Source: an uncultured Sunxiuqinia sp. | GTDB lineage: Bacteria; Bacteroidota; Bacteroidia; Bacteroidales; Prolixibacteraceae | Length of the DNA stretch: 64,000 nt | Direction: 5' to 3' | Assembly (NCBI RefSeq): GCF_947495665.1 | Contig: NZ_CANLZV010000001.1 | Location: 248,001 to 312,000, forward strand | Shown here: piece after piece, positions 1 through 64,000 of the stretch | Position numbering within the stretch: position 1 is the first letter of the stretch | How the letters are laid out: each line of letters begins with the position of its first letter | Notes under the pieces: generated by a model | What the model was told of the DNA's origin: nothing | The model's input: only the letters and a program-made list of their open reading frames with translations | The model's database searches: none | Program-made: the position numbers and the translations under genes

Positions 1-285
1 GCTGATCATCCAGGTACCGGCCAGCGAACCAATCAGCAACAAAATGAGCATGGAAGGCATGGCCGATCCAATGGTTTTGACGACATGCTGGTTAGTTTCC
101 TCCCATTTTTGGCCATTGCGCCGGACAATGATGCCCGCAATTGTTGCAGCCAATAATAAGGCAATTTGATTTGAGCCTGCCAAGGTGTCTTCAAACACAA
201 AAACATTGATTGTGAGAAGAATTACCAGGCAAACAATGGGTAGCAAAGCCTCCGCTAAAGAGGGTGTTCTGTTTGTCGATACCAT
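1..285 (-). CDS. nhaC: NhaC-type Na+/H+ antiporter, N-terminal part (cut by window edge)
   Basis: The first 95 residues of a membrane antiporter are read from ATG at 285; the rest lies outside the window. The N-terminus (TPSLAEALLPIVCLVILLTI, then SNQIALLLAATIAGII and ILLLIGSLAGTWMIS) has the spacing and wording of NhaC-family Na+/H+ antiporters: a conserved PSL..AL.PI opening, hydrophobic segments at about 12-30, 38-55 and 76-92, and the conserved GSLAGTWM stretch. Such carriers exchange cytoplasmic Na+ for protons at the inner membrane. The gene is divergent from the giant repeat protein starting at 470; the 184 bp between them hold both promoters, of which I see no clean -7 box. Family call is from recognition of the N-terminus only. 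Confidence 0.8.
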   Translation of the reverse strand, partial: MVSTNRTPSLAEALLPIVCLVILLTINVFVFEDTLAGSNQIALLLAATIAGIIVRRNGQKWEETNQHVVKTIGSAMPSMLILLLIGSLAGTWMIS

Positions 286-469
286 TTGGGCTAAAATTTA
301 GGGAGTGCAAATAACGCAATAAATGCTAAAAATTAGAAATTTGCAGGCTCCAATCGACGTTTTGATGGGAAGAATTAATCATTAATTTTAGATAATTTCT
401 TAAATTGTCAGGAAAAGTAAACCGTTATGTTATTTCGCATAGCGGAAAAAAAGAAGGAAAAAGCAAATT

Positions 470-3400
470 ATGCGAATTCAGTTGGGGGTAATTTTCATTC
501 GGACTTTTATGTTACTGTTAAGCTTGGGCGCTTTGGGGGAAGCTTATGCTCAGGAAGGTACTTTTTTGGAAGTGATTGGTCGGTTGAGTACCGATGATGG
601 CAATAACAGTGATGTCAAGATTTTAATTTTAAAAAACGGCGAGGAGCAGGAAACCTTTACGCCGCCTCGTAACGGCCGTTTTCGGTTTGAATTCGATTAC
701 AACAATGAGTTTACCATGACCTTCTTTAAAGACGGTTACTACAAAAAAACGATCATTGTTTCGACCCACATTCCGCAGGAAGTGCTGGATGAAAACAGCG
801 AGTTTCCTCCTTTTGAAATTGACGTGTCACTGGTGCGTGAAATTCCGGGAGTTGACAAAAGTTTTACCTACAAACCTGCCGGAAGGGTTTTTTACAACGG
901 AAGTATTGATAATTTCGATTCTGAAGTTTACTTTTCCGATATTCAACTGGCCGAACAGGCTGCTAATGCCAGGGCACAGGAGCAGGCTTTAACAGAAGAG
1001 CAGCGAGCTGCCCAGGCTCAGCGTGAAGCCGATTATCAACGAGCTATCACTGCAGCCAATAATTTAATTACCGATGAAAATTATGAAGCGGCCATTGAGC
1101 AGCTTCAGCAAGCCAGCAGTCTTTTCCCTGAACGCGATTATCCGCGTGATCGCATTGCGGAGTTAAATGATTTGATGAGTGCCTTGCGATTGGCAGAGGA
1201 AAGACGGCAACAGGCTGATCAGGCTTACCAGGAAAAAATCAGGCAGGCGGATGGCCTGATGACTAGTCAAAATTATGAGCAGGCTCAAAATACTTACCGT
1301 GAAGCATTGGAATTGAAACCGGAAGATGCTTATGCCACGGCTCAGATTACCCGGGCTGAAGAGTTGATGGCTCAGCAGCAATTGGATACTCAATACCAGA
1401 ATTTAATCACACGGGCCGAAGAGTTTTATGCCGAAGGTAGCTTGCAAGATGCCAAAAGTTTATATCAGGAAGCGCTGCAGGTCAAGCCTTCTGAGGCTGC
1501 TTATGTCAATGAACAAATCGCTAAAATAGATACCGAGCTGGCTGCGCAACAGGAGTTGGCTCAGCGGGAAGCGCAGTATAAAGAGTTCATGGAGCAAGGG
1601 GAGCAGGCTTTTGGCAGGGAGAACTACCAGGAAGCTGTTGATGCTTTCCGTCAGGCGTTAACCTTTATGCCCAACGATGAAACAGCGCTGCAACGAATTT
1701 CTGATGCTGAAAACTCTTTGTTGGCCATTCAGAATCGTGAAAATTACAACCAGCAAGTAGCACAGGCAGAAGAAGCATTGAAAGAGGAAGATCTGGGCTT
1801 GGCAAAGTCGCTTTTCAATGAGGCACTAAGCTATTTGCCTGATGAAACTTATCCCAAGGAGCAAATTGCTGAGATTGATAAAACCATGGCTCAGCTGGCT
1901 CAATTCAATCAATTGGTTGAGCAGGCTACGATGTTTGCTAGTCAGGAAGATTTCCAACAGGCCAAGCAGCTTCTGATGCAGGCATTGCTTATTCAGGAAG
2001 ATGAAACGGTGAGAAATCGGGTGCAGGAAATGGATGAGCAACTGGCTCGTATTGCGATGGAAAATGAGTATGCCGACTTGATTAGTCGGGCAGACGAGGC
2101 CATGGCTGGTGAAACTTATGCGCAGGCGAAATCACTCTACACCAAGGCACTGGCATTGAAGGAAGAGGATTATCCGGCGGCACAGATTCGGGAGATTGAT
2201 ACCATTCTGGCCCGACTTGCCGAGCAGCAACAACTGGATGAACAATTCAATACATTGATGACGACAGCAGAAGCTGCTTTTGGTCGTGCCGAATTCCCGG
2301 CGGCACTGGAAAGCTTCAAGGCTGCCCTGGCCATTAAGCCTGAAAATGAGTTGGTGAAAGACCGGATTGCAGCTACCGAAGATCAGATCCTTCAGCTGGA
2401 GCAAAAGCAACAGTTTGATGCCCTGGTTGCACAGGCAGATCAGGCTTTTGAAAGTGAATTGTATGAGCAGGCAAAAACAGCTTATCAGGAGGCTTTGCTT
2501 CTGCTTCCTCAGGAAAGTTATCCGCAAAATCAGCTTGATCGCATTGAGCAGCTTGTGGCACAACTGAAAGCAGAGGAGCAGTTAGCTGCCGACTACCAAG
2601 CGGCAATTGAGGCAGGAGACAACCTGTTGGCTGCTGAAAATTATGTCATGGCCCGAAACAGTTACCAAACGGCTTTGGGGCTGAAGCCGAATGAGGCCTA
2701 TCCGCAGCAAAAAGTATCAGAGATTGATGCTATCTTGGCCCGACTTGAGCAGGAGCGCCTAGCAGCAGAAGCGACACGTGCTGCCTACAACGAGCTTATT
2801 CAGGGGGCGGATGCAGCTCTGACTGCCAAACAATATGCTGAAGCTCGTCAAGGATATGAAGAAGCATTGGGGCTACTTCCGGAGGAAAGTTATCCGCAGG
2901 AACAACTGGCTGAAATTGACCGCCTGGTTGAACAGGAGCGTGAAACTGCCTTTCAAAATGCGATTGCATCGGGCGACCAGTTTTTTCAGTCCGAAAATTA
3001 TAGCGAGTCGAAAAGTGCTTACAGCAGTGCGTTGGAAATAAAGCCGAATGATGCTTATGCGCTGGCTCAGATTGCGCGGATTGGGACGATCTTGGATCAG
3101 TTGGCTCAGAACCAGTTGCAACGCGAAAAGATGCAGCAGGATTACAATGAGAAGATTAAAAATGCTGACTTGGCATTCAATAACTCCCGTTTTGCTGAAG
3201 CCCGAACTTTATACCAGCAAGCCAATACCTTGATGCCGGATGAAACCTATCCGACAGAACAAATGGCTAAGATTGATGCTTTGTTGGCTGAGATCCAGAA
3301 ACAGGAAGAGCTTAACCAAACCTACGCACAAACAATGCGTCAGGCTGAAACGGCTTTTAAAGCAGAACAGCTGGAGGAAGCCTTGCGTCTTTTCCAGGAA

Positions 3401-5032
3401 GCTTCTTCTTACAAACCTGAAGAGCAGTTGCCGATTCAGCGCATTGCTGAAATTGAGCAACTATTGGCCGAGCGGGAAGAACTGGCTCGGCTGGCTGCTG
3501 AAGAAGAGCAACAGCGTTTGGCTGTTTTGCAAGCTAAGCAAGAGCGTTACGATGCAGCCCTGGCTGAAGCACAGCAGGCTTTTGAGCAAAAAGAATATGC
3601 TGATGCCAAGAGACTCCTGGTGGGTGCCCTTACCATTTTCCCGGATGAGCAGTACCCGAAAGACCGCATTGCCCAGATTGACTTGCTGATTGAGCAGGAA
3701 GCTCAGGAACGCATGGCACAGCTTCAAAAGGCGCAGCAGGATTCGCTTTTGCGTGTTATTCAGTTGGCCTACGATCAGAAAGTCGCGGCAGCCGGGCAGG
3801 CCGCTGCCATGGAAGAGTTTCAGAATGCCATTGCTCTTTATGGTGAAGCCAAAGAGATTATTCCGGCCAATTCGCCGGAGCTTGATCGCCGGATTGAGCA
3901 GTTGAAGGAACAGCTGCGTCAGCAGCAAGGACTGGAAGCTAGCTATGCCTTGGCTATTCAGGAAGGTGACCGCTACTTTGAAAGTCAGGCTTGGATGGAT
4001 GCGCAAGCTCAGTACGAAGAAGCATTGACTTATAAGCCTGATGAGACTTATCCGAAAGAGCAACTGTTGCTGGTGAATCAGAAAATTCAGGAGCGGGAGC
4101 TTGCTTACACGGAGGCCATTCGTTTGGGTGATCAGTTGTTTGATGCTGAAAATTGGCAAGCGGCCAAAGAGAAGTATCAGGAAGCCCTGCTGGTAAAACC
4201 GCTGGAAGAATATCCGGCCAATCAGTTGGTGTTAATTGATCAGAAAGAAAAGGAGCGGGTAGTGCTTGTGTCCGAACAAGCTGTAGTTGAAGAGCAGGAG
4301 CCTGCTCCGATGCTGGTTGTTCAAACCAACGACCGGGAGGCTTATAACTCCTACATTGCCTCAGCGGATGAGAATTATGGCAAGCAGGATTACAAGGTGG
4401 CTCAATATTATTACCAGAAAGCGTTGAGTGAGCGTCCGGCTGAAAGTTATCCGAAACAGCGATTGGATGAAATCCGTGAAATTATCAATAAGAGCATGAG
4501 TCAGCAAGAGCTGGCCGATTATGAGAGCGCTATTCTGCAGGCTGATCAGGCTTTTGCCGATAAACAATACCGCATCTCAAAATTCTACTATAACAAAGCG
4601 CTGGAAATTAAATCGTGGGAACAGCATCCTAAAGATCAGCTTCAGGAGATTCAGCGATTGACCAATTCCTTGCTTTCAAAATTGAAGGAAGAGGAATACC
4701 AGGAATTGATTGCGAAGGCTGATGAGGCGTTTGTTCAGCGAAATTATTCGGTGGCCAGAGCTTATTACAACCGGTCGCTTGCGGTGAAGCAAGATGAATC
4801 CTATCCTAAAATCAGGCTGGATGAGGTTGCTGAACAGATTGAGAAGGAGTTGAAAGGTGCCGATGAGCAGGCGTATGAAAAACTGATTGCGGATGGTGAT
4901 CAGGCTATGTTGACCAAAGATTACAGCATGGCGCGTTTTTATTATCAAAAGGCCTTGGGATTAAAGCCACAGGAAAACTATCCGCAACAGCAGTTGGAAA
5001 TTATCAAGGAAAGCCTGAAAGCCACCGAATAA
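470..5032 (+). CDS. giant exported TPR-like repeat protein (about 22 repeats)
   Basis: A 1520-residue protein with a signal peptide (1-27, ending AYA before QEG), a beta-rich globular domain (about 30-155) of the kind found at the start of Bacteroidota envelope proteins, and then about 22 tandem units of 52-75 residues from about 185 to the end. Each unit follows the pattern Y..I..AD.AF....Y..AK..Y..AL.LKP.E.YP..QI.EID..L, i.e. a TPR-like helix pair followed by a coiled linker rich in Q, E and A. No catalytic motif is visible. Repeats 19-22 are more Tyr-rich (YYYQKAL) than the rest, and a proline/acidic break near residues 1265-1290 separates them. It probably forms a long periplasmic or surface scaffold; the binding partner is unknown. 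Monocistronic, followed by the opposing thioredoxin gene. Confidence 0.75.
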   Translation: MRIQLGVIFIRTFMLLLSLGALGEAYAQEGTFLEVIGRLSTDDGNNSDVKILILKNGEEQETFTPPRNGRFRFEFDYNNEFTMTFFKDGYYKKTIIVSTHIPQEVLDENSEFPPFEIDVSLVREIPGVDKSFTYKPAGRVFYNGSIDNFDSEVYFSDIQLAEQAANARAQEQALTEEQRAAQAQREADYQRAITAANNLITDENYEAAIEQLQQASSLFPERDYPRDRIAELNDLMSALRLAEERRQQADQAYQEKIRQADGLMTSQNYEQAQNTYREALELKPEDAYATAQITRAEELMAQQQLDTQYQNLITRAEEFYAEGSLQDAKSLYQEALQVKPSEAAYVNEQIAKIDTELAAQQELAQREAQYKEFMEQGEQAFGRENYQEAVDAFRQALTFMPNDETALQRISDAENSLLAIQNRENYNQQVAQAEEALKEEDLGLAKSLFNEALSYLPDETYPKEQIAEIDKTMAQLAQFNQLVEQATMFASQEDFQQAKQLLMQALLIQEDETVRNRVQEMDEQLARIAMENEYADLISRADEAMAGETYAQAKSLYTKALALKEEDYPAAQIREIDTILARLAEQQQLDEQFNTLMTTAEAAFGRAEFPAALESFKAALAIKPENELVKDRIAATEDQILQLEQKQQFDALVAQADQAFESELYEQAKTAYQEALLLLPQESYPQNQLDRIEQLVAQLKAEEQLAADYQAAIEAGDNLLAAENYVMARNSYQTALGLKPNEAYPQQKVSEIDAILARLEQERLAAEATRAAYNELIQGADAALTAKQYAEARQGYEEALGLLPEESYPQEQLAEIDRLVEQERETAFQNAIASGDQFFQSENYSESKSAYSSALEIKPNDAYALAQIARIGTILDQLAQNQLQREKMQQDYNEKIKNADLAFNNSRFAEARTLYQQANTLMPDETYPTEQMAKIDALLAEIQKQEELNQTYAQTMRQAETAFKAEQLEEALRLFQEASSYKPEEQLPIQRIAEIEQLLAEREELARLAAEEEQQRLAVLQAKQERYDAALAEAQQAFEQKEYADAKRLLVGALTIFPDEQYPKDRIAQIDLLIEQEAQERMAQLQKAQQDSLLRVIQLAYDQKVAAAGQAAAMEEFQNAIALYGEAKEIIPANSPELDRRIEQLKEQLRQQQGLEASYALAIQEGDRYFESQAWMDAQAQYEEALTYKPDETYPKEQLLLVNQKIQERELAYTEAIRLGDQLFDAENWQAAKEKYQEALLVKPLEEYPANQLVLIDQKEKERVVLVSEQAVVEEQEPAPMLVVQTNDREAYNSYIASADENYGKQDYKVAQYYYQKALSERPAESYPKQRLDEIREIINKSMSQQELADYESAILQADQAFADKQYRISKFYYNKALEIKSWEQHPKDQLQEIQRLTNSLLSKLKEEEYQELIAKADEAFVQRNYSVARAYYNRSLAVKQDESYPKIRLDEVAEQIEKELKGADEQAYEKLIADGDQAMLTKDYSMARFYYQKALGLKPQENYPQQQLEIIKESLKATE

Positions 5033-5093
5033 GTGGTTTCATCACATTCTTTTAAAATGAGGATGATTGCTGAGGACAAGCTTTGAGCGGAAG

Positions 5094-5402
5094 TTAATTC
5101 TTATTGATGTAGCGTGTAATGACCGAGCTTAATTCGTTCGGGTCAACAACGCCTTCCGCGATCCACTGAACGTTTCCTTCTTTGAACAGGATGAGTGTCG
5201 GGATACTTTTCACTTGGTAATGGGAAGCAATAAACGGGTTGTTGTCAACATTGACTTTGACGATTCGGATGCTTTCCTTGAAGGTGCTTTTAACTTCCTT
5301 CAGAATAGGTGGGATGGCTTTGCAAGGCTGGCACCAATCAGCATAAAAATCAACTAATACCGGACGTTCTGACTTGATAATACTCTTAAATCTTCGACTC
5401 AT
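5094..5402 (-). CDS. thioredoxin-family protein
   Basis: A 102-residue single-domain thioredoxin with no signal peptide, so cytoplasmic. The redox motif WCQPC lies at residues 23-27 (canonical thioredoxin has WCGPC, so Gly is replaced by Gln), the conserved Asp of the FYAD strand precedes it, and the cis-proline loop SIPT is at 66-69. It reduces protein disulfides or acts in a dedicated thiol relay; the Gln variant will change its redox potential. Its start overlaps by 17 bp the end of the upstream DUF6132-like reading frame, which points to translational coupling. It is not the classical trxA context; the thioredoxin reductase gene lies 16 kb away. Confidence 0.85.
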   Translation of the reverse strand: MSRRFKSIIKSERPVLVDFYADWCQPCKAIPPILKEVKSTFKESIRIVKVNVDNNPFIASHYQVKSIPTLILFKEGNVQWIAEGVVDPNELSSVITRYINKN

Positions 5403-5615
5403 TTTTTTTCTTCTTCATTTGGGTTATGATCATATAAGCCAGGTCACCAACAAGGTACCCTGCAACAGCTCCCCATAAGGTGGAATAGTACCACACGGAT
5501 TTTATGGGGCAACTGCCGGATGTGCATCCGATAAGCTTCCAGTAAATCAATCCACCGAAAGCTCCGGCAAATAAGAAGATTAATTGTATTCGGTATTTTT
5601 TAACGGACCAATCAT
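5386..5615 (-). pseudogene. DUF6132-like small membrane protein, frameshifted near its start
   Basis: Reading leftward, a frame encoding IFLFAGAFGGLIYWKLIGC, TSGSCPIKSVWYYSTLWGA, VAGYLVGDLAYMII and a KKKK tail ends at 5386. It has two hydrophobic segments around a CxxGxC pair and looks like the short Bacteroidota DUF6132 family often placed next to thioredoxins. This frame has no ATG, GTG or TTG before the first upstream stop. An ATG at 5615 (MIGPLKK...) is in the other frame and meets the protein exactly if the run of six A/T at 5596-5601 were seven. So either one base is missing (true mutation or sequencing error in the homopolymer) or expression needs slippage. It overlaps the thioredoxin start by 17 bp. 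Confidence 0.6.
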
Positions 5616-5693
5616 TGATTTTTAAGTTTAAACATCGTTGAGCTTGATTGGTTTTTAAATCTTAATCGATAATAATGATGAGTGATAGATTTG

Positions 5694-5736
5694 ATAAAAA
5701 AAGAAAAGGTTGTCAAAAATGAATTGACAACCTTTT
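5694..5736 (-). terminator. terminator of the SRP RNA-tRNA cluster
   Basis: Perfect 13-bp inverted repeat (AAAAGGTTGTCAA at 5704-5716 with its complement at 5724-5736) directly after tRNA-Gly; on the minus strand it is followed by a T-rich tract (5694-5702). Confidence 0.85.
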
Positions 5737-5742
5737 AAGTTG

Positions 5743-5815
5743 AGCGGGAGACGAGATTCAAACTCGCGACCCTTAGCTTGGAAGGCTAATGCTCTATCAG
5801 CTGAGCTACTCCCGC
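5743..5815 (-). tRNA. tRNA-Gly (anticodon TCC)
   Basis: 73-nt cloverleaf: acceptor GCGGGAG pairing with CTCCCGC, D-arm AGCTCAGCTGATAGAGC, anticodon loop CTTCCAA (TCC), TpsiC loop GTTTGAATC. CCA is not encoded. Last RNA of the cluster before the terminator. Confidence 0.97.
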
Positions 5816-5860
5816 AAATAGTGAAATTCCAAACTTTGGACTTTGAAATTTCTGATGTTG

Positions 5861-5943
5861 TGGGGAGAGCAGGATTCGAACCTACGAAGTCATAAGACAG
5901 CAGATTTACAGTCTGCCCCAGTTGGCCGCTTTGGTATCTCCCC
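5861..5943 (-). tRNA. tRNA-Tyr (anticodon GTA)
   Basis: 83-nt tRNA with a long variable arm, as expected for bacterial tRNA-Tyr. Acceptor GGGGAGA pairs with TCTCCCC; anticodon arm CAGACTGTAAATCTG gives GTA; TpsiC loop GGTTCGAATCC. Confidence 0.97.
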
Positions 5944-6093
5944 ATTTGAATATCAGAAGGATAGAATTTTGGAGGATTTGAATTTTCGCTATAAAAAATG
6001 CAAATCGTTATTCAACTTCATCAATTCGTCAATACTTTTTGAACTTTGGTCGTAAAAATAGACAATTGCTTGTTTGATTTTACGCTTTTTATG

Positions 6094-6167
6094 AGCCGAA
6101 TCTCAGATTCGAACTGAGGACCCCGAGATTACAAATCACGTGCTCTGGCCAACTGAGCTAATTCGGC
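6094..6167 (-). tRNA. tRNA-Thr (anticodon TGT)
   Basis: 74-nt cloverleaf, acceptor GCCGAAT/ATTCGGC, anticodon loop TTTGTAA (TGT), TpsiC loop GTTCGAATC. It starts directly after the SRP RNA and is presumably cut from the same transcript. Confidence 0.97.
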
Positions 6168-6270
6168 AGGTGGGTAAGCTACCTGTGTCGCACCGCTACA
6201 ACCACCTACCCTTGCTGCCTTCCGACCCTGGGGGGATTCAGCGGGAGCTGGTCGCACAGGACTTACCCGG
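6168..6270 (-). ncRNA. ffs: small signal recognition particle RNA (4.5S-type)
   Basis: The minus strand carries the conserved SRP core: the apical GGAA tetraloop in GGTCGGAAGGCAGCAAGGG with the symmetric internal loops, and a long stem formed by GGGTAAGTCCTGTGCG near the 5' end with CGACACAGGTAGCTTACCC near the 3' end. This is helix 8 with the short bacterial form, about 100 nt. It binds Ffh for co-translational membrane targeting. A near-consensus promoter places the start at about 6269. The three tRNAs Thr, Tyr and Gly follow without terminators, so this is one stable-RNA operon. Confidence 0.92.
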
Positions 6271-6273
6271 CGA

Positions 6274-6304
6274 CAAAAGTAGAAAAAATTGTATTCTTCG
6301 CAAA
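6274..6304 (-). promoter_or_regulatory. promoter of the SRP RNA-tRNA operon
   Basis: On the minus strand TTTG (6304-6301), a 19-bp spacer, then TACTTTTG (6281-6274). This is the full Bacteroidota -33/-7 consensus (TTTG / TAnnTTTG). The predicted start is 4-5 nt further on, at the first base of the SRP RNA. Confidence 0.85.
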
Positions 6305-6342
6305 CGAAATTTGCGTTCTCGTTAATTCTTGCTAAAATGGCA

Positions 6343-6385
6343 TAAAAAAAAGAGTCAAAATCGGGTGTGATTTTGACTCTTTTTT
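6343..6385 (-). terminator. terminator after tRNA-Arg
   Basis: Inverted repeat AGAGTCAAAATC (6351-6362) with GATTTTGACTCT (6369-6380); on the minus strand it is followed by a run of T (6350-6344). T/A-rich tracts on both sides make it potentially bidirectional. Confidence 0.85.
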
Positions 6386-6389
6386 CGAG

Positions 6390-6463
6390 TGAACCTGAAG
6401 GGACTCGAACCCCTAACCTCCTGATCCGTAGTCAGGTGCTCTATCCAATTAAGCTACAGGTCC
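6390..6463 (-). tRNA. tRNA-Arg (anticodon ACG)
   Basis: 74-nt cloverleaf, acceptor GGACCTG/CAGGTTC, anticodon arm CTGACTACGGATCAG (ACG, presumably modified to inosine), TpsiC loop GGTTCGAGTCC. It has its own promoter and terminator, separate from the neighbouring SRP RNA operon. Confidence 0.97.
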
Positions 6464-6478
6464 TTTGCAAATGCGATG

Positions 6479-6511
6479 CAAATATAGCACATTTTTGAAG
6501 AAACGGTCAAA
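6479..6511 (-). promoter_or_regulatory. promoter of tRNA-Arg
   Basis: Minus-strand TTTG (6511-6508), 21-bp spacer, TATATTTG (6486-6479); the start would lie about 10 nt before the mature tRNA. Confidence 0.75.
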
Positions 6512-6529
6512 TTATTTTGACCTTTTTTC

Positions 6530-6826
6530 TCATTTATATTTTCTCATTTTATCGTCAATAGTTACATCTTCCTGAAAAACAGTTTGTATCTTGATGTAGG
6601 TCATTAACTTTTCGGTGCCATTATTTTTCAATTCCTGGTGGATTTGTTTGACCAAGTCCATTAATTCGTCAAATTTTCCTTCAATAACGGTCTCAAAAGG
6701 GCATACTTGGTAGGTTAAGCCGGATTGTTCGATGAGCTTTATGGCAACATCCACCAAATCGTAGCTATTTTTTCCTTCAGCTTGTGGAAGCACTTGCAGG
6801 GCCAGGTTAATTTTATTCTCTGTCAT
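6530..6826 (-). CDS. MTH1187/YkoF-like thiamine-binding protein
   Basis: A 98-residue cytoplasmic protein of the DUF77 (thiamine-binding, MTH1187) family: opening beta strand INLALQVLPQAEG, then VDVAIKLIEQSGL, the conserved core PFETVIEGKFDELMDLV and a closing strand MTYIKIQTVF. The family forms ferredoxin-like dimers or tetramers that bind thiamine or related pyrimidines; the cellular role is not well defined. The start overlaps the end of the upstream gene by 14 bp, so the two are translationally coupled. Confidence 0.8.
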   Translation of the reverse strand: MTENKINLALQVLPQAEGKNSYDLVDVAIKLIEQSGLTYQVCPFETVIEGKFDELMDLVKQIHQELKNNGTEKLMTYIKIQTVFQEDVTIDDKMRKYK

Positions 6827-7550
6827 TATTATTCTTATTTATAAATTCTTGAATTTCTTCAATCGATAGTTTCTTCACGTTGGTGATAATTACATTTTCG
6901 CTCAAGAAATTGCCATATTGGTTGCATTCGTCAATGAACGATTTGAAAGTGGTGTGTAAGTTCTGTTTGAGCGGAAACAGAAAAATGGCAGTGGCTATAG
7001 GGCCTTGAAAATTGATTTCTTCCAGCTCTCCTTCACTTTCCTTCAGAAAAAATTGAAATTCACTCTCCACCAGTTTTTGCTGTGTTTCGTTGAAGGCCGC
7101 GACCGGCGTTTCGTGCAGTAAGGCCGCAAAATAGCGGATGTTTTGTCCTTTGCCACCCAATCCGGTTGAGATGAACACTTGTTGTTCGCCCAGCAACGAG
7201 CTTTGAATGACCATTCGGCTTTCCTGCAGGGCAAGCACCGACCAGCTTTTGATTTCATCGGATGCTTGTTTCTGGAACGCTTCAATGGTTCGAAAGGCTT
7301 CCACATTGTCGAGACCTGCCAGTTGAACAAGTAGTTTCTTTTTGTCTTCCAGGCTTATTGCCGGGTCGTACAGGTCTTTGCTGGCTTGGGGGAGTAGCGA
7401 CTCATCCGGTTTTTCATTTCGTTGTTTTCGAGCCATATCAAAATAAGCCATCTGCAGTTCAATATCAATTTGCTCTTCCAGGATATTGAAATCTTCCGGC
7501 AGCTTATTGATGGCATCTTGTATGTGTTTCAAGTTGTTCTCGTCTTTCAT
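6813..7550 (-). CDS. conserved protein of unknown function, coupled to thiamine-binding protein
   Basis: A 245-residue soluble protein without signal peptide or membrane segment. Residues 1-60 are acidic and helical; the middle contains a run of helices like a HEAT-type module (LEDKKKLLVQLAGL, VEAFRTIEAFQK, EIKSWSVLALQESR) followed by a glycine loop STGLGGKGQNIRYF and a beta-rich C-terminal half. I do not recognise a named family. Its last 14 bp overlap the thiamine-binding protein, so they are made together and may act together. A TAACTTTG -7 box lies 20 bp upstream. Confidence 0.65.
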   Translation of the reverse strand: MKDENNLKHIQDAINKLPEDFNILEEQIDIELQMAYFDMARKQRNEKPDESLLPQASKDLYDPAISLEDKKKLLVQLAGLDNVEAFRTIEAFQKQASDEIKSWSVLALQESRMVIQSSLLGEQQVFISTGLGGKGQNIRYFAALLHETPVAAFNETQQKLVESEFQFFLKESEGELEEINFQGPIATAIFLFPLKQNLHTTFKSFIDECNQYGNFLSENVIITNVKKLSIEEIQEFINKNNNDRE

Positions 7551-7569
7551 GGCTATTTCCTTCTATTTA

Positions 7570-7577
7570 CAAAGTTA
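7570..7577 (-). promoter_or_regulatory. -7 box for the 7550-6530 gene pair
   Basis: Minus-strand TAACTTTG fits TAnnTTTG; no convincing -33 element at 18-21 bp. Predicted leader about 15 nt. Confidence 0.45.
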
Positions 7578-7640
7578 ACGTAATCCCAAAATCCGGCACG
7601 GCTTTTCCTTTATTTTTCAATTCTTTTTATAAAACTTGAA

Positions 7641-7648
7641 TATCTTTG
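7641..7648 (+). promoter_or_regulatory. -7 box for feoB
   Basis: TATCTTTG fits TAnnTTTG; predicted start near 7653, leaving a leader of about 42 nt before the GTG start. The -33 side is only T-rich. No Fur box is recognisable. Confidence 0.55.
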
Positions 7649-7694
7649 CACCGTTATTTTAATTTAATTCAAATTAGCATAGAGGAAACAGTGG

Positions 7695-10151
7695 GTGAGG
7701 CTTTCTGAGGTAAAAAATAATGAAACGGTAATAATAACCAAGGTTTTGGGCCATGGCTCCTTCCGGAAACGGATTATGGAAATGGGCTTTGTACGGGGGA
7801 AAGAAGTTAAAGTCATAAAAAATGCTCCGTTCAAAGGGCCTATTGAATTCAAAATTCTGGATTACAATATTACTTTACGTCGATCTGAAGCCAGTTTGAT
7901 TGAGGTTATGTTGCTTGATGAGGTCACGGAAGAGCTTTCTTCTGGCTTTGACGGGGTTATTGATCAGGAAACGCTTAAAGAATCGGCCTCGGAAAAAGGG
8001 CGAATCATCAATATTGCCTTGGTGGGTAATCCGAATTGTGGGAAAACAACGCTGTTTAATTTTCTTTCAGGTTCCAAAGAACATGTGGGGAATTACAGTG
8101 GGGTGACCATCAGTGCTAAAAAAGCCTCATTTTCAAAATTTGGGTTTCAATTTAATCTTGTTGACCTGCCCGGAACTTATTCGCTGACAGCTTATTCTCC
8201 GGAAGAGATTTATGTTCGTAAATACATTTGGAAAGAAACTCCTGACATTGTAATTAATGTTGTCGACTCTTCCAATCTGGAGCGCAACCTGTTTTTGACC
8301 ACGCAGCTGATAGATATGGATATCAAGGTAATTTGTGCCTTGAATATGTACGATGAGTTGTTAAAAAATCAAGGAAGCCTCAATTACGAAAAGATGGGCA
8401 AGATGATGGGGATTCCCATTATTCCGACCGTCAGCTCGAAGGGGAAAGGCATTGATGATTTGCTCCAAAAAGCCATTGAGGTTTATGAAGATCGCGATCC
8501 GATTGTTCGGCATATTCATATTAACTATGGACAGGAGATTGAAAAGGCAATTCAGCGCATCCGAACTAAAATAAAAGAAAACAAGCCAATTACCGACAAA
8601 ATTTCCTCTCGGTTTATGGCCTTGAAATTATTGGAAAAGGATAACGAAACCTTGTTCAATTTATCGCGCTACTCCAATTTTGATGAAATAAAAGCCATTA
8701 CCAAGGAGGAATCTCATCGCATTGAATCGCTTTACAATGAAGATAGCGAGACGGTGATTACCGATGCAAAGTATGGGTTTATTGCTGGTGCGCTAAAAGA
8801 AAACTTCAAACAAAAAAGAAACTCAGGAAAATCACGGTCCGATAAAATTGATCATTTTTTGACACATCCGCTGTTGGGGATGCCCATTTTTATTGTGTTG
8901 ATTTTTATCGCCTTCTACACTACGTTTAGCTTGGGGAGTTACCCGATGGGATGGATTGAAGAACTGGTGGGGGGACTGAGTAATTTAGTTTCATCATGGA
9001 TGCCGTCAGGTATGTTGCGTGACCTACTGACCAATGGAATTATCGATGGAACCGGAAGTGTATTGGTTTTCTTACCCAATATTTTGATCCTGTTCTTTTT
9101 CATATCCATCATGGAAGATTCGGGCTATATGGCCCGTGCGGCGTTTATTATGGATAAAATTATGCACTATTTTGGGCTGCATGGCCGTTCCTTTATTCCA
9201 ATGGTGATGGGCTTTGGATGCAACGTGCCGGCCATTATGGCTACCCGAACGCTACGTAGTCCAAGCGATCGCCTGCTGACCATGCTCATCATTCCCTTTA
9301 TGTCGTGTAGTGCACGATTGCCTGTGTATGTCTTATTTATTTCGGCTTTCTTTCCCAGTAATCCGGGGCTTGTTTTAGTTGGAATCTATTTTACTGGGAT
9401 TTTTGTCGCTTTTCTGATGGCGCAGCTTTTCAATCGAACGATTTTTAAAAGCAAGGAAACTCCTTTTGTGTTGGAGCTTCCACCATATCGGATTCCGACT
9501 TTGCGAAATGTGTTGATGCACATGTGGGATAAAACCTGGCAGTACCTAAAGAAAATTGGAGGAGTTATCCTGCTCGGAGTCATCATTATTTGGGCCTTGG
9601 GGTATTTCCCACGGTACGATGTGGAAGCGGAGAAGCAAGTTGTTCAGACTGTTGAGCTTCAGCAGGAATCAACGCTGGACCGTCCGTCGGCGAACCTCCA
9701 TCGGATGGAGTTGCAACAAGAGGCTGCTCGCCTGCAAAATTCTTATCTGGGGCGAATTGGTCAGTTTATTGAGCCTGCTATGCGTCCGCTCGGTTTCGAC
9801 TGGAAAATGAGTGTAGCTTTGTTGGCGGGGCTGCCAGCCAAGGAGATTGTAGTAAGCACCATGGGGGTACTTTACCAGGTTGATGATGGTGGTGATGTAA
9901 GTTTAACCCGCAAACTGAGGCAGGAACGTTATTTGTCGGGTCCCAAGCAAGGTGAATTAATCATTTCAGTGCCTGTTGCCTTGGCGTTTTTGATCTTTAT
10001 TTTAACCTATTTCCCATGTATTGGAGTTATTGCCACCATTAAAAATGAATCGGGAAAATTGTATTGGGCAATTTTTACGATGGTTTATACCACCGCGCTG
10101 GCTTGGGTTTTAGCTTTTATAACATTGCACCTGGCTCGGTTGTTCTTTTAG
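7695..10151 (+). CDS. feoB: FeoA-FeoB fusion, Fe2+ transporter
   Basis: An 818-residue inner-membrane ferrous iron transporter in which a FeoA (SH3-like) domain (1-74) is fused ahead of FeoB, the usual arrangement in Bacteroidota. The G domain begins at about 105: G1 GNPNCGKT (111-118), G2 region GVTISAKK, G3 DLPGTYSL, and NMYD as a G4-like motif. The membrane part from about 390 holds the Gate motifs with conserved Cys (GFGCNVPAIMATR and PFMSCSARLPVY) and the C-terminal PCIG segment. The start is GTG at 7695, needed to include the whole FeoA strand (MRLSEV). A Cys-rich FeoB partner follows 38 bp downstream. Confidence 0.95.
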   Translation: MRLSEVKNNETVIITKVLGHGSFRKRIMEMGFVRGKEVKVIKNAPFKGPIEFKILDYNITLRRSEASLIEVMLLDEVTEELSSGFDGVIDQETLKESASEKGRIINIALVGNPNCGKTTLFNFLSGSKEHVGNYSGVTISAKKASFSKFGFQFNLVDLPGTYSLTAYSPEEIYVRKYIWKETPDIVINVVDSSNLERNLFLTTQLIDMDIKVICALNMYDELLKNQGSLNYEKMGKMMGIPIIPTVSSKGKGIDDLLQKAIEVYEDRDPIVRHIHINYGQEIEKAIQRIRTKIKENKPITDKISSRFMALKLLEKDNETLFNLSRYSNFDEIKAITKEESHRIESLYNEDSETVITDAKYGFIAGALKENFKQKRNSGKSRSDKIDHFLTHPLLGMPIFIVLIFIAFYTTFSLGSYPMGWIEELVGGLSNLVSSWMPSGMLRDLLTNGIIDGTGSVLVFLPNILILFFFISIMEDSGYMARAAFIMDKIMHYFGLHGRSFIPMVMGFGCNVPAIMATRTLRSPSDRLLTMLIIPFMSCSARLPVYVLFISAFFPSNPGLVLVGIYFTGIFVAFLMAQLFNRTIFKSKETPFVLELPPYRIPTLRNVLMHMWDKTWQYLKKIGGVILLGVIIIWALGYFPRYDVEAEKQVVQTVELQQESTLDRPSANLHRMELQQEAARLQNSYLGRIGQFIEPAMRPLGFDWKMSVALLAGLPAKEIVVSTMGVLYQVDDGGDVSLTRKLRQERYLSGPKQGELIISVPVALAFLIFILTYFPCIGVIATIKNESGKLYWAIFTMVYTTALAWVLAFITLHLARLFF

Positions 10152-10189
10152 TATAGAAGGGCAGCGTGCCTTATTGGATAGAGAAGTTT

Positions 10190-10405
10190 ATGGTTCAGGA
10201 AATCTTGACATACCTTATTTTATTGATTGCCATTGCGGTTATTGTCCGCAAGGTGTATCGGGTGGTACGTTCCGTGAGTCAGGCGAAACGAGGAACTTCT
10301 GAGCCTGATAAATGCGGGATCTGCGCAACAGGCTGTGCGATTAAGGATATGAAGGAAAATCAAGCCTGTCCGCCAGGAACAGGCTTTTCAGAAAAGCAGG
10401 CTTAA
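10190..10405 (+). CDS. FeoB-associated Cys-rich membrane protein
   Basis: A 71-residue protein with one N-terminal membrane helix (about 5-22, ILTYLILLIAIAVIV) and a short cytoplasmic tail bearing four to five cysteines (CGICATGCAIKDM, QACPPG). This fits the small FeoB-associated family that sits directly downstream of feoB in many Bacteroidota and may scaffold the Feo complex or handle iron. I prefer ATG at 10190 (MVQEIL) to the GTG at 10166. It ends 4 bp inside the opposing rpe gene. Confidence 0.75.
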   Translation: MVQEILTYLILLIAIAVIVRKVYRVVRSVSQAKRGTSEPDKCGICATGCAIKDMKENQACPPGTGFSEKQA

Positions 10406-11055
10406 AGATTTTTAAATTTTTGAATGGTGGCAATCGGATCGTCTGCCTTGAAGATGAAGCTTCCCGAAACCAACACGTCAGCACCTACATCATAAAGGTT
10501 TGCACCAGTTTCAAAATTGACACCCCCGTCTACTTCAATTAAGCATTTGGGATTTTTTGAAGCCACCAGCTCTTTCAGTTGTTTAATCTTTTTGTACGTA
10601 TTCTTGATAAAGCTTTGTCCGCCAAAGCCCGGATTGACTGACATGATCAGTACCATATCCAGATCACCAATAATGTCGTCGAGTAAATGAACCGGCGAAT
10701 GGGGATTCAGACAAACACTGGCTTTCATCCCTTCATTTTTAATTGAATGTACGGTTCGGTGCAAATGGGGGCAGGTTTCGTAGTGTACGGTTAAAATGGA
10801 AGCTCCGGCCTGACGAAAAGGGACAATGAAATCGTCGGGGTTTGAAATCATCAGGTGAACATCCAACGGCTTGGTTGCAATTTCGGCCACTTTTTCAATG
10901 ACAGGAATTCCAAAAGAAATGTTGGGAACAAAAACTCCATCCATTACATCGCAGTGAATGTAATCGGCTTCACTTTGGTTGAGCATTTCAATATCGGCTT
11001 GCAGGTTGCCGAAATCGGCAGATAAAATCGAAGGCGCTACGAATCTTGTGGTCAT
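10402..11055 (-). CDS. rpe: ribulose-phosphate 3-epimerase
   Basis: A 217-residue (beta/alpha)8-barrel enzyme of the pentose phosphate pathway, interconverting ribulose-5-P and xylulose-5-P. Visible family signatures: VAPSILSADFGNL at the start, HCDVMDGVFVPNISFG with the metal-binding His and catalytic Asp, DVHLMI, MSVNPGFGGQSF and the second catalytic Asp in IEVDGGVN. The start at 11055 (MTTRF) is chosen because a -7 promoter box at 11074-11081 overlaps the longer alternative at 11076. Confidence 0.95.
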   Translation of the reverse strand: MTTRFVAPSILSADFGNLQADIEMLNQSEADYIHCDVMDGVFVPNISFGIPVIEKVAEIATKPLDVHLMISNPDDFIVPFRQAGASILTVHYETCPHLHRTVHSIKNEGMKASVCLNPHSPVHLLDDIIGDLDMVLIMSVNPGFGGQSFIKNTYKKIKQLKELVASKNPKCLIEVDGGVNFETGANLYDVGADVLVSGSFIFKADDPIATIQKFKNL

Positions 11056-11073
11056 GAATTGATAATTTTGCCA

Positions 11074-11104
11074 CAAAGGTAAGTTATCTCCGGCTTATTT
11101 GAAA
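11074..11104 (-). promoter_or_regulatory. promoter of rpe
   Basis: Minus-strand TACCTTTG (11081-11074) preceded at 19 bp by TTTC (11104-11101), one base off the -33 consensus. It fixes the rpe start at 11055. Confidence 0.6.
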
Positions 11105-11128
11105 TCCGAAAGTGCGGGAGTACCGTAT

Positions 11129-11995
11129 TTATTGTCCTAAGTAGGTTTTTAACAGTCGGTTGCGGTAGTTGTTTTTTAGTCGTTTTATGGATTTTTCTTT
11201 GATTTGTCTAACCCGCTCTCGGGTTAAATTAAAGATGTCTCCAATTTCTTCCAGCGTATGTTGGCGGTATCCGCTCAGCCCAAAATAGTACTTCAGAATT
11301 TCGGCTTCCCGTTCGCCTAGAGTCATCAGTGTGCGTTCAATCTCTTTTTTTAGCGAGTTGTTCATCAGTCCGTTGTCCGGGCTGGGTGACTCGTCATTCA
11401 GCATCACATCGTACAAGTTGTTGTCGTCTTCATCGCGCATGGGGGCATCCATCGAAACATGGTGACTGGATACCTTCATGGAATCTTCAACAACTTCAGC
11501 CGTTGTTTCCAGAATTTTGGCTACTTCTTCGGCCGTTGGTTCACGTTGGTACTCCTGCTCAAGCTTGGAAAAGGTCCGGTTAATCTTATTAATTGACCCA
11601 ATTTTGTTGAGTGGTAAGCGAACAATGCGGGCTTGTTCGGCCAGTGCTTGCAGGATGGATTGACGAATCCACCATACGGCATAGGAAATGAATTTAAATC
11701 CACGGGTTTCATCAAAACGTTCGGCTGCTTTAATCAGCCCCAGGTTGCCTTCATTAATCAAATCCGGAAGGCTTAAGCCCTGGTTTTGGTATTGTTTTGA
11801 TACAGAGACTACAAAGCGGAGGTTTGCTTTGATGAGTTCTTCCAGCGCAGCGCGGTCGCCTTTTTTAATACGTTTAGCCAGTTCAACCTCTTTTTCTGCG
11901 GTTAACAAGTCCACCTTACCAATCTCATGCAAATACTTATCAAGCGATAAGGTCTCCCTGTTGGTTACTTGTTTGGTAATCTTTAACTGTCTCAT
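11129..11995 (-). CDS. rpoD: primary sigma factor, Bacteroidota type
   Basis: A 288-residue sigma-70 that lacks the long N-terminal region 1.1 of proteobacterial RpoD, typical of the sigma-ABfr class. Region 1.2 ([16 protein letters not shown]), region 2 ([40 protein letters not shown]), region 3 ([18 protein letters not shown]) and region 4 with its helix-turn-helix ([20 protein letters not shown]) are complete. It directs RNA polymerase to TTTG / TAnnTTTG promoters, many of which can be seen in this window. It is monocistronic and divergent from rho, with 367 bp between the two genes. Confidence 0.95.
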
Positions 11996-12362
11996 CCAGT
12001 TCGGTATCAGTGTTCAGTTTATAAAATGAAAATAAATCAATCTTTGCTTTTGTCGAAGTGAAAATAGTTATATAATGCGGAAAATTTATAATTCTATACA
12101 TTTTTTTCATGAGTAGCACAAATTTTGCTGGAAACTGGGGGTTTCCCTTCATGAATGAACCAAAAAGACGTTTTTTTGTTTAAAAAATTCCCCGACCTTG
12201 GAGAAAAAAAGCAGAGAAAATAGAATCTTTTTTGGGGAATAACTACTTATTACTTATTATTGCAGAATATTTCTAGAGTTTACTATATCCAGATATTTTC
12301 CAAAAATACATTTTACTTTTCTCCTCCGAGCATTTTATAGATGTAATTAATTTTCAAAAAAT
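11996..12362. other. rpoD-rho intergenic region
   Basis: 367 bp without a gene, A/T-rich. On the plus strand a candidate rho promoter is TTTTTTG (12228-12234), 20-bp spacer, TATTATTG (12255-12262, one mismatch), which would give a leader of about 95 nt. An inverted repeat ATTCCCC (12188-12194) / GGGGAAT (12234-12240) encloses it. I see no clean TAnnTTTG box for rpoD. No small reading frame is convincing. Confidence 0.4.
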
Positions 12363-14084
12363 ATGTACGACATTATTGAATTAAGCAAAAAGTTGGTTCC
12401 CGAACTTAGGGATATCGCTAAGGAGCTTAACATTAAGAAAGTGGAATCTTTCAAAAAACAAGACCTGATTTACAAGATCTTAGACACTCAGGCGATCATC
12501 GCTTCTGAGAAGAAATCAGATTTCCCGAAGAAAGAAAGAGGTCCCAAAAATAAACCAACCCAAGGGAAAGAACCCAAGGATGAAACGAAAAACAAACCAT
12601 CCGGCGATGAGGAAGAAAAACAGGATGGAGCCAAACCCAAAAAACGTAAACGCACCACTGTAATTAAAGCCGGTTCGTTTTTTGATAAGAACAGAAAATC
12701 AGCTGAACCTACTGAAAAGCCTGAGGAAAAGAAAGAGGTTGAGCTTCAGAATAAAAAAGAAGAAGAGCCGAAAGAACAACAGCAACAAGCTTCAAAACCC
12801 ACCGTTACTGTTAAGAAGGCAGAAAAAGGCCCACAAGAGCAATCCGCTCAAAAACACACCCCAAAAGATCAGAAAAAAGACCAGCCCGAGCGCAAGCCCA
12901 AGCACCCAAAATGGGAAAACAAAGGAAAACATGGCAATGGTGGTCCTGATAAATCGTATGAATTTGAGGGAATCATAACCAACTCGGGGGTTTTGGAAAT
13001 TATGCCTGACGGATATGGTTTTATGCGTTCTTCGGACTATAACTACCTGAACTCTCCGGATGATATTTATGTGTCGCAATCTCAAATCAAGTTGTTTGGA
13101 TTGAAAACCGGAGATACAATTACCGGAACGATTCGTCCGCCTAAAGAAGGCGAAAAATACTTCCCGTTGATTAAAGTGATGGAAATTAATGGAAGAACAC
13201 CTGATTATATTCGTGATCGTGTGCCTTTTGATCACTTGACACCGCTTTTCCCGAACGAAAAATTCAACTTGACCGGAAACGGACATGACAATATTTCGAC
13301 TCGCGTAGTGGATTTGTTTGCACCGATTGGTAAAGGCCAGCGTGGTTTGATTGTAGCCCAGCCTAAAACGGGTAAAACCATGTTGCTGAAGGAAATCGCC
13401 AATGCGATTGCAGCCAACCACCCGGAAGTTTACATGATTGTTTTGTTGATTGATGAGCGTCCGGAAGAGGTGACCGACATGGCTCGCAGCGTAAATGCTG
13501 AAGTGATTTCGTCAACCTTTGATGAACCTGCTGATCGCCACGTACGTGTTGCCGGCATGGTTTTGGAAAAAGCAAAACGCATGGTGGAATGTGGACACGA
13601 TGTGGTTATTCTGTTGGATTCAATTACACGTTTGGCGCGTGCTTATAACACAGTAGCTCCCGCTTCTGGCAAAGTACTGTCGGGTGGTGTTGATGCCAAT
13701 GCGCTGCACAAACCCAAGCGTTTCTTTGGTGCTGCACGTAACATTGAAGAAGGTGGTTCATTAACCATTCTTTCAACGGCACTGACAGAAACCGGTTCGA
13801 AAATGGATGATGTGATCTTCGAAGAATTTAAAGGAACAGGTAACATGGAACTGCAGTTGGATCGTCGTTTGTCGAACAAGCGTATTTTCCCTGCAGTGGA
13901 TATTGTTTCTTCAAGTACGCGTCGTGAAGACTTATTACTGTCTAAAGGAATGATGGACAAAGTTTGGATTCTGCGGAACTACCTGGCCGATATGAATTCG
14001 CTTGAGGCGATGGACTTTATTAAGACCCGCTTGATGCGCAGCAATTCGATTGAAGAGTTCCTGATCTCGATGAATAGTGAATGA
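12363..14084 (+). CDS. rho: transcription termination factor Rho with long charged insert
   Basis: A 573-residue hexameric RNA helicase that ends transcripts. Residues 1-47 form the Rho N-terminal helical domain; about 48-195 is a low-complexity insert dominated by K, E, P and Q, seen in many Bacteroidota Rho proteins. The RNA-binding cold-shock domain follows (about 196-275; [24 protein letters not shown]), then the RecA-type ATPase with Walker [12 protein letters not shown] (about 333), Walker [18 protein letters not shown] and the Q/R loops in [19 protein letters not shown]. The enzyme core is complete. A strong terminator lies 27 bp downstream. Confidence 0.96.
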
Positions 14085-14110
14085 TAATCCGAAAAGGAAT
14101 GAAATAATAA

Positions 14111-14148
14111 AGCCGTTTGCATTAATTGCAAACGGCTTCTTTTTTTTA
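14111..14148 (+). terminator. terminator of rho
   Basis: Perfect 11-bp stem AGCCGTTTGCA (14111-14121) / TGCAAACGGCT (14127-14137), 5-nt loop, then a T8 run. It touches the 3' end of the convergent aminopeptidase gene. Confidence 0.92.
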
Positions 14149-15939
14149 GTGAATTTCCTGCGTTTGTTGCTTCAGGAATTCAAGCTCATCCGCTTCCAAT
14201 AGAGGAGCTAGCTTTTTATACACCTTTTGATGGTACTGATTCAGCCAGTCAATTTCTTCTTTGGTCATCAGCTGGGTGTCAATTAATTTCAGATCAATGG
14301 GGCAAAGGGTGAGTGTTTCGAAAGCCAGAAAGCGGCCGAATGGTGTTTCTTCTTTTTCTGTGCATACAATCACATTTTCAATTCGAATGCCATATTCGCC
14401 TTCGCGGTAAAGGCCGGGTTCGTTGGATAATACCATGCCGGGCTTAATGGTTTGCTCATTGTACTCCTGTCGGATGCTCATGGGGCCTTCATGCACATTC
14501 AGGAAGTAGCCGATTCCATGACCGGTGCCATGCCCGTAGTTTAAGCCGTTTTTCCATAAATGCATCCGCGCGTAGGCATCTAGGTTGCTTCCCAACGCTC
14601 CGGCAGGGAACTGAGCCATGCTTAATCCTATCATGCCTTTCAGCACCAAGGTGAAATCCCGTTTTTGTTGAGCGCTTGGGCTTGAAAGAGCGATGGTGCG
14701 TGTGATATCTGTTGTTCCGCCTAAATATTGGCCGCCGGAATCAAAAAGCAGCATGCCGTCCTGGTTAATTTCAGCAGCTGTTTCTTTGCTTACCGAGCGA
14801 TGCACGATGGCTCCATTGGCATTTAACCCAACGATGGGGTAGAAGCTGTTTCCCTGAAAACCGTCTTGCTGAGCCCGGAAGTATTCCAGTTTTTCAACAA
14901 CATCATACTCTGTCAGATTTGTTTGGCCAACGTTTTGGTTAAGCCAATGCAGGAGCTTAACCATGGCTGCTCCATCCTTTTTCATCGTTTCGCGAAGATG
15001 AATAATTTCAAAGGTTGACTTTTGGGCTTTCAGCAGAGTAGGTGCTGAGGTTTGTTCAACAAGCTGAATTGTTGGCGGAATAGCAGCTATGGAAGCCTGG
15101 TTGGTTCGCGCCGAATCAATCATGATGATGGTTTCTGGTGATAGCTGGGACAGAAAACTGTAGAATTCAGTATATGCTTTAAGCTGAATTTGATCCTCCT
15201 GCAGCTTCGCTGCTAATTCTGAATCCATTTTTTTTGAATCGACAAACAGCACTTTTTCTTTTTCGGATAAAAATGCGAAGCCAACAAATACGGGGTTGAA
15301 ATCAACATCTGTTCCTCTCAGGTTGAAGGTCCAGGCGAGGTCATCCAGCGCTGTGATTAAGGTGGCATTGGCGCCGTTAGTTTTCACAAAATTCAGGATG
15401 GCACTGATCTTATCGGTCCGTTTGGTACCGGCATATTGCAAGTCGTGTTCAAAAATCGGGTTATTGGGCAGGGGAGGACGTTCTTCCCAGTCTGCAGACA
15501 GCAAATCGCTGGTATCTTTCAATGTCAGACCTCCCGCAGCCAAGGCTTTGCTCAGCTGGTTGTATTGTAGAACAGACAAGCATGCAAAATCGGTTCCAAC
15601 GGTATCACCTTCCTTTAAGGAATTATTTAGCCACTCGGCAGGTTCAGGCGTACCGGTAACCCGCTGTTTCATAAGTTCAATTCCGGTGTTTTGCAATTGC
15701 TGGCCGGCCTGAAGAAAGTAACGCGAGTCGGTCCATAAAGCTGCTTTTTCGTGGGTTACAACCACCAAACCTGCCGAGCCGGTAAAGCCGCTGATGTAGC
15801 TTCTGGCTTGCCAGTGGGTGGGCATGTATTCACTTTGGTGCGGGTCTGTTCCGGAGAAATAACAGGCCTGTACGCCTGCTTTTTTCATTTGCAACCGCAG
15901 TTGCGCTATTCTTTGGGGTATAATTTCAGGTGTGTTCAT
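14146..15939 (-). CDS. pepP: Xaa-Pro aminopeptidase (M24B, aminopeptidase P)
   Basis: A 597-residue cytoplasmic metallopeptidase with two creatinase-like N-terminal domains and a C-terminal pita-bread domain, the three-domain layout of eukaryote-like aminopeptidase P. Metal and catalytic residues are visible: LLFDSGGQYLGGTTDITRT (two Asp ligands), GHGTGHGIGYFLNVHEGP (His), NEPGLYREGEYGIRIENV (Glu ligands). It removes N-terminal residues that precede proline. Its start overlaps the end of the NUDIX gene by 14 bp; esterase, NUDIX and peptidase form one operon. Gene symbol by family only. Confidence 0.92.
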   Translation of the reverse strand: MNTPEIIPQRIAQLRLQMKKAGVQACYFSGTDPHQSEYMPTHWQARSYISGFTGSAGLVVVTHEKAALWTDSRYFLQAGQQLQNTGIELMKQRVTGTPEPAEWLNNSLKEGDTVGTDFACLSVLQYNQLSKALAAGGLTLKDTSDLLSADWEERPPLPNNPIFEHDLQYAGTKRTDKISAILNFVKTNGANATLITALDDLAWTFNLRGTDVDFNPVFVGFAFLSEKEKVLFVDSKKMDSELAAKLQEDQIQLKAYTEFYSFLSQLSPETIIMIDSARTNQASIAAIPPTIQLVEQTSAPTLLKAQKSTFEIIHLRETMKKDGAAMVKLLHWLNQNVGQTNLTEYDVVEKLEYFRAQQDGFQGNSFYPIVGLNANGAIVHRSVSKETAAEINQDGMLLFDSGGQYLGGTTDITRTIALSSPSAQQKRDFTLVLKGMIGLSMAQFPAGALGSNLDAYARMHLWKNGLNYGHGTGHGIGYFLNVHEGPMSIRQEYNEQTIKPGMVLSNEPGLYREGEYGIRIENVIVCTEKEETPFGRFLAFETLTLCPIDLKLIDTQLMTKEEIDWLNQYHQKVYKKLAPLLEADELEFLKQQTQEIH

Positions 15940-16456
15940 TTAATTTTTTTAAGATGTTTTTCATTGATTGTGCGGGCAGCTCGTCCAGGTTGACTTCCGA
16001 GGGATGGTAGAACTCGATGGATGCAATGTCGTCCATCGGTTTTAATCCGGTGAGTGTTTCCAGTTCAACCAGAAAAGCCAGATCCAGCGTCATTACTTCC
16101 ATGCCGGCAAAGGGGTAGGTGTTGGGAAACGACGCGAAATAGGTCATTTTTTTCACGCTTGCCCCCAGTTCTTCCTGAATTTCGCGGGTCAATGCTTCTT
16201 CGGCTGTTTCCATCGGATCAACAAATCCTCCCGGGAAATCCAGTTGCCCTTTATGGGGTTCTACGGCTCTTCGGGCCAGCATGATTTTTCCTTCGGGATC
16301 AAAAATAATGGCGGCAACAGCCGCCGAAATATTAAAGAAATAGTGAAAGCCGCACTGCAGACATTTCTTGGAACGATCGCCCGACTGCCTCAATTGGGTT
16401 GAGCCACAGCTGGGGCAGAACTTAAAAATTTTGTTTGGATGTTGTGCTTGTGTCAT
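15926..16456 (-). CDS. NUDIX hydrolase with N-terminal zinc ribbon
   Basis: A 176-residue protein. Residues 12-38 form a zinc ribbon (FCPSCGSTQ ... CLQCGFHYFF), the arrangement seen in NudC-like NAD(+)/nucleoside-diphosphate hydrolases. The Nudix box GGFVDPMETAEEALTREIQE with EELGA is complete, so it should cleave a nucleoside-diphosphate-linked substrate with Mg2+. Substrate cannot be told; it is shorter than NudC (about 255 residues) and lacks a clear SQPWPFPxS motif. It overlaps the esterase stop by 1 bp (TAATG) and the aminopeptidase start by 14 bp. Confidence 0.85.
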   Translation of the reverse strand: MTQAQHPNKIFKFCPSCGSTQLRQSGDRSKKCLQCGFHYFFNISAAVAAIIFDPEGKIMLARRAVEPHKGQLDFPGGFVDPMETAEEALTREIQEELGASVKKMTYFASFPNTYPFAGMEVMTLDLAFLVELETLTGLKPMDDIASIEFYHPSEVNLDELPAQSMKNILKKLNEHT

Positions 16457-17367
16457 TATTTAATTATTGCCATTGATTTTAGCCAGTCGATGAAAAGTGC
16501 TGGCCACTTTGCTGCCGGAATATCCCGGTCGGTCATTCCAAAGCCATGTCCTCCCTTGGCGAAAATATGAAGTTCGGCAGGGATGGCGTAATCTTTTAAT
16601 GCCCTGTAAAAAGCAATTGAATTTTCCGGAATGACGGCCTTATCATCATCGGCTAGAACAAAAAATGTGGGTGGAGTGTTTTCCGTTACCCATAGTTCAT
16701 TGGAAAATTGCTTGGCGATTGACCAATCATTGGTTTCACCAATCAAATTTTTTCTTGAGCCCATGTGTCCGATACCTTCTTTGAAGCTAATGACGGGATA
16801 TAGTAGAAGCATGAAGTCGGGACGGGCACTTATTTCCTGAAAAGGAATTGCGGTATTGGGAGCTGCCCAGTCAAAATGAGTTCCAGCCGTCGAGGCCAGG
16901 TGTCCTCCGGCAGAAGAGCCGGCAATGCCAATCTTTTGCGGGTCAATTCCCCATTCCTGGGCTTTTGAGCGGGTGAGCCGGATAGCCTGCAGGGCATCAG
17001 TCAGGGGAATTTCAGAATTGCCATAGGGCAGGCGGTATTTTAAAACAATTCCGGTAATACCTTGACTTTTCAGGTACTCAGCGATGCGAAATCCCTCGTG
17101 GTCGATGGCTTCAATCCAGTAGCCACCACCGGGACAAATGATTACAGCCGCGCCGGTGTTTGTTTCCTGACTGGGTTGGTATATAAAAAGCTCAGCTTTT
17201 GAAATGTTCTTGTAACGGTAAGTACCTCTTTCCTGGTAATAGTCTTCTTCTCCCGGAGGATTGTTTTTGTTGGGAGCTCCGTTTGGCCATAAGTCAAGCT
17301 GAAAGTCTTGTGCCATAATTGATGTGGAAAGAATAGTTAGATATAAAAGAAGTGCTATTCGGTTCAT
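16456..17367 (-). CDS. secreted alpha/beta-hydrolase, acetyl-esterase like
   Basis: A 303-residue exported esterase. The signal peptide is MNRIALLLYLTILSTSIMA (start at 17367 rather than at the upstream 17415). The oxyanion segment is ICPGGGYWIEAIDHEGF, the nucleophile elbow GSSAGGH, the acid is in ADDDKAVIPE and the catalytic His in KGGHGFGM. This matches the BD-FAE/acetylxylan-esterase-like group, which deacetylates plant or algal polysaccharide, but no CAZyme neighbour supports a specific substrate. First gene of a three-gene operon. Confidence 0.85.
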   Translation of the reverse strand: MNRIALLLYLTILSTSIMAQDFQLDLWPNGAPNKNNPPGEEDYYQERGTYRYKNISKAELFIYQPSQETNTGAAVIICPGGGYWIEAIDHEGFRIAEYLKSQGITGIVLKYRLPYGNSEIPLTDALQAIRLTRSKAQEWGIDPQKIGIAGSSAGGHLASTAGTHFDWAAPNTAIPFQEISARPDFMLLLYPVISFKEGIGHMGSRKNLIGETNDWSIAKQFSNELWVTENTPPTFFVLADDDKAVIPENSIAFYRALKDYAIPAELHIFAKGGHGFGMTDRDIPAAKWPALFIDWLKSMAIIK

Positions 17368-17464
17368 AGGTATGTTTATTTGGTCTATTCGGGTAAAATT
17401 ACAAATAAATGGCACAAAATAAATTTAAAAGGAAGTGATTGGGAGTTCATATTCTTCAAATAAT

Positions 17465-17472
17465 TATTTTTG
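17465..17472 (+). promoter_or_regulatory. -7 box for the LysE-family gene, leaderless arrangement
   Basis: TATTTTTG ends 4 bp before ATG at 17477, so the A of ATG would be about +1. The -33 side has TTG at 17439-17441, 23 bp upstream, which is long. Confidence 0.45.
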
Positions 17473-17476
17473 CAGC

Positions 17477-18115
17477 ATGTTTTTCAATTTGTTTTTAACA
17501 GGCTTGTTTATTGGGGTTGCAGTGTCCATTCCTTTGGGACCAATTGGCGTATTGATAATTCAGAGAACTGTAAATAAAGACCGCACCGCAGGCTTTTTGT
17601 CGGGGATGGGAGCGGCGACTTCGGATGCCATTTATGCGATTGTTGCCGGATTCAGTTTAACCTGGCTTATTGATTTTATCCGACAATATCAATTGACGTT
17701 TCAAACGCTGGGCGCCCTGATTATTTTTTTGCTGGGCGTGCATATTTTTCTGAAGAATCCGGTAAAAGACATTCGGCGGTTACGTCGGAAAGGATCTTCT
17801 TACTTGCAGGACTATGTTTCTACCTTCCTGATTACCTTTCCGAACCCCTTGGTTATTTTTGTTTTTTTGGCGGTGTTTGCCAGTTCCGGCATTGTCCTGA
17901 ATATTGACCGGCCTTACCAGTCGTTTTTTATTGTGTTCGGAGTTTTCTCCGGAGCATGTCTTTGGTGGTTGTTTCTTACCGGCCTGGTTAGCTTATTTAA
18001 GCATCGTTTTAACCTGCGGTTGCTTTGGTGGTTTAATAAAATTGCCGGTGTTATTATCTGGATTTTTGTAATCGTCAGCTACGCTTACTCCCTGATCAAC
18101 CAACTTAAGATTTAA
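17477..18115 (+). CDS. LysE-family exporter
   Basis: A 212-residue inner-membrane protein with about six membrane helices. The opening FLTGLFIGVAVSIPLGPIGV, with its conserved PLGP(I/N)G..V motif, and the SGMGAATSDAIYAIVAGFSL segment are typical of the LysE/RhtB amino-acid exporter superfamily; FLITFPNPLVIFVFLAVFA matches the helix with a conserved NP. Substrate unknown. I take ATG at 17477, not the upstream alternative start at 17435, because the promoter box sits between them. It converges with the thioesterase gene and overlaps it by 11 bp. Confidence 0.85.
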   Translation: MFFNLFLTGLFIGVAVSIPLGPIGVLIIQRTVNKDRTAGFLSGMGAATSDAIYAIVAGFSLTWLIDFIRQYQLTFQTLGALIIFLLGVHIFLKNPVKDIRRLRRKGSSYLQDYVSTFLITFPNPLVIFVFLAVFASSGIVLNIDRPYQSFFIVFGVFSGACLWWLFLTGLVSLFKHRFNLRLLWWFNKIAGVIIWIFVIVSYAYSLINQLKI

Positions 18116-18515
18116 AATGAAGCTCCATGGCTTGGCGGAATTTCTGGGGAATCCGGCAGGGCTTGTTGGTGTTTGCATCAAAAAAAGCAAGCACAACTTC
18201 GCCAGAATTGATTAACTCATTCTGCTGGTTGTAAATCTCTGTTTTAATTGGAAACTTTACTTTCGGAATGGTTTCAATAATCGTCCTGATCGTGAGCAGA
18301 TCATCGTAGTAGGCTGACTTGAGGTAATTTATTGTTAAGCTTCGCGCCGGAAGCAGAATATTGGTCTCCTCAATTTCTTTGTAAGAAATCCCCAGGCTAC
18401 GAATCAACTCTGTTCGTCCGATTTCATAGTAGCGGGGGTAAACACCGTAATAGACGACTCCCATTTTATCGGTATCCTCATAGTAAACGCGAACCTTTGT
18501 TTCGTGAATTAGCAT
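18105..18515 (-). CDS. acyl-CoA thioesterase, YbgC/4HBT family
   Basis: A 136-residue hotdog-fold thioesterase. The active-site stretch YYEDTDKMGVVYYGVYPRYYE (with the catalytic Asp and the conserved Y and V around it) is that of YbgC and 4-hydroxybenzoyl-CoA thioesterases. It hydrolyses short-chain or aromatic acyl-CoA. It starts 5 bp after the SDR stop and is in the same operon; the pairing with a ketone-reducing SDR suggests lipid or acyl metabolism. Confidence 0.85.
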   Translation of the reverse strand: MLIHETKVRVYYEDTDKMGVVYYGVYPRYYEIGRTELIRSLGISYKEIEETNILLPARSLTINYLKSAYYDDLLTIRTIIETIPKVKFPIKTEIYNQQNELINSGEVVLAFFDANTNKPCRIPQKFRQAMELHFKS

Positions 18516-18520
18516 GTTAT

Positions 18521-19324
18521 TTATTTAAATGGAGAATTGGCTTCTTTTCCCATGTGAATATACGTCAGTCGGTCGAGCATGGTAGGCCAGAATTTCCCGA
18601 GGAAAACCGTGAATTTCCCTTCAATGAAAGTCAGGATAATCTCGCGTTTGCGTTTTTTAACAGCATTGGCAATGTGTCGGGCACAGGCTTCTGCAGTCAT
18701 CATTTTGCCTTCGTTGCGTGGCGTTTGCCCTTGCGAAGTGCCATTTTGGGTCAGGGCAGACTCCCGTACTTCGGAAGCTGTGAACCCCGGTGCGGCAACC
18801 AGCACATGAAGGCCGGTTTTTCTATTTTCAATTCGAAGAGCATCTAAAAAGCCGCGGATGGCATATTTTGATGCTGAATAGCCAGTGCGGGCAGGAAGTC
18901 CGACATAACCCGCAATAGAAATAACACCCACTACGGTACCTTTAACAGCAAGCAGGTGTGGTATGGCGTATTTGGTACAATAAACCGTTCCCCAGAAGTT
19001 AACATCCATCAGCTTTCGGATCACGTCAAGGTCTAAGTCGCTAAACAAAGCCCGCATGGATATTCCTGCGTTGTTTATCAATACGTCAATTCGACCAAAG
19101 TGAGCAATGGTTTGCTCAATCAGGTTTTTGCAATCCTGTTCGAGACTGACATCTGCTTGCGTGGTCAGGATGTTGGTTTGAGGCAAATCGTTCTTTATTT
19201 CTTCCAGACGATCCAGTCTGCGAGCAGCCAACGAAAGCGAAGCTCCACGAGCGGCAAATTCATATGCCAGGGCTTTCCCAATTCCAGATGATGCACCAGT
19301 GATGACAACTATTTTGTCTTTCAT
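18521..19324 (-). CDS. short-chain dehydrogenase/reductase
   Basis: A 267-residue classical SDR. NAD(P) binding motif TGASSGIG (about 9-16), the NNAG motif (INNAGIS), catalytic Ser in VISIAGYVG, and YSASK with Tyr and Lys. Arg residues after the second beta strand (LAARRLDRL) suggest NADP(H). The C-terminal VFLGKFWPTMLDRLTY is hydrophobic and may touch the membrane, as in SDRs acting on lipids. Substrate unknown. It is co-transcribed with the thioesterase. Confidence 0.85.
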   Translation of the reverse strand: MKDKIVVITGASSGIGKALAYEFAARGASLSLAARRLDRLEEIKNDLPQTNILTTQADVSLEQDCKNLIEQTIAHFGRIDVLINNAGISMRALFSDLDLDVIRKLMDVNFWGTVYCTKYAIPHLLAVKGTVVGVISIAGYVGLPARTGYSASKYAIRGFLDALRIENRKTGLHVLVAAPGFTASEVRESALTQNGTSQGQTPRNEGKMMTAEACARHIANAVKKRKREIILTFIEGKFTVFLGKFWPTMLDRLTYIHMGKEANSPFK

Positions 19325-19347
19325 AATTCAGAAAAATCAATTGGCTG

Positions 19348-19355
19348 CAAAATTA
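19348..19355 (-). promoter_or_regulatory. -7 box for the SDR-thioesterase operon
   Basis: Minus-strand TAATTTTG, fitting TAnnTTTG; predicted leader about 19 nt. No matching -33 element at the usual distance. Confidence 0.45.
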
Positions 19356-19495
19356 GTGTTTTTATTTTAAGCTCGTTTGTGGCCGCGGCTTTTTGAATGA
19401 AAAACTGGGAGTAATTTTTTTTAGACTCTAAGTTTCTTATAATCTTATGTTTGTTTTTGGAACGTGCTTTTTTTTGAAAAAATAATGAGAAAATG

Positions 19496-19527
19496 TTTTG
19501 CATTTTAGGTTCAAAAGCATACTTTTG
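19496..19527 (+). promoter_or_regulatory. promoter of tRNA-Lys
   Basis: TTTTG (19496-19500), 19-bp spacer, TACTTTTG (19520-19527): full match to the Bacteroidota consensus, about 36 bp before the mature tRNA. Confidence 0.85.
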
Positions 19528-19562
19528 CAACGCCTTTAAAACAAAAAGGCACTACACATGAT

Positions 19563-19638
19563 GACTCAGTAGCTCAGCTGGTAGAGCACATCCCTTTTAA
19601 GGATGGGGTCCTGGGTTCGAACCCCAGCTGAGTCACCA
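19563..19638 (+). tRNA. tRNA-Lys (anticodon TTT)
   Basis: 76 nt with encoded CCA. Acceptor GACTCAG/CTGAGTC, anticodon arm CATCCCTTTTAAGGATG (TTT), TpsiC arm CTGGGTTCGAACCCCAG. It marks the left edge of the decayed region that follows, a common integration position. Confidence 0.98.
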
Positions 19639-20273
19639 AGTAAGACAGAAGGCCTTGCAAGTAAATAACTTGTGAGGCTTTTGTTCTTTAGTGGTGTTTG
19701 GTGTTGTTGCAAAAAGAATCTGCACAAATAAGGAACCACCAAAGAGAGGTTGAGCTACTTAAAAAAAAAAGGATTGTCTTTGGTTGCCATGATGGGCGAA
19801 GTGGATGCAGGCTTACTCAAGTTTATTCTACCTCAGGAGTATTGCTTTTTCATCGCGACAGTTGCGAATAGGCAGGAGATTTAAATAAGGATGTGATAAA
19901 GTGCAGGTGATCTTTCAGGGAAGGGAAACTGCATATCCAGAGGATAAAAATGCAGTGACAAATTCAGTGGACGGAAGAGGAAGGTATACCCCGCTTAGTC
20001 TGGCTGTAGGGCTGTATTATGTAAGCAGAATTTGCTGCCCTTAGAAGTTCGGGCAAGATTATATAATGTCAGATGCCAAGTGACTTGTCCTTTATAATCA
20101 GTAACGCTTATCTAGGACTAGTCATGAAGGGAACTGGTTCCCTATAATGCCCCAATTCTGGATTGGCATAGACCATTTTTTAGTTGCTACTCTCAGAGTG
20201 TTAACAACTGATTGTTGAATTTTGCCGGATTGTTTACGAAACCCCTTCTGAAAACTTTTAGAATAAATGATCT
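19639..20273. other. decayed, gene-free region between tRNA-Lys and an IS remnant
   Basis: 635 bp without an intact reading frame. All frames are broken. The stretch 19800-19840 reads DAGLLKFILPQEY, which resembles the short N-terminal protein of ISAon1-like (ISL3-type) elements, so this may be more of the transposon debris seen downstream. I can see no promoter, terminator or RNA gene in the rest. Confidence 0.4.
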
Positions 20274-20555
20274 TCATAATCCCATTTCTTTCTCAAAAGC
20301 AATTTGCTCTTTCGAATTCAGATAAACTTGGCCGTCTGGATCATTCTTAGCAAGATAAGTATACAGGTTTGCATCCTCCAGGTCTTTTGTCTTTTTTCTA
20401 AGTGATTTCTCTATCAAAGCTTTGATATTTATTTCCTTAGAAGCATCAGCGATGGAGAGTATCTTGAAGGTATGGGCATCCAAGTCTATTATCTGTCTCT
20501 TTTTTGGATCTGATCCGCAATCAGGCTTTGATGCTTTTGCTACGATACGTCGCAC
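20274..20555 (-). CDS. small antitoxin-like protein with IS-derived N-terminus
   Basis: A 93-residue frame. Residues from about 20 on (KKRQIIDLDAHTFKILSIAD, NIKALIEKSL) resemble small Bacteroidota proteins that accompany RelE/ParE-type toxins, where a short beta strand precedes a ribbon-helix or helix pair. The first 17 or so residues are encoded by the left end of the IS remnant (20506-20740), so the native start has been replaced or lost. No toxin gene lies on either side. It may be a dead remnant; the antitoxin comparison is tentative. Confidence 0.35.
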   Translation of the reverse strand: MRRIVAKASKPDCGSDPKKRQIIDLDAHTFKILSIADASKEINIKALIEKSLRKKTKDLEDANLYTYLAKNDPDGQVYLNSKEQIAFEKEMGL

Positions 20556-20740
20556 CTTCGAAACACATCATGATACAATCATCAACTATTTCAACCAAAG
20601 AAGCACCAATGCTGCGGTGGAATCATTCAATGCCAAAATTAAAGAGTTCCGAAGACAATTTAGAGGAGTCACAGATGTGAAGTTTTTCCTTTACAGATTG
20701 TGTAAAATTTATGCCTAGACCCAGATTTTGGATCTGATCC
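20506..20740. mobile_element. internally deleted ISL3/ISAon1-like insertion sequence (235 bp)
   Basis: The left end begins GGATCTGATCCGCAATCAGG (20506) and the right end, read on the minus strand from 20740, begins GGATCAGATCCAAAATCTGG. Seventeen of the first 22 positions agree, so these are imperfect terminal inverted repeats whose outer 11 bp are themselves nearly palindromic. Between them only the C-terminal end of a transposase survives. I find no target duplication: the flanks are a T-run on the left and ATAATTTT on the right. Confidence 0.55.
20521..20718 (+). pseudogene. C-terminal fragment of ISAon1-like transposase
   Basis: About 65 residues ending at the TAG at 20716-20718 carry HHDTIINYFNQRSTNAAVES, FNAKIKEFRRQFRGV and FFLYRLCKIYA. 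This is the highly conserved C-terminal DDE segment of ISL3-type transposases (NYF..RSTNA..ESFNAKIK), including the final acidic residue of the active site. The N-terminal four-fifths of the enzyme is missing, so the fragment is inactive. Confidence 0.7.
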
Positions 20741-20767
20741 ATAATTTTAATAAATACGGCAGGGGTA

Positions 20768-20805
20768 ATAAAAAAAGAGCTACGATATTTTATCGTAACT
20801 CTCTT
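20768..20805 (-). terminator. terminator of tRNA-Pro
   Basis: Minus-strand hairpin with arms GTTACGATA / TATCGTAGC around a short A loop, extended by AGAG/CTCT and followed by a T7 run. Confidence 0.8.
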
Positions 20806-20817
20806 ACTTTGAATCTG

Positions 20818-20891
20818 TCGGGATGACAAGATTTGAACTTGCGACCCCTCGCCCCCCAGACGAGTACGCTACCAGACTGCGCCACATCCCG
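20818..20891 (-). tRNA. tRNA-Pro (anticodon GGG)
   Basis: 74 nt; acceptor CGGGATG/CATCCCG, anticodon loop CTGGGGG (GGG), TpsiC loop GTTCAAATC. The first base pair C1-G72 is typical of bacterial tRNA-Pro. Confidence 0.97.
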
Positions 20892-20947
20892 ATTCCTTGC
20901 TTTTGCTGAAATACTACCGTGGTAGAATCATTTCGCTGAAGCGTCTG

Positions 20948-20978
20948 CAAAAGTAAATAAAGAAGCTAATTCTGCAAA
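20948..20978 (-). promoter_or_regulatory. promoter of tRNA-Pro
   Basis: Minus-strand TTTG (20978-20975), 19-bp spacer, TACTTTTG (20955-20948): full consensus. Confidence 0.8.
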
Positions 20979-21055
20979 ATTAATTTTAACTATTGTGAAA
21001 ATAATTTTGATAGCCTGGCTCTATTGAGGCTTCATTATTATCGATGAGACAAATG

Positions 21056-21085
21056 TTGCAAATATCTCGATGTTGTGTAATTTTG
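21056..21085 (+). promoter_or_regulatory. promoter of trxB
   Basis: TTG (21056-21058), 19-bp spacer, TAATTTTG (21078-21085); predicted start near 21090, leader about 36 nt. Confidence 0.8.
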
Positions 21086-21125
21086 TCGTGTTATTTAATG
21101 AAAAAAAAGCTAAAAAATAAAAGTC

Positions 21126-22124
21126 ATGTTTAAATCATTGAATCTGAAAGAAAACGAAAAGCCAAATACAGATCCGGTAGGCGATACAGAGCGTGTCAAG
21201 TGTTTAATTATTGGTTCGGGCCCAGCAGGATATACAGCTGCCATTTATGCCGCACGCGCTAACTTAAATCCAGTTATGTATGAAGGACTTCAGCCAGGAG
21301 GACAGTTGACCACAACGACCGAAGTTGAAAATTACCCGGGATACCCGGAAGGAGTTACCGGACCGGTGATGATGGAGGATTTCAAAAAGCAAGCGGAACG
21401 TTTCGGAACAGATGTTCGTTTTGGTTATGCTACAAAAGTGGATTTCTCAGGAGAAATTCACAAGGTGTGGATTGATGACAAGAAAGTGATTGAGGCGGAA
21501 GCAGTTATTTTGGCAACTGGAGCTACTGCGAAGTACCTGGGATTGGAAGATGAGCAAAAATATGCTGGTGGTGGTGTTTCTGCCTGTGCTACTTGCGATG
21601 GCTTTTTCTACCGTGGAAAAGATGTTGCAGTTGTTGGTGGGGGAGACACTGCAGCTGAGGAAGCCTTGTACCTTGCCGGGCTGGCCAACAAAGTGTATTT
21701 AATTGTGCGTCGGGATGTCTTGCGTGCTTCACGTGTGATGGCTGACCGGGTTAAAAAGACACCCAATATTGAAATTCTGTGGAAACACCAAACCAAAGGC
21801 TTATTTGGTGAGGGAGTTGTGGAAGGAGCAACTCTTGTGAAAAACAAAGGGGAAGCTAACGAAGAAGAAGTTAAGATAAAAATTGATGGTTTCTTTTTGG
21901 CAATTGGTCACAAACCAAATTCGGATTTTGTGAAGGATTACCTCGAAACGGATGAGGTTGGCTATGTGAAGACGATTCCTGGCACTTCAAAAACAAATGT
22001 TCCTGGCGTGTTTGCTTGTGGTGATTTGATGGATTCCATCTATCGTCAAGCGATTACTGCTGCCGGTTCGGGCTGTAAAGCAGCCATGGATGTTGAACGC
22101 TATTTATCAGAGAAGAATGCTTAA
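21126..22124 (+). CDS. trxB: thioredoxin-disulfide reductase
   Basis: A 332-residue low-Mr thioredoxin reductase: FAD-binding GSGPAGYTAAIYAARA (about 31-46), the redox pair in ACATCDGFF (about 155-163), NADPH-binding GGGDTAAEEALYLA with RR-type residues (VRRDVLRAS) and the C-terminal FAD contact GVFACGDLMDSIYRQAITAA. It uses NADPH to reduce thioredoxins such as the one at 5402. About 18 extra N-terminal residues precede the fold. Monocistronic, closed by a bidirectional terminator. Confidence 0.97.
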   Translation: MFKSLNLKENEKPNTDPVGDTERVKCLIIGSGPAGYTAAIYAARANLNPVMYEGLQPGGQLTTTTEVENYPGYPEGVTGPVMMEDFKKQAERFGTDVRFGYATKVDFSGEIHKVWIDDKKVIEAEAVILATGATAKYLGLEDEQKYAGGGVSACATCDGFFYRGKDVAVVGGGDTAAEEALYLAGLANKVYLIVRRDVLRASRVMADRVKKTPNIEILWKHQTKGLFGEGVVEGATLVKNKGEANEEEVKIKIDGFFLAIGHKPNSDFVKDYLETDEVGYVKTIPGTSKTNVPGVFACGDLMDSIYRQAITAAGSGCKAAMDVERYLSEKNA

Positions 22125-22140
22125 TTGCTAAAACCAGAGA

Positions 22141-22184
22141 TAAAAAAACAGCCGTGTGGATTTCCCGCACGGCTGTTTTTTTAT
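22141..22184. terminator. bidirectional terminator between trxB and the oxoamine synthase gene
   Basis: Stem ACAGCCGTGTGG (22148-22159) / CCGCACGGCTGT (22165-22176) with one G-T pair, A7 on the left and T7 on the right; serves both convergent genes. Confidence 0.9.
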
Positions 22185-22195
22185 TGTCTATGACC

Positions 22196-23440
22196 TTAGG
22201 CCATATCCGGAACTTCAGCGTCTTTGTAGACTCCTGATTCCAGTTTATCTCTAACCTCTTTGAATGCTTCGATAGTGATTTTAACATCTTCCAGGTTGTG
22301 CATTGCGGTAGGGATTAAGCGAAGGATAATTTCCCCCTTCGGAATAACCGGGTAAACCACAACAGAGCAGAAGATACCATAGTTTTCGCGTAGGTCCATA
22401 ACCACGTTGGTAGCTTCGCCAACGCCACCTTTCATATAAACCGGAGTAACAGGAGAGTTGGTACGTCCTAAGTCGAAACCAGCTTCTTTCAAGCCTGATT
22501 GCAAACTGTTAACAACAGTCCACAGTTGTTCGCGCAGTTCCGGGCTGTTTTTCAAAAGCTCCAGACGTTTCATAGCACCAACGACCATAGGCATTGGCAA
22601 TGATTTGGCGAATGTTTGTGAGCGCATGTTGTAGCGCAAATAGTTGCAAATATCCGTGTCGCAGGCAATGAATGCTCCGATTCCGGCCATCGCCTTGGCG
22701 AAAGTGCAGAAGTGAAGGTCCACCTGATCCTGAACGCCAAAGTGCTCTGGTGCTCCGGCTCCGGTTGGTCCCATTACTCCAAATCCATGGGCATCGTCAA
22801 CCAATAGTCTGAAATTGAATTCTTTTTTCAAGGCAACAATTTCATCCAATTTTCCAAGGTCGCCTGACATTCCGAAGACCCCTTCAGTAATTACCAAAAT
22901 GCCACCGCCTTGTTTTTCGGCTAACTTGGTTGCACGGGTAAGTTGAATTTTTAGATTTTCAATATTGTTGTGTGGATATACATAGCGTTTGCCCATGTGC
23001 AGACGAACACCATCCAAAATACATGCGTGAGATTCACTGTCGTAAACAATCACATCATTACGGCCACAAACCGCATCAATGATTGAAACCATTCCCTGGT
23101 AGCCAAAGTTCAATAGGAACGAATCCGGTTTGCCAACGTAGGCGGCCAGTTGTTTTTCCAGTTCTTCGTGTTGGTTGGTTTGCCCCGACATCATGCGGGC
23201 TCCCATCGGATAAGCCAGTCCCCATTCTTTAGTGGCATCAGCATCCACTTGACGAACTTCCGGGTGATTGGCCAGGCCAATGTAGTTGTTCAAACTCCAG
23301 GTTAGCACTTCTTTGCCCCTGAACTTCATGCGGGCACTGATTTCGCCTTCCAGCTTAGGGAATGCAAAATAGCCATGGGCTCTCTCCATGTGCTTACCAA
23401 TGTCGCCTCTATTTGATCGAAATTTTTCAAAAATATCCAC
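22196..23440 (-). CDS. PLP-dependent alpha-oxoamine synthase (serine palmitoyltransferase/KBL-like)
   Basis: A 414-residue fold-type I PLP enzyme of the alpha-oxoamine synthase family (KBL, BioF, SPT). Visible are the SLNNYIGLANHPEV entry loop, GARMMSGQTNQHEELE, the His that stacks on PLP (YDSESHACILDGVR), the PLP-binding DDAHGFGVMG and the lysine region TFAKAMAGIGAF, where Lys forms the internal aldimine. It condenses an acyl-CoA with an amino acid. Bacteroidota homologues with this N-terminus are usually called serine palmitoyltransferase (sphingolipid synthesis) or 8-amino-7-oxononanoate synthase; the absence of bio genes nearby favours a lipid role, but this is inference. Confidence 0.8.
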   Translation of the reverse strand: MDIFEKFRSNRGDIGKHMERAHGYFAFPKLEGEISARMKFRGKEVLTWSLNNYIGLANHPEVRQVDADATKEWGLAYPMGARMMSGQTNQHEELEKQLAAYVGKPDSFLLNFGYQGMVSIIDAVCGRNDVIVYDSESHACILDGVRLHMGKRYVYPHNNIENLKIQLTRATKLAEKQGGGILVITEGVFGMSGDLGKLDEIVALKKEFNFRLLVDDAHGFGVMGPTGAGAPEHFGVQDQVDLHFCTFAKAMAGIGAFIACDTDICNYLRYNMRSQTFAKSLPMPMVVGAMKRLELLKNSPELREQLWTVVNSLQSGLKEAGFDLGRTNSPVTPVYMKGGVGEATNVVMDLRENYGIFCSVVVYPVIPKGEIILRLIPTAMHNLEDVKITIEAFKEVRDKLESGVYKDAEVPDMA

Positions 23441-23467
23441 TTCAAAAAGCTTTAAAAATTAACAATG

Positions 23468-23498
23468 CAAAAGTAATTTTTTTTAAGAAGTCTACAAA
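23468..23498 (-). promoter_or_regulatory. promoter of the oxoamine synthase gene
   Basis: Minus-strand TTTG (23498-23495), 19-bp spacer, TACTTTTG (23475-23468): full consensus; leader about 23 nt. Confidence 0.85.
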
Positions 23499-23575
23499 TT
23501 TGTTAATTTATATTAAACCAGTGAGTATATAAACAATATCTTGCGTATTTTGCCGCTGAAATTTTAATAAAAATG

Positions 23576-23583
23576 TATCTTTG
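23576..23583 (+). promoter_or_regulatory. -7 box of the bamD operon
   Basis: TATCTTTG ends 4 bp before an ATG at 23588 and 16 bp before the likely start at 23600. A TTTTG at 23548-23552 lies 23 bp upstream. The box excludes the longer start at 23573. Confidence 0.55.
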
Positions 23584-23599
23584 CGCCATGCTTATAAAA

Positions 23600-24406
23600 A
23601 TGAAGAATTTTATCCTTTTTGCACTCTTGCTAATAATGGTTGGTACATCGTGTAGCGATTACAACAAGATTGTGAAAAGTACAGACTACGAGTTTAAGTA
23701 TAAAAAAGCACTGGAATATTATGAAGACGAGGAATTTGTGCGTTCTTCCCAGTTGCTGAGTGAGCTTGTTAACATTTATCGGGGAACCAGTCGGGCCGAC
23801 GAAGTGTATTACTATTACGCTAAGAGTCATTTTGGAATGAATGACTACCTGATGGCAGGACATTGGTTTAGGACATTGGTTAAAGATTTTCCGAAAAGTA
23901 AATATGCCGAAGAATCACAATATATGATTGGCTATTGCTTTTACCTGGATTCACCCAAGCCTCGTTTAGATCAGCAAGTTTCACAAAAGGCCATTGATGC
24001 ATTTCAATTGTATATGAACCTTTATCCGGGAAGTGACCGGATAGAAGAAGCCAATCGCCTGATTATTGAACTGCGCGATAAATTGGTATTCAAATCGTTT
24101 TTGAGTGCCAAGCTCTATTACGACCTGGAAGATTACAAAGCAGCGGTGATTGCTTTGAATAATGCTTTGAAGGATTTTCCCGACACCAAGTATCGTGAAG
24201 AGCTCATGTTTATGCATTTACGGGCCAAATATCTTTTGGCTATCAGAAGTATAGAGGAAAAAAAAGAGCAACGTTTGACCGATGCTTTGGATGAATATTT
24301 TACCTTTGTCGATGAATTCCCGGAAAGTGAATACCGGAAAGATGCGGATAAGTTTTATCAGCAGACGGCAAAATTGTTAAATTACAACGAAGAGGCTAAT
24401 TTATAA
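23600..24406 (+). CDS. bamD: outer-membrane assembly lipoprotein BamD
   Basis: A 268-residue lipoprotein of the BAM complex that folds outer-membrane proteins. Lipobox LIMVGTSCS puts the lipidated Cys at about residue 19 from ATG 23600. It carries five TPR-like helix pairs (YYEDEEFVRSSQLLSELV, YYYYAKSHFGMNDYLMAGHW, LYYDLEDYKAAVIALNNAL and others), the usual BamD layout, and ends KLLNYNEEAN. First gene of a five-gene operon (bamD-rpoZ-coaBC-porD-recN) that is conserved across Bacteroidota. Confidence 0.92.
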   Translation: MKNFILFALLLIMVGTSCSDYNKIVKSTDYEFKYKKALEYYEDEEFVRSSQLLSELVNIYRGTSRADEVYYYYAKSHFGMNDYLMAGHWFRTLVKDFPKSKYAEESQYMIGYCFYLDSPKPRLDQQVSQKAIDAFQLYMNLYPGSDRIEEANRLIIELRDKLVFKSFLSAKLYYDLEDYKAAVIALNNALKDFPDTKYREELMFMHLRAKYLLAIRSIEEKKEQRLTDALDEYFTFVDEFPESEYRKDADKFYQQTAKLLNYNEEANL

Positions 24407-24412
24407 ATAGAT

Positions 24413-24748
24413 ATGGATTATAAGAAAATTAAAGCTGAGAGCTCGACAGTCCCAAGAGACTTGACCGACTTGGAAGACCAAACAGGAAATGTTTACGAAA
24501 CAGTCATGATTCTGGCAAAACGTTCAAACCAAATTGCTTCTGAAATGAAAGAAGAATTGAACCAGAAATTGCAGGAATTTGCTTCGTATTCAGACAACCT
24601 GGAAGAAGTATTTGAAAACCGCGAACAAATCGAAATTTCAAAATATTACGAGCGTTTGCCAAAACCAACTTTGATTGCTTTTGAAGAACTGAAGCAAGAA
24701 CAAATTTATCACCGTAACCCCGCGAAAGAAAACCGCAAGGGACTTTAA
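24413..24748 (+). CDS. rpoZ: RNA polymerase omega subunit, Bacteroidota type
   Basis: A 111-residue protein. The core TGNVYETVMILAKRSNQIAS matches the conserved R.......RA.QI.. helix of omega, here in the divergent Bacteroidota form, with a longer charged C-terminus (FENREQIEISKYYERLPKP). Omega helps assemble beta-prime into RNA polymerase. It lies 6 bp after bamD, and its stop codon directly abuts the coaBC start. Confidence 0.85.
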   Translation: MDYKKIKAESSTVPRDLTDLEDQTGNVYETVMILAKRSNQIASEMKEELNQKLQEFASYSDNLEEVFENREQIEISKYYERLPKPTLIAFEELKQEQIYHRNPAKENRKGL

Positions 24749-25969
24749 ATGGAGGCCTTCATGAGGCTAAAGGGAAAACATATTATATTAGGATTAACCG
24801 GAAGTATAGCTGCCTACAAGGCGGCTTATCTTTTAAGAGGGCTAGTGAAAGAGGGAGCTGAGGTACAAGTGGTGATGACTCCTGCCGCTAAGGAGTTTAT
24901 TACCCCTGTAACCATGTCGGCCTTATCCGGACGACCGGTGGCTTCTGAATTCTTTGCGGCCAACGATGGTACCTGGCATTCGCATGTTGATATGGGACAA
25001 TGGGCTGACTTAATGCTTATTGCTCCGGTAACAGCTGCTACGCTGGGGAAAATGGCGCATGGTATTGCTGATAACCTACTGGTAACAACTTACATGTCGG
25101 CTAAATGCCCGGTGTATTTGGCCCCTGCCATGGATTTGGACATGTTTAAGCACCCTTCAACACTTCAGAATCTCGAGATATTGCGTTCGTTTGGCAATGT
25201 TATTCTGGAGCCCGGCGAAGGTGAACTGGCCAGTGGCTTGCATGGCAAGGGACGCATGCAGGAGCCCGAACAGCTGGTTGAAGAAGTTGTAACCTTTTTC
25301 AACTCAAAAAAAAAACTTCTGAATAAAAAGGTGTTGGTAACTGCCGGCCCTACCTTTGAAAAAATTGACCCGGTACGTTTTATAGGTAATTATTCTTCAG
25401 GAAAAATGGGTTTTGCTCTGGCTGAAGAACTGGCTGAAGCAGGCGCTTCGGTGACCTTGGTAAGCGGACCGGTTAGTTTAGCAACTACTCATCCCAGCAT
25501 TCAACGGATTGATGTTGAGTCTGCGGCAGAAATGCACCAGGCTTGTTTGGATCTCTTTTCCGGAGTTGATGCCGCAATTATGTGTGCAGCAGTGGCCGAT
25601 TACAGACCCAAGCATGCGGCAGACCAGAAAATTAAGCGTACTGCTGCTGATATGCAGATTGATCTTGAAGCAACAGCCGACATTGCTGCATCGCTTGGAC
25701 AATTGAAAACCGATATGCAATTGCTAGTTGGTTTTGCTTTGGAAACCAATGATGAAAAGCAAAATGCGCTGGGTAAAATGCAAAAAAAGAACCTCGATTT
25801 TATTGTGCTCAATTCGTTGCAGGATGCAGGGGCCGGATTTGGAGGAAATACCAATAAGATTACAATTCTGTCGAAAGACAATAATGCCCAGGAATTTGAG
25901 TTAAAGCACAAGAGGGAAGTTGCTGCCGATATTGTGGGAAAACTCATTCAGGAATTGGCAAAGTTGTAA
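24749..25969 (+). CDS. coaBC: bifunctional phosphopantothenoylcysteine decarboxylase/synthetase
   Basis: A 406-residue fusion for two coenzyme A steps. CoaC flavoprotein part (about 1-190): GLTGSIAAYKAAYLLRGLVK, the catalytic His in WHSHVDMG, the PAMDLDMF motif (PXMNXXMW type) and GKGRMQEP with the substrate lid. CoaB part (about 195-400): VTAGPTFEKIDPVRFIGNYS, SGKMGFALAEELAEAGASVT, and ADYRPKHAADQKIKR, the CTP/substrate loop. The start ATG directly follows the rpoZ stop; a second ATG five codons in (MRLKGK) is also possible. Confidence 0.95.
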   Translation: MEAFMRLKGKHIILGLTGSIAAYKAAYLLRGLVKEGAEVQVVMTPAAKEFITPVTMSALSGRPVASEFFAANDGTWHSHVDMGQWADLMLIAPVTAATLGKMAHGIADNLLVTTYMSAKCPVYLAPAMDLDMFKHPSTLQNLEILRSFGNVILEPGEGELASGLHGKGRMQEPEQLVEEVVTFFNSKKKLLNKKVLVTAGPTFEKIDPVRFIGNYSSGKMGFALAEELAEAGASVTLVSGPVSLATTHPSIQRIDVESAAEMHQACLDLFSGVDAAIMCAAVADYRPKHAADQKIKRTAADMQIDLEATADIAASLGQLKTDMQLLVGFALETNDEKQNALGKMQKKNLDFIVLNSLQDAGAGFGGNTNKITILSKDNNAQEFELKHKREVAADIVGKLIQELAKL

Positions 25970-26018
25970 GACTTCAGTAGAATTTTTTTATTTTTACTCT
26001 ACAGGTATTTTTTAGGTT

Positions 26019-26930
26019 ATGAAGAAACTTAGCTTCTTAGTACTGTTTGTTTTTATGTTAGCTGGTTCGTTAGTGGCGCAGGAGTTGCGCTGTAATATTA
26101 GCGTCTCGGGACAACAGATTCAAGGAGCTAACCGCAATGTTTTTCAAACCATGCAGGCCGACCTGTACGAGTTTATGAACAACCGTAAATGGACTGATCA
26201 TGTCTATTCCATGGACGAGCGGATTGAGTGTAACATTTACATTCGATTAACTGAGCAAATTTCCTCCAACGAATTTAAAGGAAGTATTCAGGTGCAGTTG
26301 CGTCGTCCGGTTTTCAATTCCGACTACGAAACACCACTTTTGAACATCAAGGACAATGATTTTCAAGTGGAATATGTAGAATACCAGGCCCTGGAGTTTA
26401 ACGAAACATCAAACCGGGATAACCTCACCAACCTGATGGCTTTTTACGCTTATATCATTTTAGGAATGGATTATGATTCGTTTGCTCCCAATGGGGGAAC
26501 TCCCTATTTTCAAAAAGCACAGCAAATCGTCAACAATTCGCAGAATGTCCGGTATTCAGGCTGGAAAGCCTATGAAAGTGAGCGAAATCGTTATTGGTTG
26601 ATTGAAAATATTATGAATCGGTCGTATGCCCCGTTTCGTGACTGCATATATCAGTACCATCGCTTAGGCCTGGACCGGATGTATGAGCAGGTTGAAGAAG
26701 GGCGTGCTGCCATTGCCGAATCGTTGAAGTCGATTCAAAAAGTATTTCGCTCCCGGCCATCGCTTTATATTTTACAGATTTTTTTCGATGCCAAATCGGA
26801 TGAGTTGGTCAATATTTTCTCCAAGTCGTATCCTGATGAGCGCAACCGGGTGTTAAGTATTTTGAATGAAGTTGATCCCTCAAATGGAAGTAAATACGAG
26901 AAGATCAATGAAGCCGCAGAAGAGTTTTAA
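26019..26930 (+). CDS. porD: type IX secretion system protein PorD (DUF4835)
   Basis: A 303-residue exported protein: signal peptide ending SLVAQ, conserved N-terminus ELRCNISVSGQQIQG, then ECNIYIRLTEQISSNEFKGS, the signature YYIILGMDYDSFA-like stretch (AYIILGMDYDSFAPNGGTPY) and NRYWLIENIMN. This matches PorD/DUF4835, a conserved accessory component of the Bacteroidota type IX secretion system and gliding machinery. Other T9SS genes are not in the window. It lies between coaBC and recN, its standard position. Confidence 0.88.
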   Translation: MKKLSFLVLFVFMLAGSLVAQELRCNISVSGQQIQGANRNVFQTMQADLYEFMNNRKWTDHVYSMDERIECNIYIRLTEQISSNEFKGSIQVQLRRPVFNSDYETPLLNIKDNDFQVEYVEYQALEFNETSNRDNLTNLMAFYAYIILGMDYDSFAPNGGTPYFQKAQQIVNNSQNVRYSGWKAYESERNRYWLIENIMNRSYAPFRDCIYQYHRLGLDRMYEQVEEGRAAIAESLKSIQKVFRSRPSLYILQIFFDAKSDELVNIFSKSYPDERNRVLSILNEVDPSNGSKYEKINEAAEEF

Positions 26931-26949
26931 ATGCTAAAAATCCACCTCT

Positions 26950-28602
26950 GTGTTACAATCTTTATACATTAAAAATTACGCGCTGATCGATAAGTTATCG
27001 ATTGAATTTAACAGTGGTTTCAACATTATTACTGGTGAAACGGGTGCTGGAAAGTCCATTGTGCTTGGGGCTCTCGGACTCATCCTGGGCCAACGGGCCG
27101 ACCTTGCTGTGCTACGTGATAAAGCGAAAAAATGTACGGTTGAAGGGTGCTTTGGCGTGCAAGCTTATGGGCTCGAAGAATTTTTTGCCGAGCATGAGTT
27201 GGATTATGATGAACAAACCATTTTGCGTCGCGAAATTACTCCGGCCGGAAAATCACGGGCTTTTATCAATGATACGCCTGTAAATCTAAAAACCATACGT
27301 GAGCTGGCTTTGCGATTGATTGACATTCATTCGCAGCATCAAAACCTGGATTTGGGGAACCGTTTGTTTCAACTGAAGTTGGTTGATTTGGTGGCTAAAA
27401 ACAAAGCACTGTTGGCTAACTATCAGGCTCTTTTTCGGACTTATTCTGAAACTAAGAGCACCTATGCCAGTTTAGTGAATGAAGCAGATCAAGCTCGTAA
27501 GGACCTGGACTATTTTCAGTTTCAGTTTACTCAGCTGGATGAAGCCAAACTTAAGCAAGGCGAACAAGAGGAGCTTGAAGCCGAGCAAAACCAATTGGAA
27601 CATGCCGAAGATATTAAACGGACTTTTGGTCAGTTGGCAGATGCACTGGATAGTGATGAAGTAGGTTTGCTGACCCATCTAAAGGAACATGTGAGCCAGC
27701 TTGGAAAGATGAGCGATTATTTTGCAGAAGCCAAAACACTACACCAACGTTTAGAGTCCTGCTACCTGGAGTTGAAAGACATTTCGGAGGAGAGTGTGTC
27801 TGTTGCGGAGCGGGTTGAGCATGATTCGATGCGCATTGAGCAGGTGGCTGATCGTTTGGATCTCATTTATTCGTTGCAACAAAAATTTTCGGTGGACACC
27901 ATTGAAGAACTCATCGGCGTTCAGAACGACCTGGAGCACAAAATCAGCCAGGTAGAAAGCTTTGATGAAGAGCTCGCATCGATGGAGAAGGTATTGGATC
28001 AGCAGAAGACCGAGCTGGAGAAAATGGCTGCTGGATTAGCCAAAAGCAGGAGAGCTGTCTCTAAAGATTTTGAGCAGGCCGTGGTTGGTATGTTGCATAA
28101 ACTTGGTATGGCCAATGCTGTTTTTCAATTAAATTTTGAGGCTACGGAACAGTTGGGGATGATGGGAAAGGATGAAGTTCGCTTTCTGTTTAGCGCCAAT
28201 AAAAGTGCCGAGCCTCAAGAGATTTCAAAAATTGCGTCAGGGGGGGAAATGTCACGTGTGATGTTGGCACTCAAAAGCCTGATTACAGACAGCAAGTCGT
28301 TACCCACCATCGTTTTTGATGAGATTGATACCGGGATTTCAGGCGAGATTGCCTTGAAAATGGGCGACATTCTAAAAACAATTTCCTCCAAAATGCAGGT
28401 CATCAACATTACGCATCTACCGCAAATTGCTGCTAAAGGCGATCATCATTATCAAGTGTATAAATTTGATCAGGAAGACCAGACATTTACTTCAATTCGC
28501 AAATTAGAAAACAGTGAACGGGTTGACGAGTTGGCTCAAATGTTGAGTGGCGACCGCCATTCGGATACCGCCCGTGAAACGGCCCGTGAGTTATTGAACT
28601 AA
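26950..28602 (+). CDS. recN: DNA repair ATPase RecN
   Basis: A 550-residue SMC-like repair protein. Opening LQSLYIKNYALIDKLSIEF and Walker A GETGAGKS (about 31-38); long coiled-coil arms with a hinge-like turn (about 150-340); the C-terminal ABC signature KIASGGEMSRVMLALKS and Walker B PTIVFDEIDTGISG; D-loop and H-motif (INITHLPQIAA). Start is GTG at 26950, which gives the conserved MLQSLYI. It tethers broken ends in double-strand break repair. Last gene of the operon. Confidence 0.95.
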   Translation: MLQSLYIKNYALIDKLSIEFNSGFNIITGETGAGKSIVLGALGLILGQRADLAVLRDKAKKCTVEGCFGVQAYGLEEFFAEHELDYDEQTILRREITPAGKSRAFINDTPVNLKTIRELALRLIDIHSQHQNLDLGNRLFQLKLVDLVAKNKALLANYQALFRTYSETKSTYASLVNEADQARKDLDYFQFQFTQLDEAKLKQGEQEELEAEQNQLEHAEDIKRTFGQLADALDSDEVGLLTHLKEHVSQLGKMSDYFAEAKTLHQRLESCYLELKDISEESVSVAERVEHDSMRIEQVADRLDLIYSLQQKFSVDTIEELIGVQNDLEHKISQVESFDEELASMEKVLDQQKTELEKMAAGLAKSRRAVSKDFEQAVVGMLHKLGMANAVFQLNFEATEQLGMMGKDEVRFLFSANKSAEPQEISKIASGGEMSRVMLALKSLITDSKSLPTIVFDEIDTGISGEIALKMGDILKTISSKMQVINITHLPQIAAKGDHHYQVYKFDQEDQTFTSIRKLENSERVDELAQMLSGDRHSDTARETARELLN

Positions 28603-28619
28603 GCGTTTTATTTGAGCGA

Positions 28620-28661
28620 TAAAAACAAGGCTTCACCATCCGATGAAGCCTTGTTTTTTTT
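28620..28661. terminator. bidirectional terminator between recN and the alcohol dehydrogenase
   Basis: Stem ACAAGGCTTCA (28625-28635) / TGAAGCCTTGT (28644-28654), 8-nt loop, A-run on the left, T8 on the right. Confidence 0.92.
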
Positions 28662-29820
28662 ATAAGCGGTTTTCCAGAATATGTTGAATTTCTTTGGGGC
28701 CAATATCTGCCTTTTCGCCCACCTTGAAGCCCCGTTGCTCAAAACGGTTGGCAATACGAGTAACGGTTTCGGCCGGAACATCATAGTCGGGCAGGGTGGT
28801 TTTAATGCCCACCGACTCAAAGAAAGCAATGGTCTTGGCAATGGCCAGATCAATGCGCTCATCGACTGTTCCTTCGGTTATATTCCAAATGCGTTCGCCG
28901 TATTGCAGGAGCTTGGCTTGTTTTTCTTTTCGGCGGATATGCATGATGCCGGGAAGCACAATTGCCAGGGTACGGGCATGATCAATTCCATGATAAGCCG
29001 TTAGTTCATGCCCAATCATGTGGGTAGCCCAGTCCTGAGGAACACCCATGCCAATAAGTCCGTTTAAAGCCATGGTTGCGCTCCACATAAAATTGGCTGC
29101 TGACTCATAGTCATTTCGATTAGCCAGCACTTTGGGGCCTTCTTCAATCAGCGTGTGTAAAATGCCCTCGGCAAACCGATCCTGCAAAGGCGAATTGACC
29201 GGAAAGGTGAGGTATTGTTCAATAACGTGAATGAAAGCGTCCACAATGCCGTTGGCTACTTGCCGGTCGGGAAGAGAGAAAATAACTTCCGGATCAAGTA
29301 CTGAAAACTGGGGCATAACAGCCGGCGAATCGAAAGCCAGTTTTTCCTGGGTAGAAACCCGGTTGATAACGGAATTGCCATTCATTTCAGAACCAGTAGC
29401 CGGAAGGGTAATGACGGCGCCAATCGGAATGGCTTTTTCTACTTTTACCTGACTTCGTTTAGCACAAATATCCCAAGGATCATCACCTTCAAACAAGGCT
29501 GCAGCAGCAATAAATTTTGTTCCGTCGAGTACGGAGCCGCCACCAACAGGAAGCAGGTAATCCACGCCTTCTTTTTTTACCAGTTCCACAGCTTGCATCA
29601 AGGTTTCGTAATGCGGGTTGGGTTCAATTCCTCCAAACTCAATGATGTCGAGCCCTTGGGTTGCAGCTTTCACCTGATCGTAGATGCCGTTTTTAAAAAT
29701 ACTGCCTCCGCCATAGGTCAGCAGAATTTTTTTATCTCGTGGCAACTCGGCAGCGATTTTGGCAATCTGCCCTTTTCCAAACAATATTTTTACTGGATTT
29801 TTGAACTCGAAATTATACAT
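28660..29820 (-). CDS. iron-containing alcohol dehydrogenase (YqhD/BDH-like)
   Basis: A 386-residue group III dehydrogenase. Dinucleotide motif VGGGSVLDGTKFI (GGGS about 96-99); metal ligands in NGIVDAFIHVIEQYL (Asp, His) and MIGHELTAYHGIDHARTLAI (two His). TYGGGSIFKNGIYDQV and the 386-residue length fit the YqhD/butanol dehydrogenase branch, NAD(P)H-dependent reductases of aldehydes; the opening GGGS after TY favours NADPH. It may dispose of reducing power or detoxify aldehydes. A real Shine-Dalgarno-like AAGGAG lies 6 nt before the ATG, unusual for this phylum. Confidence 0.9.
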   Translation of the reverse strand: MYNFEFKNPVKILFGKGQIAKIAAELPRDKKILLTYGGGSIFKNGIYDQVKAATQGLDIIEFGGIEPNPHYETLMQAVELVKKEGVDYLLPVGGGSVLDGTKFIAAAALFEGDDPWDICAKRSQVKVEKAIPIGAVITLPATGSEMNGNSVINRVSTQEKLAFDSPAVMPQFSVLDPEVIFSLPDRQVANGIVDAFIHVIEQYLTFPVNSPLQDRFAEGILHTLIEEGPKVLANRNDYESAANFMWSATMALNGLIGMGVPQDWATHMIGHELTAYHGIDHARTLAIVLPGIMHIRRKEKQAKLLQYGERIWNITEGTVDERIDLAIAKTIAFFESVGIKTTLPDYDVPAETVTRIANRFEQRGFKVGEKADIGPKEIQHILENRL

Positions 29821-29848
29821 GTTTTCTCCTTTTTTTTGTTTTGGTCTC

Positions 29849-29856
29849 CAAATTTA
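29849..29856 (-). promoter_or_regulatory. -7 box for the alcohol dehydrogenase gene
   Basis: Minus-strand TAAATTTG fits TAnnTTTG; no good -33 element at 18-21 bp. Leader about 24 nt. Confidence 0.4.
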
Positions 29857-29940
29857 CAAAACGTGTGGCAAATTTTCTGTTAATAAACTTTAAGCTTTAT
29901 CCGGTGAATCGGGAATCTTTCTTCATCATGACTTTAGCAT

Positions 29941-29969
29941 TTGTCGCTGAATAAAGTTTCCTATTTTTG
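29941..29969 (+). promoter_or_regulatory. promoter of the 29974 membrane-protein gene, leaderless arrangement
   Basis: TTG (29941-29943), 18-bp spacer, TATTTTTG (29962-29969), then 4 bp to ATG at 29974. The start of transcription should coincide with the start codon. Confidence 0.6.
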
Positions 29970-29973
29970 TTGA

Positions 29974-30555
29974 ATGGAAAAAGATGAATTGAGAAATCGG
30001 ATTTGCTCTCTGGATGACAACGCTTTGGAAGAACTGCTTAGCCAGCGTGATGCGTATGAACCAGAGGCGGTTGATATTGCCGTACAGGAAGCGATTGACC
30101 GTCAGTTGATACAGTCGAAAGATGAGTTGAAAGGGGCAAGGTTCACGGAAAAACGTCATCCCAAAAGCCTGTTTCCATACCTTCATCGCGAAAAGCAATT
30201 TCAAAAAGTCTTTGGCAGCTTAGTTCGATCCTTGTACCTGGTGGCACTCATCCCGCTTATTTTTGGGGCACTAAAAATGGTGGAGATGCAGCAGCAGCAA
30301 GGTTTGGGAATGCTGGGGCTGGGCCTGTTATGGATTGGCTTGAGCATTCGGATGCAAAAAAGGAAGGATGCCCGGATTCCTTTGCTGTTGATGGTCATTT
30401 TCGTGACAGGGTTGATGCAGTTTTTACTGAGTAGACCCGAGCATTTGAATTGGCAGCTTACCGATTTTCTCGTTTTAGGAATTGCGACATTGCTGGTTAT
30501 TTATGGCTTAGTATACCTTCGGGTTTTGCTTGCTCGCAGACAAGGCAAGCAATAA
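29974..30555 (+). CDS. small membrane protein of unknown function
   Basis: A 193-residue protein with a charged cytoplasmic N-terminal part (1-75; CSLDDNALEELLSQRDAYEP and DIAVQEAIDRQLI, helical) followed by four hydrophobic segments at about 85-105, 110-125, 130-148 and 160-183. The N-terminal helices resemble a short rod before the membrane part. I recognise no family. It appears to be transcribed without a leader. The next gene is 112 bp downstream with its own promoter box. Confidence 0.6.
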   Translation: MEKDELRNRICSLDDNALEELLSQRDAYEPEAVDIAVQEAIDRQLIQSKDELKGARFTEKRHPKSLFPYLHREKQFQKVFGSLVRSLYLVALIPLIFGALKMVEMQQQQGLGMLGLGLLWIGLSIRMQKRKDARIPLLLMVIFVTGLMQFLLSRPEHLNWQLTDFLVLGIATLLVIYGLVYLRVLLARRQGKQ

Positions 30556-30630
30556 CTGATTGTTCCAGTCATTCACCTTTTAAAAACGGGGATTCATCGA
30601 AAAAAACAAGCGTAGAGTCCTTGGATGGTT

Positions 30631-30638
30631 TAGTTTTG
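30631..30638 (+). promoter_or_regulatory. -7 box for the DUF2807 gene
   Basis: TAGTTTTG, fits TAnnTTTG; predicted leader about 25 nt. No good -33 element. Confidence 0.4.
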
Positions 30639-30667
30639 TGCTACAATGAATTTAATTCCTGAAAACG

Positions 30668-31375
30668 ATGAAAACCAGACAACTTTCAATGTTACTTCTT
30701 CTTTCGGTCTTTTGGTTACTCCCTGCCTTGGCTTCTGCTGCTCCGGAGTGGGACGACGATGATGTTCGGGTATATGAGCTTACTTCCTTTAACCGTATTG
30801 TCCTGGAAGGCGGGTATAAAGTTATTCTTCAGCAATCTGATCATCCCGGTTTGCGAATAAAAACTGATGAAGAGGCTTTCGAGTACATTGAGGTAGAAAA
30901 TGAACGGGGAATTTTAAGCGTCAAGCTGAAGGAAAAGCACTTTAGTTTTGACCGAATGATTTTATACATCGAGTTTGTGGAGCTGGAAGAACTCGATGTG
31001 GAAGGCGGTCTGAACCTGGAAACCCGTGGATATGTTGATTTGAAGGATTTCTACCTGAAAGTGGAAGGCGGTGCCAAGATTGAAATGGAAATGAAAGTAG
31101 ATCATCTGAAAGTGGTGGGCGAAGGCGGTGTTAGCTTCAAATTTCGCGGCGTAGCTCAGTCTATGGATACACGAATTTCGGGAGCCGGACACTTGGATGC
31201 AGACGCATTGAAAGCCCAATCGGTTGCTATTGAAATCGAAGGCGTAGGCGGAGGTTCGGTATATGCAACCGACTATTTGAAAGCCAAAATCGAAGGCGTA
31301 GGTAAAATTCGCTACAAAGGTAATCCGGAAGTGGACAAAGAAATCGAAGGAATCGGTTTCGTAAGTCCGGAATAA
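30668..31375 (+). CDS. exported head-GIN/DUF2807 beta-helix protein
   Basis: A 235-residue exported protein: signal peptide ending ASAAPEW, acidic DDDDVR, then FNRIVLEGGYKVILQQSDH, the typical opening of the head-GIN (DUF2807) family, followed by short beta strands that repeat as LDVEGGLNLE, LKVEGGAKIE, VVGEGGVSFK, ISGAGHLDA, IEGVGGGSVYA, IEGVGKIRYKG. The G-rich turns mark a right-handed beta-helix-like solenoid. The family is abundant in Bacteroidota envelopes and is thought to bind or sense surface ligands; no biochemical role is established. A terminator follows. Confidence 0.82.
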   Translation: MKTRQLSMLLLLSVFWLLPALASAAPEWDDDDVRVYELTSFNRIVLEGGYKVILQQSDHPGLRIKTDEEAFEYIEVENERGILSVKLKEKHFSFDRMILYIEFVELEELDVEGGLNLETRGYVDLKDFYLKVEGGAKIEMEMKVDHLKVVGEGGVSFKFRGVAQSMDTRISGAGHLDADALKAQSVAIEIEGVGGGSVYATDYLKAKIEGVGKIRYKGNPEVDKEIEGIGFVSPE

Positions 31376-31395
31376 TAATAAATCTATTTTTTTAG

Positions 31396-31429
31396 AAAGC
31401 AGAAGTCGTCTTGTCTTCTGCTTTTTTTT
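31396..31429 (+). terminator. terminator of the DUF2807 gene
   Basis: Stem AAAGCAGAAG (31396-31405) / CTTCTGCTTT (31415-31424), then T-rich tail. Confidence 0.88.
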
Positions 31430-31507
31430 ATTTTATTAAAATCCTGTTTCTGAGTGATTAAAACCAAAGGAGTGCAATATTTGTTTAGGTTTTTAAATCA
31501 TTATTGT

Positions 31508-31515
31508 TATTTTTG
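31508..31515 (+). promoter_or_regulatory. -7 box for the TPR gene at 31588
   Basis: TATTTTTG; predicted start near 31520 and a leader of about 68 nt. TTG at 31481-31483 is too far (24 bp) for a good -33 element. Confidence 0.45.
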
Positions 31516-31587
31516 GAAACTTCGATGCCCAAAAGAGGTAAGATTTAACTTTTATATAATTAATAAAACTGAAAAGAGGATCATATT

Positions 31588-32247
31588 ATGAAGCGATTTA
31601 TTTTATTTACTGTATTTTGTCTGGGAATGGCCGTTGCTGGTGTGGCACAAGAGGCTCCTGATGCACTTCAATTGAAGAATGACGGTAACGATGCACTACG
31701 AGACAAAAACTACAAAAATGCGCTGGAGCTGTTTGAGAAATCTTTAGCTAACTGGGGTGAGGAAGAGCAAGACAACGCGATGATCTACAATGCTGGATAT
31801 TGTGCTTATAAAGTAAAAAGCTTTGACAAAGCGGTTAAATACTTCGATCAGTCAATCCAAAGTAATTATAAAGTATCTACGGCCTATTTGTACAAAGCCA
31901 ATGCTCAACGTAAAAAGGGTGATGATGAAGGTTTTGTTGAAACACTGGAAGCTGGTATTGCAGCCAATTCAAATAATACGAAAATGAAATCCATGCTTTC
32001 CACTTACTATTTGAAAGAAGGAAATGCTTACTACAAAAAAGGAGCTTCAATTTTGAAAGAGGCTGCTGCTGATGTGGCTGCAGGAAAATTTAAGACCACT
32101 GACGATCAGTATAAACAAGCCACCAGTAAAGCAAAAACGGAGTTTAAAAAGGCATTGCCATTCTTTGATAAAGCCTTGAAATTGACTCCAAATGATGATA
32201 CGGCCAAACAGCTGAAAGCTGCAGCTACTCAGGCAATCAACGGATAG
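31588..32247 (+). CDS. exported tetratricopeptide-repeat protein
   Basis: A 219-residue periplasmic protein: signal peptide MKRFILFTVFCLGMAVAGVA, then three to four TPR units (LKNDGNDALRDKNYKNALEL, MIYNAGYCAYKVKSFDKAVK, AYLYKANAQRKKGDDEGFVE) and a Lys/Ala-rich C-terminal part with a last TPR-like helix (FFDKALKLTPNDDTAKQLK). Likely a scaffold in the envelope; its partner is not indicated by neighbours. Ends with its own terminator. Confidence 0.75.
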   Translation: MKRFILFTVFCLGMAVAGVAQEAPDALQLKNDGNDALRDKNYKNALELFEKSLANWGEEEQDNAMIYNAGYCAYKVKSFDKAVKYFDQSIQSNYKVSTAYLYKANAQRKKGDDEGFVETLEAGIAANSNNTKMKSMLSTYYLKEGNAYYKKGASILKEAAADVAAGKFKTTDDQYKQATSKAKTEFKKALPFFDKALKLTPNDDTAKQLKAAATQAING

Positions 32248-32263
32248 TAATTGAACACGAGTT

Positions 32264-32302
32264 CAAAAAAGGCTGTTCCAATCGGAGCAGCCTTTTTTTT
32301 GG
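32264..32302 (+). terminator. terminator of the TPR gene
   Basis: Stem AAGGCTGTTCC / GGAGCAGCCTT with a 4-nt loop (one mismatch) followed by T8. Confidence 0.85.
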
Positions 32303-32350
32303 TCTTTTTGAGACGTGTTTTTAGTTGGATCCAAACCCTGAATGGGGCCA

Positions 32351-32872
32351 CTAACTTTTAGATCTTGATTTTTTGTTGTCTGGATGTTCCACCGAGATAT
32401 TCTTTTGAAGAATAATGCTGTTGGGAATGGTTATGCGGTCGCCGTCGGGCGAAATCAGGTGAACAAAAAAGAAAGTTACATCGTTGACCTGCCCTTCAAT
32501 AATAAAGTCTTTCTCCAGTATTTTGATGTGATCACCCAGTTTCATTGGATGGTTAAAATAGAGAATTAAGCCGGAGGTAATATTAGCCAGGATAGACCAT
32601 TGCGCAAAAAAAGCGATGCCAATGATGGTCAGCACCGAGGATAAGAATAGCATCAACTTTTCTCGTTCAATTCCCCAAATACCAGTAACGGCTATGATGG
32701 TGCCTAGAATGATGAAAAAGTTCATCATCTTAATGGTGATTCTACGACGCTGCAGCGTGAAGTTGAACTTTTTTAGCGTTCGGTTGATCGAATGTCTGAT
32801 AACGAATCGAATGGCTAATAATAGGGCCAAAACAATGGCCGTTTGCATGATTTCTAATTTATAGGCATCCAT
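32351..32872 (-). CDS. small MscS-family mechanosensitive channel
   Basis: A 173-residue MscS-like protein: two or three membrane helices (about 10-30, 50-65, 75-95), then the conserved MscS beta domain GLILYFNHPMKLGDHIKI and VNDVTFFFVHLISPDGDRIT with IPNSIILQKNI. It opens on membrane tension to release solutes. It lacks the large C-terminal vestibule domain of E. coli MscS (286 residues), like other short Bacteroidota members. The ATG at 32872 is preferred to the TTG at 32893. Confidence 0.85.
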   Translation of the reverse strand: MDAYKLEIMQTAIVLALLLAIRFVIRHSINRTLKKFNFTLQRRRITIKMMNFFIILGTIIAVTGIWGIEREKLMLFLSSVLTIIGIAFFAQWSILANITSGLILYFNHPMKLGDHIKILEKDFIIEGQVNDVTFFFVHLISPDGDRITIPNSIILQKNISVEHPDNKKSRSKS

Positions 32873-32974
32873 AGTTGTAAATGTTTTAAACAAAAATAGG
32901 AATAAATTGAGGCATTCTCACTACTGCTTATGGGGCTCCTTTGAAGTGTTTGCAGTTGATTCAAAATGAGCGGT

Positions 32975-33008
32975 AAAAAAAGCCGGAATACGAATGCTTC
33001 CAGCTTTA
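32975..33008 (-). terminator. terminator of the PIG-L deacetylase gene
   Basis: Minus-strand stem AAAGCTGGAA / TTCCGGCTTT with one G-U pair, followed by a T7 run. Confidence 0.75.
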
Positions 33009-33018
33009 TGATAGGATT

Positions 33019-33891
33019 TTAGTTTTTGAGCATCGGAAAAAGTCGTCTTATTTCATCATCGGAAGGGTATCTGCCATATTCGCATATTTCAAAGACTTCG
33101 GCTTTTTTAACCGCTTTCCCTTTTTTAGGGCCATACCATTTGATTAGCGATGTGCGCGCTTCGTCGTTGATTTCCTGGTCGCGTATGGCATTTAGCCACT
33201 TCAGGCGTTCTTCTTCGGTTTCGGGTACCCGATCCAGGCTTCCGTTCAGCCAGGGTAACCACTCAAAAAACTGCGATTCGTGAGCAGCCATCCCGTAAGT
33301 TTTAGCCTCGTAAACATCCGTAATGTCGATGGCAATATCTGGTTTTAAGGGAGCTGGTTTCTGAAAGCGATCATGCGAATACAAGAAAATCGGATTCTTT
33401 TTTAGGGCCGGAACATCGGAGGCTACATTCGGAACAACCACCATAAAGGCAGCATCCTGAACAAGTTGAGCGGTGTACCGATGATCCGGGTGATAATCGT
33501 TGGGCCGATGGCCAATCACAATGTCTGCATTCCATCTGCGGATAATGCGGATCAGCTCCAGGCGGTTTTCCAGGCTAGGCACCAGTTCTCCGTCGTGGTT
33601 ATCCAACACAAGGTATTCAACGCCAAACCGCTTACCGGCTTCCTGGGCTTCAGCTCGCCGTATTCTGGCCAGTGCGCCACCTCCTTTTTCATGATGGCCG
33701 GCATCTCCATTGGTTAAAGACACAAAAAGAACCTTGTGCCCCATGCGTGCAAATTGAATCGCGGTTCCTCCGGCATCAATATCACAATCGTCAGGGTGAG
33801 CACCAATAACGACCAGGTTGATTTTTTCCTGGGCATTGGCAAACAAGGGGACAAGAAAAAGGCATAGAATGAAGTTCATTAGTTTTTTCAT
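33019..33891 (-). CDS. exported PIG-L family deacetylase
   Basis: A 290-residue zinc hydrolase with signal peptide (MKKLMNFILCLFLVPLFANA). The signature GAHPDDCDIDAGGTAIQFAR carries the zinc-binding His and Asp residues; a further metal-site His is in RPNDYHPDHRYTAQLVQDA. Members remove N-acetyl groups from amino sugars (LmbE/PIG-L). Being exported, it probably acts on a periplasmic or surface glycan; the substrate cannot be told from the neighbours. Confidence 0.88.
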   Translation of the reverse strand: MKKLMNFILCLFLVPLFANAQEKINLVVIGAHPDDCDIDAGGTAIQFARMGHKVLFVSLTNGDAGHHEKGGGALARIRRAEAQEAGKRFGVEYLVLDNHDGELVPSLENRLELIRIIRRWNADIVIGHRPNDYHPDHRYTAQLVQDAAFMVVVPNVASDVPALKKNPIFLYSHDRFQKPAPLKPDIAIDITDVYEAKTYGMAAHESQFFEWLPWLNGSLDRVPETEEERLKWLNAIRDQEINDEARTSLIKWYGPKKGKAVKKAEVFEICEYGRYPSDDEIRRLFPMLKN

Positions 33892-34088
33892 GGTTCAGTT
33901 GTTTGTTTAAAGGATCAATTCGAAATTCTTTGATTTAGGTTAAAGGCTGCCGAATCAACTAAAGATGATGTATTAAAAATTAAATTTAAGGGTGATGTTT
34001 CTCCCAAAGATATCCTAAAAAAAGGAATCTCAAAAAAGACCAGTTCGTGTTCTGTTGGCCTTTTTGAGATTCCCTTTGAAAATACTGT

Positions 34089-35000
34089 TTAAAATAATCC
34101 ATCAATAGAAAGATAGCGCTCCCCGGTATCATAGGAAAAAGTGAGAATTTTTGATCCTTTAGGAAGCTCCTGGATTTTCTTAGCCACAGCAGCCAGTGAA
34201 GCACCTGATGAAATGCCTACAAACAAGCCTTCTTCTTTCGCTGCACGTTGGGCGTAATCAAAGGCTTCCTCTTTCGAAACCTGAATGGTTCCATCCAGCA
34301 GTGGGGTTTTCAGATTCTCAGGAATAAAGCCAGCACCTATTCCCTGAATGGGGTGGGGCCCGGGACTGCCACCGCTAATAACCGGCGATTGTTCAGGCTC
34401 AACGGCAAAGGTTTTTAACTCCGGAAAGCGTGTTTTTAAAACTTCACTTACCCCAGAAATATGGCCACCCGTGCCTACCCCGGTAATCAGGTAGTCAAAC
34501 CCCTCAGGAAAGTCGCTGAGGATTTCCTGAGCCGTATGGTCGCGGTGAGCTGCAATATTGGCTTCGTTGTCAAATTGCGAAGGAATCCAGGAGTTCGATT
34601 GTTCTCCAGCAAGTTCCTCAGCTTTGGCAATGGCCCCTTTCATACCCTTTTCTTTGGGGGTAAGCACCAACTCAGCGCCATAGGCAGTTAAGATCCGACG
34701 GCGTTCCAAAGACATCGATTCAGGCATAACCAGAATGAGTTTGTATTTTTTTACAGCCGCAACCAAGGCAAGTCCAATCCCCGTGTTTCCCGAGGTTGGT
34801 TCAATAATCAAGGAGTCTGGGTTTAAGATGCCTTTACTTTCGGCTTCTTCCACCATCTTTAAAGCAATCCGGTCTTTAATGCTACCTCCGGGATTGGTGC
34901 GTTCCAGCTTGACATAGACTTCGTAGTCTTCCCGATACAGGTTGTTGATGCGAACTAAAGGTGTGTTTCCAATGGTTTCCAGAATGTTGTTGAATTTCAT
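34089..35000 (-). CDS. cysK: cysteine synthase (O-acetylserine sulfhydrylase)
   Basis: A 303-residue PLP enzyme of fold type II that makes cysteine from O-acetylserine and sulfide. The PLP lysine is in [14 protein letters not shown], the substrate loop is [17 protein letters not shown], the phosphate loop [17 protein letters not shown], and [13 protein letters not shown] is the family signature. Start ATG 35000 ([16 protein letters not shown]) is the CysK standard. Upstream lies a terminator at 35028-35060 preceded by a Cys-rich leader reading frame, so expression is likely controlled by attenuation in response to cysteine supply. Confidence 0.96.
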
Positions 35001-35027
35001 ATTTGTCTGTTTTAAAGGGTTATTAAA

Positions 35028-35060
35028 CAAAAAAAGGCCTTCCAAATTCATGGAAGGCCT
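35028..35060 (-). terminator. attenuator terminator in the cysK leader
   Basis: On the minus strand AGGCCTTCCA (35060-35051), loop TGAATT, TGGAAGGCCT (35044-35035), then a T7 run. It sits 28 bp before the cysK ATG and after the leader frame, so it can stop transcription before cysK. Confidence 0.9.
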
Positions 35061-35094
35061 GCTCATATCTTTATTAAAAAGAATTTATTGCATT

Positions 35095-35142
35095 TTAAAC
35101 ATACCTTCCCCGTGTTACTCTGTAGCAACAGCACATACACAT
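35095..35142 (-). CDS. Cys-rich leader peptide of cysK
   Basis: A 15-codon frame ATG to TAA upstream of cysK encodes MCMCCCYRVTRGRYV: Cys at positions 2, 4, 5 and 6. It is read in the cysK direction and ends 34 nt before the terminator stem. The arms are placed as in amino-acid attenuators: CCTTCCC (35153-35147) just before the ATG can pair with GGGGAAGG (35111-35104, codons 11-13), which can instead pair with CCTTCC (35057-35052), the 5' arm of the terminator. A ribosome delayed at the Cys codons would cover the first arm and let the second block the terminator; a ribosome that reaches the stop would cover the second arm and allow termination. No expression evidence. Confidence 0.75.
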   Translation of the reverse strand: MCMCCCYRVTRGRYV

Positions 35143-35157
35143 ATTTGGGAAGGAAAA
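35104..35157 (-). promoter_or_regulatory. competing arms (1 and 2) of the cysK attenuator
   Basis: Arm 1 at 35157-35147 (TTTTCCTTCCC) and arm 2 at 35111-35104 (GGGGAAGG) form a 7-bp protector stem; arm 2 with 35057-35052 forms a 6-bp antiterminator. No canonical TAnnTTTG box is seen immediately upstream, so the promoter is not located. Confidence 0.65.
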
Positions 35158-35238
35158 GTTCATCAGAAATGATCTGTTTTTATTTTGATGCAACAATATT
35201 AATTAAAAAAAACGAATAAAATACAATTTAGTCTGATT

Positions 35239-36573
35239 TTAATTCTTATAAAAAAGCCATTTAAAGATTTCTTTAAAGTTCACTTTTTTGCCATACATCA
35301 AAATGCCGGTTCGGTAAATTTTCCCTGCTACCCAGATTGTGCCATAAATGGAGGCGACCAGAATGCTCATTGAAAGCAGCAGTTCCCACATCGGAACGCC
35401 ATAGGGTACACGCACCATCATTATGATTGGTGAAGTGAACGGAATCATGGATGCCCAGAAGGCCAGTGCACCTTCGGGGTTTTTCACTACCGGAAATAAA
35501 ATGATGATGGAGAAAATAAGCGGAAGGGTAACCGGAAGCATCAGTTGCTGGGCTTCTTCTTCATGATCTACAGCGGCACCCACGGCACCCATAAGGGACG
35601 AGTACATCAGGAAGCCCCCCAGAAAGTAAAATACAAACGAGCCAAGAATCAGCGGAATGTTCAGGTTGCCGATTAAATCAATAATGTTGAGGACGGCATT
35701 TTCCTGTGCTGCTTGTTGGAACTGTGGATTAGCCGCCATCATGCTTTGCGACTGCTGGAGCATTTCAGCCTGGTCGGGTGCAAGGAAGACCTGCAGACCG
35801 GTAACGATCAAAAACATCAGTACAACCCAGAAAACAAGTTGCGTTAAGCCAACCAGACCAATGCCTACAATTTTCCCGAACATCAGTTGGGTGGGCTTTA
35901 CCGAGGAAATGATTACCTCTACAATACGGCTTGATTTTTCTTCCATCACCCCACGCATCACCATGGCGCCATAAAAGAAGACAAACATGTAGATAATAAA
36001 TCCGGCACCATAGCCAACAGCCATGGCAATTTCGGTAGAGCTTTTCACTGCTTCGCCTTTTGCGTCCACCTTCATGGTTTCCAGTTCAATATGTGTGCGT
36101 GCGGCAGCTAGTTTTTCTTCCAAATCCGGAATGCCGGATTCGTCGATGATCAGGGCTTTTTTATCTTCTTCAATCAGGTTTTTTAGCTTGTTGCTAATCA
36201 TATTTTTGATATCGAAGGTCACCTGCTTGTCGGACAATAAACTGGCACGACTGGTCGTCACAATATCTTCAGGAATGTGTAAAACTGCATAGTACGCACT
36301 CGATTTGATGTCTTGCTGAATACGTTCAAATTCCGTTTTCGGAATAAAGGTAAAGCGAGTAAACTCTGTGTCTTCCCAGCGATTTTCAAACTGCTGGCTG
36401 GCATCATAAACCCCGATTGTGCGCTCTTCCTCGTCGTCCTGCATGGCCAGCCAGGCCGGCAAAACGGTAATTCCACCAAATAAAAATGGGACCAGCAAGG
36501 TTAAAATGATAAAGGATTTTTTCCGGACCCGGGTGATGTATTCGCGTTTTAAGATTATAAGTGATTTATGCAT
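35239..36573 (-). CDS. ABC-2 type transporter permease (NatB-like)
   Basis: A 444-residue inner-membrane permease. One helix near the N-terminus (KKSFIILTLLVPFLFGGITV) is followed by a large extracytoplasmic domain (about 40-170) and five to six helices toward the C-terminus (GAGFIIYMFVFFYGAMVMRG, IGLVGLTQLVFWVVLMFLIV, FVFYFLGGFLMYSSLMGAVG, LPLIFSIIILFPVV), the ABC2_membrane_3/NatB layout. Start at 36573 (MHKSLIILKREYITR) overlaps the ATPase stop by 8 bp. With the ATPase it makes an exporter; NatAB relatives export Na+ but the substrate here is unknown. Confidence 0.85.
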   Translation of the reverse strand: MHKSLIILKREYITRVRKKSFIILTLLVPFLFGGITVLPAWLAMQDDEEERTIGVYDASQQFENRWEDTEFTRFTFIPKTEFERIQQDIKSSAYYAVLHIPEDIVTTSRASLLSDKQVTFDIKNMISNKLKNLIEEDKKALIIDESGIPDLEEKLAAARTHIELETMKVDAKGEAVKSSTEIAMAVGYGAGFIIYMFVFFYGAMVMRGVMEEKSSRIVEVIISSVKPTQLMFGKIVGIGLVGLTQLVFWVVLMFLIVTGLQVFLAPDQAEMLQQSQSMMAANPQFQQAAQENAVLNIIDLIGNLNIPLILGSFVFYFLGGFLMYSSLMGAVGAAVDHEEEAQQLMLPVTLPLIFSIIILFPVVKNPEGALAFWASMIPFTSPIIMMVRVPYGVPMWELLLSMSILVASIYGTIWVAGKIYRTGILMYGKKVNFKEIFKWLFYKN

Positions 36574-37504
36574 GAGCTTGTTTTTTGGGGTTTGCTTGTT
36601 CAACAACTTGAATAAAAACTTCATTCATGGAAGGAATGACTTCGCGGAAGGAGCGGATGTCCATTTTTTCCATCAAATTGCGGAGGAGGGCATTGGTTGG
36701 AATCTCATTGTTCAACTGAAACTTTACCCGCTGGACATGTCCCTTCAATTCATAATCGATGAGCTGAAAACCATTGCGACTAAACTCGGCGGTAACATCA
36801 TGCGCGACCGTGGTTTCAATTTCAAAAACATCCTGCTTATATTGCTCTTTAATGGTGTCAATGGGGCCATCCAGTATCTTTTTCGACTGGTTAATCAGGG
36901 CAATGTGATCACAAATTTCTTCGACCGAGGCCATGTTGTGGGTTGAGAAAATAATGGTTGCTCCATTTTCTTTCAGCTTAAGAATTTCATTTTTCAGCAG
37001 GTTGGCATTGATGGGGTCAAAACCACTGAAAGGCTCATCAAAAATCAGAAGTTTGGGTTGGTGAACGACCGTGGTAATAAACTGAACCTTTTGCTGCATC
37101 CCTTTCGAAAGCTCTTCCACCTTTTTGTTCCACCAGGGTTGAATCTCAAATTTTTCAAACCAGTACCTCAGCCCTTTTAATGCATCGTGGCGGCTTAAGC
37201 CTTTCAGTTGAGCCAGGTACAGCGCTTGTTCGCCTACTTTCATTTTTTTATAAAGTCCGCGTTCTTCGGGGAGGTAGCCAATGTGTTGAATATCGGTGGA
37301 CCTGAGTTGACGTCCAAACAGCTGAACTTCGCCTTCGTCTGGAGCTGTAATCTGGTTGATGATGCGGATCAGGGTGGTTTTTCCTGCTCCGTTAGGCCCC
37401 AGCAGCCCAAAAATACTTTGTTCGCCAACTTCAATGCTGACTTTATCCAAAGCCCGGTGTCCGGCATAGTCTTTTACGACATTGGTCGCTTTGAAGAATT
37501 CCAT
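36566..37504 (-). CDS. ABC transporter ATP-binding protein
   Basis: A 312-residue ATPase: Walker A GPNGAGKTT (about 37-45), signature LSKGMQQKVQFI, Walker B LLIFDEPFSGFDP and switch His in IIFSTHNM. The C-terminal extension (about 220-312, DVFEIETTVAHD and FREVIPSMNEVFIQVVEQ) matches the DUF4162 domain of NatA-like exporters. It drives the permease encoded directly downstream, with which it overlaps. Confidence 0.93.
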   Translation of the reverse strand: MEFFKATNVVKDYAGHRALDKVSIEVGEQSIFGLLGPNGAGKTTLIRIINQITAPDEGEVQLFGRQLRSTDIQHIGYLPEERGLYKKMKVGEQALYLAQLKGLSRHDALKGLRYWFEKFEIQPWWNKKVEELSKGMQQKVQFITTVVHQPKLLIFDEPFSGFDPINANLLKNEILKLKENGATIIFSTHNMASVEEICDHIALINQSKKILDGPIDTIKEQYKQDVFEIETTVAHDVTAEFSRNGFQLIDYELKGHVQRVKFQLNNEIPTNALLRNLMEKMDIRSFREVIPSMNEVFIQVVEQANPKKQAHA

Positions 37505-37693
37505 GGATGTGCTATTTAAGATTTTTAAACGATGTAATTCGTATTAAATTGAACGGATGCCCGTTTCTGAATTCAAATTTAAGTAAAACAGGACAAAGGC
37601 ACTGCTTTTTTCGGCGAATAGTCGACTTTAATCTTTGAATGGGAAATGGGGCTTTTGTTGAGACTCTCCGAGTATGCTGATGCCTGCTGGTTT

Positions 37694-38284
37694 TTAGTTT
37701 CTGGTAATGTCGGTCTCGTTCACCCGGGTTACGCCGCCCGAAACCACAAATTTCATGGCTTCAGAAGGAGGCATGTCCAGCGGCCTGATGGCTGAGGAAG
37801 CAATCATATACAGTTCGCCGGAGAAGTTGTAGGAGTGCGGAAAGTAAACGGCAACCAAGCCATCCATGCCAATTTCGGCCATGCTTTTTTGGGTGACGAA
37901 TCCGATTTTCCAAAGCTTGTTTTCTTTATTAATTTCAACCAAAACCGGTTGATTAAACTTCTTTTCTTTGCCCACAAAGGCCGAGAAAAGATCGACCAAT
38001 GAACTGTAAATAACCTGAAGCAGTGGGGCTTTTTTTAATACCTGATGGCCTAGTGCTTTGAATGGGCTGGCTACAATGGATTGGCCAACGAACCCTAATA
38101 CGGTGATGAAGCCCAGAATGATGAGGAGCCCCAGGCCAGGGATGGTATAACCAAACCACAGTTCCAGCTGGTGGCGTAAGATGCCGTCAATAAAATCAAA
38201 AATCAGAAAAACAATATAACCTGTGATCACAATGGGGGCAACAAACACGAGGCCTTGCATAAAATAAGTCAGTAGTTTTTTCAT
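37694..38284 (-). CDS. DUF502 family membrane protein
   Basis: A 196-residue protein with two membrane helices (about 8-30 and 48-70; QGLVFVAPIVITGYIVFLIF and GYTIPGLGLLIILGFITVLG) and a soluble C-terminal domain with the DUF502 signatures VPLLQ-like APLLQVIYSSLVDLFSAF, IGFVTQK, VAVYFPHSYNFSGELYM and MKFVVSGGV. Function of the family is unknown. The ATG at 38284 is preferred to 38293. It is divergent from hydE. Confidence 0.85.
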   Translation of the reverse strand: MKKLLTYFMQGLVFVAPIVITGYIVFLIFDFIDGILRHQLELWFGYTIPGLGLLIILGFITVLGFVGQSIVASPFKALGHQVLKKAPLLQVIYSSLVDLFSAFVGKEKKFNQPVLVEINKENKLWKIGFVTQKSMAEIGMDGLVAVYFPHSYNFSGELYMIASSAIRPLDMPPSEAMKFVVSGGVTRVNETDITRN

Positions 38285-38304
38285 GAATATCAAGCATTTG
38301 ATGA

Positions 38305-38384
38305 AGTGAGTACGCTCACTGGGATTATCTTTTTTAGATATAGCAAGTTACAAAATAAACTTATGAGTCAACAAAAAGTTGACT
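38305..38384. promoter_or_regulatory. two palindromes between DUF502 gene and hydE
   Basis: AGTGAG-TACG-CTCACT (38305-38320) and AGTCAAC-AAAAA-GTTGACT (38366-38384), both with perfect arms, lie in the divergent promoter space. They could be operators; neither is followed by a T-run, so they are not terminators. No known regulator motif is matched. Confidence 0.35.
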
Positions 38385-38432
38385 GGCTTTGGAAGAAGCA
38401 AGGTTTAATGATTAGAGCATCAACATGGGCAA

Positions 38433-39602
38433 TTGAACAAGAAGTTGGAACAGCGATTTCTTGAAGAGGTGGACCTGCTGCAAGGGGGAAATGCTTATCT
38501 TCGAAGCGTGAAAAATGTATCGGATATTATTGCACAAGAATCGTTTTCGAAAGAAGAGTTGATCACCTTGCTTCAGGCCGAAGGGCAGGAGCGTGCACTT
38601 CTGTTTGATGCAGCTCATGCCCGAAAAATTGAGTTTGTTGGCAAACAGGTCTATTTTCGGGGGCTCGTTGAGTTTTCGAATATCTGCTCCAAAGACTGCT
38701 TGTATTGCGGGATTCGCAAGAGCAATGAAAAGGTTATTCGCTACGAGGCCTCGGATGAGGAGATTTTAGGCGCCTGTCGTTTTGCCTGGGAGAATCGTTT
38801 CGGGTCGGTGGTCTTGCAGTCGGGAGAGCTGTCATCACCCGCATTTACAGAGCGGGTTGATCGTTTGCTGAAAGCCATCAAACAGCTTTCAAACGAGGAG
38901 CTGGGAATCACTTTATCCTGCGGGGAGCAAAGCCGTGAAACGTATCAGCGCTGGTTCGAAAGTGGCGCACACCGGTACCTGTTGCGTATTGAAAGTTCTA
39001 CGCCGGACTTGTACAATCAAATTCACCCGCAAAATGTGCATCATTCTTTTGAAAAGCGACTGGAATGCCTGCAGCTGTTAAAGGATTGCGGCTACCAGGT
39101 AGGAACAGGAGTTATGATTGGATTGCCCTTTCAGACCATGGAGCACCTGGCAGCGGACTTACTATTCCTGAAAAAGCTGGATGTGGACATGGTGGGCATG
39201 GGCCCTTATATTGAACATGAAGATACGCCTTTGTATGTTTTCCGGGATCAACTAAAAACCAAACAGGAACGTTTCGATTTGGCACTGAAAATGATTGCCG
39301 CTCTGCGTTTGCTTATGCCCGATATTAATATTGCAGCGGCTACAGCTTTGCAGGCCATTGATCCGGCCGGTCGGGAAAAAGCCTTGAAAATTGGGGCCAA
39401 TGTGATTATGCCTAACCTGACTCCATGCGATTTCAGAAAAGAATACCAACTGTATGAAGACAAGCCTTGTTTGGATGAAGATGCCGAATTATGCCGCAAT
39501 TGCCTGGAAGCAAGGGTTGAAATGGCAGGAGGCGAAATTGGCTATGGCGAGTGGGGTGATTCCAGGCGTTTTGTCAACCGTAGGCAAGGCTCATCACACT
39601 AA
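38433..39602 (+). CDS. hydE: [FeFe]-hydrogenase maturase HydE (radical SAM)
   Basis: A 389-residue radical SAM enzyme. The [4Fe-4S] motif CSKDCLYCGI (about 88-97) is followed by RKSNEKVIRYEASDEEIL, the HydE version of the BioB-like start, and by QSGELSSPAFTERVD, ITLSCGEQSRETYQRW and GVMIGLPFQTMEHLAADLLF. A C-terminal CRNCLEARVE adds cysteines. HydE makes an intermediate of the H-cluster dithiolate/diiron unit. The assignment over BioB or PylB rests on motif wording plus a HydA gene 2 kb away; HydF and HydG are not in the window. The start is TTG at 38433. Confidence 0.87.
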   Translation: MNKKLEQRFLEEVDLLQGGNAYLRSVKNVSDIIAQESFSKEELITLLQAEGQERALLFDAAHARKIEFVGKQVYFRGLVEFSNICSKDCLYCGIRKSNEKVIRYEASDEEILGACRFAWENRFGSVVLQSGELSSPAFTERVDRLLKAIKQLSNEELGITLSCGEQSRETYQRWFESGAHRYLLRIESSTPDLYNQIHPQNVHHSFEKRLECLQLLKDCGYQVGTGVMIGLPFQTMEHLAADLLFLKKLDVDMVGMGPYIEHEDTPLYVFRDQLKTKQERFDLALKMIAALRLLMPDINIAAATALQAIDPAGREKALKIGANVIMPNLTPCDFRKEYQLYEDKPCLDEDAELCRNCLEARVEMAGGEIGYGEWGDSRRFVNRRQGSSH

Positions 39603-39605
39603 CCT

Positions 39606-40088
39606 TTAAAACAGTTCGTTGCTGTAGGGCCGAAACTCCAGCTCGTGACGTAACAGCCATTTTTTTCGCCACAGGCCTCCGGCATAACCAACCAGCTTTT
39701 TATTGCTCCCAATTACCCGGTGGCATGGAACAATAATGGGCAAGGGGTTTTTAGAATTGGCGTTGCCAACAGCCCGAACCAGGTTTTTATCGCCTAAACG
39801 CAAGGCCAGCTCTAAATAGCTGACAGATTGCCCGTAGCTAATGGTTTTCAGCTCTTTCCATACTTTCTTTTGAAAGTCAGTTCCTTCGGGGCTAATCGGG
39901 AGGTTAAAGTGAAAAAGCCTTCCACGGAAATAATCATCCAGCTGACGCACAATCAGGTCTTCCAGTTCCGGCTCGATGTCTGTTTTCTCACATTCGTGCT
40001 CAACAAAATGAATGCGGCTAACAGCTTGCGAGTTACAGTCGATTTGAATCAGGCCAATTGGCGACGGGTATGTGAAGGATTGAGACAC
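39606..40088 (-). CDS. ogt: methylated-DNA-protein cysteine methyltransferase
   Basis: A 160-residue DNA repair protein that takes methyl groups from O6-methylguanine onto its own cysteine. The acceptor motif IIVPCHRVIG, the helix-turn-helix FQKKVWKELKTISYGQSVSY and NANSKNPLP, ARAVGNA-like VRAVGNANS are complete. It is convergent with hydE, with 3 bp between the stops. Confidence 0.93.
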   Translation of the reverse strand: MSQSFTYPSPIGLIQIDCNSQAVSRIHFVEHECEKTDIEPELEDLIVRQLDDYFRGRLFHFNLPISPEGTDFQKKVWKELKTISYGQSVSYLELALRLGDKNLVRAVGNANSKNPLPIIVPCHRVIGSNKKLVGYAGGLWRKKWLLRHELEFRPYSNELF

Positions 40089-40193
40089 CGGATGCTTGTC
40101 GTTTTGCTTTTAGTTAACATTGAGTTAACGTAGCGGTAATGAAAAAGGTTTGCGGATTAAACAGTTTCATTGCGAAAATAAGGTGTTTTTATC

Positions 40194-41501
40194 TTAGTCA
40201 TCAATAGCTCCATAAATGACAGCGGTCAACCGGTCGTAAAATTCGCTATGGTTAAACGGATGAACCTGTGTCATTCCAACAAAGATGAGTTCTTCCTTGG
40301 GATCGATAAAAAACTGGGTGTTGAAATAGCCTCCCCATTCATACGTTCCGGGTGATTTTGAATTGAGTCCCTCGGCTTCTTCGGTAAGCAGTCCAAATCC
40401 TAGGCTGAACGTTTTGCCGGGAATTGAGCTTCTTCCGGCTCCTTTTTTATTCAGGTCCAATAATTGGTCGGAAGTCATGACCTCAACTGTTTTGGGGCCT
40501 AGAATTCGTTGACCATTCAGTTCTCCGCCGTTAAGCAACGCCTGCATAAATCGGGCATAATCCAAGGCGGTTGACGAGAGTCCGCCACCTCCGGCATAGT
40601 GTCCCCGGTCTTTGTTTTTCGGATAATTGATTCCGAGCGAATGGCCAACTTCCTGTTTCATGATGGTGCCCTGATCTGTTTGAGCATATACAGGGACCAG
40701 GCGTTCGTGTTTTTCCTGAGGTAGGTAAAAATGGGTATCGACCATTTCCAGAGGTTCAAAAATATGCTGTTGAAAATAGTCTCGCAACGAAAGGCCGGAG
40801 ACCACTTCAATTACCCGCCCAAGTACGTCCATATTTAAGCCATAACAATATCGTTCGCCCGGATGAAATGCCAAAGGGGCGCGTGCCAGTTGATCGATGA
40901 ACTGTTTGGTTGTCCATGACTGGTGCGACAGACCTACGTTTTGTAACCCCAGTTTCTGGTAAGCCGCACGGATGTCTCCTTGCTCAAAATCCCCATAGAC
41001 CAAGCCAGATGTGTGTGTTAGCAAGTGTCGGATGGTGATGGGCCGTTGAGGCGGGGTGGTGGTAAAGCTTGAGTCGGCCGGATTCAGTTGCTGCAGCACG
41101 CCTGTTTCAGCAAAGGCCGGCAGGTAGTTTTTGAGGGGATCATCCAGCCCCAGTTTTCCTTGCTCATAAAGTTGCATGACGGCAACACTTGTTACGGCTT
41201 TGGTCATGGATGCAATCCGGAAAATATCGTCATTTTGATAAGGGGTCCAGAAGTTTAACGAATGATAACCAAAACTTTTGTAGTAGGCAATGGTTCCGCG
41301 GCGGGCAACCAGAAAAACGCCACCGGGTAGCCATTGGTTGGATTTGTATCGTTCAATTAAGCTGTCAGCTAAAGCCAGTCTTTCTTCGGAGAACCCGGCT
41401 TCCTTTGGATTAATCACCTTCGTGTCAAGGTCGATTTGGGCAGGTTGGGTGCAGGAAAAAAGAACCAGAATGCTGAACAGGAAAGTTATGAGCTTAAGCA
41501 T
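40194..41501 (-). CDS. lipoprotein serine hydrolase of the beta-lactamase family
   Basis: A 435-residue exported protein. From ATG 41501 a lipobox LFSCTQP places a lipidated Cys near residue 16. The serine-hydrolase motif is SMTKAV (SxxK, about residue 105), the tyrosine is in CYGLNMDVLG (EstB-like position) and the third motif is replaced by WGGYFNTQFFIDP. This resembles class C beta-lactamase-like esterases (EstB type), which cleave esters or D-amino peptides more often than antibiotics. No resistance role can be claimed. Confidence 0.8.
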   Translation of the reverse strand: MLKLITFLFSILVLFSCTQPAQIDLDTKVINPKEAGFSEERLALADSLIERYKSNQWLPGGVFLVARRGTIAYYKSFGYHSLNFWTPYQNDDIFRIASMTKAVTSVAVMQLYEQGKLGLDDPLKNYLPAFAETGVLQQLNPADSSFTTTPPQRPITIRHLLTHTSGLVYGDFEQGDIRAAYQKLGLQNVGLSHQSWTTKQFIDQLARAPLAFHPGERYCYGLNMDVLGRVIEVVSGLSLRDYFQQHIFEPLEMVDTHFYLPQEKHERLVPVYAQTDQGTIMKQEVGHSLGINYPKNKDRGHYAGGGGLSSTALDYARFMQALLNGGELNGQRILGPKTVEVMTSDQLLDLNKKGAGRSSIPGKTFSLGFGLLTEEAEGLNSKSPGTYEWGGYFNTQFFIDPKEELIFVGMTQVHPFNHSEFYDRLTAVIYGAIDD

Positions 41502-41575
41502 AAAAATGTGTTTACTGTTTATTAGGCAGCACAATTTACACAATATTGATAAATTGAGCAGAACATTCTGAAAAT

Positions 41576-41607
41576 AAAAACCACTTCTGAAAAATGAAGT
41601 GGTTTTT
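41576..41607 (-). terminator. terminator of the hydrogenase operon
   Basis: Perfect stem AAAAACCACTTC (41576-41587) / GAAGTGGTTTTT (41595-41606), directly after the hydA stop, T-rich on the minus strand. Confidence 0.85.
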
Positions 41608-41614
41608 GCTTGCT

Positions 41615-43405
41615 TCAAAACCGTTCTCGTGGTATGTACTTGGTATGTAGCAAATGATGTGACTTTGGCCCCAACGGCTCACCCAGAAAGTCCTGATAGA
41701 TTTTCAGCACTTCCGGGTTTTCATGCGATTTGCGTAGTGGCATAGCTCCGTCTTCGGCATAAATGGCTTCCATACGTTTTTGACGAATCTCCGGGCTTGT
41801 TGGAATCGGTTGACCTCCACCTCCCAGGCAGCCTCCGGGACAAGCCATAATTTCGATAAAATGGTAACTGCTTGTTCCATTTTTTACGGCATCCATTACG
41901 GTTTTGGCATTGACCAGCCCGTGAGCTACGGCACATTTCAGTTCAACGCCATCTAAAAAAGCCCATTCTTTTAGTGGTTTTTCAATTTTGATGGACGCTT
42001 CCCGTATGCCATCTACCCCGCGAACGGGAGTGATGTTGAGGTTGTCGAAAGGTACTTCGCGTCCGGTTACCAATTCGTAAGCCGTGCGCAGGGCAGCTTC
42101 CATAACGCCGCCTGTTGCACCAAAGATGACGCCTGCACCGGTTGATTCGCCCATCAGTCGGTCGAACTTATTATCCGGCAGCTTTTGAAATTCGATACCG
42201 GCTTGTCTTATCATGATGGCCAGCTCGCGGGTCGTCAACACATAGTCAACATCGCGGTAGCCGCTGTCGTGCATCTCCGGACGGTTGGCTTCAAACTTTT
42301 TAGCCGTGCACGGCATGATTGACACTGAAACGATTTTATCGGGATCAATTTTTCGGGCTTTGGCATAGTACGTTTTAGCCAGGGCTCCAAACATTTGTTG
42401 GGGAGACTTGCAGGTGGAAAGATTATCCAGCAGCTCCGGGTATTGGTGTTCGATGTATTTGATCCAGGCGGGCGAACATGACGTAGCCAGAGGAAGCCTC
42501 ACATTGGTGTCCTTGTCCTGAAGCGTTTTCCGTAGCCGGTTGAGCAGTTCGGTCCCTTCCTCAATAATGGTCAGGTCGGCGGTAAAATCCGTGTCCAGAA
42601 CCGAGCTAAATCCCAGTCGTTTCAGGGCCGTAACCATTTTTCCGGTTACACGGCTTCCTATGTCCATGCCCAAGGCTTCGCCCAGGCCTACACGCACGGC
42701 TGGAGCTGTTTGAACCACCACGTGTTTGTTCGGATCAGCAATGGCATCCCACACTTCTTCAATGTAGTTCCGTTCTACAAGGGCACCGGTAGGACAGTGG
42801 TTGATGCATTGTCCGCAGTTGGTACACACCACGTCATTCATGGCTTTTTCAAAGAAGGTGGCAATTTTCATTTCATCGCCTTTGTAGGCAACGGTCAGGG
42901 CGTTTACACCTTGCAGTTCGGCGCAGGTGCGCACACAGCGTTGGCAGCGGATGCATTTGCTGTCATCTTTAATGATGGATGGCGAGAACTGGTCGATGGT
43001 ATAGTTTTTCATGGGGGCCAGGCGCAGAAAATCCTGGGTCATAATTTTATATTCGGAAGCTAGTTCCTGTAGCTCGCAATTGCCGTTTTTATAACATTTG
43101 GTGCAGTCAGCATTGTGTTCCGAAAGTAATAATTCGATGATGTGTTTGCGTGAATTCCGGACCTTCAGGCTGTTTGTTTGGATCTCCATTTCTTCTTCGC
43201 AGGGGGTGGCACAGGCAGCGGCCAGACGTTTTTGGCCCGACACTTCGACCATACAAACCCGGCAATTACCCGCAATGCATAAATCTTTGTGGTAGCATAA
43301 AGTTGGAATGTTGATACCGGCTTCGTTGGCGGCTTCGAGAATGGTTTTTCCATTTTCTACTTCAAGTTGAAATCCGTTGATCGTGACATTTATTTTCGTG
43401 TTCAT
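41615..43405 (-). CDS. hydA: [FeFe]-hydrogenase large subunit, NADH-linked type
   Basis: A 596-residue multi-cluster hydrogenase. N-terminal [2Fe-2S] domain (CYHKDLCIAGNCRVC, about 37-51, and later C), His-Cys3 [4Fe-4S] (HNADCTKCYKNGNC), two [4Fe-4S] ferredoxin motifs (CIRCQRCVRTC, CTNCGQCINHC), then the H-cluster domain with L1 TSCSPAW (about 307), L2 MPCTAKKFEANR (about 363) and L3 ACPGGCLGGGGQP (about 518), all with intact cysteines. A small-subunit-like C-terminus follows. Together with the NuoF- and NuoE-like genes upstream it makes a trimeric HydABC enzyme, probably NAD+ and ferredoxin linked (electron bifurcating). Confidence 0.93.
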   Translation of the reverse strand: MNTKINVTINGFQLEVENGKTILEAANEAGINIPTLCYHKDLCIAGNCRVCMVEVSGQKRLAAACATPCEEEMEIQTNSLKVRNSRKHIIELLLSEHNADCTKCYKNGNCELQELASEYKIMTQDFLRLAPMKNYTIDQFSPSIIKDDSKCIRCQRCVRTCAELQGVNALTVAYKGDEMKIATFFEKAMNDVVCTNCGQCINHCPTGALVERNYIEEVWDAIADPNKHVVVQTAPAVRVGLGEALGMDIGSRVTGKMVTALKRLGFSSVLDTDFTADLTIIEEGTELLNRLRKTLQDKDTNVRLPLATSCSPAWIKYIEHQYPELLDNLSTCKSPQQMFGALAKTYYAKARKIDPDKIVSVSIMPCTAKKFEANRPEMHDSGYRDVDYVLTTRELAIMIRQAGIEFQKLPDNKFDRLMGESTGAGVIFGATGGVMEAALRTAYELVTGREVPFDNLNITPVRGVDGIREASIKIEKPLKEWAFLDGVELKCAVAHGLVNAKTVMDAVKNGTSSYHFIEIMACPGGCLGGGGQPIPTSPEIRQKRMEAIYAEDGAMPLRKSHENPEVLKIYQDFLGEPLGPKSHHLLHTKYIPRERF

Positions 43406-43423
43406 CTTCCTGTTCTTTTGGAA

Positions 43424-44611
43424 TTAGTAAATCATTTCTTCCCGGAAATTCTCAACAATGGAGCTAAATGAGTTGGCTACTGACTGTCCCAGTCCGCACT
43501 TGGCCGTTAGTTGCATTGTTTCGGTCAGCTTCAGAAGCTTGTCGAGGTATTGGGCCGGTTTTTCACCACGCTTAACAGCTTTTATTCCGCTATGCAACTG
43601 TTGGCAGCCAACCCGGCAAGGAGTGCATTGCCCACAACTCTCTTCGCGGAAGAATTCCAGGTAATTGTCCAGCACATTGTACATCGAACGGGAACTGTTG
43701 TAAAGCATCATAGAGCCCCCTGTGGGAAGCGATATTCCGGTTAGTTTTCCGCGGTAGCCAATGGTTGTTTTATCGAACCGCTTGCGGGGAACCAAAAAGC
43801 CGGAAGCTCCGCCAACCTGAACGGCCTTGGTGTCGCCATCGCCAAATTCATGCACAAAATCCTGCAGGCTCATTCCCAGTTCCAGCTCATAGATGCCGGG
43901 CTTGGGAGTATCTCCGGAAACCGAAAACAGTTTGGAGCCCCGGGAATACTGAACGCCGAGATCATAAAACTTTTTTGCTCCATACTTAAAAATGGTAAAG
44001 GTGTGCGCCAGGGTTTCCACATTGTTAACCACTGTTGCTTTTCCAAGGTACCCATTGGAAGTCGGGTAGGGAGGCTTGTTGCGGGGTTCGCCTCGCTTGC
44101 CTTCCATCGACTCAAAAAGAGCGGTTTCTTCGCCGCAGATGTAAGCGCCGCTTCCCAGAAAGATTTGGATTGAAAAGTCGTGCCCAACTTCTTTGCAGTA
44201 GTACTCAAATTCCTGAATGGCCTTGTTTAACTCGGGGACCAGAAATTTATATTCGCCGCGCAAGTAAATATAGCCTTTGGATGAACCAATGACGTAGCCA
44301 CAAACAGCCATGGCCATCAGTACTTTGTAAGGAACTTTAGACAGAATCTCCCGGTCTTTAAAAGTGCCGGGCTCTCCTTCATCAGCATTGCAAATTACAA
44401 ACTTTTCGTCCGATGGGTCTTCGGCGGTCAGCTTCCATTTTAATCCCGTTGGAAAACCGGCCCCGCCACGACCTTTTAACTCCGAACTCATCAATTCGTT
44501 AATCAGTTCCTGAGGCGGTCGCTTAAGTGTTTTATCCAGAATTCGTTCCCAGTCGTTATCATTTTTGAAGATAAAATCAGCACGTTTAAGTTGATAGGAT
44601 GATGCAACCAT
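43424..44611 (-). CDS. hydB: HydB/NuoF-like flavoprotein subunit of the hydrogenase
   Basis: A 395-residue flavoprotein: NAD/FMN sites GRGGAGFPTGLKW (about 48-60) and CNADEGEPGTFKDREIL, GSGAYICGEETALFESMEG, and the C-terminal cluster ESCGQCTPCRVGC with a further Cys in TAKCGLGQS. It is shorter than Thermotoga HydB (about 626 residues) because it lacks the N-terminal [2Fe-2S] and C-terminal ferredoxin domains, i.e. it has the size of NuoF. It oxidises or reduces NAD(H) for HydA. In an operon between hydC and hydA, gaps 5 and 18 bp. Confidence 0.9.
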   Translation of the reverse strand: MVASSYQLKRADFIFKNDNDWERILDKTLKRPPQELINELMSSELKGRGGAGFPTGLKWKLTAEDPSDEKFVICNADEGEPGTFKDREILSKVPYKVLMAMAVCGYVIGSSKGYIYLRGEYKFLVPELNKAIQEFEYYCKEVGHDFSIQIFLGSGAYICGEETALFESMEGKRGEPRNKPPYPTSNGYLGKATVVNNVETLAHTFTIFKYGAKKFYDLGVQYSRGSKLFSVSGDTPKPGIYELELGMSLQDFVHEFGDGDTKAVQVGGASGFLVPRKRFDKTTIGYRGKLTGISLPTGGSMMLYNSSRSMYNVLDNYLEFFREESCGQCTPCRVGCQQLHSGIKAVKRGEKPAQYLDKLLKLTETMQLTAKCGLGQSVANSFSSIVENFREEMIY

Positions 44612-44616
44612 GGTTC

Positions 44617-45081
44617 TTATTTTTTGAGGTATTGACTTAAAATCTCTCTTACCGACTCAGGCGTTAGCTCCGTATAAACTTCGTTATTGATCAGCATGGC
44701 CGGTGCTTTGTGGCACCATCCCAGGCAGTTGGTTTGCAATAAAGAGAACTTCCCATCGGAGGTCGTTTCACCCAGGCCAACTTTAAGCATGTCCTGAATG
44801 GTAAGCAGAATCTGGTTTTTCCCTTTCATGGAGCAGGTAATGGTTTTGCAAACCCGAATAATGTAGGTGCCCATTTTTTGGTGTTCCAGGAAAGAGTAAA
44901 AGGTAGCTGTGCCATAAACGTCGGCGGCAGAAAGATTGAGCTCCCGGGCAATTTCAATCATGGAATGCTCGGACAGATACTTTTCCTGCTCAACAACGCC
45001 CTGAAGAATAGGGAGCAGGTTGCGGCGGTTTCGGCCATGTTCATTGGCTAGTTTTTTTATTAAATCGTGTATTGGAGTCAT
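44617..45081 (-). CDS. hydC: HydC/NuoE-like [2Fe-2S] subunit
   Basis: A 154-residue thioredoxin-like [2Fe-2S] protein. Cysteines in VCKTITCSMKG and NCLGWCHKAPAM give the C-x4-C ... C-x3-C pattern of NuoE. An N-terminal helical part (IHDLIKKLANEHGRNRRNLL) binds the flavoprotein. ATG 45081 (MTPIHDL) is preferred to the upstream alternative at 45171, which would add 30 unconserved residues. First gene of hydC-hydB-hydA. Confidence 0.9.
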   Translation of the reverse strand: MTPIHDLIKKLANEHGRNRRNLLPILQGVVEQEKYLSEHSMIEIARELNLSAADVYGTATFYSFLEHQKMGTYIIRVCKTITCSMKGKNQILLTIQDMLKVGLGETTSDGKFSLLQTNCLGWCHKAPAMLINNEVYTELTPESVREILSQYLKK

Positions 45082-45408
45082 ACCGTGTAAAATTAGAAGT
45101 GATTTGTTTTGGCTGATGGTAACTTGTTGTTTCAGAACGCCTGATTGAAGGCCGGGTCTTGGGTTGATCAAATGAAAAAAGCTTACGTTAGAGAGATCAT
45201 TTGTTCAATTCAGTATAAATTTACGGAAGCTGAATAAGATAATCAGAAGACTTTTATCAGGATGTTTGGTGCAAAAGGTGTTTTTCAGCATAATTTTACG
45301 TTTGCGATTAGAACGATTCTAAATAGGCAATAAGTTTACATTCAATTAAGAGTGGAGGTGGTTTTGCAAATCTTTTGTTTTCTATTCTTTTAATCTCGTC
45401 AGGTCTTT

Positions 45409-45416
45409 TACTTTTG
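45409..45416 (+). promoter_or_regulatory. -7 box for the CYTH-domain gene
   Basis: TACTTTTG 18-25 bp before the start codon; -33 side is only T-rich. Confidence 0.45.
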
Positions 45417-45434
45417 TTTAAAAATTGAATGATT

Positions 45435-45899
45435 ATGGCCCTGGAAATTGAACGGAAGTTTTTGGTGAATGAGCAGCTGCTTCCGCAAGCAAGTCAGAAG
45501 ATTAATATGATGCAGGCCTATTTGCAAACCGATCCGGAGCGAACCATTCGGGTGCGTATTGCTGATGATCGGGCCTACCTGACTATCAAAGGCAAGATGG
45601 TTGGAATTGCCCGGAAGGAATTTGAGTACCCGATTCCGGTGAAAGATGCTCGCGAACTGGCCAAATTGGCGGTACATTCCCCAATTGAAAAGGTCAGGCA
45701 TTATATTGTTGTTGATGGTCGTACATGGGAAGTGGATTTTTTTGAAGGGATTAACGGAGGATTAGTACTGGCTGAGATTGAGCTTTCAAGTGAAGATGAA
45801 GAGATTAGCTTGCCGGAATGGATCCGGGAAGAAGTGACCGGACAAGTTCAGTACCACAATTCGTACCTGGCCCAGCACCCCTATACTAAGTGGAAATAG
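45435..45899 (+). CDS. CYTH domain protein (triphosphate tunnel metalloenzyme)
   Basis: A 154-residue TTM protein. The EIERKFLV signature (ExExK) at residues 4-11 is followed by strands with alternating charges: RTIRVRIADDRAYLTIKGK, RKEFEYPIP, VRHYIVVDGRTWEVDFFEG and LVLAEIELSSEDEE. These line the tunnel that binds triphosphate groups. Short bacterial CYTH proteins hydrolyse tripolyphosphate or thiamine triphosphate; substrate unknown. Either ATG 45429 or 45435 may be used. Confidence 0.88.
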   Translation: MALEIERKFLVNEQLLPQASQKINMMQAYLQTDPERTIRVRIADDRAYLTIKGKMVGIARKEFEYPIPVKDARELAKLAVHSPIEKVRHYIVVDGRTWEVDFFEGINGGLVLAEIELSSEDEEISLPEWIREEVTGQVQYHNSYLAQHPYTKWK

Positions 45900-45985
45900 T
45901 TATTCTGGCTCAGTTTTTGATGGCCCAGCACAAGATTTTGTATCAAGTTTCGTTTGATTGTAAAGCCAAATAAACCTTTTTATTC

Positions 45986-47962
45986 ATGAAGAGCAGATTA
46001 TTACTTCCAGTTATTTTTTTCCTGATAATTGGTTGTTTAAATGTTAGCGCCAATAATTGGCCTAGAAAAGCAAATAATTCGCAAGTCGATTCTGTTGAAC
46101 TTAGCGTTGAATACCTCAATTATTTTCTGGAAAAACAAAATAACTGGCATCCGCGGAATGAAGAACTTTTTAGAAGCTTGAAGGGCTTGGTTCATTTTGC
46201 GGAAGATGAGAAAATAGACACAATTTTAAACCGGATACAAACTTACCGGGAGTGGCACGAAGGGGCCTTTTTCTATCGATCGCCAGCGCAGGTTTCAGAC
46301 AGTTTGAATGTGGAGGGTTATGTGGCGCAGCCGGAACTGAACGAGAAGTTGCAACGGCTGGAGCGTTCCATCGAAAGCACCATTGTAAAAGATCAAATTG
46401 CTGTTCCGGAGGAGTTGATGGTGAACATGAATGAAAAAGTGAAGCTGCTCGAACCTGGAGATGTTCAGGTTTTGCTGCGGGATTCGCTCGTGGTCATTCC
46501 GGATAGCTTGAAAGGCTATGATGTGATTCCGGATTCGTTGATAAGCAGTCCGGCTGATTTTAAACGTTTGCAACGCCTGGACAGCGCTAAAAACAGTTTG
46601 CTGGAAACTGCCCGGATACAATACAACAGCAGGGCCTTGCAGCATTACGTTGACTCAATTTCCACGGCCTATCGCAATCAGTACGTTGAGGAATATACTC
46701 AGCGGGCTAAAGCGCAGTTGGTTGATTCAATTCAAATTCATAATTACCGGGTGTTGGAGCAGTACAACAACCAAGTGATGCAGACGGTGAACGATTCCAT
46801 TGGGCATATGATTGATGTGCTTGTTCATTATGCCGAGAATGCGCCGATTGATGTGTGGGTGAAAAACAGCGAGGGAGACTCAACTCACGTGGTTTTGCGC
46901 AATGATGGATCGCGATACGCTCGGATGTTTTTGAAGAATGAGCAGAAAGACTCGCTGGGCATTCGGATTCATAACACCAGCAAGCACTCGATGCAGATTT
47001 TTATTGATGATGCGGTTACCTTGAAACGGTTTTCCGCCCAGCAAACCAAAGACTTTAATTTTGACCAGTTTGAGCCGGAAAGCAACCTGCGAAAAATCGA
47101 TAAGCGCTATCAGATTACCACCCCTTGGGTGCTGGGAGGCGATGGAACCATTGGTTTTACGCAAACTGCGGTCAACAAATACTGGAAAAAAGGAGCGGGT
47201 TCCTTGTCCAGTTTGATGATTTTAAAAGGTTACGCCAACTATTCGCGAGGCAAGGTGAAGTGGGCTAACTCCATCGAGATTCGTAACGGGTGGCTGAAAC
47301 CTTCCGAAGATAAAATCCAGAAGAATGATGATAAGTTTGAGTTCACCTCACGATTCGGTTTAAGTGCCTTCAAAAAATGGTACTACAGTTCGGAGCTCGA
47401 TTTCCAGACTCAGCTTTTCAACGGGTATAAGTACCCGGACCGGGACAATAAAATATCGGGCTTCTTATCCCCTGCAAAAACCTTGATTAAGGTTGGTTTG
47501 GATTATAAGCCCAACAACAATTTCTCCTTGTTCCTTTCGCCTTTCACCTCTAAAACGGTTTATGTGCGCGATACGGCCAATATTGATGAAACGAAGTACG
47601 GCATTGAAGAAGGCAAAAGGCGCTATTGGGAGCCTGGTTTGAACGCTGATGTATTCTTCAAGGCGGATATTGCTCCTGACATTACTTACCAGATGAAGTA
47701 TAAAATGTTCATCAATTACAATGCACCATTTTCCAATTTCGATGTGGATTGGGAAAACAACTTGCTCATGAAATTGAATGACTTTATGAACCTTCGGATG
47801 CAGATTCATTTTATCTTTGACGATAATGTCAAGTTTAATGTAGGAGAAGATGCTTCCGGCAATCCGATTTTAGAGCCAAGGTGGCAGATAAAAGAGTTTG
47901 TTACGATCGGGTTTACCTATAAATTGAATAAGCGGATTTTCCGCAGAGAAAAAGTAAATTAA
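45986..47962 (+). CDS. exported DUF3078 protein with long helical N-terminal region
   Basis: A 658-residue exported protein: signal peptide (1-23), a mostly helical region rich in repeated DS pairs (about 25-345), then a C-terminal beta-rich DUF3078 domain (about 365-655) starting with WVLGGDGTIGFTQTAVNKYW and KKGAGSLSSLMILKGYANYS, with aromatic, alternating strands up to FVTIGFTYKLNKRIF at the very end. The last part looks like an outer-membrane beta barrel whose final residue pattern suits BAM recognition. The usual DUF3078 protein lacks such a long N-terminal extension. Function unknown. Confidence 0.75.
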   Translation: MKSRLLLPVIFFLIIGCLNVSANNWPRKANNSQVDSVELSVEYLNYFLEKQNNWHPRNEELFRSLKGLVHFAEDEKIDTILNRIQTYREWHEGAFFYRSPAQVSDSLNVEGYVAQPELNEKLQRLERSIESTIVKDQIAVPEELMVNMNEKVKLLEPGDVQVLLRDSLVVIPDSLKGYDVIPDSLISSPADFKRLQRLDSAKNSLLETARIQYNSRALQHYVDSISTAYRNQYVEEYTQRAKAQLVDSIQIHNYRVLEQYNNQVMQTVNDSIGHMIDVLVHYAENAPIDVWVKNSEGDSTHVVLRNDGSRYARMFLKNEQKDSLGIRIHNTSKHSMQIFIDDAVTLKRFSAQQTKDFNFDQFEPESNLRKIDKRYQITTPWVLGGDGTIGFTQTAVNKYWKKGAGSLSSLMILKGYANYSRGKVKWANSIEIRNGWLKPSEDKIQKNDDKFEFTSRFGLSAFKKWYYSSELDFQTQLFNGYKYPDRDNKISGFLSPAKTLIKVGLDYKPNNNFSLFLSPFTSKTVYVRDTANIDETKYGIEEGKRRYWEPGLNADVFFKADIAPDITYQMKYKMFINYNAPFSNFDVDWENNLLMKLNDFMNLRMQIHFIFDDNVKFNVGEDASGNPILEPRWQIKEFVTIGFTYKLNKRIFRREKVN

Positions 47963-47965
47963 CGA

Positions 47966-48346
47966 ATGAAGAATTATAAAAAATACTTTCGATTGACAGC
48001 TGATCCGGCTGATGTATACAATGCATTGACGAATCCGATCATGCTTGAAATCTGGACTGGTGAAGATGTGGTCATGGAAGAAAAAGCAGGAACTGAGTTT
48101 TCGCTTTGGGATGGCAGTATCTGCGGCAAAAATCTGGAGTTTGTCAAAGACCACAAGTTGGTACAGGAGTGGTATTTTGGAGAACAAGATGAACCTTCCA
48201 TTGTCACCATCAAACTGCATAAAGACGGAGAAGGAACAAGCATGGAGGTTGTGCACACCAACATTCCGGATGATGCTTACGACAATATTGTGGAAGGCTG
48301 GAAAGAGGATTACTTTGATGCCTTGAATCAGCTTTTTGAAGAGTAG
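47966..48346 (+). CDS. START-like (AHSA1/SRPBCC) domain protein
   Basis: A 126-residue soluble single-domain protein: KKYFRLTADPADVYNALTNP, IMLEIWTGEDVVMEEKAGTE, FSLWDGSICGKNLEFV, LVQEWYFGE and the closing helix EGWKEDYFDALNQLFE follow the AHSA1/START-like order. Members bind hydrophobic ligands or co-chaperone partners. It lies 3 bp after the DUF3078 gene and is co-transcribed; the two ends share a terminator. Confidence 0.85.
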   Translation: MKNYKKYFRLTADPADVYNALTNPIMLEIWTGEDVVMEEKAGTEFSLWDGSICGKNLEFVKDHKLVQEWYFGEQDEPSIVTIKLHKDGEGTSMEVVHTNIPDDAYDNIVEGWKEDYFDALNQLFEE

Positions 48347-48366
48347 TCGTTTCAGAAGGCTGGACT

Positions 48367-48409
48367 AAAAAGGCAGGTTGTTTCAATAGTGAAACAACCT
48401 GCCTTTTTT
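48367..48409. terminator. bidirectional terminator between START-like and TolB-like genes
   Basis: 14-bp stem AGGCAGGTTGTTTC (48371-48384) / GAAACAACCTGCCT (48391-48404), A-run on the left and T-run on the right. Confidence 0.93.
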
Positions 48410-48421
48410 ATGTCCGGAGAA

Positions 48422-49945
48422 TCATTGTTTTCCCGAATTGCTTACAAACGAGAGGTGTTTGCTGTCGGGCGACCACGATGGCACATTAATGGTTCCCTGT
48501 CCGCCATACAGATAGGCTATCACCCGTGGAGCGCCTCCCGAGGTGGGCATCAAGCGGAGCATTACCCGTTTGTACGAAGGGTGCGAATTAAATTCAATGT
48601 CGGGCGGAAAGGAGATGAATGCGATCCATTTTCCATCCGGTGAAATATGAGGGAACCAATCGTTGTATTCATCAAAGGTAATTTGTTCTTTATCGCTGCC
48701 ATCCGGTTTCATTCGCCAAATTTGCATGGTGCCCGATTGACTGCCGTTGTAATAGATGTATTTCCCATCGGGTGAGTACTCGCAGCCATCCACATGCTCG
48801 CCTGGTTTATTGTCGGTAAGCGCAACTTCCTGCCCTCCGCTGATGGAGTTTTTGTAGATGTTGTAGGTGCTGCTTCCGTTGCGCTGAGCAACATACACAA
48901 CTTCTTCATTGTTTGGGGCCCAGCCATGCCAGTAGGAGGGCGTTTCTTCAGTAATCAATTGCGGGGCTCCACCTTCAAGAGGCAATACATAAACAGTGGA
49001 TCCACCTCCGGGCATTCCTTCGCGGTGGTGGCTGATGGCCAATAGTTTTCCGTCAAACGAAATCCCATGATCATTGTTGTTGCGGTTAGCAAAGCCGGTG
49101 TTCAGTTGTTGAGGGGTTCCTCCTTTCACCGGAATGGTATAGAGTAAGCCTTTGCTATTGAAAAGTAGCTTTTGGCCGTCGGGCATCCAGTTGGGGGCTT
49201 CAAAGCGATCACCGGATTCATAAACGATTTTGCGTTTGCCGCTGAAAACATCCAGCGTTTCAAGCCGGCAGCCAAGCCAGCCAGCTTCTCCCGGATTGTA
49301 ATTATTGTCCACCGGATGGTCTATACGGACATTCCATATCCGGGCTTTCTCAATCACCTCCGGCTGGTGCGAGCAGATGAACAGGCCGCCCAAAACCTTA
49401 TCGGGCAAATTTTCCAGGGATTGGCTGCCAATGTGCTGAAGTGGTTCTCCCGGATGGGCTGCCCGAAAAATCAAGGTTTTTCCTTTACGCTCCAGTTGCA
49501 GAATTTGGTAGTGGGGTTTGGGGGCATGAAGTTCGCTTGCTGTGTTTTGCATCGATGCTCCCTGCTGTTGGCGCCATTGCATGGCGGTTAAGCCATCGCC
49601 GTGTAAAGCGGCTGAGCAATGAACGTCGTCTTCTGCCTCGGAAGCACGCACCATCCAGCCCACTTTTCGGTGGGGATCAACGCCTTCTCCCTCAAAGTCA
49701 AAATTGGCTGTTAAAATGAAATCACCTTCCAGCTTGTTGTAAAGAAAGTGAAATTCATCGCGCTCGAACCAAATGTTATAGCCCGACCCGCTTAGCCTGT
49801 ATTCTTGCTCCTCACTGTCGTAAATGGCATCCCCGGCAAGTTGCGGATTCCCAATGTCCTGATGAGAAGAGAAAATGCCGATGGCGTTTTGCGCCAAAGA
49901 GCTGCTTAGCGTTAAGCTGAAAAGAAAGATCAAGGTAAGTTTCAT
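48422..49945 (-). CDS. exported TolB-like beta-propeller protein with N-terminal lectin-like domain
   Basis: A 507-residue exported protein (signal peptide ending SSSLAQ). Residues about 25-210 form a beta-sandwich like the DUF1349/concanavalin group (YNIWFERDEFHFLYNKLEGD, VGWMVRASEAEDD). From about 230 to the end there are PD40/TolB-like propeller blades with the repeated motif W.PDG..L.F (APNWMPDGQKLLFNS, GISFDGKLLAISHH, EYSPDGKYIYYNGS, HISPDGKWIAFIS, SWSPDSKHLSFVS). The layout suits carbohydrate or protein binding at the surface; no catalytic motif is seen. Confidence 0.8.
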   Translation of the reverse strand: MKLTLIFLFSLTLSSSLAQNAIGIFSSHQDIGNPQLAGDAIYDSEEQEYRLSGSGYNIWFERDEFHFLYNKLEGDFILTANFDFEGEGVDPHRKVGWMVRASEAEDDVHCSAALHGDGLTAMQWRQQQGASMQNTASELHAPKPHYQILQLERKGKTLIFRAAHPGEPLQHIGSQSLENLPDKVLGGLFICSHQPEVIEKARIWNVRIDHPVDNNYNPGEAGWLGCRLETLDVFSGKRKIVYESGDRFEAPNWMPDGQKLLFNSKGLLYTIPVKGGTPQQLNTGFANRNNNDHGISFDGKLLAISHHREGMPGGGSTVYVLPLEGGAPQLITEETPSYWHGWAPNNEEVVYVAQRNGSSTYNIYKNSISGGQEVALTDNKPGEHVDGCEYSPDGKYIYYNGSQSGTMQIWRMKPDGSDKEQITFDEYNDWFPHISPDGKWIAFISFPPDIEFNSHPSYKRVMLRLMPTSGGAPRVIAYLYGGQGTINVPSWSPDSKHLSFVSNSGKQ

Positions 49946-50077
49946 TGTGCTTAGGATTGAATGGTTTAGTTCTTTAAAGATAGAAAAGTATTCTCCTTTT
50001 TCCAGATGAATTTTTGATTACCAGTTAGTTTACGTCAATTGGTTGCTGAAACGATTTTATTTGGCGAGTTGGGGGAA

Positions 50078-50112
50078 GAAAAAGCCCTGTGAGGATTGAC
50101 TCACAGGGCTTG
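50078..50112 (-). terminator. terminator of the membrane pyrophosphatase gene
   Basis: Stem AAGCCCTGTGA / TCACAGGGCTT (50082-50092 and 50101-50111), followed on the minus strand by TTTCTT. Confidence 0.82.
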
Positions 50113-50136
50113 CTATCAGGTAATGTTTGACTTCAA

Positions 50137-52464
50137 TTACAATAAACTAAGCGTAACGGTTAATCCGGCCATGACAACTGAAACCATGGTCATCAGTTTG
50201 ATCAGGATATTCAGAGAGGGACCGGAAGTATCCTTAAACGGATCGCCAACAGTGTCGCCAACGACGCCGGCTTTATGGGCTTCGCTTCCTTTTCCTCCGT
50301 AATTTCCTTTTTCAATGAATTTCTTGGCATTGTCCCATGCGCCACCGGCATTATTCATGAAAACGGCCAGCGTAAATCCGGAGGTTAATCCACCAGCCAG
50401 CAGGCCAATAACACCGGCCACACCCATTGTTGCACCAACAACCACAGGAACGATGATGGCAACCAGAGAGGGAAGCAGCATTTCTTTTTGAGCGCCAATG
50501 GTGGAAATTTCAACACACTTGGCGTATTCCGGAGTCGCTTTTCCTTCCAGAATTCCTTTGATCTCGCGGAACTGACGTCTGACTTCTTCTACCATCGCGC
50601 CAGCAGCACGTCCTACGGCTTTCATGGTCATGGCACTGAAAACAAAAGCCATCATGGAACCAAGGAATAAGCCACCTAGAAACAAGGGATTGAACAGGGT
50701 AATGTCGTAAGCCGAAGAGAAGTCTTTAACTGTAGCGCTGGAAATTTTAATGGCTTGAACACCTTCTTCTACGGCAGGAGCTACATCATTGTAAAAAACA
50801 TATTGTCCTTTGGTGACAAATCCTTCACCGGCTTTGGCTATTTTATCAAACCACAAACGTACTTCTTCCATGTAGGCCGATATCAAAGCCATGGCAGTAA
50901 GCGCTGCGGAGCCAATGGCAAAACCTTTTCCGGTTGCTGCTGTGGTATTACCCAGCATATCGAGCGCATCGGTCCGTTCGCGAACCTGAGGGTCGAGTTC
51001 GGCCATTTCAGCGTTTCCACCCGCATTGTCAGCAATTGGGCCAAAGGCATCGGTTGCCAGGGTAATCCCCAGGGTTGAAAGCATTCCTACGGCAGCAAAG
51101 CCGATTCCGTAAACACCCATGGCAAAGTGGCTGGCACCGCCGGCAGCCCAAAAGGCACCCATGATACCAAGCACGATGGTAACCACCGGAATCCAGGTTG
51201 AATACATGCCCACGGCCAGGCCGTCAATAATGGTAGTGGCTGGACCTTGTTGTGCTTGTTTGGCAATTCCTTTGGTTGGTCCGTATTCGTCCGATGTGAA
51301 ATACTCCGTAGCTTGTCCAATAATGACACCGGCAGCCAGACCAATGACCACGGCCCAGAAAACTCCCCAGGTGACCCAACCAAGCATGGTAAGCCCAACC
51401 ATCGCCAGAAGAATCAGTACCGAGCTGCCACCTGTTCCCAGGAGCAGGGCATTCAACAGGTTCTTTTGGGTGGCCGATTCTTTGGTGCGTACCATGTAAA
51501 TGCCGAGAATGGAGAGAATAATTCCGATGGCAGCAACAATCATTGGAGCCAGCACAGCCTGAAAAGGATCAAGCCCGGCATCGCGCAGAACCAAGGCCGG
51601 GAGTGAAGCTCCCAAGGCAGCTGTTGCCAGAATCGATCCGGCATACGACTCATAAAGGTCGGCTCCCATACCGGCAACATCGCCTACATTGTCACCCACA
51701 TTGTCGGCAATGGTAGCTGGGTTACGTGGGTCATCCTCCGGAATTCCTGCCTCAACTTTACCAACCAAGTCAGCGCCAACATCGGCTGCTTTGGTGTAAA
51801 TTCCACCACCCACACGGGCAAAAAGGGCTTGTGTGGAAGCTCCCATTCCGAAGGTAAGCATGGTAACGGTAATTTCAATCAGTTTGGTGCGTGTTCCGGC
51901 TTCGGTTAAAACGCCGTTCACCACGTATTCCGGGTGAGCATGAACAAAGTTCAGCCCCAGAAAATGGAGCCCGTTACTCATGTGTTCGGGAGTGTAAACC
52001 CATTCATTTAAGATCAGAAACCAGGCCGCAATGTCGAGCAGGGCAAAGCCAACAACCACCAGCCCCATAACGGCGCCACTGCGGAAAGCTACCTGAAGCC
52101 CTTTGTTGAGTGATTGTGAAGCCCCATGAGCGGTACGTGCGGATGCAAAAGTCGCTGTTTTCATTCCCAGGAAACCACATAAACCGGAGAAAAAACCACC
52201 AGTTAAAAAGGCCACTGGAACAAAGGGGTTTTGAACGTTAAAGTAGGCCATGATAGTAAGCAGAATAAACAGAATACCAAAAACAATAGCCACTACTTTG
52301 TACTGTCTTTTTAAATAGGCCATTGCACCCTCTCGCACATACTGTGCGATTTCTTTCATACGGTCGGTACCTTCCGAGTTTTTCATCATTGACTTGAAAA
52401 ATATCCAGGCAAAGACCAAGGCAAGTATGGATGCAAGTGGAACAATAAAGAAAATATTACTCAT
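50137..52464 (-). CDS. hppA: membrane-bound ion-pumping pyrophosphatase
   Basis: A 775-residue polytopic membrane protein that couples PPi hydrolysis to Na+ and/or H+ pumping. The substrate site [40 protein letters not shown] and the C-terminal [20 protein letters not shown] are complete, and EYFTS is present. [19 protein letters not shown] has Ala at the position that separates K+-dependent (Ala) from K+-independent (Lys) enzymes, so it is probably K+-dependent; Na+ pumping is likely for this subgroup, but cannot be fixed by eye. Such pumps save energy in anaerobes. Confidence 0.95.
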
Positions 52465-52713
52465 AAGTTATCAATTTATTGCAACGGTGTTGCGGTTAGT
52501 ATGCGTTAGTATACAAATGACAGCTTTGAAAGTAATAAATATTGATGTTCCTAAAGGATTTCAATAAATGTTTTAGGACAGGCTGTCTGTTCTTTTTCGT
52601 ATGATTAAAGATAAGCTGATAAATTGAAATTTAAAGGAGTGGAGGTTGATTGCCTGTAATTTGAAAGCATTCTAAGGAAAATGCTGTTAATTTGATTGTG
52701 TCGTGCGGTGGCT

Positions 52714-54069
52714 TTAGACTGGATCATCGTCATGTGGCTTTTGCACCACGGCTTTGCCGCGCCATTTGCCACTCAGGTAATAAATGATCAGAATGACGGT
52801 CCCTGCTGTCCATCCGGCTGGTTCGGCCCACCAAATGCCATTGACCCCCAGGTGCTCGGAGAGGAAATAGGCCAGGGGAATCCGGAACACATACAAGGAG
52901 GTGAGCGTGGTTAGCATGGGAATAAAGGTTGCGCCTGCTCCGCGTAAAAAACCGGTAAAGGTGAACATCACCGCCAGTAAAAGGTAAAATGATGAGATAA
53001 TGACCAGGTAGTCCTGTCCAATGGCAATAACGCCTTCGTCGGCTGTGAAAAGCTGGATGAGGTACTGGCCTGAAAAGATAATGACCAGCGAAATGAATAT
53101 GGAATAGATCAGCGAAAAGACCAGCGTTATTTTCAAGCCCTTTTTAGCCCGGTCTTCGCGGAAGGCGCCCAGGTTTTGCCCCGTGAAACTCGACAATGCC
53201 GAAGAAAATGTAATGGCAGGCATCTTGGCAAAAGAGTCAATACGAATGGCTGCGGAATAGGCAGCTACCGCGTTCACGCCAAAGCCATTCACAATGCCCA
53301 TGATGGCCATCATTCCAAAAGCGACAAAAGATTGTTGAAAGCCCGTTGGAAGTCCAATGCGTACACAGCTTTTAAAAATATCGCGATCGAAAAGATATTT
53401 GCGAAACCTCAATTTTATTACCGGATGCTTTTTGTTCAGGTACCAGGTGGCAGAAAAAAAGGCCATGGCCTGGGCAATAACTGTTGCGAAAGCGCCCCCC
53501 GCAATTCCCCATTTGAAAACGATAACAAACAGAAGATCCAGCGCAATATTCAGAAAAGTGGAAAGGATCATGAAGTTGAGGGGAGTTTTTGAATCGCCCA
53601 TGCCCCGGAGAATGGAGGTAATTCCATTAAACCCGAAAAAGAAAAACATACCCAGCAGGTAAATACTCATGTAGGTTACAGCTTCGGGCATCAAGCTGGC
53701 GGGTAGTTGCAGCAATTTGAAAATGGCCTCGCTGAAATAAATGCCAAGGCTTGAAACAACGAGTGAAGACGCCAAAAAGAAGATGAATATGGTATCAATG
53801 GTTTTACGTACCTGGTCCATCTGTTTGGCGCCAAAGTATTGCGAAACCACTGTAGATGCGCCTGAGCCCACACCAATGACCAATGAAATTAAGGTGAATA
53901 TTATTGGGAATGAAGCGCCAACCGCTCCAAGTGCTTCTTTGCCCAGATAGTTCCCCACAATAATACTATCGATGATGTTGTAGAGGTTTTGAAATAAATT
54001 TCCAATAACCAGGGGAACTGAAAAATTCAGGATAATTTTGGCTTCGCTGCCAACAGTAAAATCTCTCAT
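52714..54069 (-). CDS. MATE family multidrug/cation efflux pump
   Basis: A 451-residue inner-membrane protein with twelve hydrophobic segments. The family marks are IILNFSVPLVIGNLFQNLYN, GNYLGKEALGAVGASFPII, LVIGVGSGASTVVSQYFGAK and, at the start of the second half, RIGLPTGFQQSFVAFGMMA. It exports cationic compounds with Na+ or H+. The ATG at 54069 (MRDFTVGSEAKIIL) is preferred to a TTG at 54117. Confidence 0.88.
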   Translation of the reverse strand: MRDFTVGSEAKIILNFSVPLVIGNLFQNLYNIIDSIIVGNYLGKEALGAVGASFPIIFTLISLVIGVGSGASTVVSQYFGAKQMDQVRKTIDTIFIFFLASSLVVSSLGIYFSEAIFKLLQLPASLMPEAVTYMSIYLLGMFFFFGFNGITSILRGMGDSKTPLNFMILSTFLNIALDLLFVIVFKWGIAGGAFATVIAQAMAFFSATWYLNKKHPVIKLRFRKYLFDRDIFKSCVRIGLPTGFQQSFVAFGMMAIMGIVNGFGVNAVAAYSAAIRIDSFAKMPAITFSSALSSFTGQNLGAFREDRAKKGLKITLVFSLIYSIFISLVIIFSGQYLIQLFTADEGVIAIGQDYLVIISSFYLLLAVMFTFTGFLRGAGATFIPMLTTLTSLYVFRIPLAYFLSEHLGVNGIWWAEPAGWTAGTVILIIYYLSGKWRGKAVVQKPHDDDPV

Positions 54070-54336
54070 GGGCTCAAAAACAGAATGCAAATCTCTGGAT
54101 TTTAATTTTGAAATCAAAATGTCTAAATTTGGGAAAGTCGTTAATCTTATTGTTTTTCAGCTCTTTGTTTTCTTAAAGCGTGGCAATTGGTTTAACGGTT
54201 TAGCGAAAAGGCTTAGGCCGTTTGTTTTTGATGACTGCTTTTGTTTTTTTTGTTAAAATAAATTAGTCAAGCACATGCATCGTTCCTGCGCTTTGTGGCT
54301 AACAAACCGGACGATGTTACTCTAAAAATTGGTTGT

Positions 54337-54813
54337 ATGGAGAAGAAGAAGAGGGTACTTTTTGTTTGTTTAGGAAATATCTGCCGGTCGCCCAGTGCGG
54401 AGGCTGTTTTTAATTACCTTCTGGAAGAAAATGGCCTGGAGCAGGAGATTGAATGCGATTCGGCAGGAACCACGGCTTATCATGAGGGAGAGCCTGCCGA
54501 CAAACGGATGCAAGGACATGCCATTCGGAGAGGATACCGCCTGACTTCAATTTCAAGACCGGTCAATCCGAAAGCGGATTTCGATGCCTTTGATTATATC
54601 ATCGGGATGGATGACAACAATGTGTGGGACTTGAAAAAAATGGCACGTAACCTCGATGATCTTCGAAAAATTCATAAGATGACTGATTTTGCGACGCTTA
54701 ATGGCCATCATTCTGTTCCCGATCCTTATTACGGAGGTGCTGACGGCTTTGAGCTGGTGCTTGACATTTTGGAAGATACTTGTCGGGGGTTGCTAAACGA
54801 ACTTCAGAAATGA
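54337..54813 (+). CDS. low-molecular-weight protein tyrosine phosphatase
   Basis: A 158-residue phosphatase: P-loop CLGNICRSP (about 10-18; C-x5-R-S) and the acid loop VPDPYYGG (Asp about 128) are intact, as are the DSAGTTAYHEGEPADKR and DYIIGMDDNN segments. It removes phosphate from tyrosine residues, often in polysaccharide export control, though no kinase or capsule genes are nearby. Start ATG 54337 (MEKKKR) rather than 54295. Confidence 0.93.
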   Translation: MEKKKRVLFVCLGNICRSPSAEAVFNYLLEENGLEQEIECDSAGTTAYHEGEPADKRMQGHAIRRGYRLTSISRPVNPKADFDAFDYIIGMDDNNVWDLKKMARNLDDLRKIHKMTDFATLNGHHSVPDPYYGGADGFELVLDILEDTCRGLLNELQK

Positions 54814-55007
54814 GCTTTGTTTTAGCCTGTTGTTTTTCGCGATGCTGATATGTTGAAGCGTTTTGTGTTGATCCTCACCGGATTGTCTCAGATGTTGCTT
54901 TGAAATGAAACTTTTGTTCAAATCACTTGTTCTGTGAAGTGTATGCCAAAATGATGTTGGGCTGGCAGTTTCTAATTCATAAACGATCAAAATAAACCAC
55001 ATATATT

Positions 55008-55760
55008 ATGAAAATTGACCAAGGAATTTTTTACTCTTCTATCGCTAACTATTACAACCAGATATTTCCCATAAACGAAAAACAGGTTGATTTTGTGCAA
55101 GCTGGGCTAAATAAGCTTGATGGAAAGAAGATTCTGGATATTGGCTGTTCGACCGGGCAATTGGCCAATCGCCTGGCAACTTTTGGTGCGCAGGTTACCG
55201 CTATTGATTTGAATGAAGAAATGATCGCCATTGCACAAAAGGAAAACCATTTTCCGACGCTGGATTTCAAAACGGCAAACATGTTGGAAGTGGATTCGTT
55301 TGCTGAAGAATCGACCCTGGATGCAGCCTTGTGTTTTGGGAATACCCTTGTTCATCTGGACTCCATTGAGGAAGTCAGCCAATTTTTGAAAGGAATGGCT
55401 AAAGTGTTGAAACCGGGCGCTAAATTAATGATTCAAATCCTCAATTACGATTATATTCTCGAACATGAGGTTGATGAACTTCCTTTGATTGACGGGCCAA
55501 AGATCAGCTTCATCCGTAAATATGATCTTCCGGAAACGGCCGGCGAAAAGATCATTTTCAATACGGAACTGGTTATCAAAAGTAGCCGCGAATCGCTGTT
55601 TCATGCCTCGCGCTTGTTGCCCTTGCGCAAGCACGACCTGCATACACTGCTTGAATACAATGGCTTTGAGCGAATGAAGTACTACGCTGATTTCAGTAAA
55701 AAGCCTTACGGAGGAAATCATCTGCCATTGGTTGTTTCTGCTGAACGATCGGCTTCTTAG
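55008..55760 (+). CDS. class I SAM-dependent methyltransferase
   Basis: A 250-residue enzyme with the SAM-binding motif ILDIGCSTGQLANRLATFG (about 42-60), the acidic residue at the end of strand 2 (VTAIDLNEEMI) and DAALCFGNTLVHLDS as motif II. The N-terminus SSIANYYNQIFPINEKQVDF is like Bacteroidota enzymes annotated as glycine/sarcosine-type or UbiE-like methyltransferases. Substrate unknown. It overlaps the convergent PepSY gene by 4 bp. Confidence 0.85.
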   Translation: MKIDQGIFYSSIANYYNQIFPINEKQVDFVQAGLNKLDGKKILDIGCSTGQLANRLATFGAQVTAIDLNEEMIAIAQKENHFPTLDFKTANMLEVDSFAEESTLDAALCFGNTLVHLDSIEEVSQFLKGMAKVLKPGAKLMIQILNYDYILEHEVDELPLIDGPKISFIRKYDLPETAGEKIIFNTELVIKSSRESLFHASRLLPLRKHDLHTLLEYNGFERMKYYADFSKKPYGGNHLPLVVSAERSAS

Positions 55761-57277
55761 CGATTCGTTTTTCGGTAGGCTTTCCACCAAATCAGGAAAC
55801 CACTTAGCAGAACCATGAGCAGGCACAGACCCGATAGCGGGACGTAGAGAATGTAGAAGGGCCCAAGCAGGTGTTCAAAAATTCGTCCGGTATGAATTTC
55901 CAAGGCGGTATTCCAAAGCGACATGGGCGTTTGTTCAAGGACTTGGTCAGGCATGGTCGGTGGTTGGTGCCCTTCAAAACTTTGCATGCCACGATTGTAG
56001 TCAAACCAATAATGTTCCTGAGCATTTCGTTCAAAATACCCGGCAACCATATGGTTTGAAATGGGGCGTCCCGTACTTGCCCGCGGCTGCTTGAGGCTGA
56101 AGGCGTCCAATACCAGCTGATTTTTTAAATCCCAGATAAAGAGCCCGCTGAATGAACCTACCAGGTATTGAGTAGCGCTGATGGGTTCAAGAACATTGCA
56201 GCCCATGACACTAACCGGTGGTTGCACCGGAGCTTTTTGTAACGGTTGTTGCAGGCTTTCATCAGCCAGGTAAAACCCGTCTGAAGTAGAAAGCACATAG
56301 CTTTTTAATGATTCGTTCCATTGTGCCCGGCGTAGTTTATCGAACCAAGGGTTGGGGTTGTCCAGGTGGGTGCCCGGAATAAGCCCAACTTTGGTGCTGG
56401 CAATAGGGATTAAAAGCGGAGGTCGCAAAAACATGCCGGCTGTGGTGTTTAACAGCAAAAAGAAGATAAACAGATATCCTGCTACATTGTGCCAGCGCAG
56501 GTTTAGCCGCCGGGCAGCTGTTAGCCGGGTGTTGTCTTTTTGTTTGGCACGGCGTCGTTTGGCCAGTTTGGGAAAGAAAAAGTGGAGCAGTCCGCTAATG
56601 GCCAGCAGGATGGTAACTATGCCCAATAGGTCCACGAAAAGTTTGCCTCCAAAACCAAAAAGTTCACCGCTGTGCAGGTTCCAGAGCGTTTTGAACAGCC
56701 CCGTTTCCCGTTTGTAGCCTTCGGGCTTTGGCAGTTGAACAACTTCAAACGCCTGTCCATTAGCCGACTTGAGCAGGTGGTGTCGGCTTAAAACCATCAG
56801 ACTGTCATCTTTGATAAATACATCGGTGAGCCGTTCTTCCTGGATGGGGAGCGGAATTTTTTGCCAATGCTCCTCTTTGAGGCTACGCTGATAAAGGCCA
56901 AAATGGGTGGCTGCAAAGAGCTGTTGATTCTGAAACGAAACCACTTGATAGGTTTTTCGCTGGTCAATTCCTCGGGGAAAACCTTGGTTAAAACTGCTGA
57001 AGATGGTGTCTTCCTGCAGCCAGATGCCCACATTCCCAAAGATCAGAAAACGGCTTGAATCAAGCGGCAAGCCACCTCGCACGGCAGCCTGGTTCCAGTT
57101 TTGGTAGTGGTAGCTTTCCGGCAGCCAACTGCGTTTAACATCTACCGAAGAGAACAGGGGGCGGTGATTCATGACAATGCCGGATGAAGCGAATAAAATG
57201 GCCAGAAGTGCTATAATGATCCCCGGCCATTTGTGGAGCTTTCGGAACAGTTTGAGTGACTTGTTTTTGTGTTTCAT
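55757..57277 (-). CDS. PepSY-associated transmembrane protein
   Basis: A 506-residue inner-membrane protein with helices at about 17-36, 215-236, 266-285 and 475-497. LFRKLHKWPGIIIALLAILF at the start, and RLNLRWHNVAGYLFIFFLLL in the middle, are the His-bearing helices of the PepSY-TM family; NLHSGELFGFGGKLFVDLLG is a second. The long extracytoplasmic loop (about 40-205) looks beta-rich. Family members act in iron/haem uptake or ferric reduction, with haem ligated by the membrane histidines. A TGTAAC palindrome like that of the nrf operon precedes it, so it may serve nitrite respiration or haem supply. Confidence 0.8.
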   Translation of the reverse strand: MKHKNKSLKLFRKLHKWPGIIIALLAILFASSGIVMNHRPLFSSVDVKRSWLPESYHYQNWNQAAVRGGLPLDSSRFLIFGNVGIWLQEDTIFSSFNQGFPRGIDQRKTYQVVSFQNQQLFAATHFGLYQRSLKEEHWQKIPLPIQEERLTDVFIKDDSLMVLSRHHLLKSANGQAFEVVQLPKPEGYKRETGLFKTLWNLHSGELFGFGGKLFVDLLGIVTILLAISGLLHFFFPKLAKRRRAKQKDNTRLTAARRLNLRWHNVAGYLFIFFLLLNTTAGMFLRPPLLIPIASTKVGLIPGTHLDNPNPWFDKLRRAQWNESLKSYVLSTSDGFYLADESLQQPLQKAPVQPPVSVMGCNVLEPISATQYLVGSFSGLFIWDLKNQLVLDAFSLKQPRASTGRPISNHMVAGYFERNAQEHYWFDYNRGMQSFEGHQPPTMPDQVLEQTPMSLWNTALEIHTGRIFEHLLGPFYILYVPLSGLCLLMVLLSGFLIWWKAYRKTNR

Positions 57278-57339
57278 AAAAGGCCGTTTTGGAGGAGTTG
57301 GGGTGTTTGTTTTTTTATTAGTGGTGAAGATAAAAAATA

Positions 57340-57383
57340 CTGCCCAGCCGTTCTGTAACGAATGTTACAAACCAGTTGGGCAG
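57340..57383 (-). terminator. terminator of the nrf operon, carrying an operator in its apex
   Basis: Minus-strand hairpin of about 20 bp: CTGCCCAACTGGTTTGTAAC (57383-57364), loop ATTC, GTTACAGAACGGCTGGGCAG (57359-57340), with one mismatch and three G-U pairs, then a T6 run. The upper part of the stem is the palindrome TGTAAC-N4-GTTACA. Confidence 0.8.
57354..57369 (-). promoter_or_regulatory. operator-like palindrome upstream of the PepSY gene
   Basis: TGTAAC-GAAT-GTTACA, perfect 6-bp arms, 77 bp before the PepSY start. A weak -7 box TATCTTCA (57332-57325) lies at the same distance as the -7 box does in the nrfH promoter. Confidence 0.6.
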
Positions 57384-57405
57384 CATCTTTTTTTAACCCT
57401 TCGGC

Positions 57406-58623
57406 TTACTTGATAAAATTGGGCGTGACACTCAGCATTAGCCAGCCCCAGTAGTTTGAGGTGGAATGATCGCCACCTTTGATCAGCTCCATGCTTTTTC
57501 CGGCAAATAGCCACGACAGTCCGCCACTGATTTGTGCTTCCGGACTGATTTTCCACCCTGCGCCCAAATCAAGTTCAGTGCCCAGGTAGTTGGAGGCATC
57601 TGCAGAAATTTTGGCTGCCGCCGAAAAGTAGTGCAGGTGCGCGTTCAGGCTTAGCTTATCCTTGGCATAATTGTACTTGGCGTACACGTCGTTGAACCCG
57701 ACACTGTTGGCATGGTTGCCCACGTAGAAATAATCCATAAAACCATTAAACTTGTGATTGGTCCCGTAAAGGGGAGTGAACGACTTGTTTTTGGTATCAT
57801 CGTAAGCAGTGCCCGACAGTCGCTCGTAACCCCAGGTAATGCCGCGCGGACAGGTAGCTTCAAAAAGCAGGTTGTAAGCGCTAAGATCGTCCCCTGTGCC
57901 CGTTTTACCCGTTTGCAGGTAAGCATTGGCTGCCAGGTTGAAGTTGCCAAGTTGGTAAGTGGCGTGCCCTCCCAGGGTTTGGCTGTAGTTCACTTCTTGT
58001 CCGTCCTCGGTGTTTTCAGGAATGCCATTGTTCAGGCAAAGCAGGCTGAGGCTGGCTTCGTTCCATTTTTTGTTGAACCACACAAACTGAAGGTCTTTGT
58101 AGGCATCATTTCCGTCGAAAAGGTTGTTGGCCGGGTTCGAGTTTTCCTGATGTGCCAGCCCTAGATGCAGACGGATGTCACTTTCGTATTTGAAGATGAC
58201 TAGGTCGTGTGAGCGGGCCTGGTGTGCCCAGCCCACGTTTCCAAAAATCCGGTGATCGTCATAAATCAGCTCCTGGCGTCCGGCTTTCATGGAGAATTCC
58301 GGGGTGAAAAAGACTTCAGCCCAGGCCTGATGAACCGATGTGGCATAATCTTCATTGCCCACCAGTTGGGCCTGGCTACCCCAGGTGCGTACATCCTGTA
58401 AAACCAGCGAGGTTACCAGCTTATCTGATTGGTAGCGTGCATTCAGACGGGTACGCTGGGCAGTAAAGAGGGAAGCATCCTGGTCGCTGTTGGCCAGGCT
58501 TTTGTAGCCGTGACTCAGCTCGGTTCGAGGGCGAAATTCACCACTTAACGAAAATTGGGCAAATGCAGGTGTTGACAAGCCAATGAAGCCAAGCAGAAGC
58601 CAGCTGGTCCAATATTTTTTCAT
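57406..58623 (-). CDS. outer-membrane porin, alginate-export-like
   Basis: A 405-residue exported beta-barrel protein: signal peptide ending PAFAQ, opening strand FSLSGEFRPRTELSHGY, then alternating amphipathic strands (LNARYQSDKLVTSLVLQDVR, FFTPEFSMKAGRQELIYDDH) and WGWLMLSVTPNFIK at the very end, with the terminal aromatic-rich strand used for BAM recognition. The R.ELSHGY and GRQEL...R..G motifs match the alginate_exp (DUF4158-free) porin family that often accompanies respiratory gene sets. It starts 12 bp after nrfA and so may admit nitrite or other anions. Confidence 0.78.
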   Translation of the reverse strand: MKKYWTSWLLLGFIGLSTPAFAQFSLSGEFRPRTELSHGYKSLANSDQDASLFTAQRTRLNARYQSDKLVTSLVLQDVRTWGSQAQLVGNEDYATSVHQAWAEVFFTPEFSMKAGRQELIYDDHRIFGNVGWAHQARSHDLVIFKYESDIRLHLGLAHQENSNPANNLFDGNDAYKDLQFVWFNKKWNEASLSLLCLNNGIPENTEDGQEVNYSQTLGGHATYQLGNFNLAANAYLQTGKTGTGDDLSAYNLLFEATCPRGITWGYERLSGTAYDDTKNKSFTPLYGTNHKFNGFMDYFYVGNHANSVGFNDVYAKYNYAKDKLSLNAHLHYFSAAAKISADASNYLGTELDLGAGWKISPEAQISGGLSWLFAGKSMELIKGGDHSTSNYWGWLMLSVTPNFIK

Positions 58624-58635
58624 TTTTCGGTGTTT

Positions 58636-60150
58636 TTAGTTTCTAACCACATCCCATGAATCTTCGCGCTGCTGAGCTGCTTCAAGCCAAACAGGAATAA
58701 CGTTTTCCAGGAAATCAGCCTTTTCGGCATTCTCCTTCTCCATATCCAGGCCAATAAAAGCCTGCGCTTTGGCTTTGGTTGAAATATCAGGATAGGGGAG
58801 CTCTTCATCAAAACCTTTGGCGGCTAACAAGCGTGCCAGTTTGATCCGGGTTTCCTGGACAATAGTGATTCCGGTAGAAATAATCCGGCTGGTTTCCAGC
58901 GGGGCGTGAAACGATCCGCCATGTGAGGCCGCAGCATAATCCCAACGCCACTGGGCATGACGAATGCCCATTAAGATGGCCTCCATTTCTGCTTCGTTGG
59001 CTCCCAGTTCCCAGGCTTTCTGGGCTTCCAGGTGTGCCCTAACCAGCAGTTCCTCCAGCTTGTCTCGGTTTTTAATGGTTTTATCCTGACGGTCAAATAC
59101 GTTTTTGATCAGGGTCGCGGTTTCTTCCCGGTGACATACCTGGCAGGAATTGGCGACATTGTTGAGGGGAGACTGAATGTGGTGGTCGGTAAACTTTTGG
59201 CCTCCTTCAGACTTATACGGCATGTGACAATCGGCACAGGAAACGCCGCGTTCGGCATGAATACCCTGTTGAAACAGTTCGTAGCCCGGATGTTGCGCCT
59301 TCAGCATGGGAGCTTTGCTAAGGGCATGTGTCCAGTCGCTAAAGCCCATTTCGTCGTAGTAGGCTTCGGCATCTTCAACGGTTAAGCCCTTTGCCCATGG
59401 GAAAGTAAGGTACTGGGCGCCTTCAACAGTCTCTTTGTTGAAATAATATTCCACATGGCACTGGGCGCAAACCAGCGTTCGCATTTCCTGGTGCGATGCT
59501 TTGTTGACGTCTTTGCCCATTTTTTCGAAGGCTTCAACCAGTGCCGGACGGGTAATGCGCAGGTTCATGGTTTTCGGATCGTGGCAATCGGCACAACCAA
59601 TGGTGTTAACCACTTCGGCTCCCAGCCTGGCCCATTTCCCTTTGTAAAATTCGGCTACGCCATGTTCTTCCATCAAACGCGGAACATCCGGACTTTTACA
59701 GGTCCAGCAAGTGGATGGCATGGGGCCTTCATTGGCGTTTTTAGGAGCACCGGTACGCAGTGTTTTCTGAATGTCTTCTATGGCATAGTAATGTCCGCGC
59801 CCCTGGTTATAGTCTTTGGAGAAACCATAACCGGCCCACAAGACCACCAGTCGCGGGTCTTCTTCCAGCATATCGATCATGGTATTGCCGTTGTATTTGC
59901 TCCGGAAATTGGTGTCAGCCGTTTGATAGTAGGACTGATATTCGCGTGGGAAATTCTCGCCCCACAGCTCATTGCGCGGTTCAAATTCGGATAGTGTGAC
60001 TTGAGGAACATTGACAAAGCTGGCTTCGGCGCGGCGTTCCATGATGGAGGAGGCCAGTAAGCCCAGCAGAAATACAACAAGTATGGTAATCAGGAAAAGT
60101 AGCCAACCAATAATTGGCTTTTGCTCGATCGTTGATTTTAATGATTTCAT
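58636..60150 (-). CDS. nrfA: ammonia-forming cytochrome c nitrite reductase NrfA
   Basis: A 504-residue periplasmic pentahaem enzyme reducing nitrite to ammonium with six electrons. It keeps an N-terminal membrane helix (about 13-34). The catalytic haem site is CWTCK (about 147-151), the other four are CADCH, CAQCH, CADCH and CQVCH; further haem-ligand His occur in the GGQKFTDHHIQSP segment. Catalytic-pocket residues in the family are Arg, Tyr and His; the stretch GRGHYYAIEDIQKTLRTG lies ahead of the active-site haem. It lies 12 bp after nrfH in an nrfH-nrfA-porin operon. Confidence 0.96.
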   Translation of the reverse strand: MKSLKSTIEQKPIIGWLLFLITILVVFLLGLLASSIMERRAEASFVNVPQVTLSEFEPRNELWGENFPREYQSYYQTADTNFRSKYNGNTMIDMLEEDPRLVVLWAGYGFSKDYNQGRGHYYAIEDIQKTLRTGAPKNANEGPMPSTCWTCKSPDVPRLMEEHGVAEFYKGKWARLGAEVVNTIGCADCHDPKTMNLRITRPALVEAFEKMGKDVNKASHQEMRTLVCAQCHVEYYFNKETVEGAQYLTFPWAKGLTVEDAEAYYDEMGFSDWTHALSKAPMLKAQHPGYELFQQGIHAERGVSCADCHMPYKSEGGQKFTDHHIQSPLNNVANSCQVCHREETATLIKNVFDRQDKTIKNRDKLEELLVRAHLEAQKAWELGANEAEMEAILMGIRHAQWRWDYAAASHGGSFHAPLETSRIISTGITIVQETRIKLARLLAAKGFDEELPYPDISTKAKAQAFIGLDMEKENAEKADFLENVIPVWLEAAQQREDSWDVVRN

Positions 60151-60162
60151 ATGATTGGTTTT

Positions 60163-60735
60163 TTAGTTGAGATCTAATTTTTTTATCCATTCCGGCACCG
60201 GGCTTTCGGGTAGCGGCACCCGCGCATAAGGCGTACTCGACAGGCTGTTGACACGGCCGTGCGGCACTTCGCGGTGACATTCCCAGCATTTGCGATCGGT
60301 TCGGTGCGATTCATAGTTGGCTACAAGGCTGTTGTGCCGGGCATCCAACAGCTGATTTTCGTGGCAACGCACACAGTTTTGATGAACCACTTCGGCACCT
60401 TCTTCTTTAATGAAAATGACTTGGGGCTCTTTGCGAAGCGTGAAGATTGTGGCGTGACGCAGTCCGTCTTTGGCCTTAAAATAGTAGGTGTTAAAAACAT
60501 TGTCGTGCGGCACGTGGCAGTCGTTGCAGTTGGTTACTTCGCGATGCGAACTGTGGTTCCAGGTGGCATACTGTGGGGCCATAAGGTGACAGTTGACACA
60601 GGTTTTCGGGTCGTTGGACAAATAGGAGTGGGCCTTGGAAAAGTAAAGGGAAAGAAAAAAAAGGCCCGTAAAAACGCCCAATGCAAGGATGACCGGAATT
60701 TTCCACTTGGCAGGAGGCTGTAGGTTTCGGATCAT
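60163..60735 (-). CDS. nrfH: tetrahaem quinol dehydrogenase NrfH
   Basis: A 190-residue NapC/NirT-type membrane cytochrome: one N-terminal helix (about 12-31) and four haem motifs, CVNCH (about 41), CNDCH, CVRCH and CWECH. It oxidises menaquinol and passes electrons to NrfA; the two form a membrane complex. First gene of the nrf operon, 53 bp after the operator-like palindrome. Confidence 0.95.
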   Translation of the reverse strand: MIRNLQPPAKWKIPVILALGVFTGLFFLSLYFSKAHSYLSNDPKTCVNCHLMAPQYATWNHSSHREVTNCNDCHVPHDNVFNTYYFKAKDGLRHATIFTLRKEPQVIFIKEEGAEVVHQNCVRCHENQLLDARHNSLVANYESHRTDRKCWECHREVPHGRVNSLSSTPYARVPLPESPVPEWIKKLDLN

Positions 60736-60759
60736 AGTTGATAGTGTTTTTTATATGAT

Positions 60760-60805
60760 TAAAACTACGTAACCACATCCGCTAAGGTTGTAACCAATGT
60801 TACAA
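60760..60805 (-). promoter_or_regulatory. nrf operon promoter with CRP/FNR-like palindrome
   Basis: Perfect palindrome TTGTAAC-CAAT-GTTACAA at 60788-60805, and a -7 like box TAGTTTTA (60767-60760, one mismatch to TAnnTTTG). With transcription starting about 60755 the palindrome is centred at about -41.5, the class II position for CRP/FNR-family activators. The arm TGTAAC is compatible with HcpR- or FNR-like proteins; which one is not known. Confidence 0.65.
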
Positions 60806-60849
60806 ATAGCTAAAAAACAGTAAAAAAAGTTTTGGTTTTTAGCCGGAGC

Positions 60850-60891
60850 ATCCGACAGCTGGCAGACCACTCGGTCTGCCAGCTGTCGGAT
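60850..60891. repeat. perfect 19-bp inverted repeat between DUF169 gene and nrfH
   Basis: ATCCGACAGCTGGCAGACC (60850-60868), loop ACTC, GGTCTGCCAGCTGTCGGAT (60873-60891). No mismatches, GC-rich arms. There is no direct T-tract on the minus strand, where TGCTCCGGCTAAAAACC follows, so it is not a standard terminator, although it lies where the terminator of the DUF169 gene would be. Confidence 0.7.
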
Positions 60892-60968
60892 CAAAAGTAT
60901 GGTGGACTATATTTTTGATCAGTAACTTGGGCTGACAAGAGTTGTTGTTTCTGGGAAAAGCCAATCGA

Positions 60969-61727
60969 TCACTGCCGTTCCTGTAGTTTTTTCCAGGCGT
61001 GCATTTCCAGAAAACTATCCTCCACATTGGCCTCCATTTCCTGAAACAATCGGAATGGAACCGTGAAGGTTAAGGTTTCCCGATCAACAATAGAGCGTTG
61101 CGAAATATCAAAAAAGCCAATTACCCCGCCGGGATTTTCCTTTTTGGCTTCGGCGTAGCCATAGAGTATGGATTGACAGGCTGCTCCAAAGGGCGCCGTT
61201 ACGTGCTGATTGGTTCCACGATTATAATCAGCCATAACCACCAGGGCCGATAGCTGGTCGGCGTTGGCAAAGAAGATGAGCAGCTCAGGCTTGTCCTGCT
61301 CGGTGAGTTGTTCCCAGGGTTTAAACACCACATATTGGGTTGGAATATCGGTCATGGGGAGTGAATCAACCCATTTTCTGGCCAGTTCCGGATTTTTGTA
61401 AAAGCGTTCACCTTCCAGCATCAACGACCCAGCAGGGCCCATTTGGCTGGCCATTTCCTTGCTGCCGGTAGAAAGCAGACAGTCGATGGGGAAGTGCCCG
61501 TAGCAATTGCCAAAGCCCAGCCCGGTGCCTCCACCCGGACAACCATAGGATTTTCGGTCAAAATAGGCCAGGCGGTTTTTCTTGCTTGATGACACCAGCA
61601 TGGCAGCCACACAGCCGCGTACGCTTCCTTCTTTAAAATGAAGTCCATCTTCCGGTTTATCGTCGGTATGGATTACTGCCACCGGTTGCATTTTTAGTCT
61701 CAAGGCTTCAATCAGTTTGCTATTCAT
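60969..61727 (-). CDS. DUF169 family protein
   Basis: A 252-residue soluble protein. KLIEALRLKMQPVAVIHTDD, GCVAAMLVSSSKKNRLAYFD, the Cys/Gly motif RKSYGCPGGGTGLGFGNCYG and QHVTAPFGAACQSILYGYAE, FFDISQRSIVDRETLTFTVP are the core of the DUF169 family. The conserved cysteines near 71-80 and around 197 may bind metal or a cofactor. Function unknown. ATG 61727 (MNSKLIE) is preferred. It is upstream of and codirectional with the nrf operon, separated by 233 bp that hold the operator. Confidence 0.82.
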   Translation of the reverse strand: MNSKLIEALRLKMQPVAVIHTDDKPEDGLHFKEGSVRGCVAAMLVSSSKKNRLAYFDRKSYGCPGGGTGLGFGNCYGHFPIDCLLSTGSKEMASQMGPAGSLMLEGERFYKNPELARKWVDSLPMTDIPTQYVVFKPWEQLTEQDKPELLIFFANADQLSALVVMADYNRGTNQHVTAPFGAACQSILYGYAEAKKENPGGVIGFFDISQRSIVDRETLTFTVPFRLFQEMEANVEDSFLEMHAWKKLQERQ

Positions 61728-61777
61728 CGTATACCTCCATGTTTTTAGGTTGTTCAACGGTAATTTGTCTCTTCCGG

Positions 61778-62353
61778 TTATTGATGGGGCGTTTGGCCTT
61801 TTCGTCTGGTATGTCGTAATCGATCAATTGTTTCCATGAACACATCTTTTGCTTTTACTTTTGTGGCTACCTCTAATTGCTTCTTGTTCTTGAAGGCGTA
61901 AATTAAAAATGCGGCAAGACCAAAATCAATGTATACATCTTTTAAATCGAAAACGAATAAGGGCTTTAGGTAGATATAATCAAGAGTTCCTCTTGCCCAT
62001 GCTAAGTTTCCAAGTAAGGCACAAACTACGGCAGCCATTATAAATATAGTTGCCAGATCTACGAGTTTTTTGTCAGAAGAGATCTTGCTTCTGAAAAAGG
62101 AGAAATAGATCGGAATTGAAATTCCGATTGCCACGAATAAAATGATGTGTGGCACTAATCCAATATTTATCCCGATTTGGTTTAGTAGGGTATTGACCCA
62201 ACTGTGCTTGACATTAAACGTTGGTTTAAATTCGAGCATGAAAGGGATAATCTCAAAATGAGTATCTCCGTAAAAGTTGAAGATTACAATTTTAATCGAT
62301 TGGTCAATAACTATTAGTACCAGAATCCAGATTAGAATAGCTTGTGTTTTCAT
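61778..62353 (-). CDS. LspA-like membrane protein, first catalytic Asp apparently lost
   Basis: A 191-residue membrane protein with four hydrophobic segments (about 4-20, 60-86, 100-120, 140-160) in the layout of lipoprotein signal peptidase. Traces of the family are the early D in VLIVIDQSIKIVIF, FNVKHSWVNTLL, GNLAWARGTLDYIYL and VFDLKDVYIDFG. In active LspA the catalytic pair lies in GN..DR and FN.AD; here the second is kept (FDLKD) but the first is GNLAWAR, with Trp at the Asp position. It is therefore probably a non-peptidase relative. The C-terminus is charged and cytoplasmic. It lies 50 bp before the DUF169 gene, codirectional. Confidence 0.6.
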   Translation of the reverse strand: MKTQAILIWILVLIVIDQSIKIVIFNFYGDTHFEIIPFMLEFKPTFNVKHSWVNTLLNQIGINIGLVPHIILFVAIGISIPIYFSFFRSKISSDKKLVDLATIFIMAAVVCALLGNLAWARGTLDYIYLKPLFVFDLKDVYIDFGLAAFLIYAFKNKKQLEVATKVKAKDVFMETIDRLRHTRRKGQTPHQ

Positions 62354-62536
62354 TTTAACTCATTGTTTGGATTCAACGGGTTGAGCAAGTTAGTAAAACA
62401 AAACGATGAAAGAAGTTATGTTTTTATGCTGTAAAACTTTTTGGCTTAGCCGGAGCGTAAAGCAGTACTTGGGGTTTCCTGGAAAACAGGGGGCAACCGG
62501 TTTTGATTTCTTCTATCCAGAATTAGCTTCGACCTC

Positions 62537-62700
62537 CCGGAATTGCAAGCAGACCAATCCGGATTGAGCTCCGACCGTCTGGAAATGAGAAAAACCAGCT
62601 GGAAAAGCCACAATACTGCACGGAAATGCAACCAAACCGTCCGGAAAAGTGATCAAACCGAACGGAATTGCCAAAAACCAGACAGAAATGGGACACAACC
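62537..62700. repeat. about eight degenerate 20-22 bp repeats
   Basis: Units share CcGGAAaTGnnAnnAAACCGt; GG (or AG) steps fall at 62539, 62561, 62581, 62601, 62622, 62643, 62664 and 62684, i.e. spacings 22, 20, 20, 21, 21, 21, 20. That is two helical turns per unit. The block ends in TTTCCGGCTGGTTTTTT, which is roughly complementary to AAAACCAGCTGGAAAAG at 62591, so the transcript could fold back. Confidence 0.6.
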
Positions 62701-62806
62701 CGAATTTTTCCATTTCCGGCTGGTTTTTTGGTCATCCGCCACCGTTTGTTGCCTTTCTGCTTGGTATGCTTCAATTTTTTGCGCGGGACGAAAAAAAATG
62801 TTTGCG

Positions 62807-62990
62807 GCTGAGCCTCAGCTGACCTGTTTTTATTTGTTTTCTACTTAGCTGAGCCTCAGCCGGGCTGTTCTTATTTACTTTCTGCTCAGCTGAGGGTCAG
62901 CCAGCTTGTTTTTTTTTGTTTTCCGATTAGCAGAGCCTCAGCTAGCCTGTTTCTGTTTGTTTTCTACTTGGCTGAGGGGTAGCCGGGAGG
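62807..62990. repeat. 41-bp tandem repeat array (four and a half units)
   Basis: GCTGAG/GCAGAG heads occur at 62807, 62848, 62889, 62930 and 62971, exactly 41 bp apart. Each unit opens with a 13-bp near-palindrome of the form GCTGAGNNTCAGC followed by a pyrimidine tract (CTGTTTTTATTTGTTTTCTA type). Units differ at about a quarter of positions. Confidence 0.85.
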
Positions 62991-63183
62991 TCATCTAATT
63001 ACTGGCAGTAAAATGACTACCAATGACTTTTTCTGTTTCGGGTTTTATGTCCTGTTTCGGCCATTTGTTTACTTTTCTTAATTTTAATTGACTTAATGGC
63101 GCTGATTCTAGCAATAATTTAAATAATTTCCATTTAATGTCACAAAATTGCCTTGTATCCAGACTAACTAATAAACGAGTCGC

Positions 63184-63669
63184 TTGAAAGCATTTGATCA
63201 ATTATACCAGAAGCATTATCCAACAGTTTTTCGCGTTGCCGTTAAAATGTTGGGGGATTCGGATGAAGCGGCTGATGTTGTTCAGGAAGTGTTTCTGACG
63301 CTTTTTCAAACAATGGAAAAAGGAATGGTGGTCGAATATCCCCTTAGTTGGTTGTATCGCACCACTTTGAATAAATGTATTGACAAGCAGAAATACAATG
63401 GCCGGTTTCAGAAATTGGAAACGGCACCAGAGGGGCAGGTCGAATTTCAGAGCATTGAAAAACAGGAAACCCGCATACGCGTGCAGCGGGCTTTGGGTAA
63501 ATTGAAACCCGTAGAACGGGCTTTGGCGGTGATGTATAGTGAAAGTTTATCTTACAAAGAAATGGCAGAGGCAACGGGCATTCGCTTTTCTTCGGTGGGG
63601 AAAACACTTTCGCGAACGTTGAAGAAGCTGGAAGCAGAACTTAAAAATAAAAAGTATGAGCTGTATTGA
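63184..63669 (+). CDS. ECF-type RNA polymerase sigma factor
   Basis: A 161-residue sigma-70-like protein with only regions 2 and 4. Region 2: FDQLYQKHYPTVFRVAVKML, DSDEAADVVQEVFLTLF (2.2), PLSWLYRTTLNKCIDKQKYN (2.3-2.4). Region 4: LKPVERALAVMYSESLSYKE and MAEATGIRFSSVGKTLSRTL, the helix-turn-helix. The start is TTG at 63184 since no in-frame ATG covers region 2. It overlaps the anti-sigma gene by 14 bp. Confidence 0.9.
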   Translation: MKAFDQLYQKHYPTVFRVAVKMLGDSDEAADVVQEVFLTLFQTMEKGMVVEYPLSWLYRTTLNKCIDKQKYNGRFQKLETAPEGQVEFQSIEKQETRIRVQRALGKLKPVERALAVMYSESLSYKEMAEATGIRFSSVGKTLSRTLKKLEAELKNKKYELY

Positions 63670-64000
63670 CGAAGATCTTATCCAACAATATATTGATGAG
63701 GAAGTTCAAGCAGAGGAAAGCGAAAGGATAACGCGCCACCTGGCTGTATGTCCGGGGTGTGCTAAGTTGGTAGCCGAAAGAAGACAATGGGCTTTGAGCA
63801 TGAAAAGAATGATTCGGGAGGTGGCTGACGAGCCGGTTGTGGTGCCTCCTTTTGTTGCTCCGGCAAAGAGCGTGCCGCTAGGTAGCCTTCGAAAAAGACT
63901 GGTTTTGGCGTTGTCTGCTGCTTGTCTGCTGGCTTTCTTTGTTTTGCATTGGAATCATCCTTCTGCTGAAAAGTCTGCCATTGAAGATGAGTTGACAATA
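63656..64000 (+). CDS. membrane anti-sigma factor with zinc-finger, cut by window end
   Basis: 115 residues of a protein that continues beyond the window, from ATG 63656. The N-terminus has a zf-HC2 motif, with Cys at position 3 and HLAVCPGC (H-x3-C-x2-C) at about 27-34. A membrane helix follows at about 84-100 (LVLALSAACLLAFFVL). This is the normal form of an anti-sigma factor that holds the upstream ECF sigma at the membrane and frees it on signal. It overlaps the sigma gene by 14 bp. Confidence 0.85.
   Translation, partial: MSCIDEDLIQQYIDEEVQAEESERITRHLAVCPGCAKLVAERRQWALSMKRMIREVADEPVVVPPFVAPAKSVPLGSLRKRLVLALSAACLLAFFVLHWNHPSAEKSAIEDELTI

Follow-up and report, generated by a model that had tools for sequence, protein, structure and literature searches.

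The cysteine synthase gene cysK of this uncultured Sunxiuqinia is preceded by a short Cys-rich reading frame and an intrinsic terminator, together with RNA arms whose alternative pairings would decide whether that terminator forms, and we consider it very likely that this leader is a cysteine-responsive, ribosome-mediated transcription attenuator. The parts of the element, their conservation in relatives, the covariation of the arms and the recurrence of the same design at three loci of the genome are established by comparing sequences. Cysteine attenuation itself is known; what is new here is the phylum (Sunxiuqinia is placed in the Prolixibacteraceae, Marinilabiliales, Bacteroidota), the target genes, the set of three loci and, possibly, a dual sensing of cysteine and methionine.

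Anatomy of the leader before cysK

The window, by which we mean the whole 64-kb stretch of DNA that was analysed, carries cysK and its leader on the minus strand. In the direction of transcription the features are:

35239..36624, minus strand: upstream neighbour, a membrane protein gene, outside the attenuator
35191..35198, minus strand: candidate Bacteroidota-type -7 box, TATTGTTG, matching TAnnTTTG at 5 of 6 letters, 27 nt ahead of the leader ATG
35095..35163, minus strand: leader frame, 22 codons plus stop, MNFSFPNMCMCCCYRVTRGRYV, from sequence, rule and alignment
35147..35153, minus strand: arm 1, CCTTCCC, leader codons 4-6
35125..35139, minus strand: control codons Cys9, Cys11, Cys12 and Cys13 (TGT, TGC, TGT, TGC), singly at 35139-35137, 35133-35131, 35130-35128 and 35127-35125
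35104..35111, minus strand: arm 2, GGGGAAGG, leader codons 18-20, partner of either arm 1 or arm 3
35051..35060, minus strand: arm 3, the 5' half of the terminator stem, AGGCCTTCCA
35035..35044, minus strand: arm 4, the 3' half of the terminator stem, TGGAAGGCCT
35029..35035, minus strand: T7 tract of the terminator, overlapping the stem by its first T
34089..35000, minus strand: cysK, cysteine synthase A, 303 aa, by NCBIfam model; the gene presumed to be controlled

The product of cysK scores 405.6 bits against the NCBIfam model for cysteine synthase A (cut-off 350.95). The whole terminator stem runs from 35060 to 35035, and the T7 tract ends 28 nt ahead of the cysK ATG at 35000. Within the leader, Met8 stands directly ahead of Cys9 and Met10 lies between the control Cys codons. 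The upstream neighbour is presumably an ABC transporter permease; 43 of the 52 distinct cysK leaders described below have its C-terminal motif encoded directly ahead of them, and the other nine have no permease-like neighbour within 400 nt. Inspection by eye also shows, directly behind the cysK stop (about 34077-34017, minus strand), a T tract and a long inverted repeat, probably the gene's own terminator.

A sequence-only reading of this DNA had placed the Cys codons, the arms, the terminator and the T7 tract on the minus strand, and each was found where that reading put it. It had also taken the leader peptide to be 15 residues long, starting at 35142, and arm 1 to lie ahead of its ATG. The Cys-rich frame stands, as do the sequence and place of arm 1, but the start does not. 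In a 52-row leader alignment the outer ATG at 35163 is nearly invariant (at least 90%), whereas just 33 of the 52 leaders, with starts as chosen by script, have Met as residue 8, the place of the inner ATG at 35142. The leader thus very probably begins at 35163 and has 22 codons, not 15, which brings arm 1 inside the frame as codons 4-6.

The leader RNA of the window folds with 1:2 and 3:4 paired at -46.4 kcal/mol (z -4.97), a stability that 0 of 200 shuffles equalled. So stable a fold would also suit a metabolite riboswitch or a T-box RNA in which the run of Cys codons was incidental. Such an RNA is barely credible here, given that Rfam at gathering scores has no match in the leader region, T-box and SAM riboswitch included, and that the conserved columns of the 52-row alignment are the frame start, the Cys codons, arm 2 and the terminator. 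Applied to both strands of the window, the leader rule set out below makes a single call, the cysK leader; a plain terminator scan by itself found four terminators against 3.5 expected, which is not significant.

Conservation and alternative pairing

The rule called a leader where an ATG frame of 8-60 codons held at least three Cys in eight and a terminator lay 5-90 nt past its stop. It was applied to the best 30 cysK loci from 61 genomes (the window's own included) and to the best 80 of 245 in a named genome collection; 109 of these 110 loci have an upstream region, L062 beginning inside the gene. Leaders were called at 63 of the 109, and 52 of them are distinct, the 11 that occur twice mostly representing one species present in both genome sets. 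The controls gave no call, either in 1260 dinucleotide shuffles of the 63 positive regions or on the 109 reverse strands. At the positive loci the leader stop lies 23-39 nt from the terminator and cysK identity is always at least 73%; in 36 of the 52 distinct leaders the Cys cluster ends at codon 13. Three same-genus loci (L010, L013 and L014) have leaders identical to those of Sunxiuqinia indica, S. dokdonensis and S. elliptica. Over both strands of the best 80 of the 245 named loci (1.01 Mb) the rule gave 43 calls, of which 39 are before cysK and four elsewhere, one of the latter (L097) preceding a serine acetyltransferase-like gene that is followed by cysK. The intrinsic terminator proposed between leader and cysK is thus both present in the window and kept in relatives.

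What of the 46 loci, among the 109, at which the rule found no leader? Forty have no terminator by script and six have one. The cysK identity is below 78% in 38 of the 40, and two terminator-less misses, L101 and L108, have only 35 and 127 nt of upstream DNA. As for the six, L052 and L057 have a leader with only two Cys followed by a terminator, L115 has a terminator by script, and in L016, L043 and L045 the terminator comes directly after the stop of the upstream gene, the whole leader being gone. A terminator kept without the Cys frame had been named beforehand as an outcome that would speak against attenuation, and it is seen in these last three loci. They are what would be expected of a constitutive terminator that insulates cysK, or that ends the gene of a small RNA or Cys-rich micropeptide, with no sensing at all; terminators are abundant among the covariance-model matches across the order, and the same upstream gene stands before 43 of the 52 distinct leaders. 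Nine of the 52 lack that gene within 400 nt, however, the frame, Cys run, spacing and arms occur together with the terminator, and the same layout is found before three sulfur-related loci with otherwise different peptides. We regard a terminator without sensing as highly improbable.

The surroundings of cysK vary among the loci. Most leader-bearing relatives (43 of 52) have cysK behind an ABC permease-like gene, unlike the outgroups L037, L038, L077, L084, L097 and L112, where a serine acetyltransferase-like gene, recognised by eye, lies just before cysK; the frames ahead of cysK in L084 and L097 match PF00132. Directly before the cysK of another outgroup locus (L092, positions 596-1039) is an Rrf2-family regulator (PF02082, 114 bits), so that control there may lie with a protein and not with a leader. 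Such cysK genes were also met in MAGs titled Chitinophaga, Odoribacter, Chlorobiota, Ignavibacteriaceae, Cyanobacteria, Gammaproteobacteria, Archangium or Spirochaetes (L047, L057, L076, L086, L090, L104, L106 and L115), eight contigs that are possibly binning or naming errors.

An alignment of related cysK upstream regions had been suggested as a check on the Cys codons and the three arms, and its outcome was largely favourable. The Cys frame, terminator and arms are kept together at the 63 of 109 loci (52 distinct) and compensatory changes are present, but the 1:2 pairing does not enter the consensus: RNAalifold, given the 52-row alignment, returned the terminator only, with double changes at nine of the ten pairs of its stem. 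The arms were then examined by duplex energies and by named pairs. Over the 52 leaders, the mean duplex energy of 2:3 is -12.1 kcal/mol, against -6.4 ± 0.3 for shuffled arms and -10.7 ± 0.2 for partners from other species, and that of 1:2 is -13.6 kcal/mol, against -9.6 ± 0.4 and -10.8 ± 0.4. The observed energy was reached by 0 of 100 controls in each of the four comparisons; 1:2 and 2:3 both pair better within species than across species. One leader with two Cys clusters (L030) had its arms misjudged by the script (2:3 only -2.9).

The alignment cells point the same way. The 2:3 pairing is formed in 86.5% of them, and 19 cells changed on both sides are still paired, against 6.5 ± 1.9 in shuffles (0 of 500 as high); the number of pairs with double changes, three against 2.5 in shuffles (238 of 500), is not above expectation. 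For 1:2 the corresponding figures are 60.9% paired and 38 doubly changed cells against 22.9 ± 3.5 (0 of 500), the number of pair types again not exceeding that in shuffles (87 of 500). On these comparisons the cysK leaders contain a predicted, mutually exclusive antiterminator, 2:3.

The sequence TAnnTTTG is the -7 consensus of Bacteroidota, and 63 of 80 leaders have a candidate box with at least five of its six letters within the 70 nt that precede their ATG; shuffles give 22.9 ± 4.8. The gap from box to ATG is 12 nt or less in 10 of the 63 leaders with a good box, and in some relatives it is 0-7 nt, so that these leaders are possibly near leaderless. This would accord with translational attenuation of the mycobacterial kind, in which the Cys frame governs access to the cysK start and not termination; mycobacterial poly-Cys uORFs with a translational role do exist, according to the passages available of two papers (PMC9031893, PMC13236596). 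For cysK we consider it very unlikely, because at all 63 positive loci an intrinsic terminator (itself part of the rule) stands between leader and gene, with a 5' arm that pairs with arm 2, and because neither of the pairings examined, 1:2 and 2:3, involves the cysK start.

Further leaders in the genome, the family and the order

A covariance model built from the cysK leaders was searched against the window genome and found two more Cys leaders with terminators (E 3.4e-6 and 9.5e-6). The first (L162) lies 260 nt before a gene for the cysG N-terminal domain, followed by cysJ, cysI and hemD; family models support these assignments (CysJ 748 bits over 668, CysI 790 over 757, the CysG domain 89.9 over 62.3 and HEM4 46.4 over 27.5). 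An OsmC-like gene follows the second (L163) at a distance of 18 nt. Across the family, leaders were called by the strict rule at 17 of the 30 best-matching sulfite reductase loci (31 of 60 genomes had a match) and at 10 of 16 osmC loci (14 of 60 genomes), and none on the reverse strands of either. The window genome's own sulfite reductase leader (L194), with three Cys in nine codons, misses the strict rule; it was added by a relaxed rule and is included in the set-wise comparisons of arms, promoter boxes, ribosome masks and Met.

The layout is common to all three sulfur-related loci; the peptides otherwise differ. Arm 2 of each set finds its strongest partner in that set's arm 3 (-10.5 for cysK, -11.5 for sulfite reductase and -13.8 for osmC, other combinations lying between -7.4 and -10.5), and the cysK arm 3 pairs equally well with the osmC arm 2 (-10.5 each). 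Of the 10 leader-bearing osmC loci, three (L226, L229 and L230) have a cysK above the TIGR01139 cut-off as the following gene, and two (L227 and L232) have a PLP enzyme of Cys/Met metabolism (PF01053) further on, which hints at a sulfur role of the OsmC-like protein.

No Cys leader adjoins the second cysK, the cysE or the two PAPS-reductase-family genes of the genome. A rule call about 1 kb before the second cysK (L003) falls inside the coding frame of another gene and was read as chance. Elsewhere in the genome, outside the window, a leader containing HIGHHH and followed by a terminator precedes hisG (L128, G000:C7:231649-231786), and a Leu/Ile-rich leader with a terminator precedes leuA (L132, G000:C18:68857-69008); other amino-acid attenuators thus seem to be present.

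An order-wide count with the covariance model (213 of 295 genomes) is not taken as evidence, as many of the matches inspected are terminators without a Cys frame; the 35 loci inspected comprise six from the window's own genome and 29 from the order-wide search. Cys-rich leaders do occur in other families of the order. They precede nine serine acetyltransferase genes (L134, L135, L138, L139, L144, L146, L147, L151 and L159), all of which match TIGR01172 below its cut-off and six of which pass the EpsC model NF041874, as well as cysK-family PLP genes (L140 and L148) and an OsmC gene (L137). By the strict rule, a survey of the stretch immediately before cysE, which would miss leaders before earlier genes of an operon, gave leaders at 5 of 61 places in the order (61 of 63), at 3 of 60 in the class and at 0 of 30 in the phylum (each a part of the matches), most of the surveyed cysE genes scoring below the cysE model cut-off. 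Leaders before cysE are thus rare, and the element appears scattered outside the family.

Leaders rich in other residues were also noticed in other families of the order. Those ahead of asnA (L141 and L156) are rich in Asn, that of trpB (L152) contains Trp, that of ilvE (L160) Ile, and those of leuA (L157) and ilvD (L161) Leu/Ile; a further ilvD leader (L149) has few Leu, and an Arg leader stands before a GNAT-like gene (L153). The genes of L152, L156, L160 and L161 were checked by family search, and those of L141, L149, L153 and L157 were assigned by eye.

Ribosome position, the proposed switch and known systems

Each leader was folded to just past arm 3, with the ribosome represented as a 30-nt mask. 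The window RNA is then expected to hold 1.4 pairs of 2:3 when free of ribosomes, 7.0 when a ribosome occupies the Cys codons and 0.0 when it has reached the stop; for 1:2 the same three states give 13.0, 3.0 and 0.5 pairs. Codon by codon, 2:3 stands at 7.8-7.9 for A-sites 3-12, at 4.5 for Cys13 and below 0.5 from codon 18 on; any stall at codons 3-12 would thus free 2:3, so that structure alone does not single out Cys. The stalled state exceeds the completed one by more than one 2:3 pair in 44 of 52 leaders before cysK, 17 of 18 before sulfite reductase and 6 of 10 before osmC. The predicted contrast is therefore clear for the first two sets and weaker for osmC, where the leader of the window genome itself barely changes between the three states (9.8, 9.9, 7.9). 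The stalled state exceeds the ribosome-free state in only 24 of 52 cysK, 13 sulfite reductase and 3 of 10 osmC leaders, so that termination by default, when nothing is translated, is not evident throughout.

The leaders of all three sets contain Met beside Cys. Of the non-Cys residues that surround the Cys cluster, 21% are Met in cysK leaders, 44% in sulfite reductase leaders and 36% in osmC leaders; Met stands directly before Cys in 40 of 52, 18 of 18 and 10 of 10, and in-frame ATG number 93, 73 and 32, compared with 10, 14 and 1 for the two remaining frames combined, although these counts are phylogenetically non-independent, the three leaders may share one ancestor, and some inner ATG could be the true leader start. 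Fourteen cysE leaders from elsewhere are not Met-rich (8.8%, with Met before Cys in 1 of 14). In the simulated window RNA a ribosome at Met8 or Met10 frees 2:3 as well as one at Cys, so that the leaders may count both sulfur amino acids, and the three sets may sense Cys and Met together. These same features, with the two osmC loci that continue into a Cys/Met metabolism enzyme, would also be expected if the attenuator were real and its signal a general slow-down of translation, or a shortage of Met, more than of Cys. We think this unlikely, given that runs of Cys define every leader set and are shared by the 14 cysE leaders that are poor in Met.

The classical attenuation reading of the cysK leader is supported by these comparisons, and from them we infer the promoter, the stalling of the ribosome, the read-through and cysteine as the signal. 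A promoter upstream would give a short leader RNA. With charged tRNA-Cys present, the ribosome would run to the stop and cover arm 2, the 3:4 terminator would form and cysK would stay off; with no ribosome, 1:2 would form, leaving 3:4 free, and termination would again follow. A ribosome waiting at the Cys codons would keep arm 1 off arm 2, which would then take arm 3, and the 2:3 pairing would block the terminator and allow cysK to be transcribed. Methionine may tune the response besides cysteine. This cysK switch would be one of at least three in the genome, the others standing before cysG-cysJ-cysI-hemD and the OsmC-like gene.

If attenuation operates in this way, these Bacteroidota have a form of cysteine control that needs no regulator protein, and sulfite reduction, cysteine synthesis and the OsmC-like protein are joined in one starvation response. 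The signature of a Cys run, a stop, about 30 nt and a terminator would offer a cheap way of locating sulfur genes, and the mixture of Met and Cys lets one ask if a single leader sums two amino acids made from the same sulfide. A broader proposal, which we put forward tentatively and with some doubt, is that sulfur assimilation in the Prolixibacteraceae and scattered other Bacteroidota is under attenuators that count Cys and Met in one leader, that the OsmC-like protein belongs, so far unrecognised, to the response to cysteine starvation, and that such leaders locate further sulfur genes.

How does the cysK leader compare with known systems? The trp, his and leu attenuators of enterobacteria have a leader peptide with control codons and the pairings 1:2, 2:3 and 3:4. 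The cysK leader is like them in that its stop codon is placed so that a ribosome there would cover arm 2, and differs in the amino acid, in the position of the control codons between arms 1 and 2 and in its candidate promoter of Bacteroidota type. The poly-Cys uORFs of mycobacteria, reported by Canestrari and colleagues in 2020, are said to be leaderless; the leader ATG in the window lies 27 nt from the candidate promoter box. Both are Cys-run frames before cys genes, and the mycobacterial ones are described as cysteine-responsive in the passages available. In mycobacteria and relatives the Cys-run leaders before cys operons have no conserved terminator hairpin, as far as the accessible text goes (PMC1262725), whereas the cysK leader has a conserved intrinsic terminator and a competing predicted antiterminator. 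Passages of two papers cite the mycobacterial leaders as cysteine-responsive attenuation (PMC9031893, PMC13236596) and, in one place, as translation attenuation (PMC13236596).

The sequence-only reading knew of no described case in Bacteroidota, and the open-licence literature, in its titles, abstract starts and passages (supplements aside), likewise yielded no report of a cysteine leader there. For Flavobacterium psychrophilum, of the same phylum, the passages available see 'strong clues' that leader peptides attenuate amino-acid operons, and name conserved 5' elements at hisG and pheA among others; cysK is absent from the main text and section 19 names no cysteine gene, supplementary tables aside (PMC9723704). 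Short ORFs of B. thetaiotaomicron are called 'reminiscent of leader peptides' in the available part of another paper (PMC7366714). The metL leader of S. lividans, before metNIQ, mixes Met and Cys residues as the cysK leader does; it belongs to an actinobacterium, has no typical terminator and is read as Met-dependent in the passages available (PMC8079986).

Finally, passages of a further paper describe the uORFC-8-2 motif before cysS of Rhodobacterales as a predicted Cys attenuator with a terminator (PMC8632094). Its Cys codons lie in the first stem, whereas those of the cysK leader lie mostly in the loop between arms 1 and 2, and its setting is Alphaproteobacteria with cysS as target, compared here with cysteine synthesis, sulfite reduction and an OsmC-like gene (PMC8632094). 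The two share tandem Cys codons, a terminal intrinsic terminator and a predicted ribosome-mediated transcription attenuation (PMC8632094).
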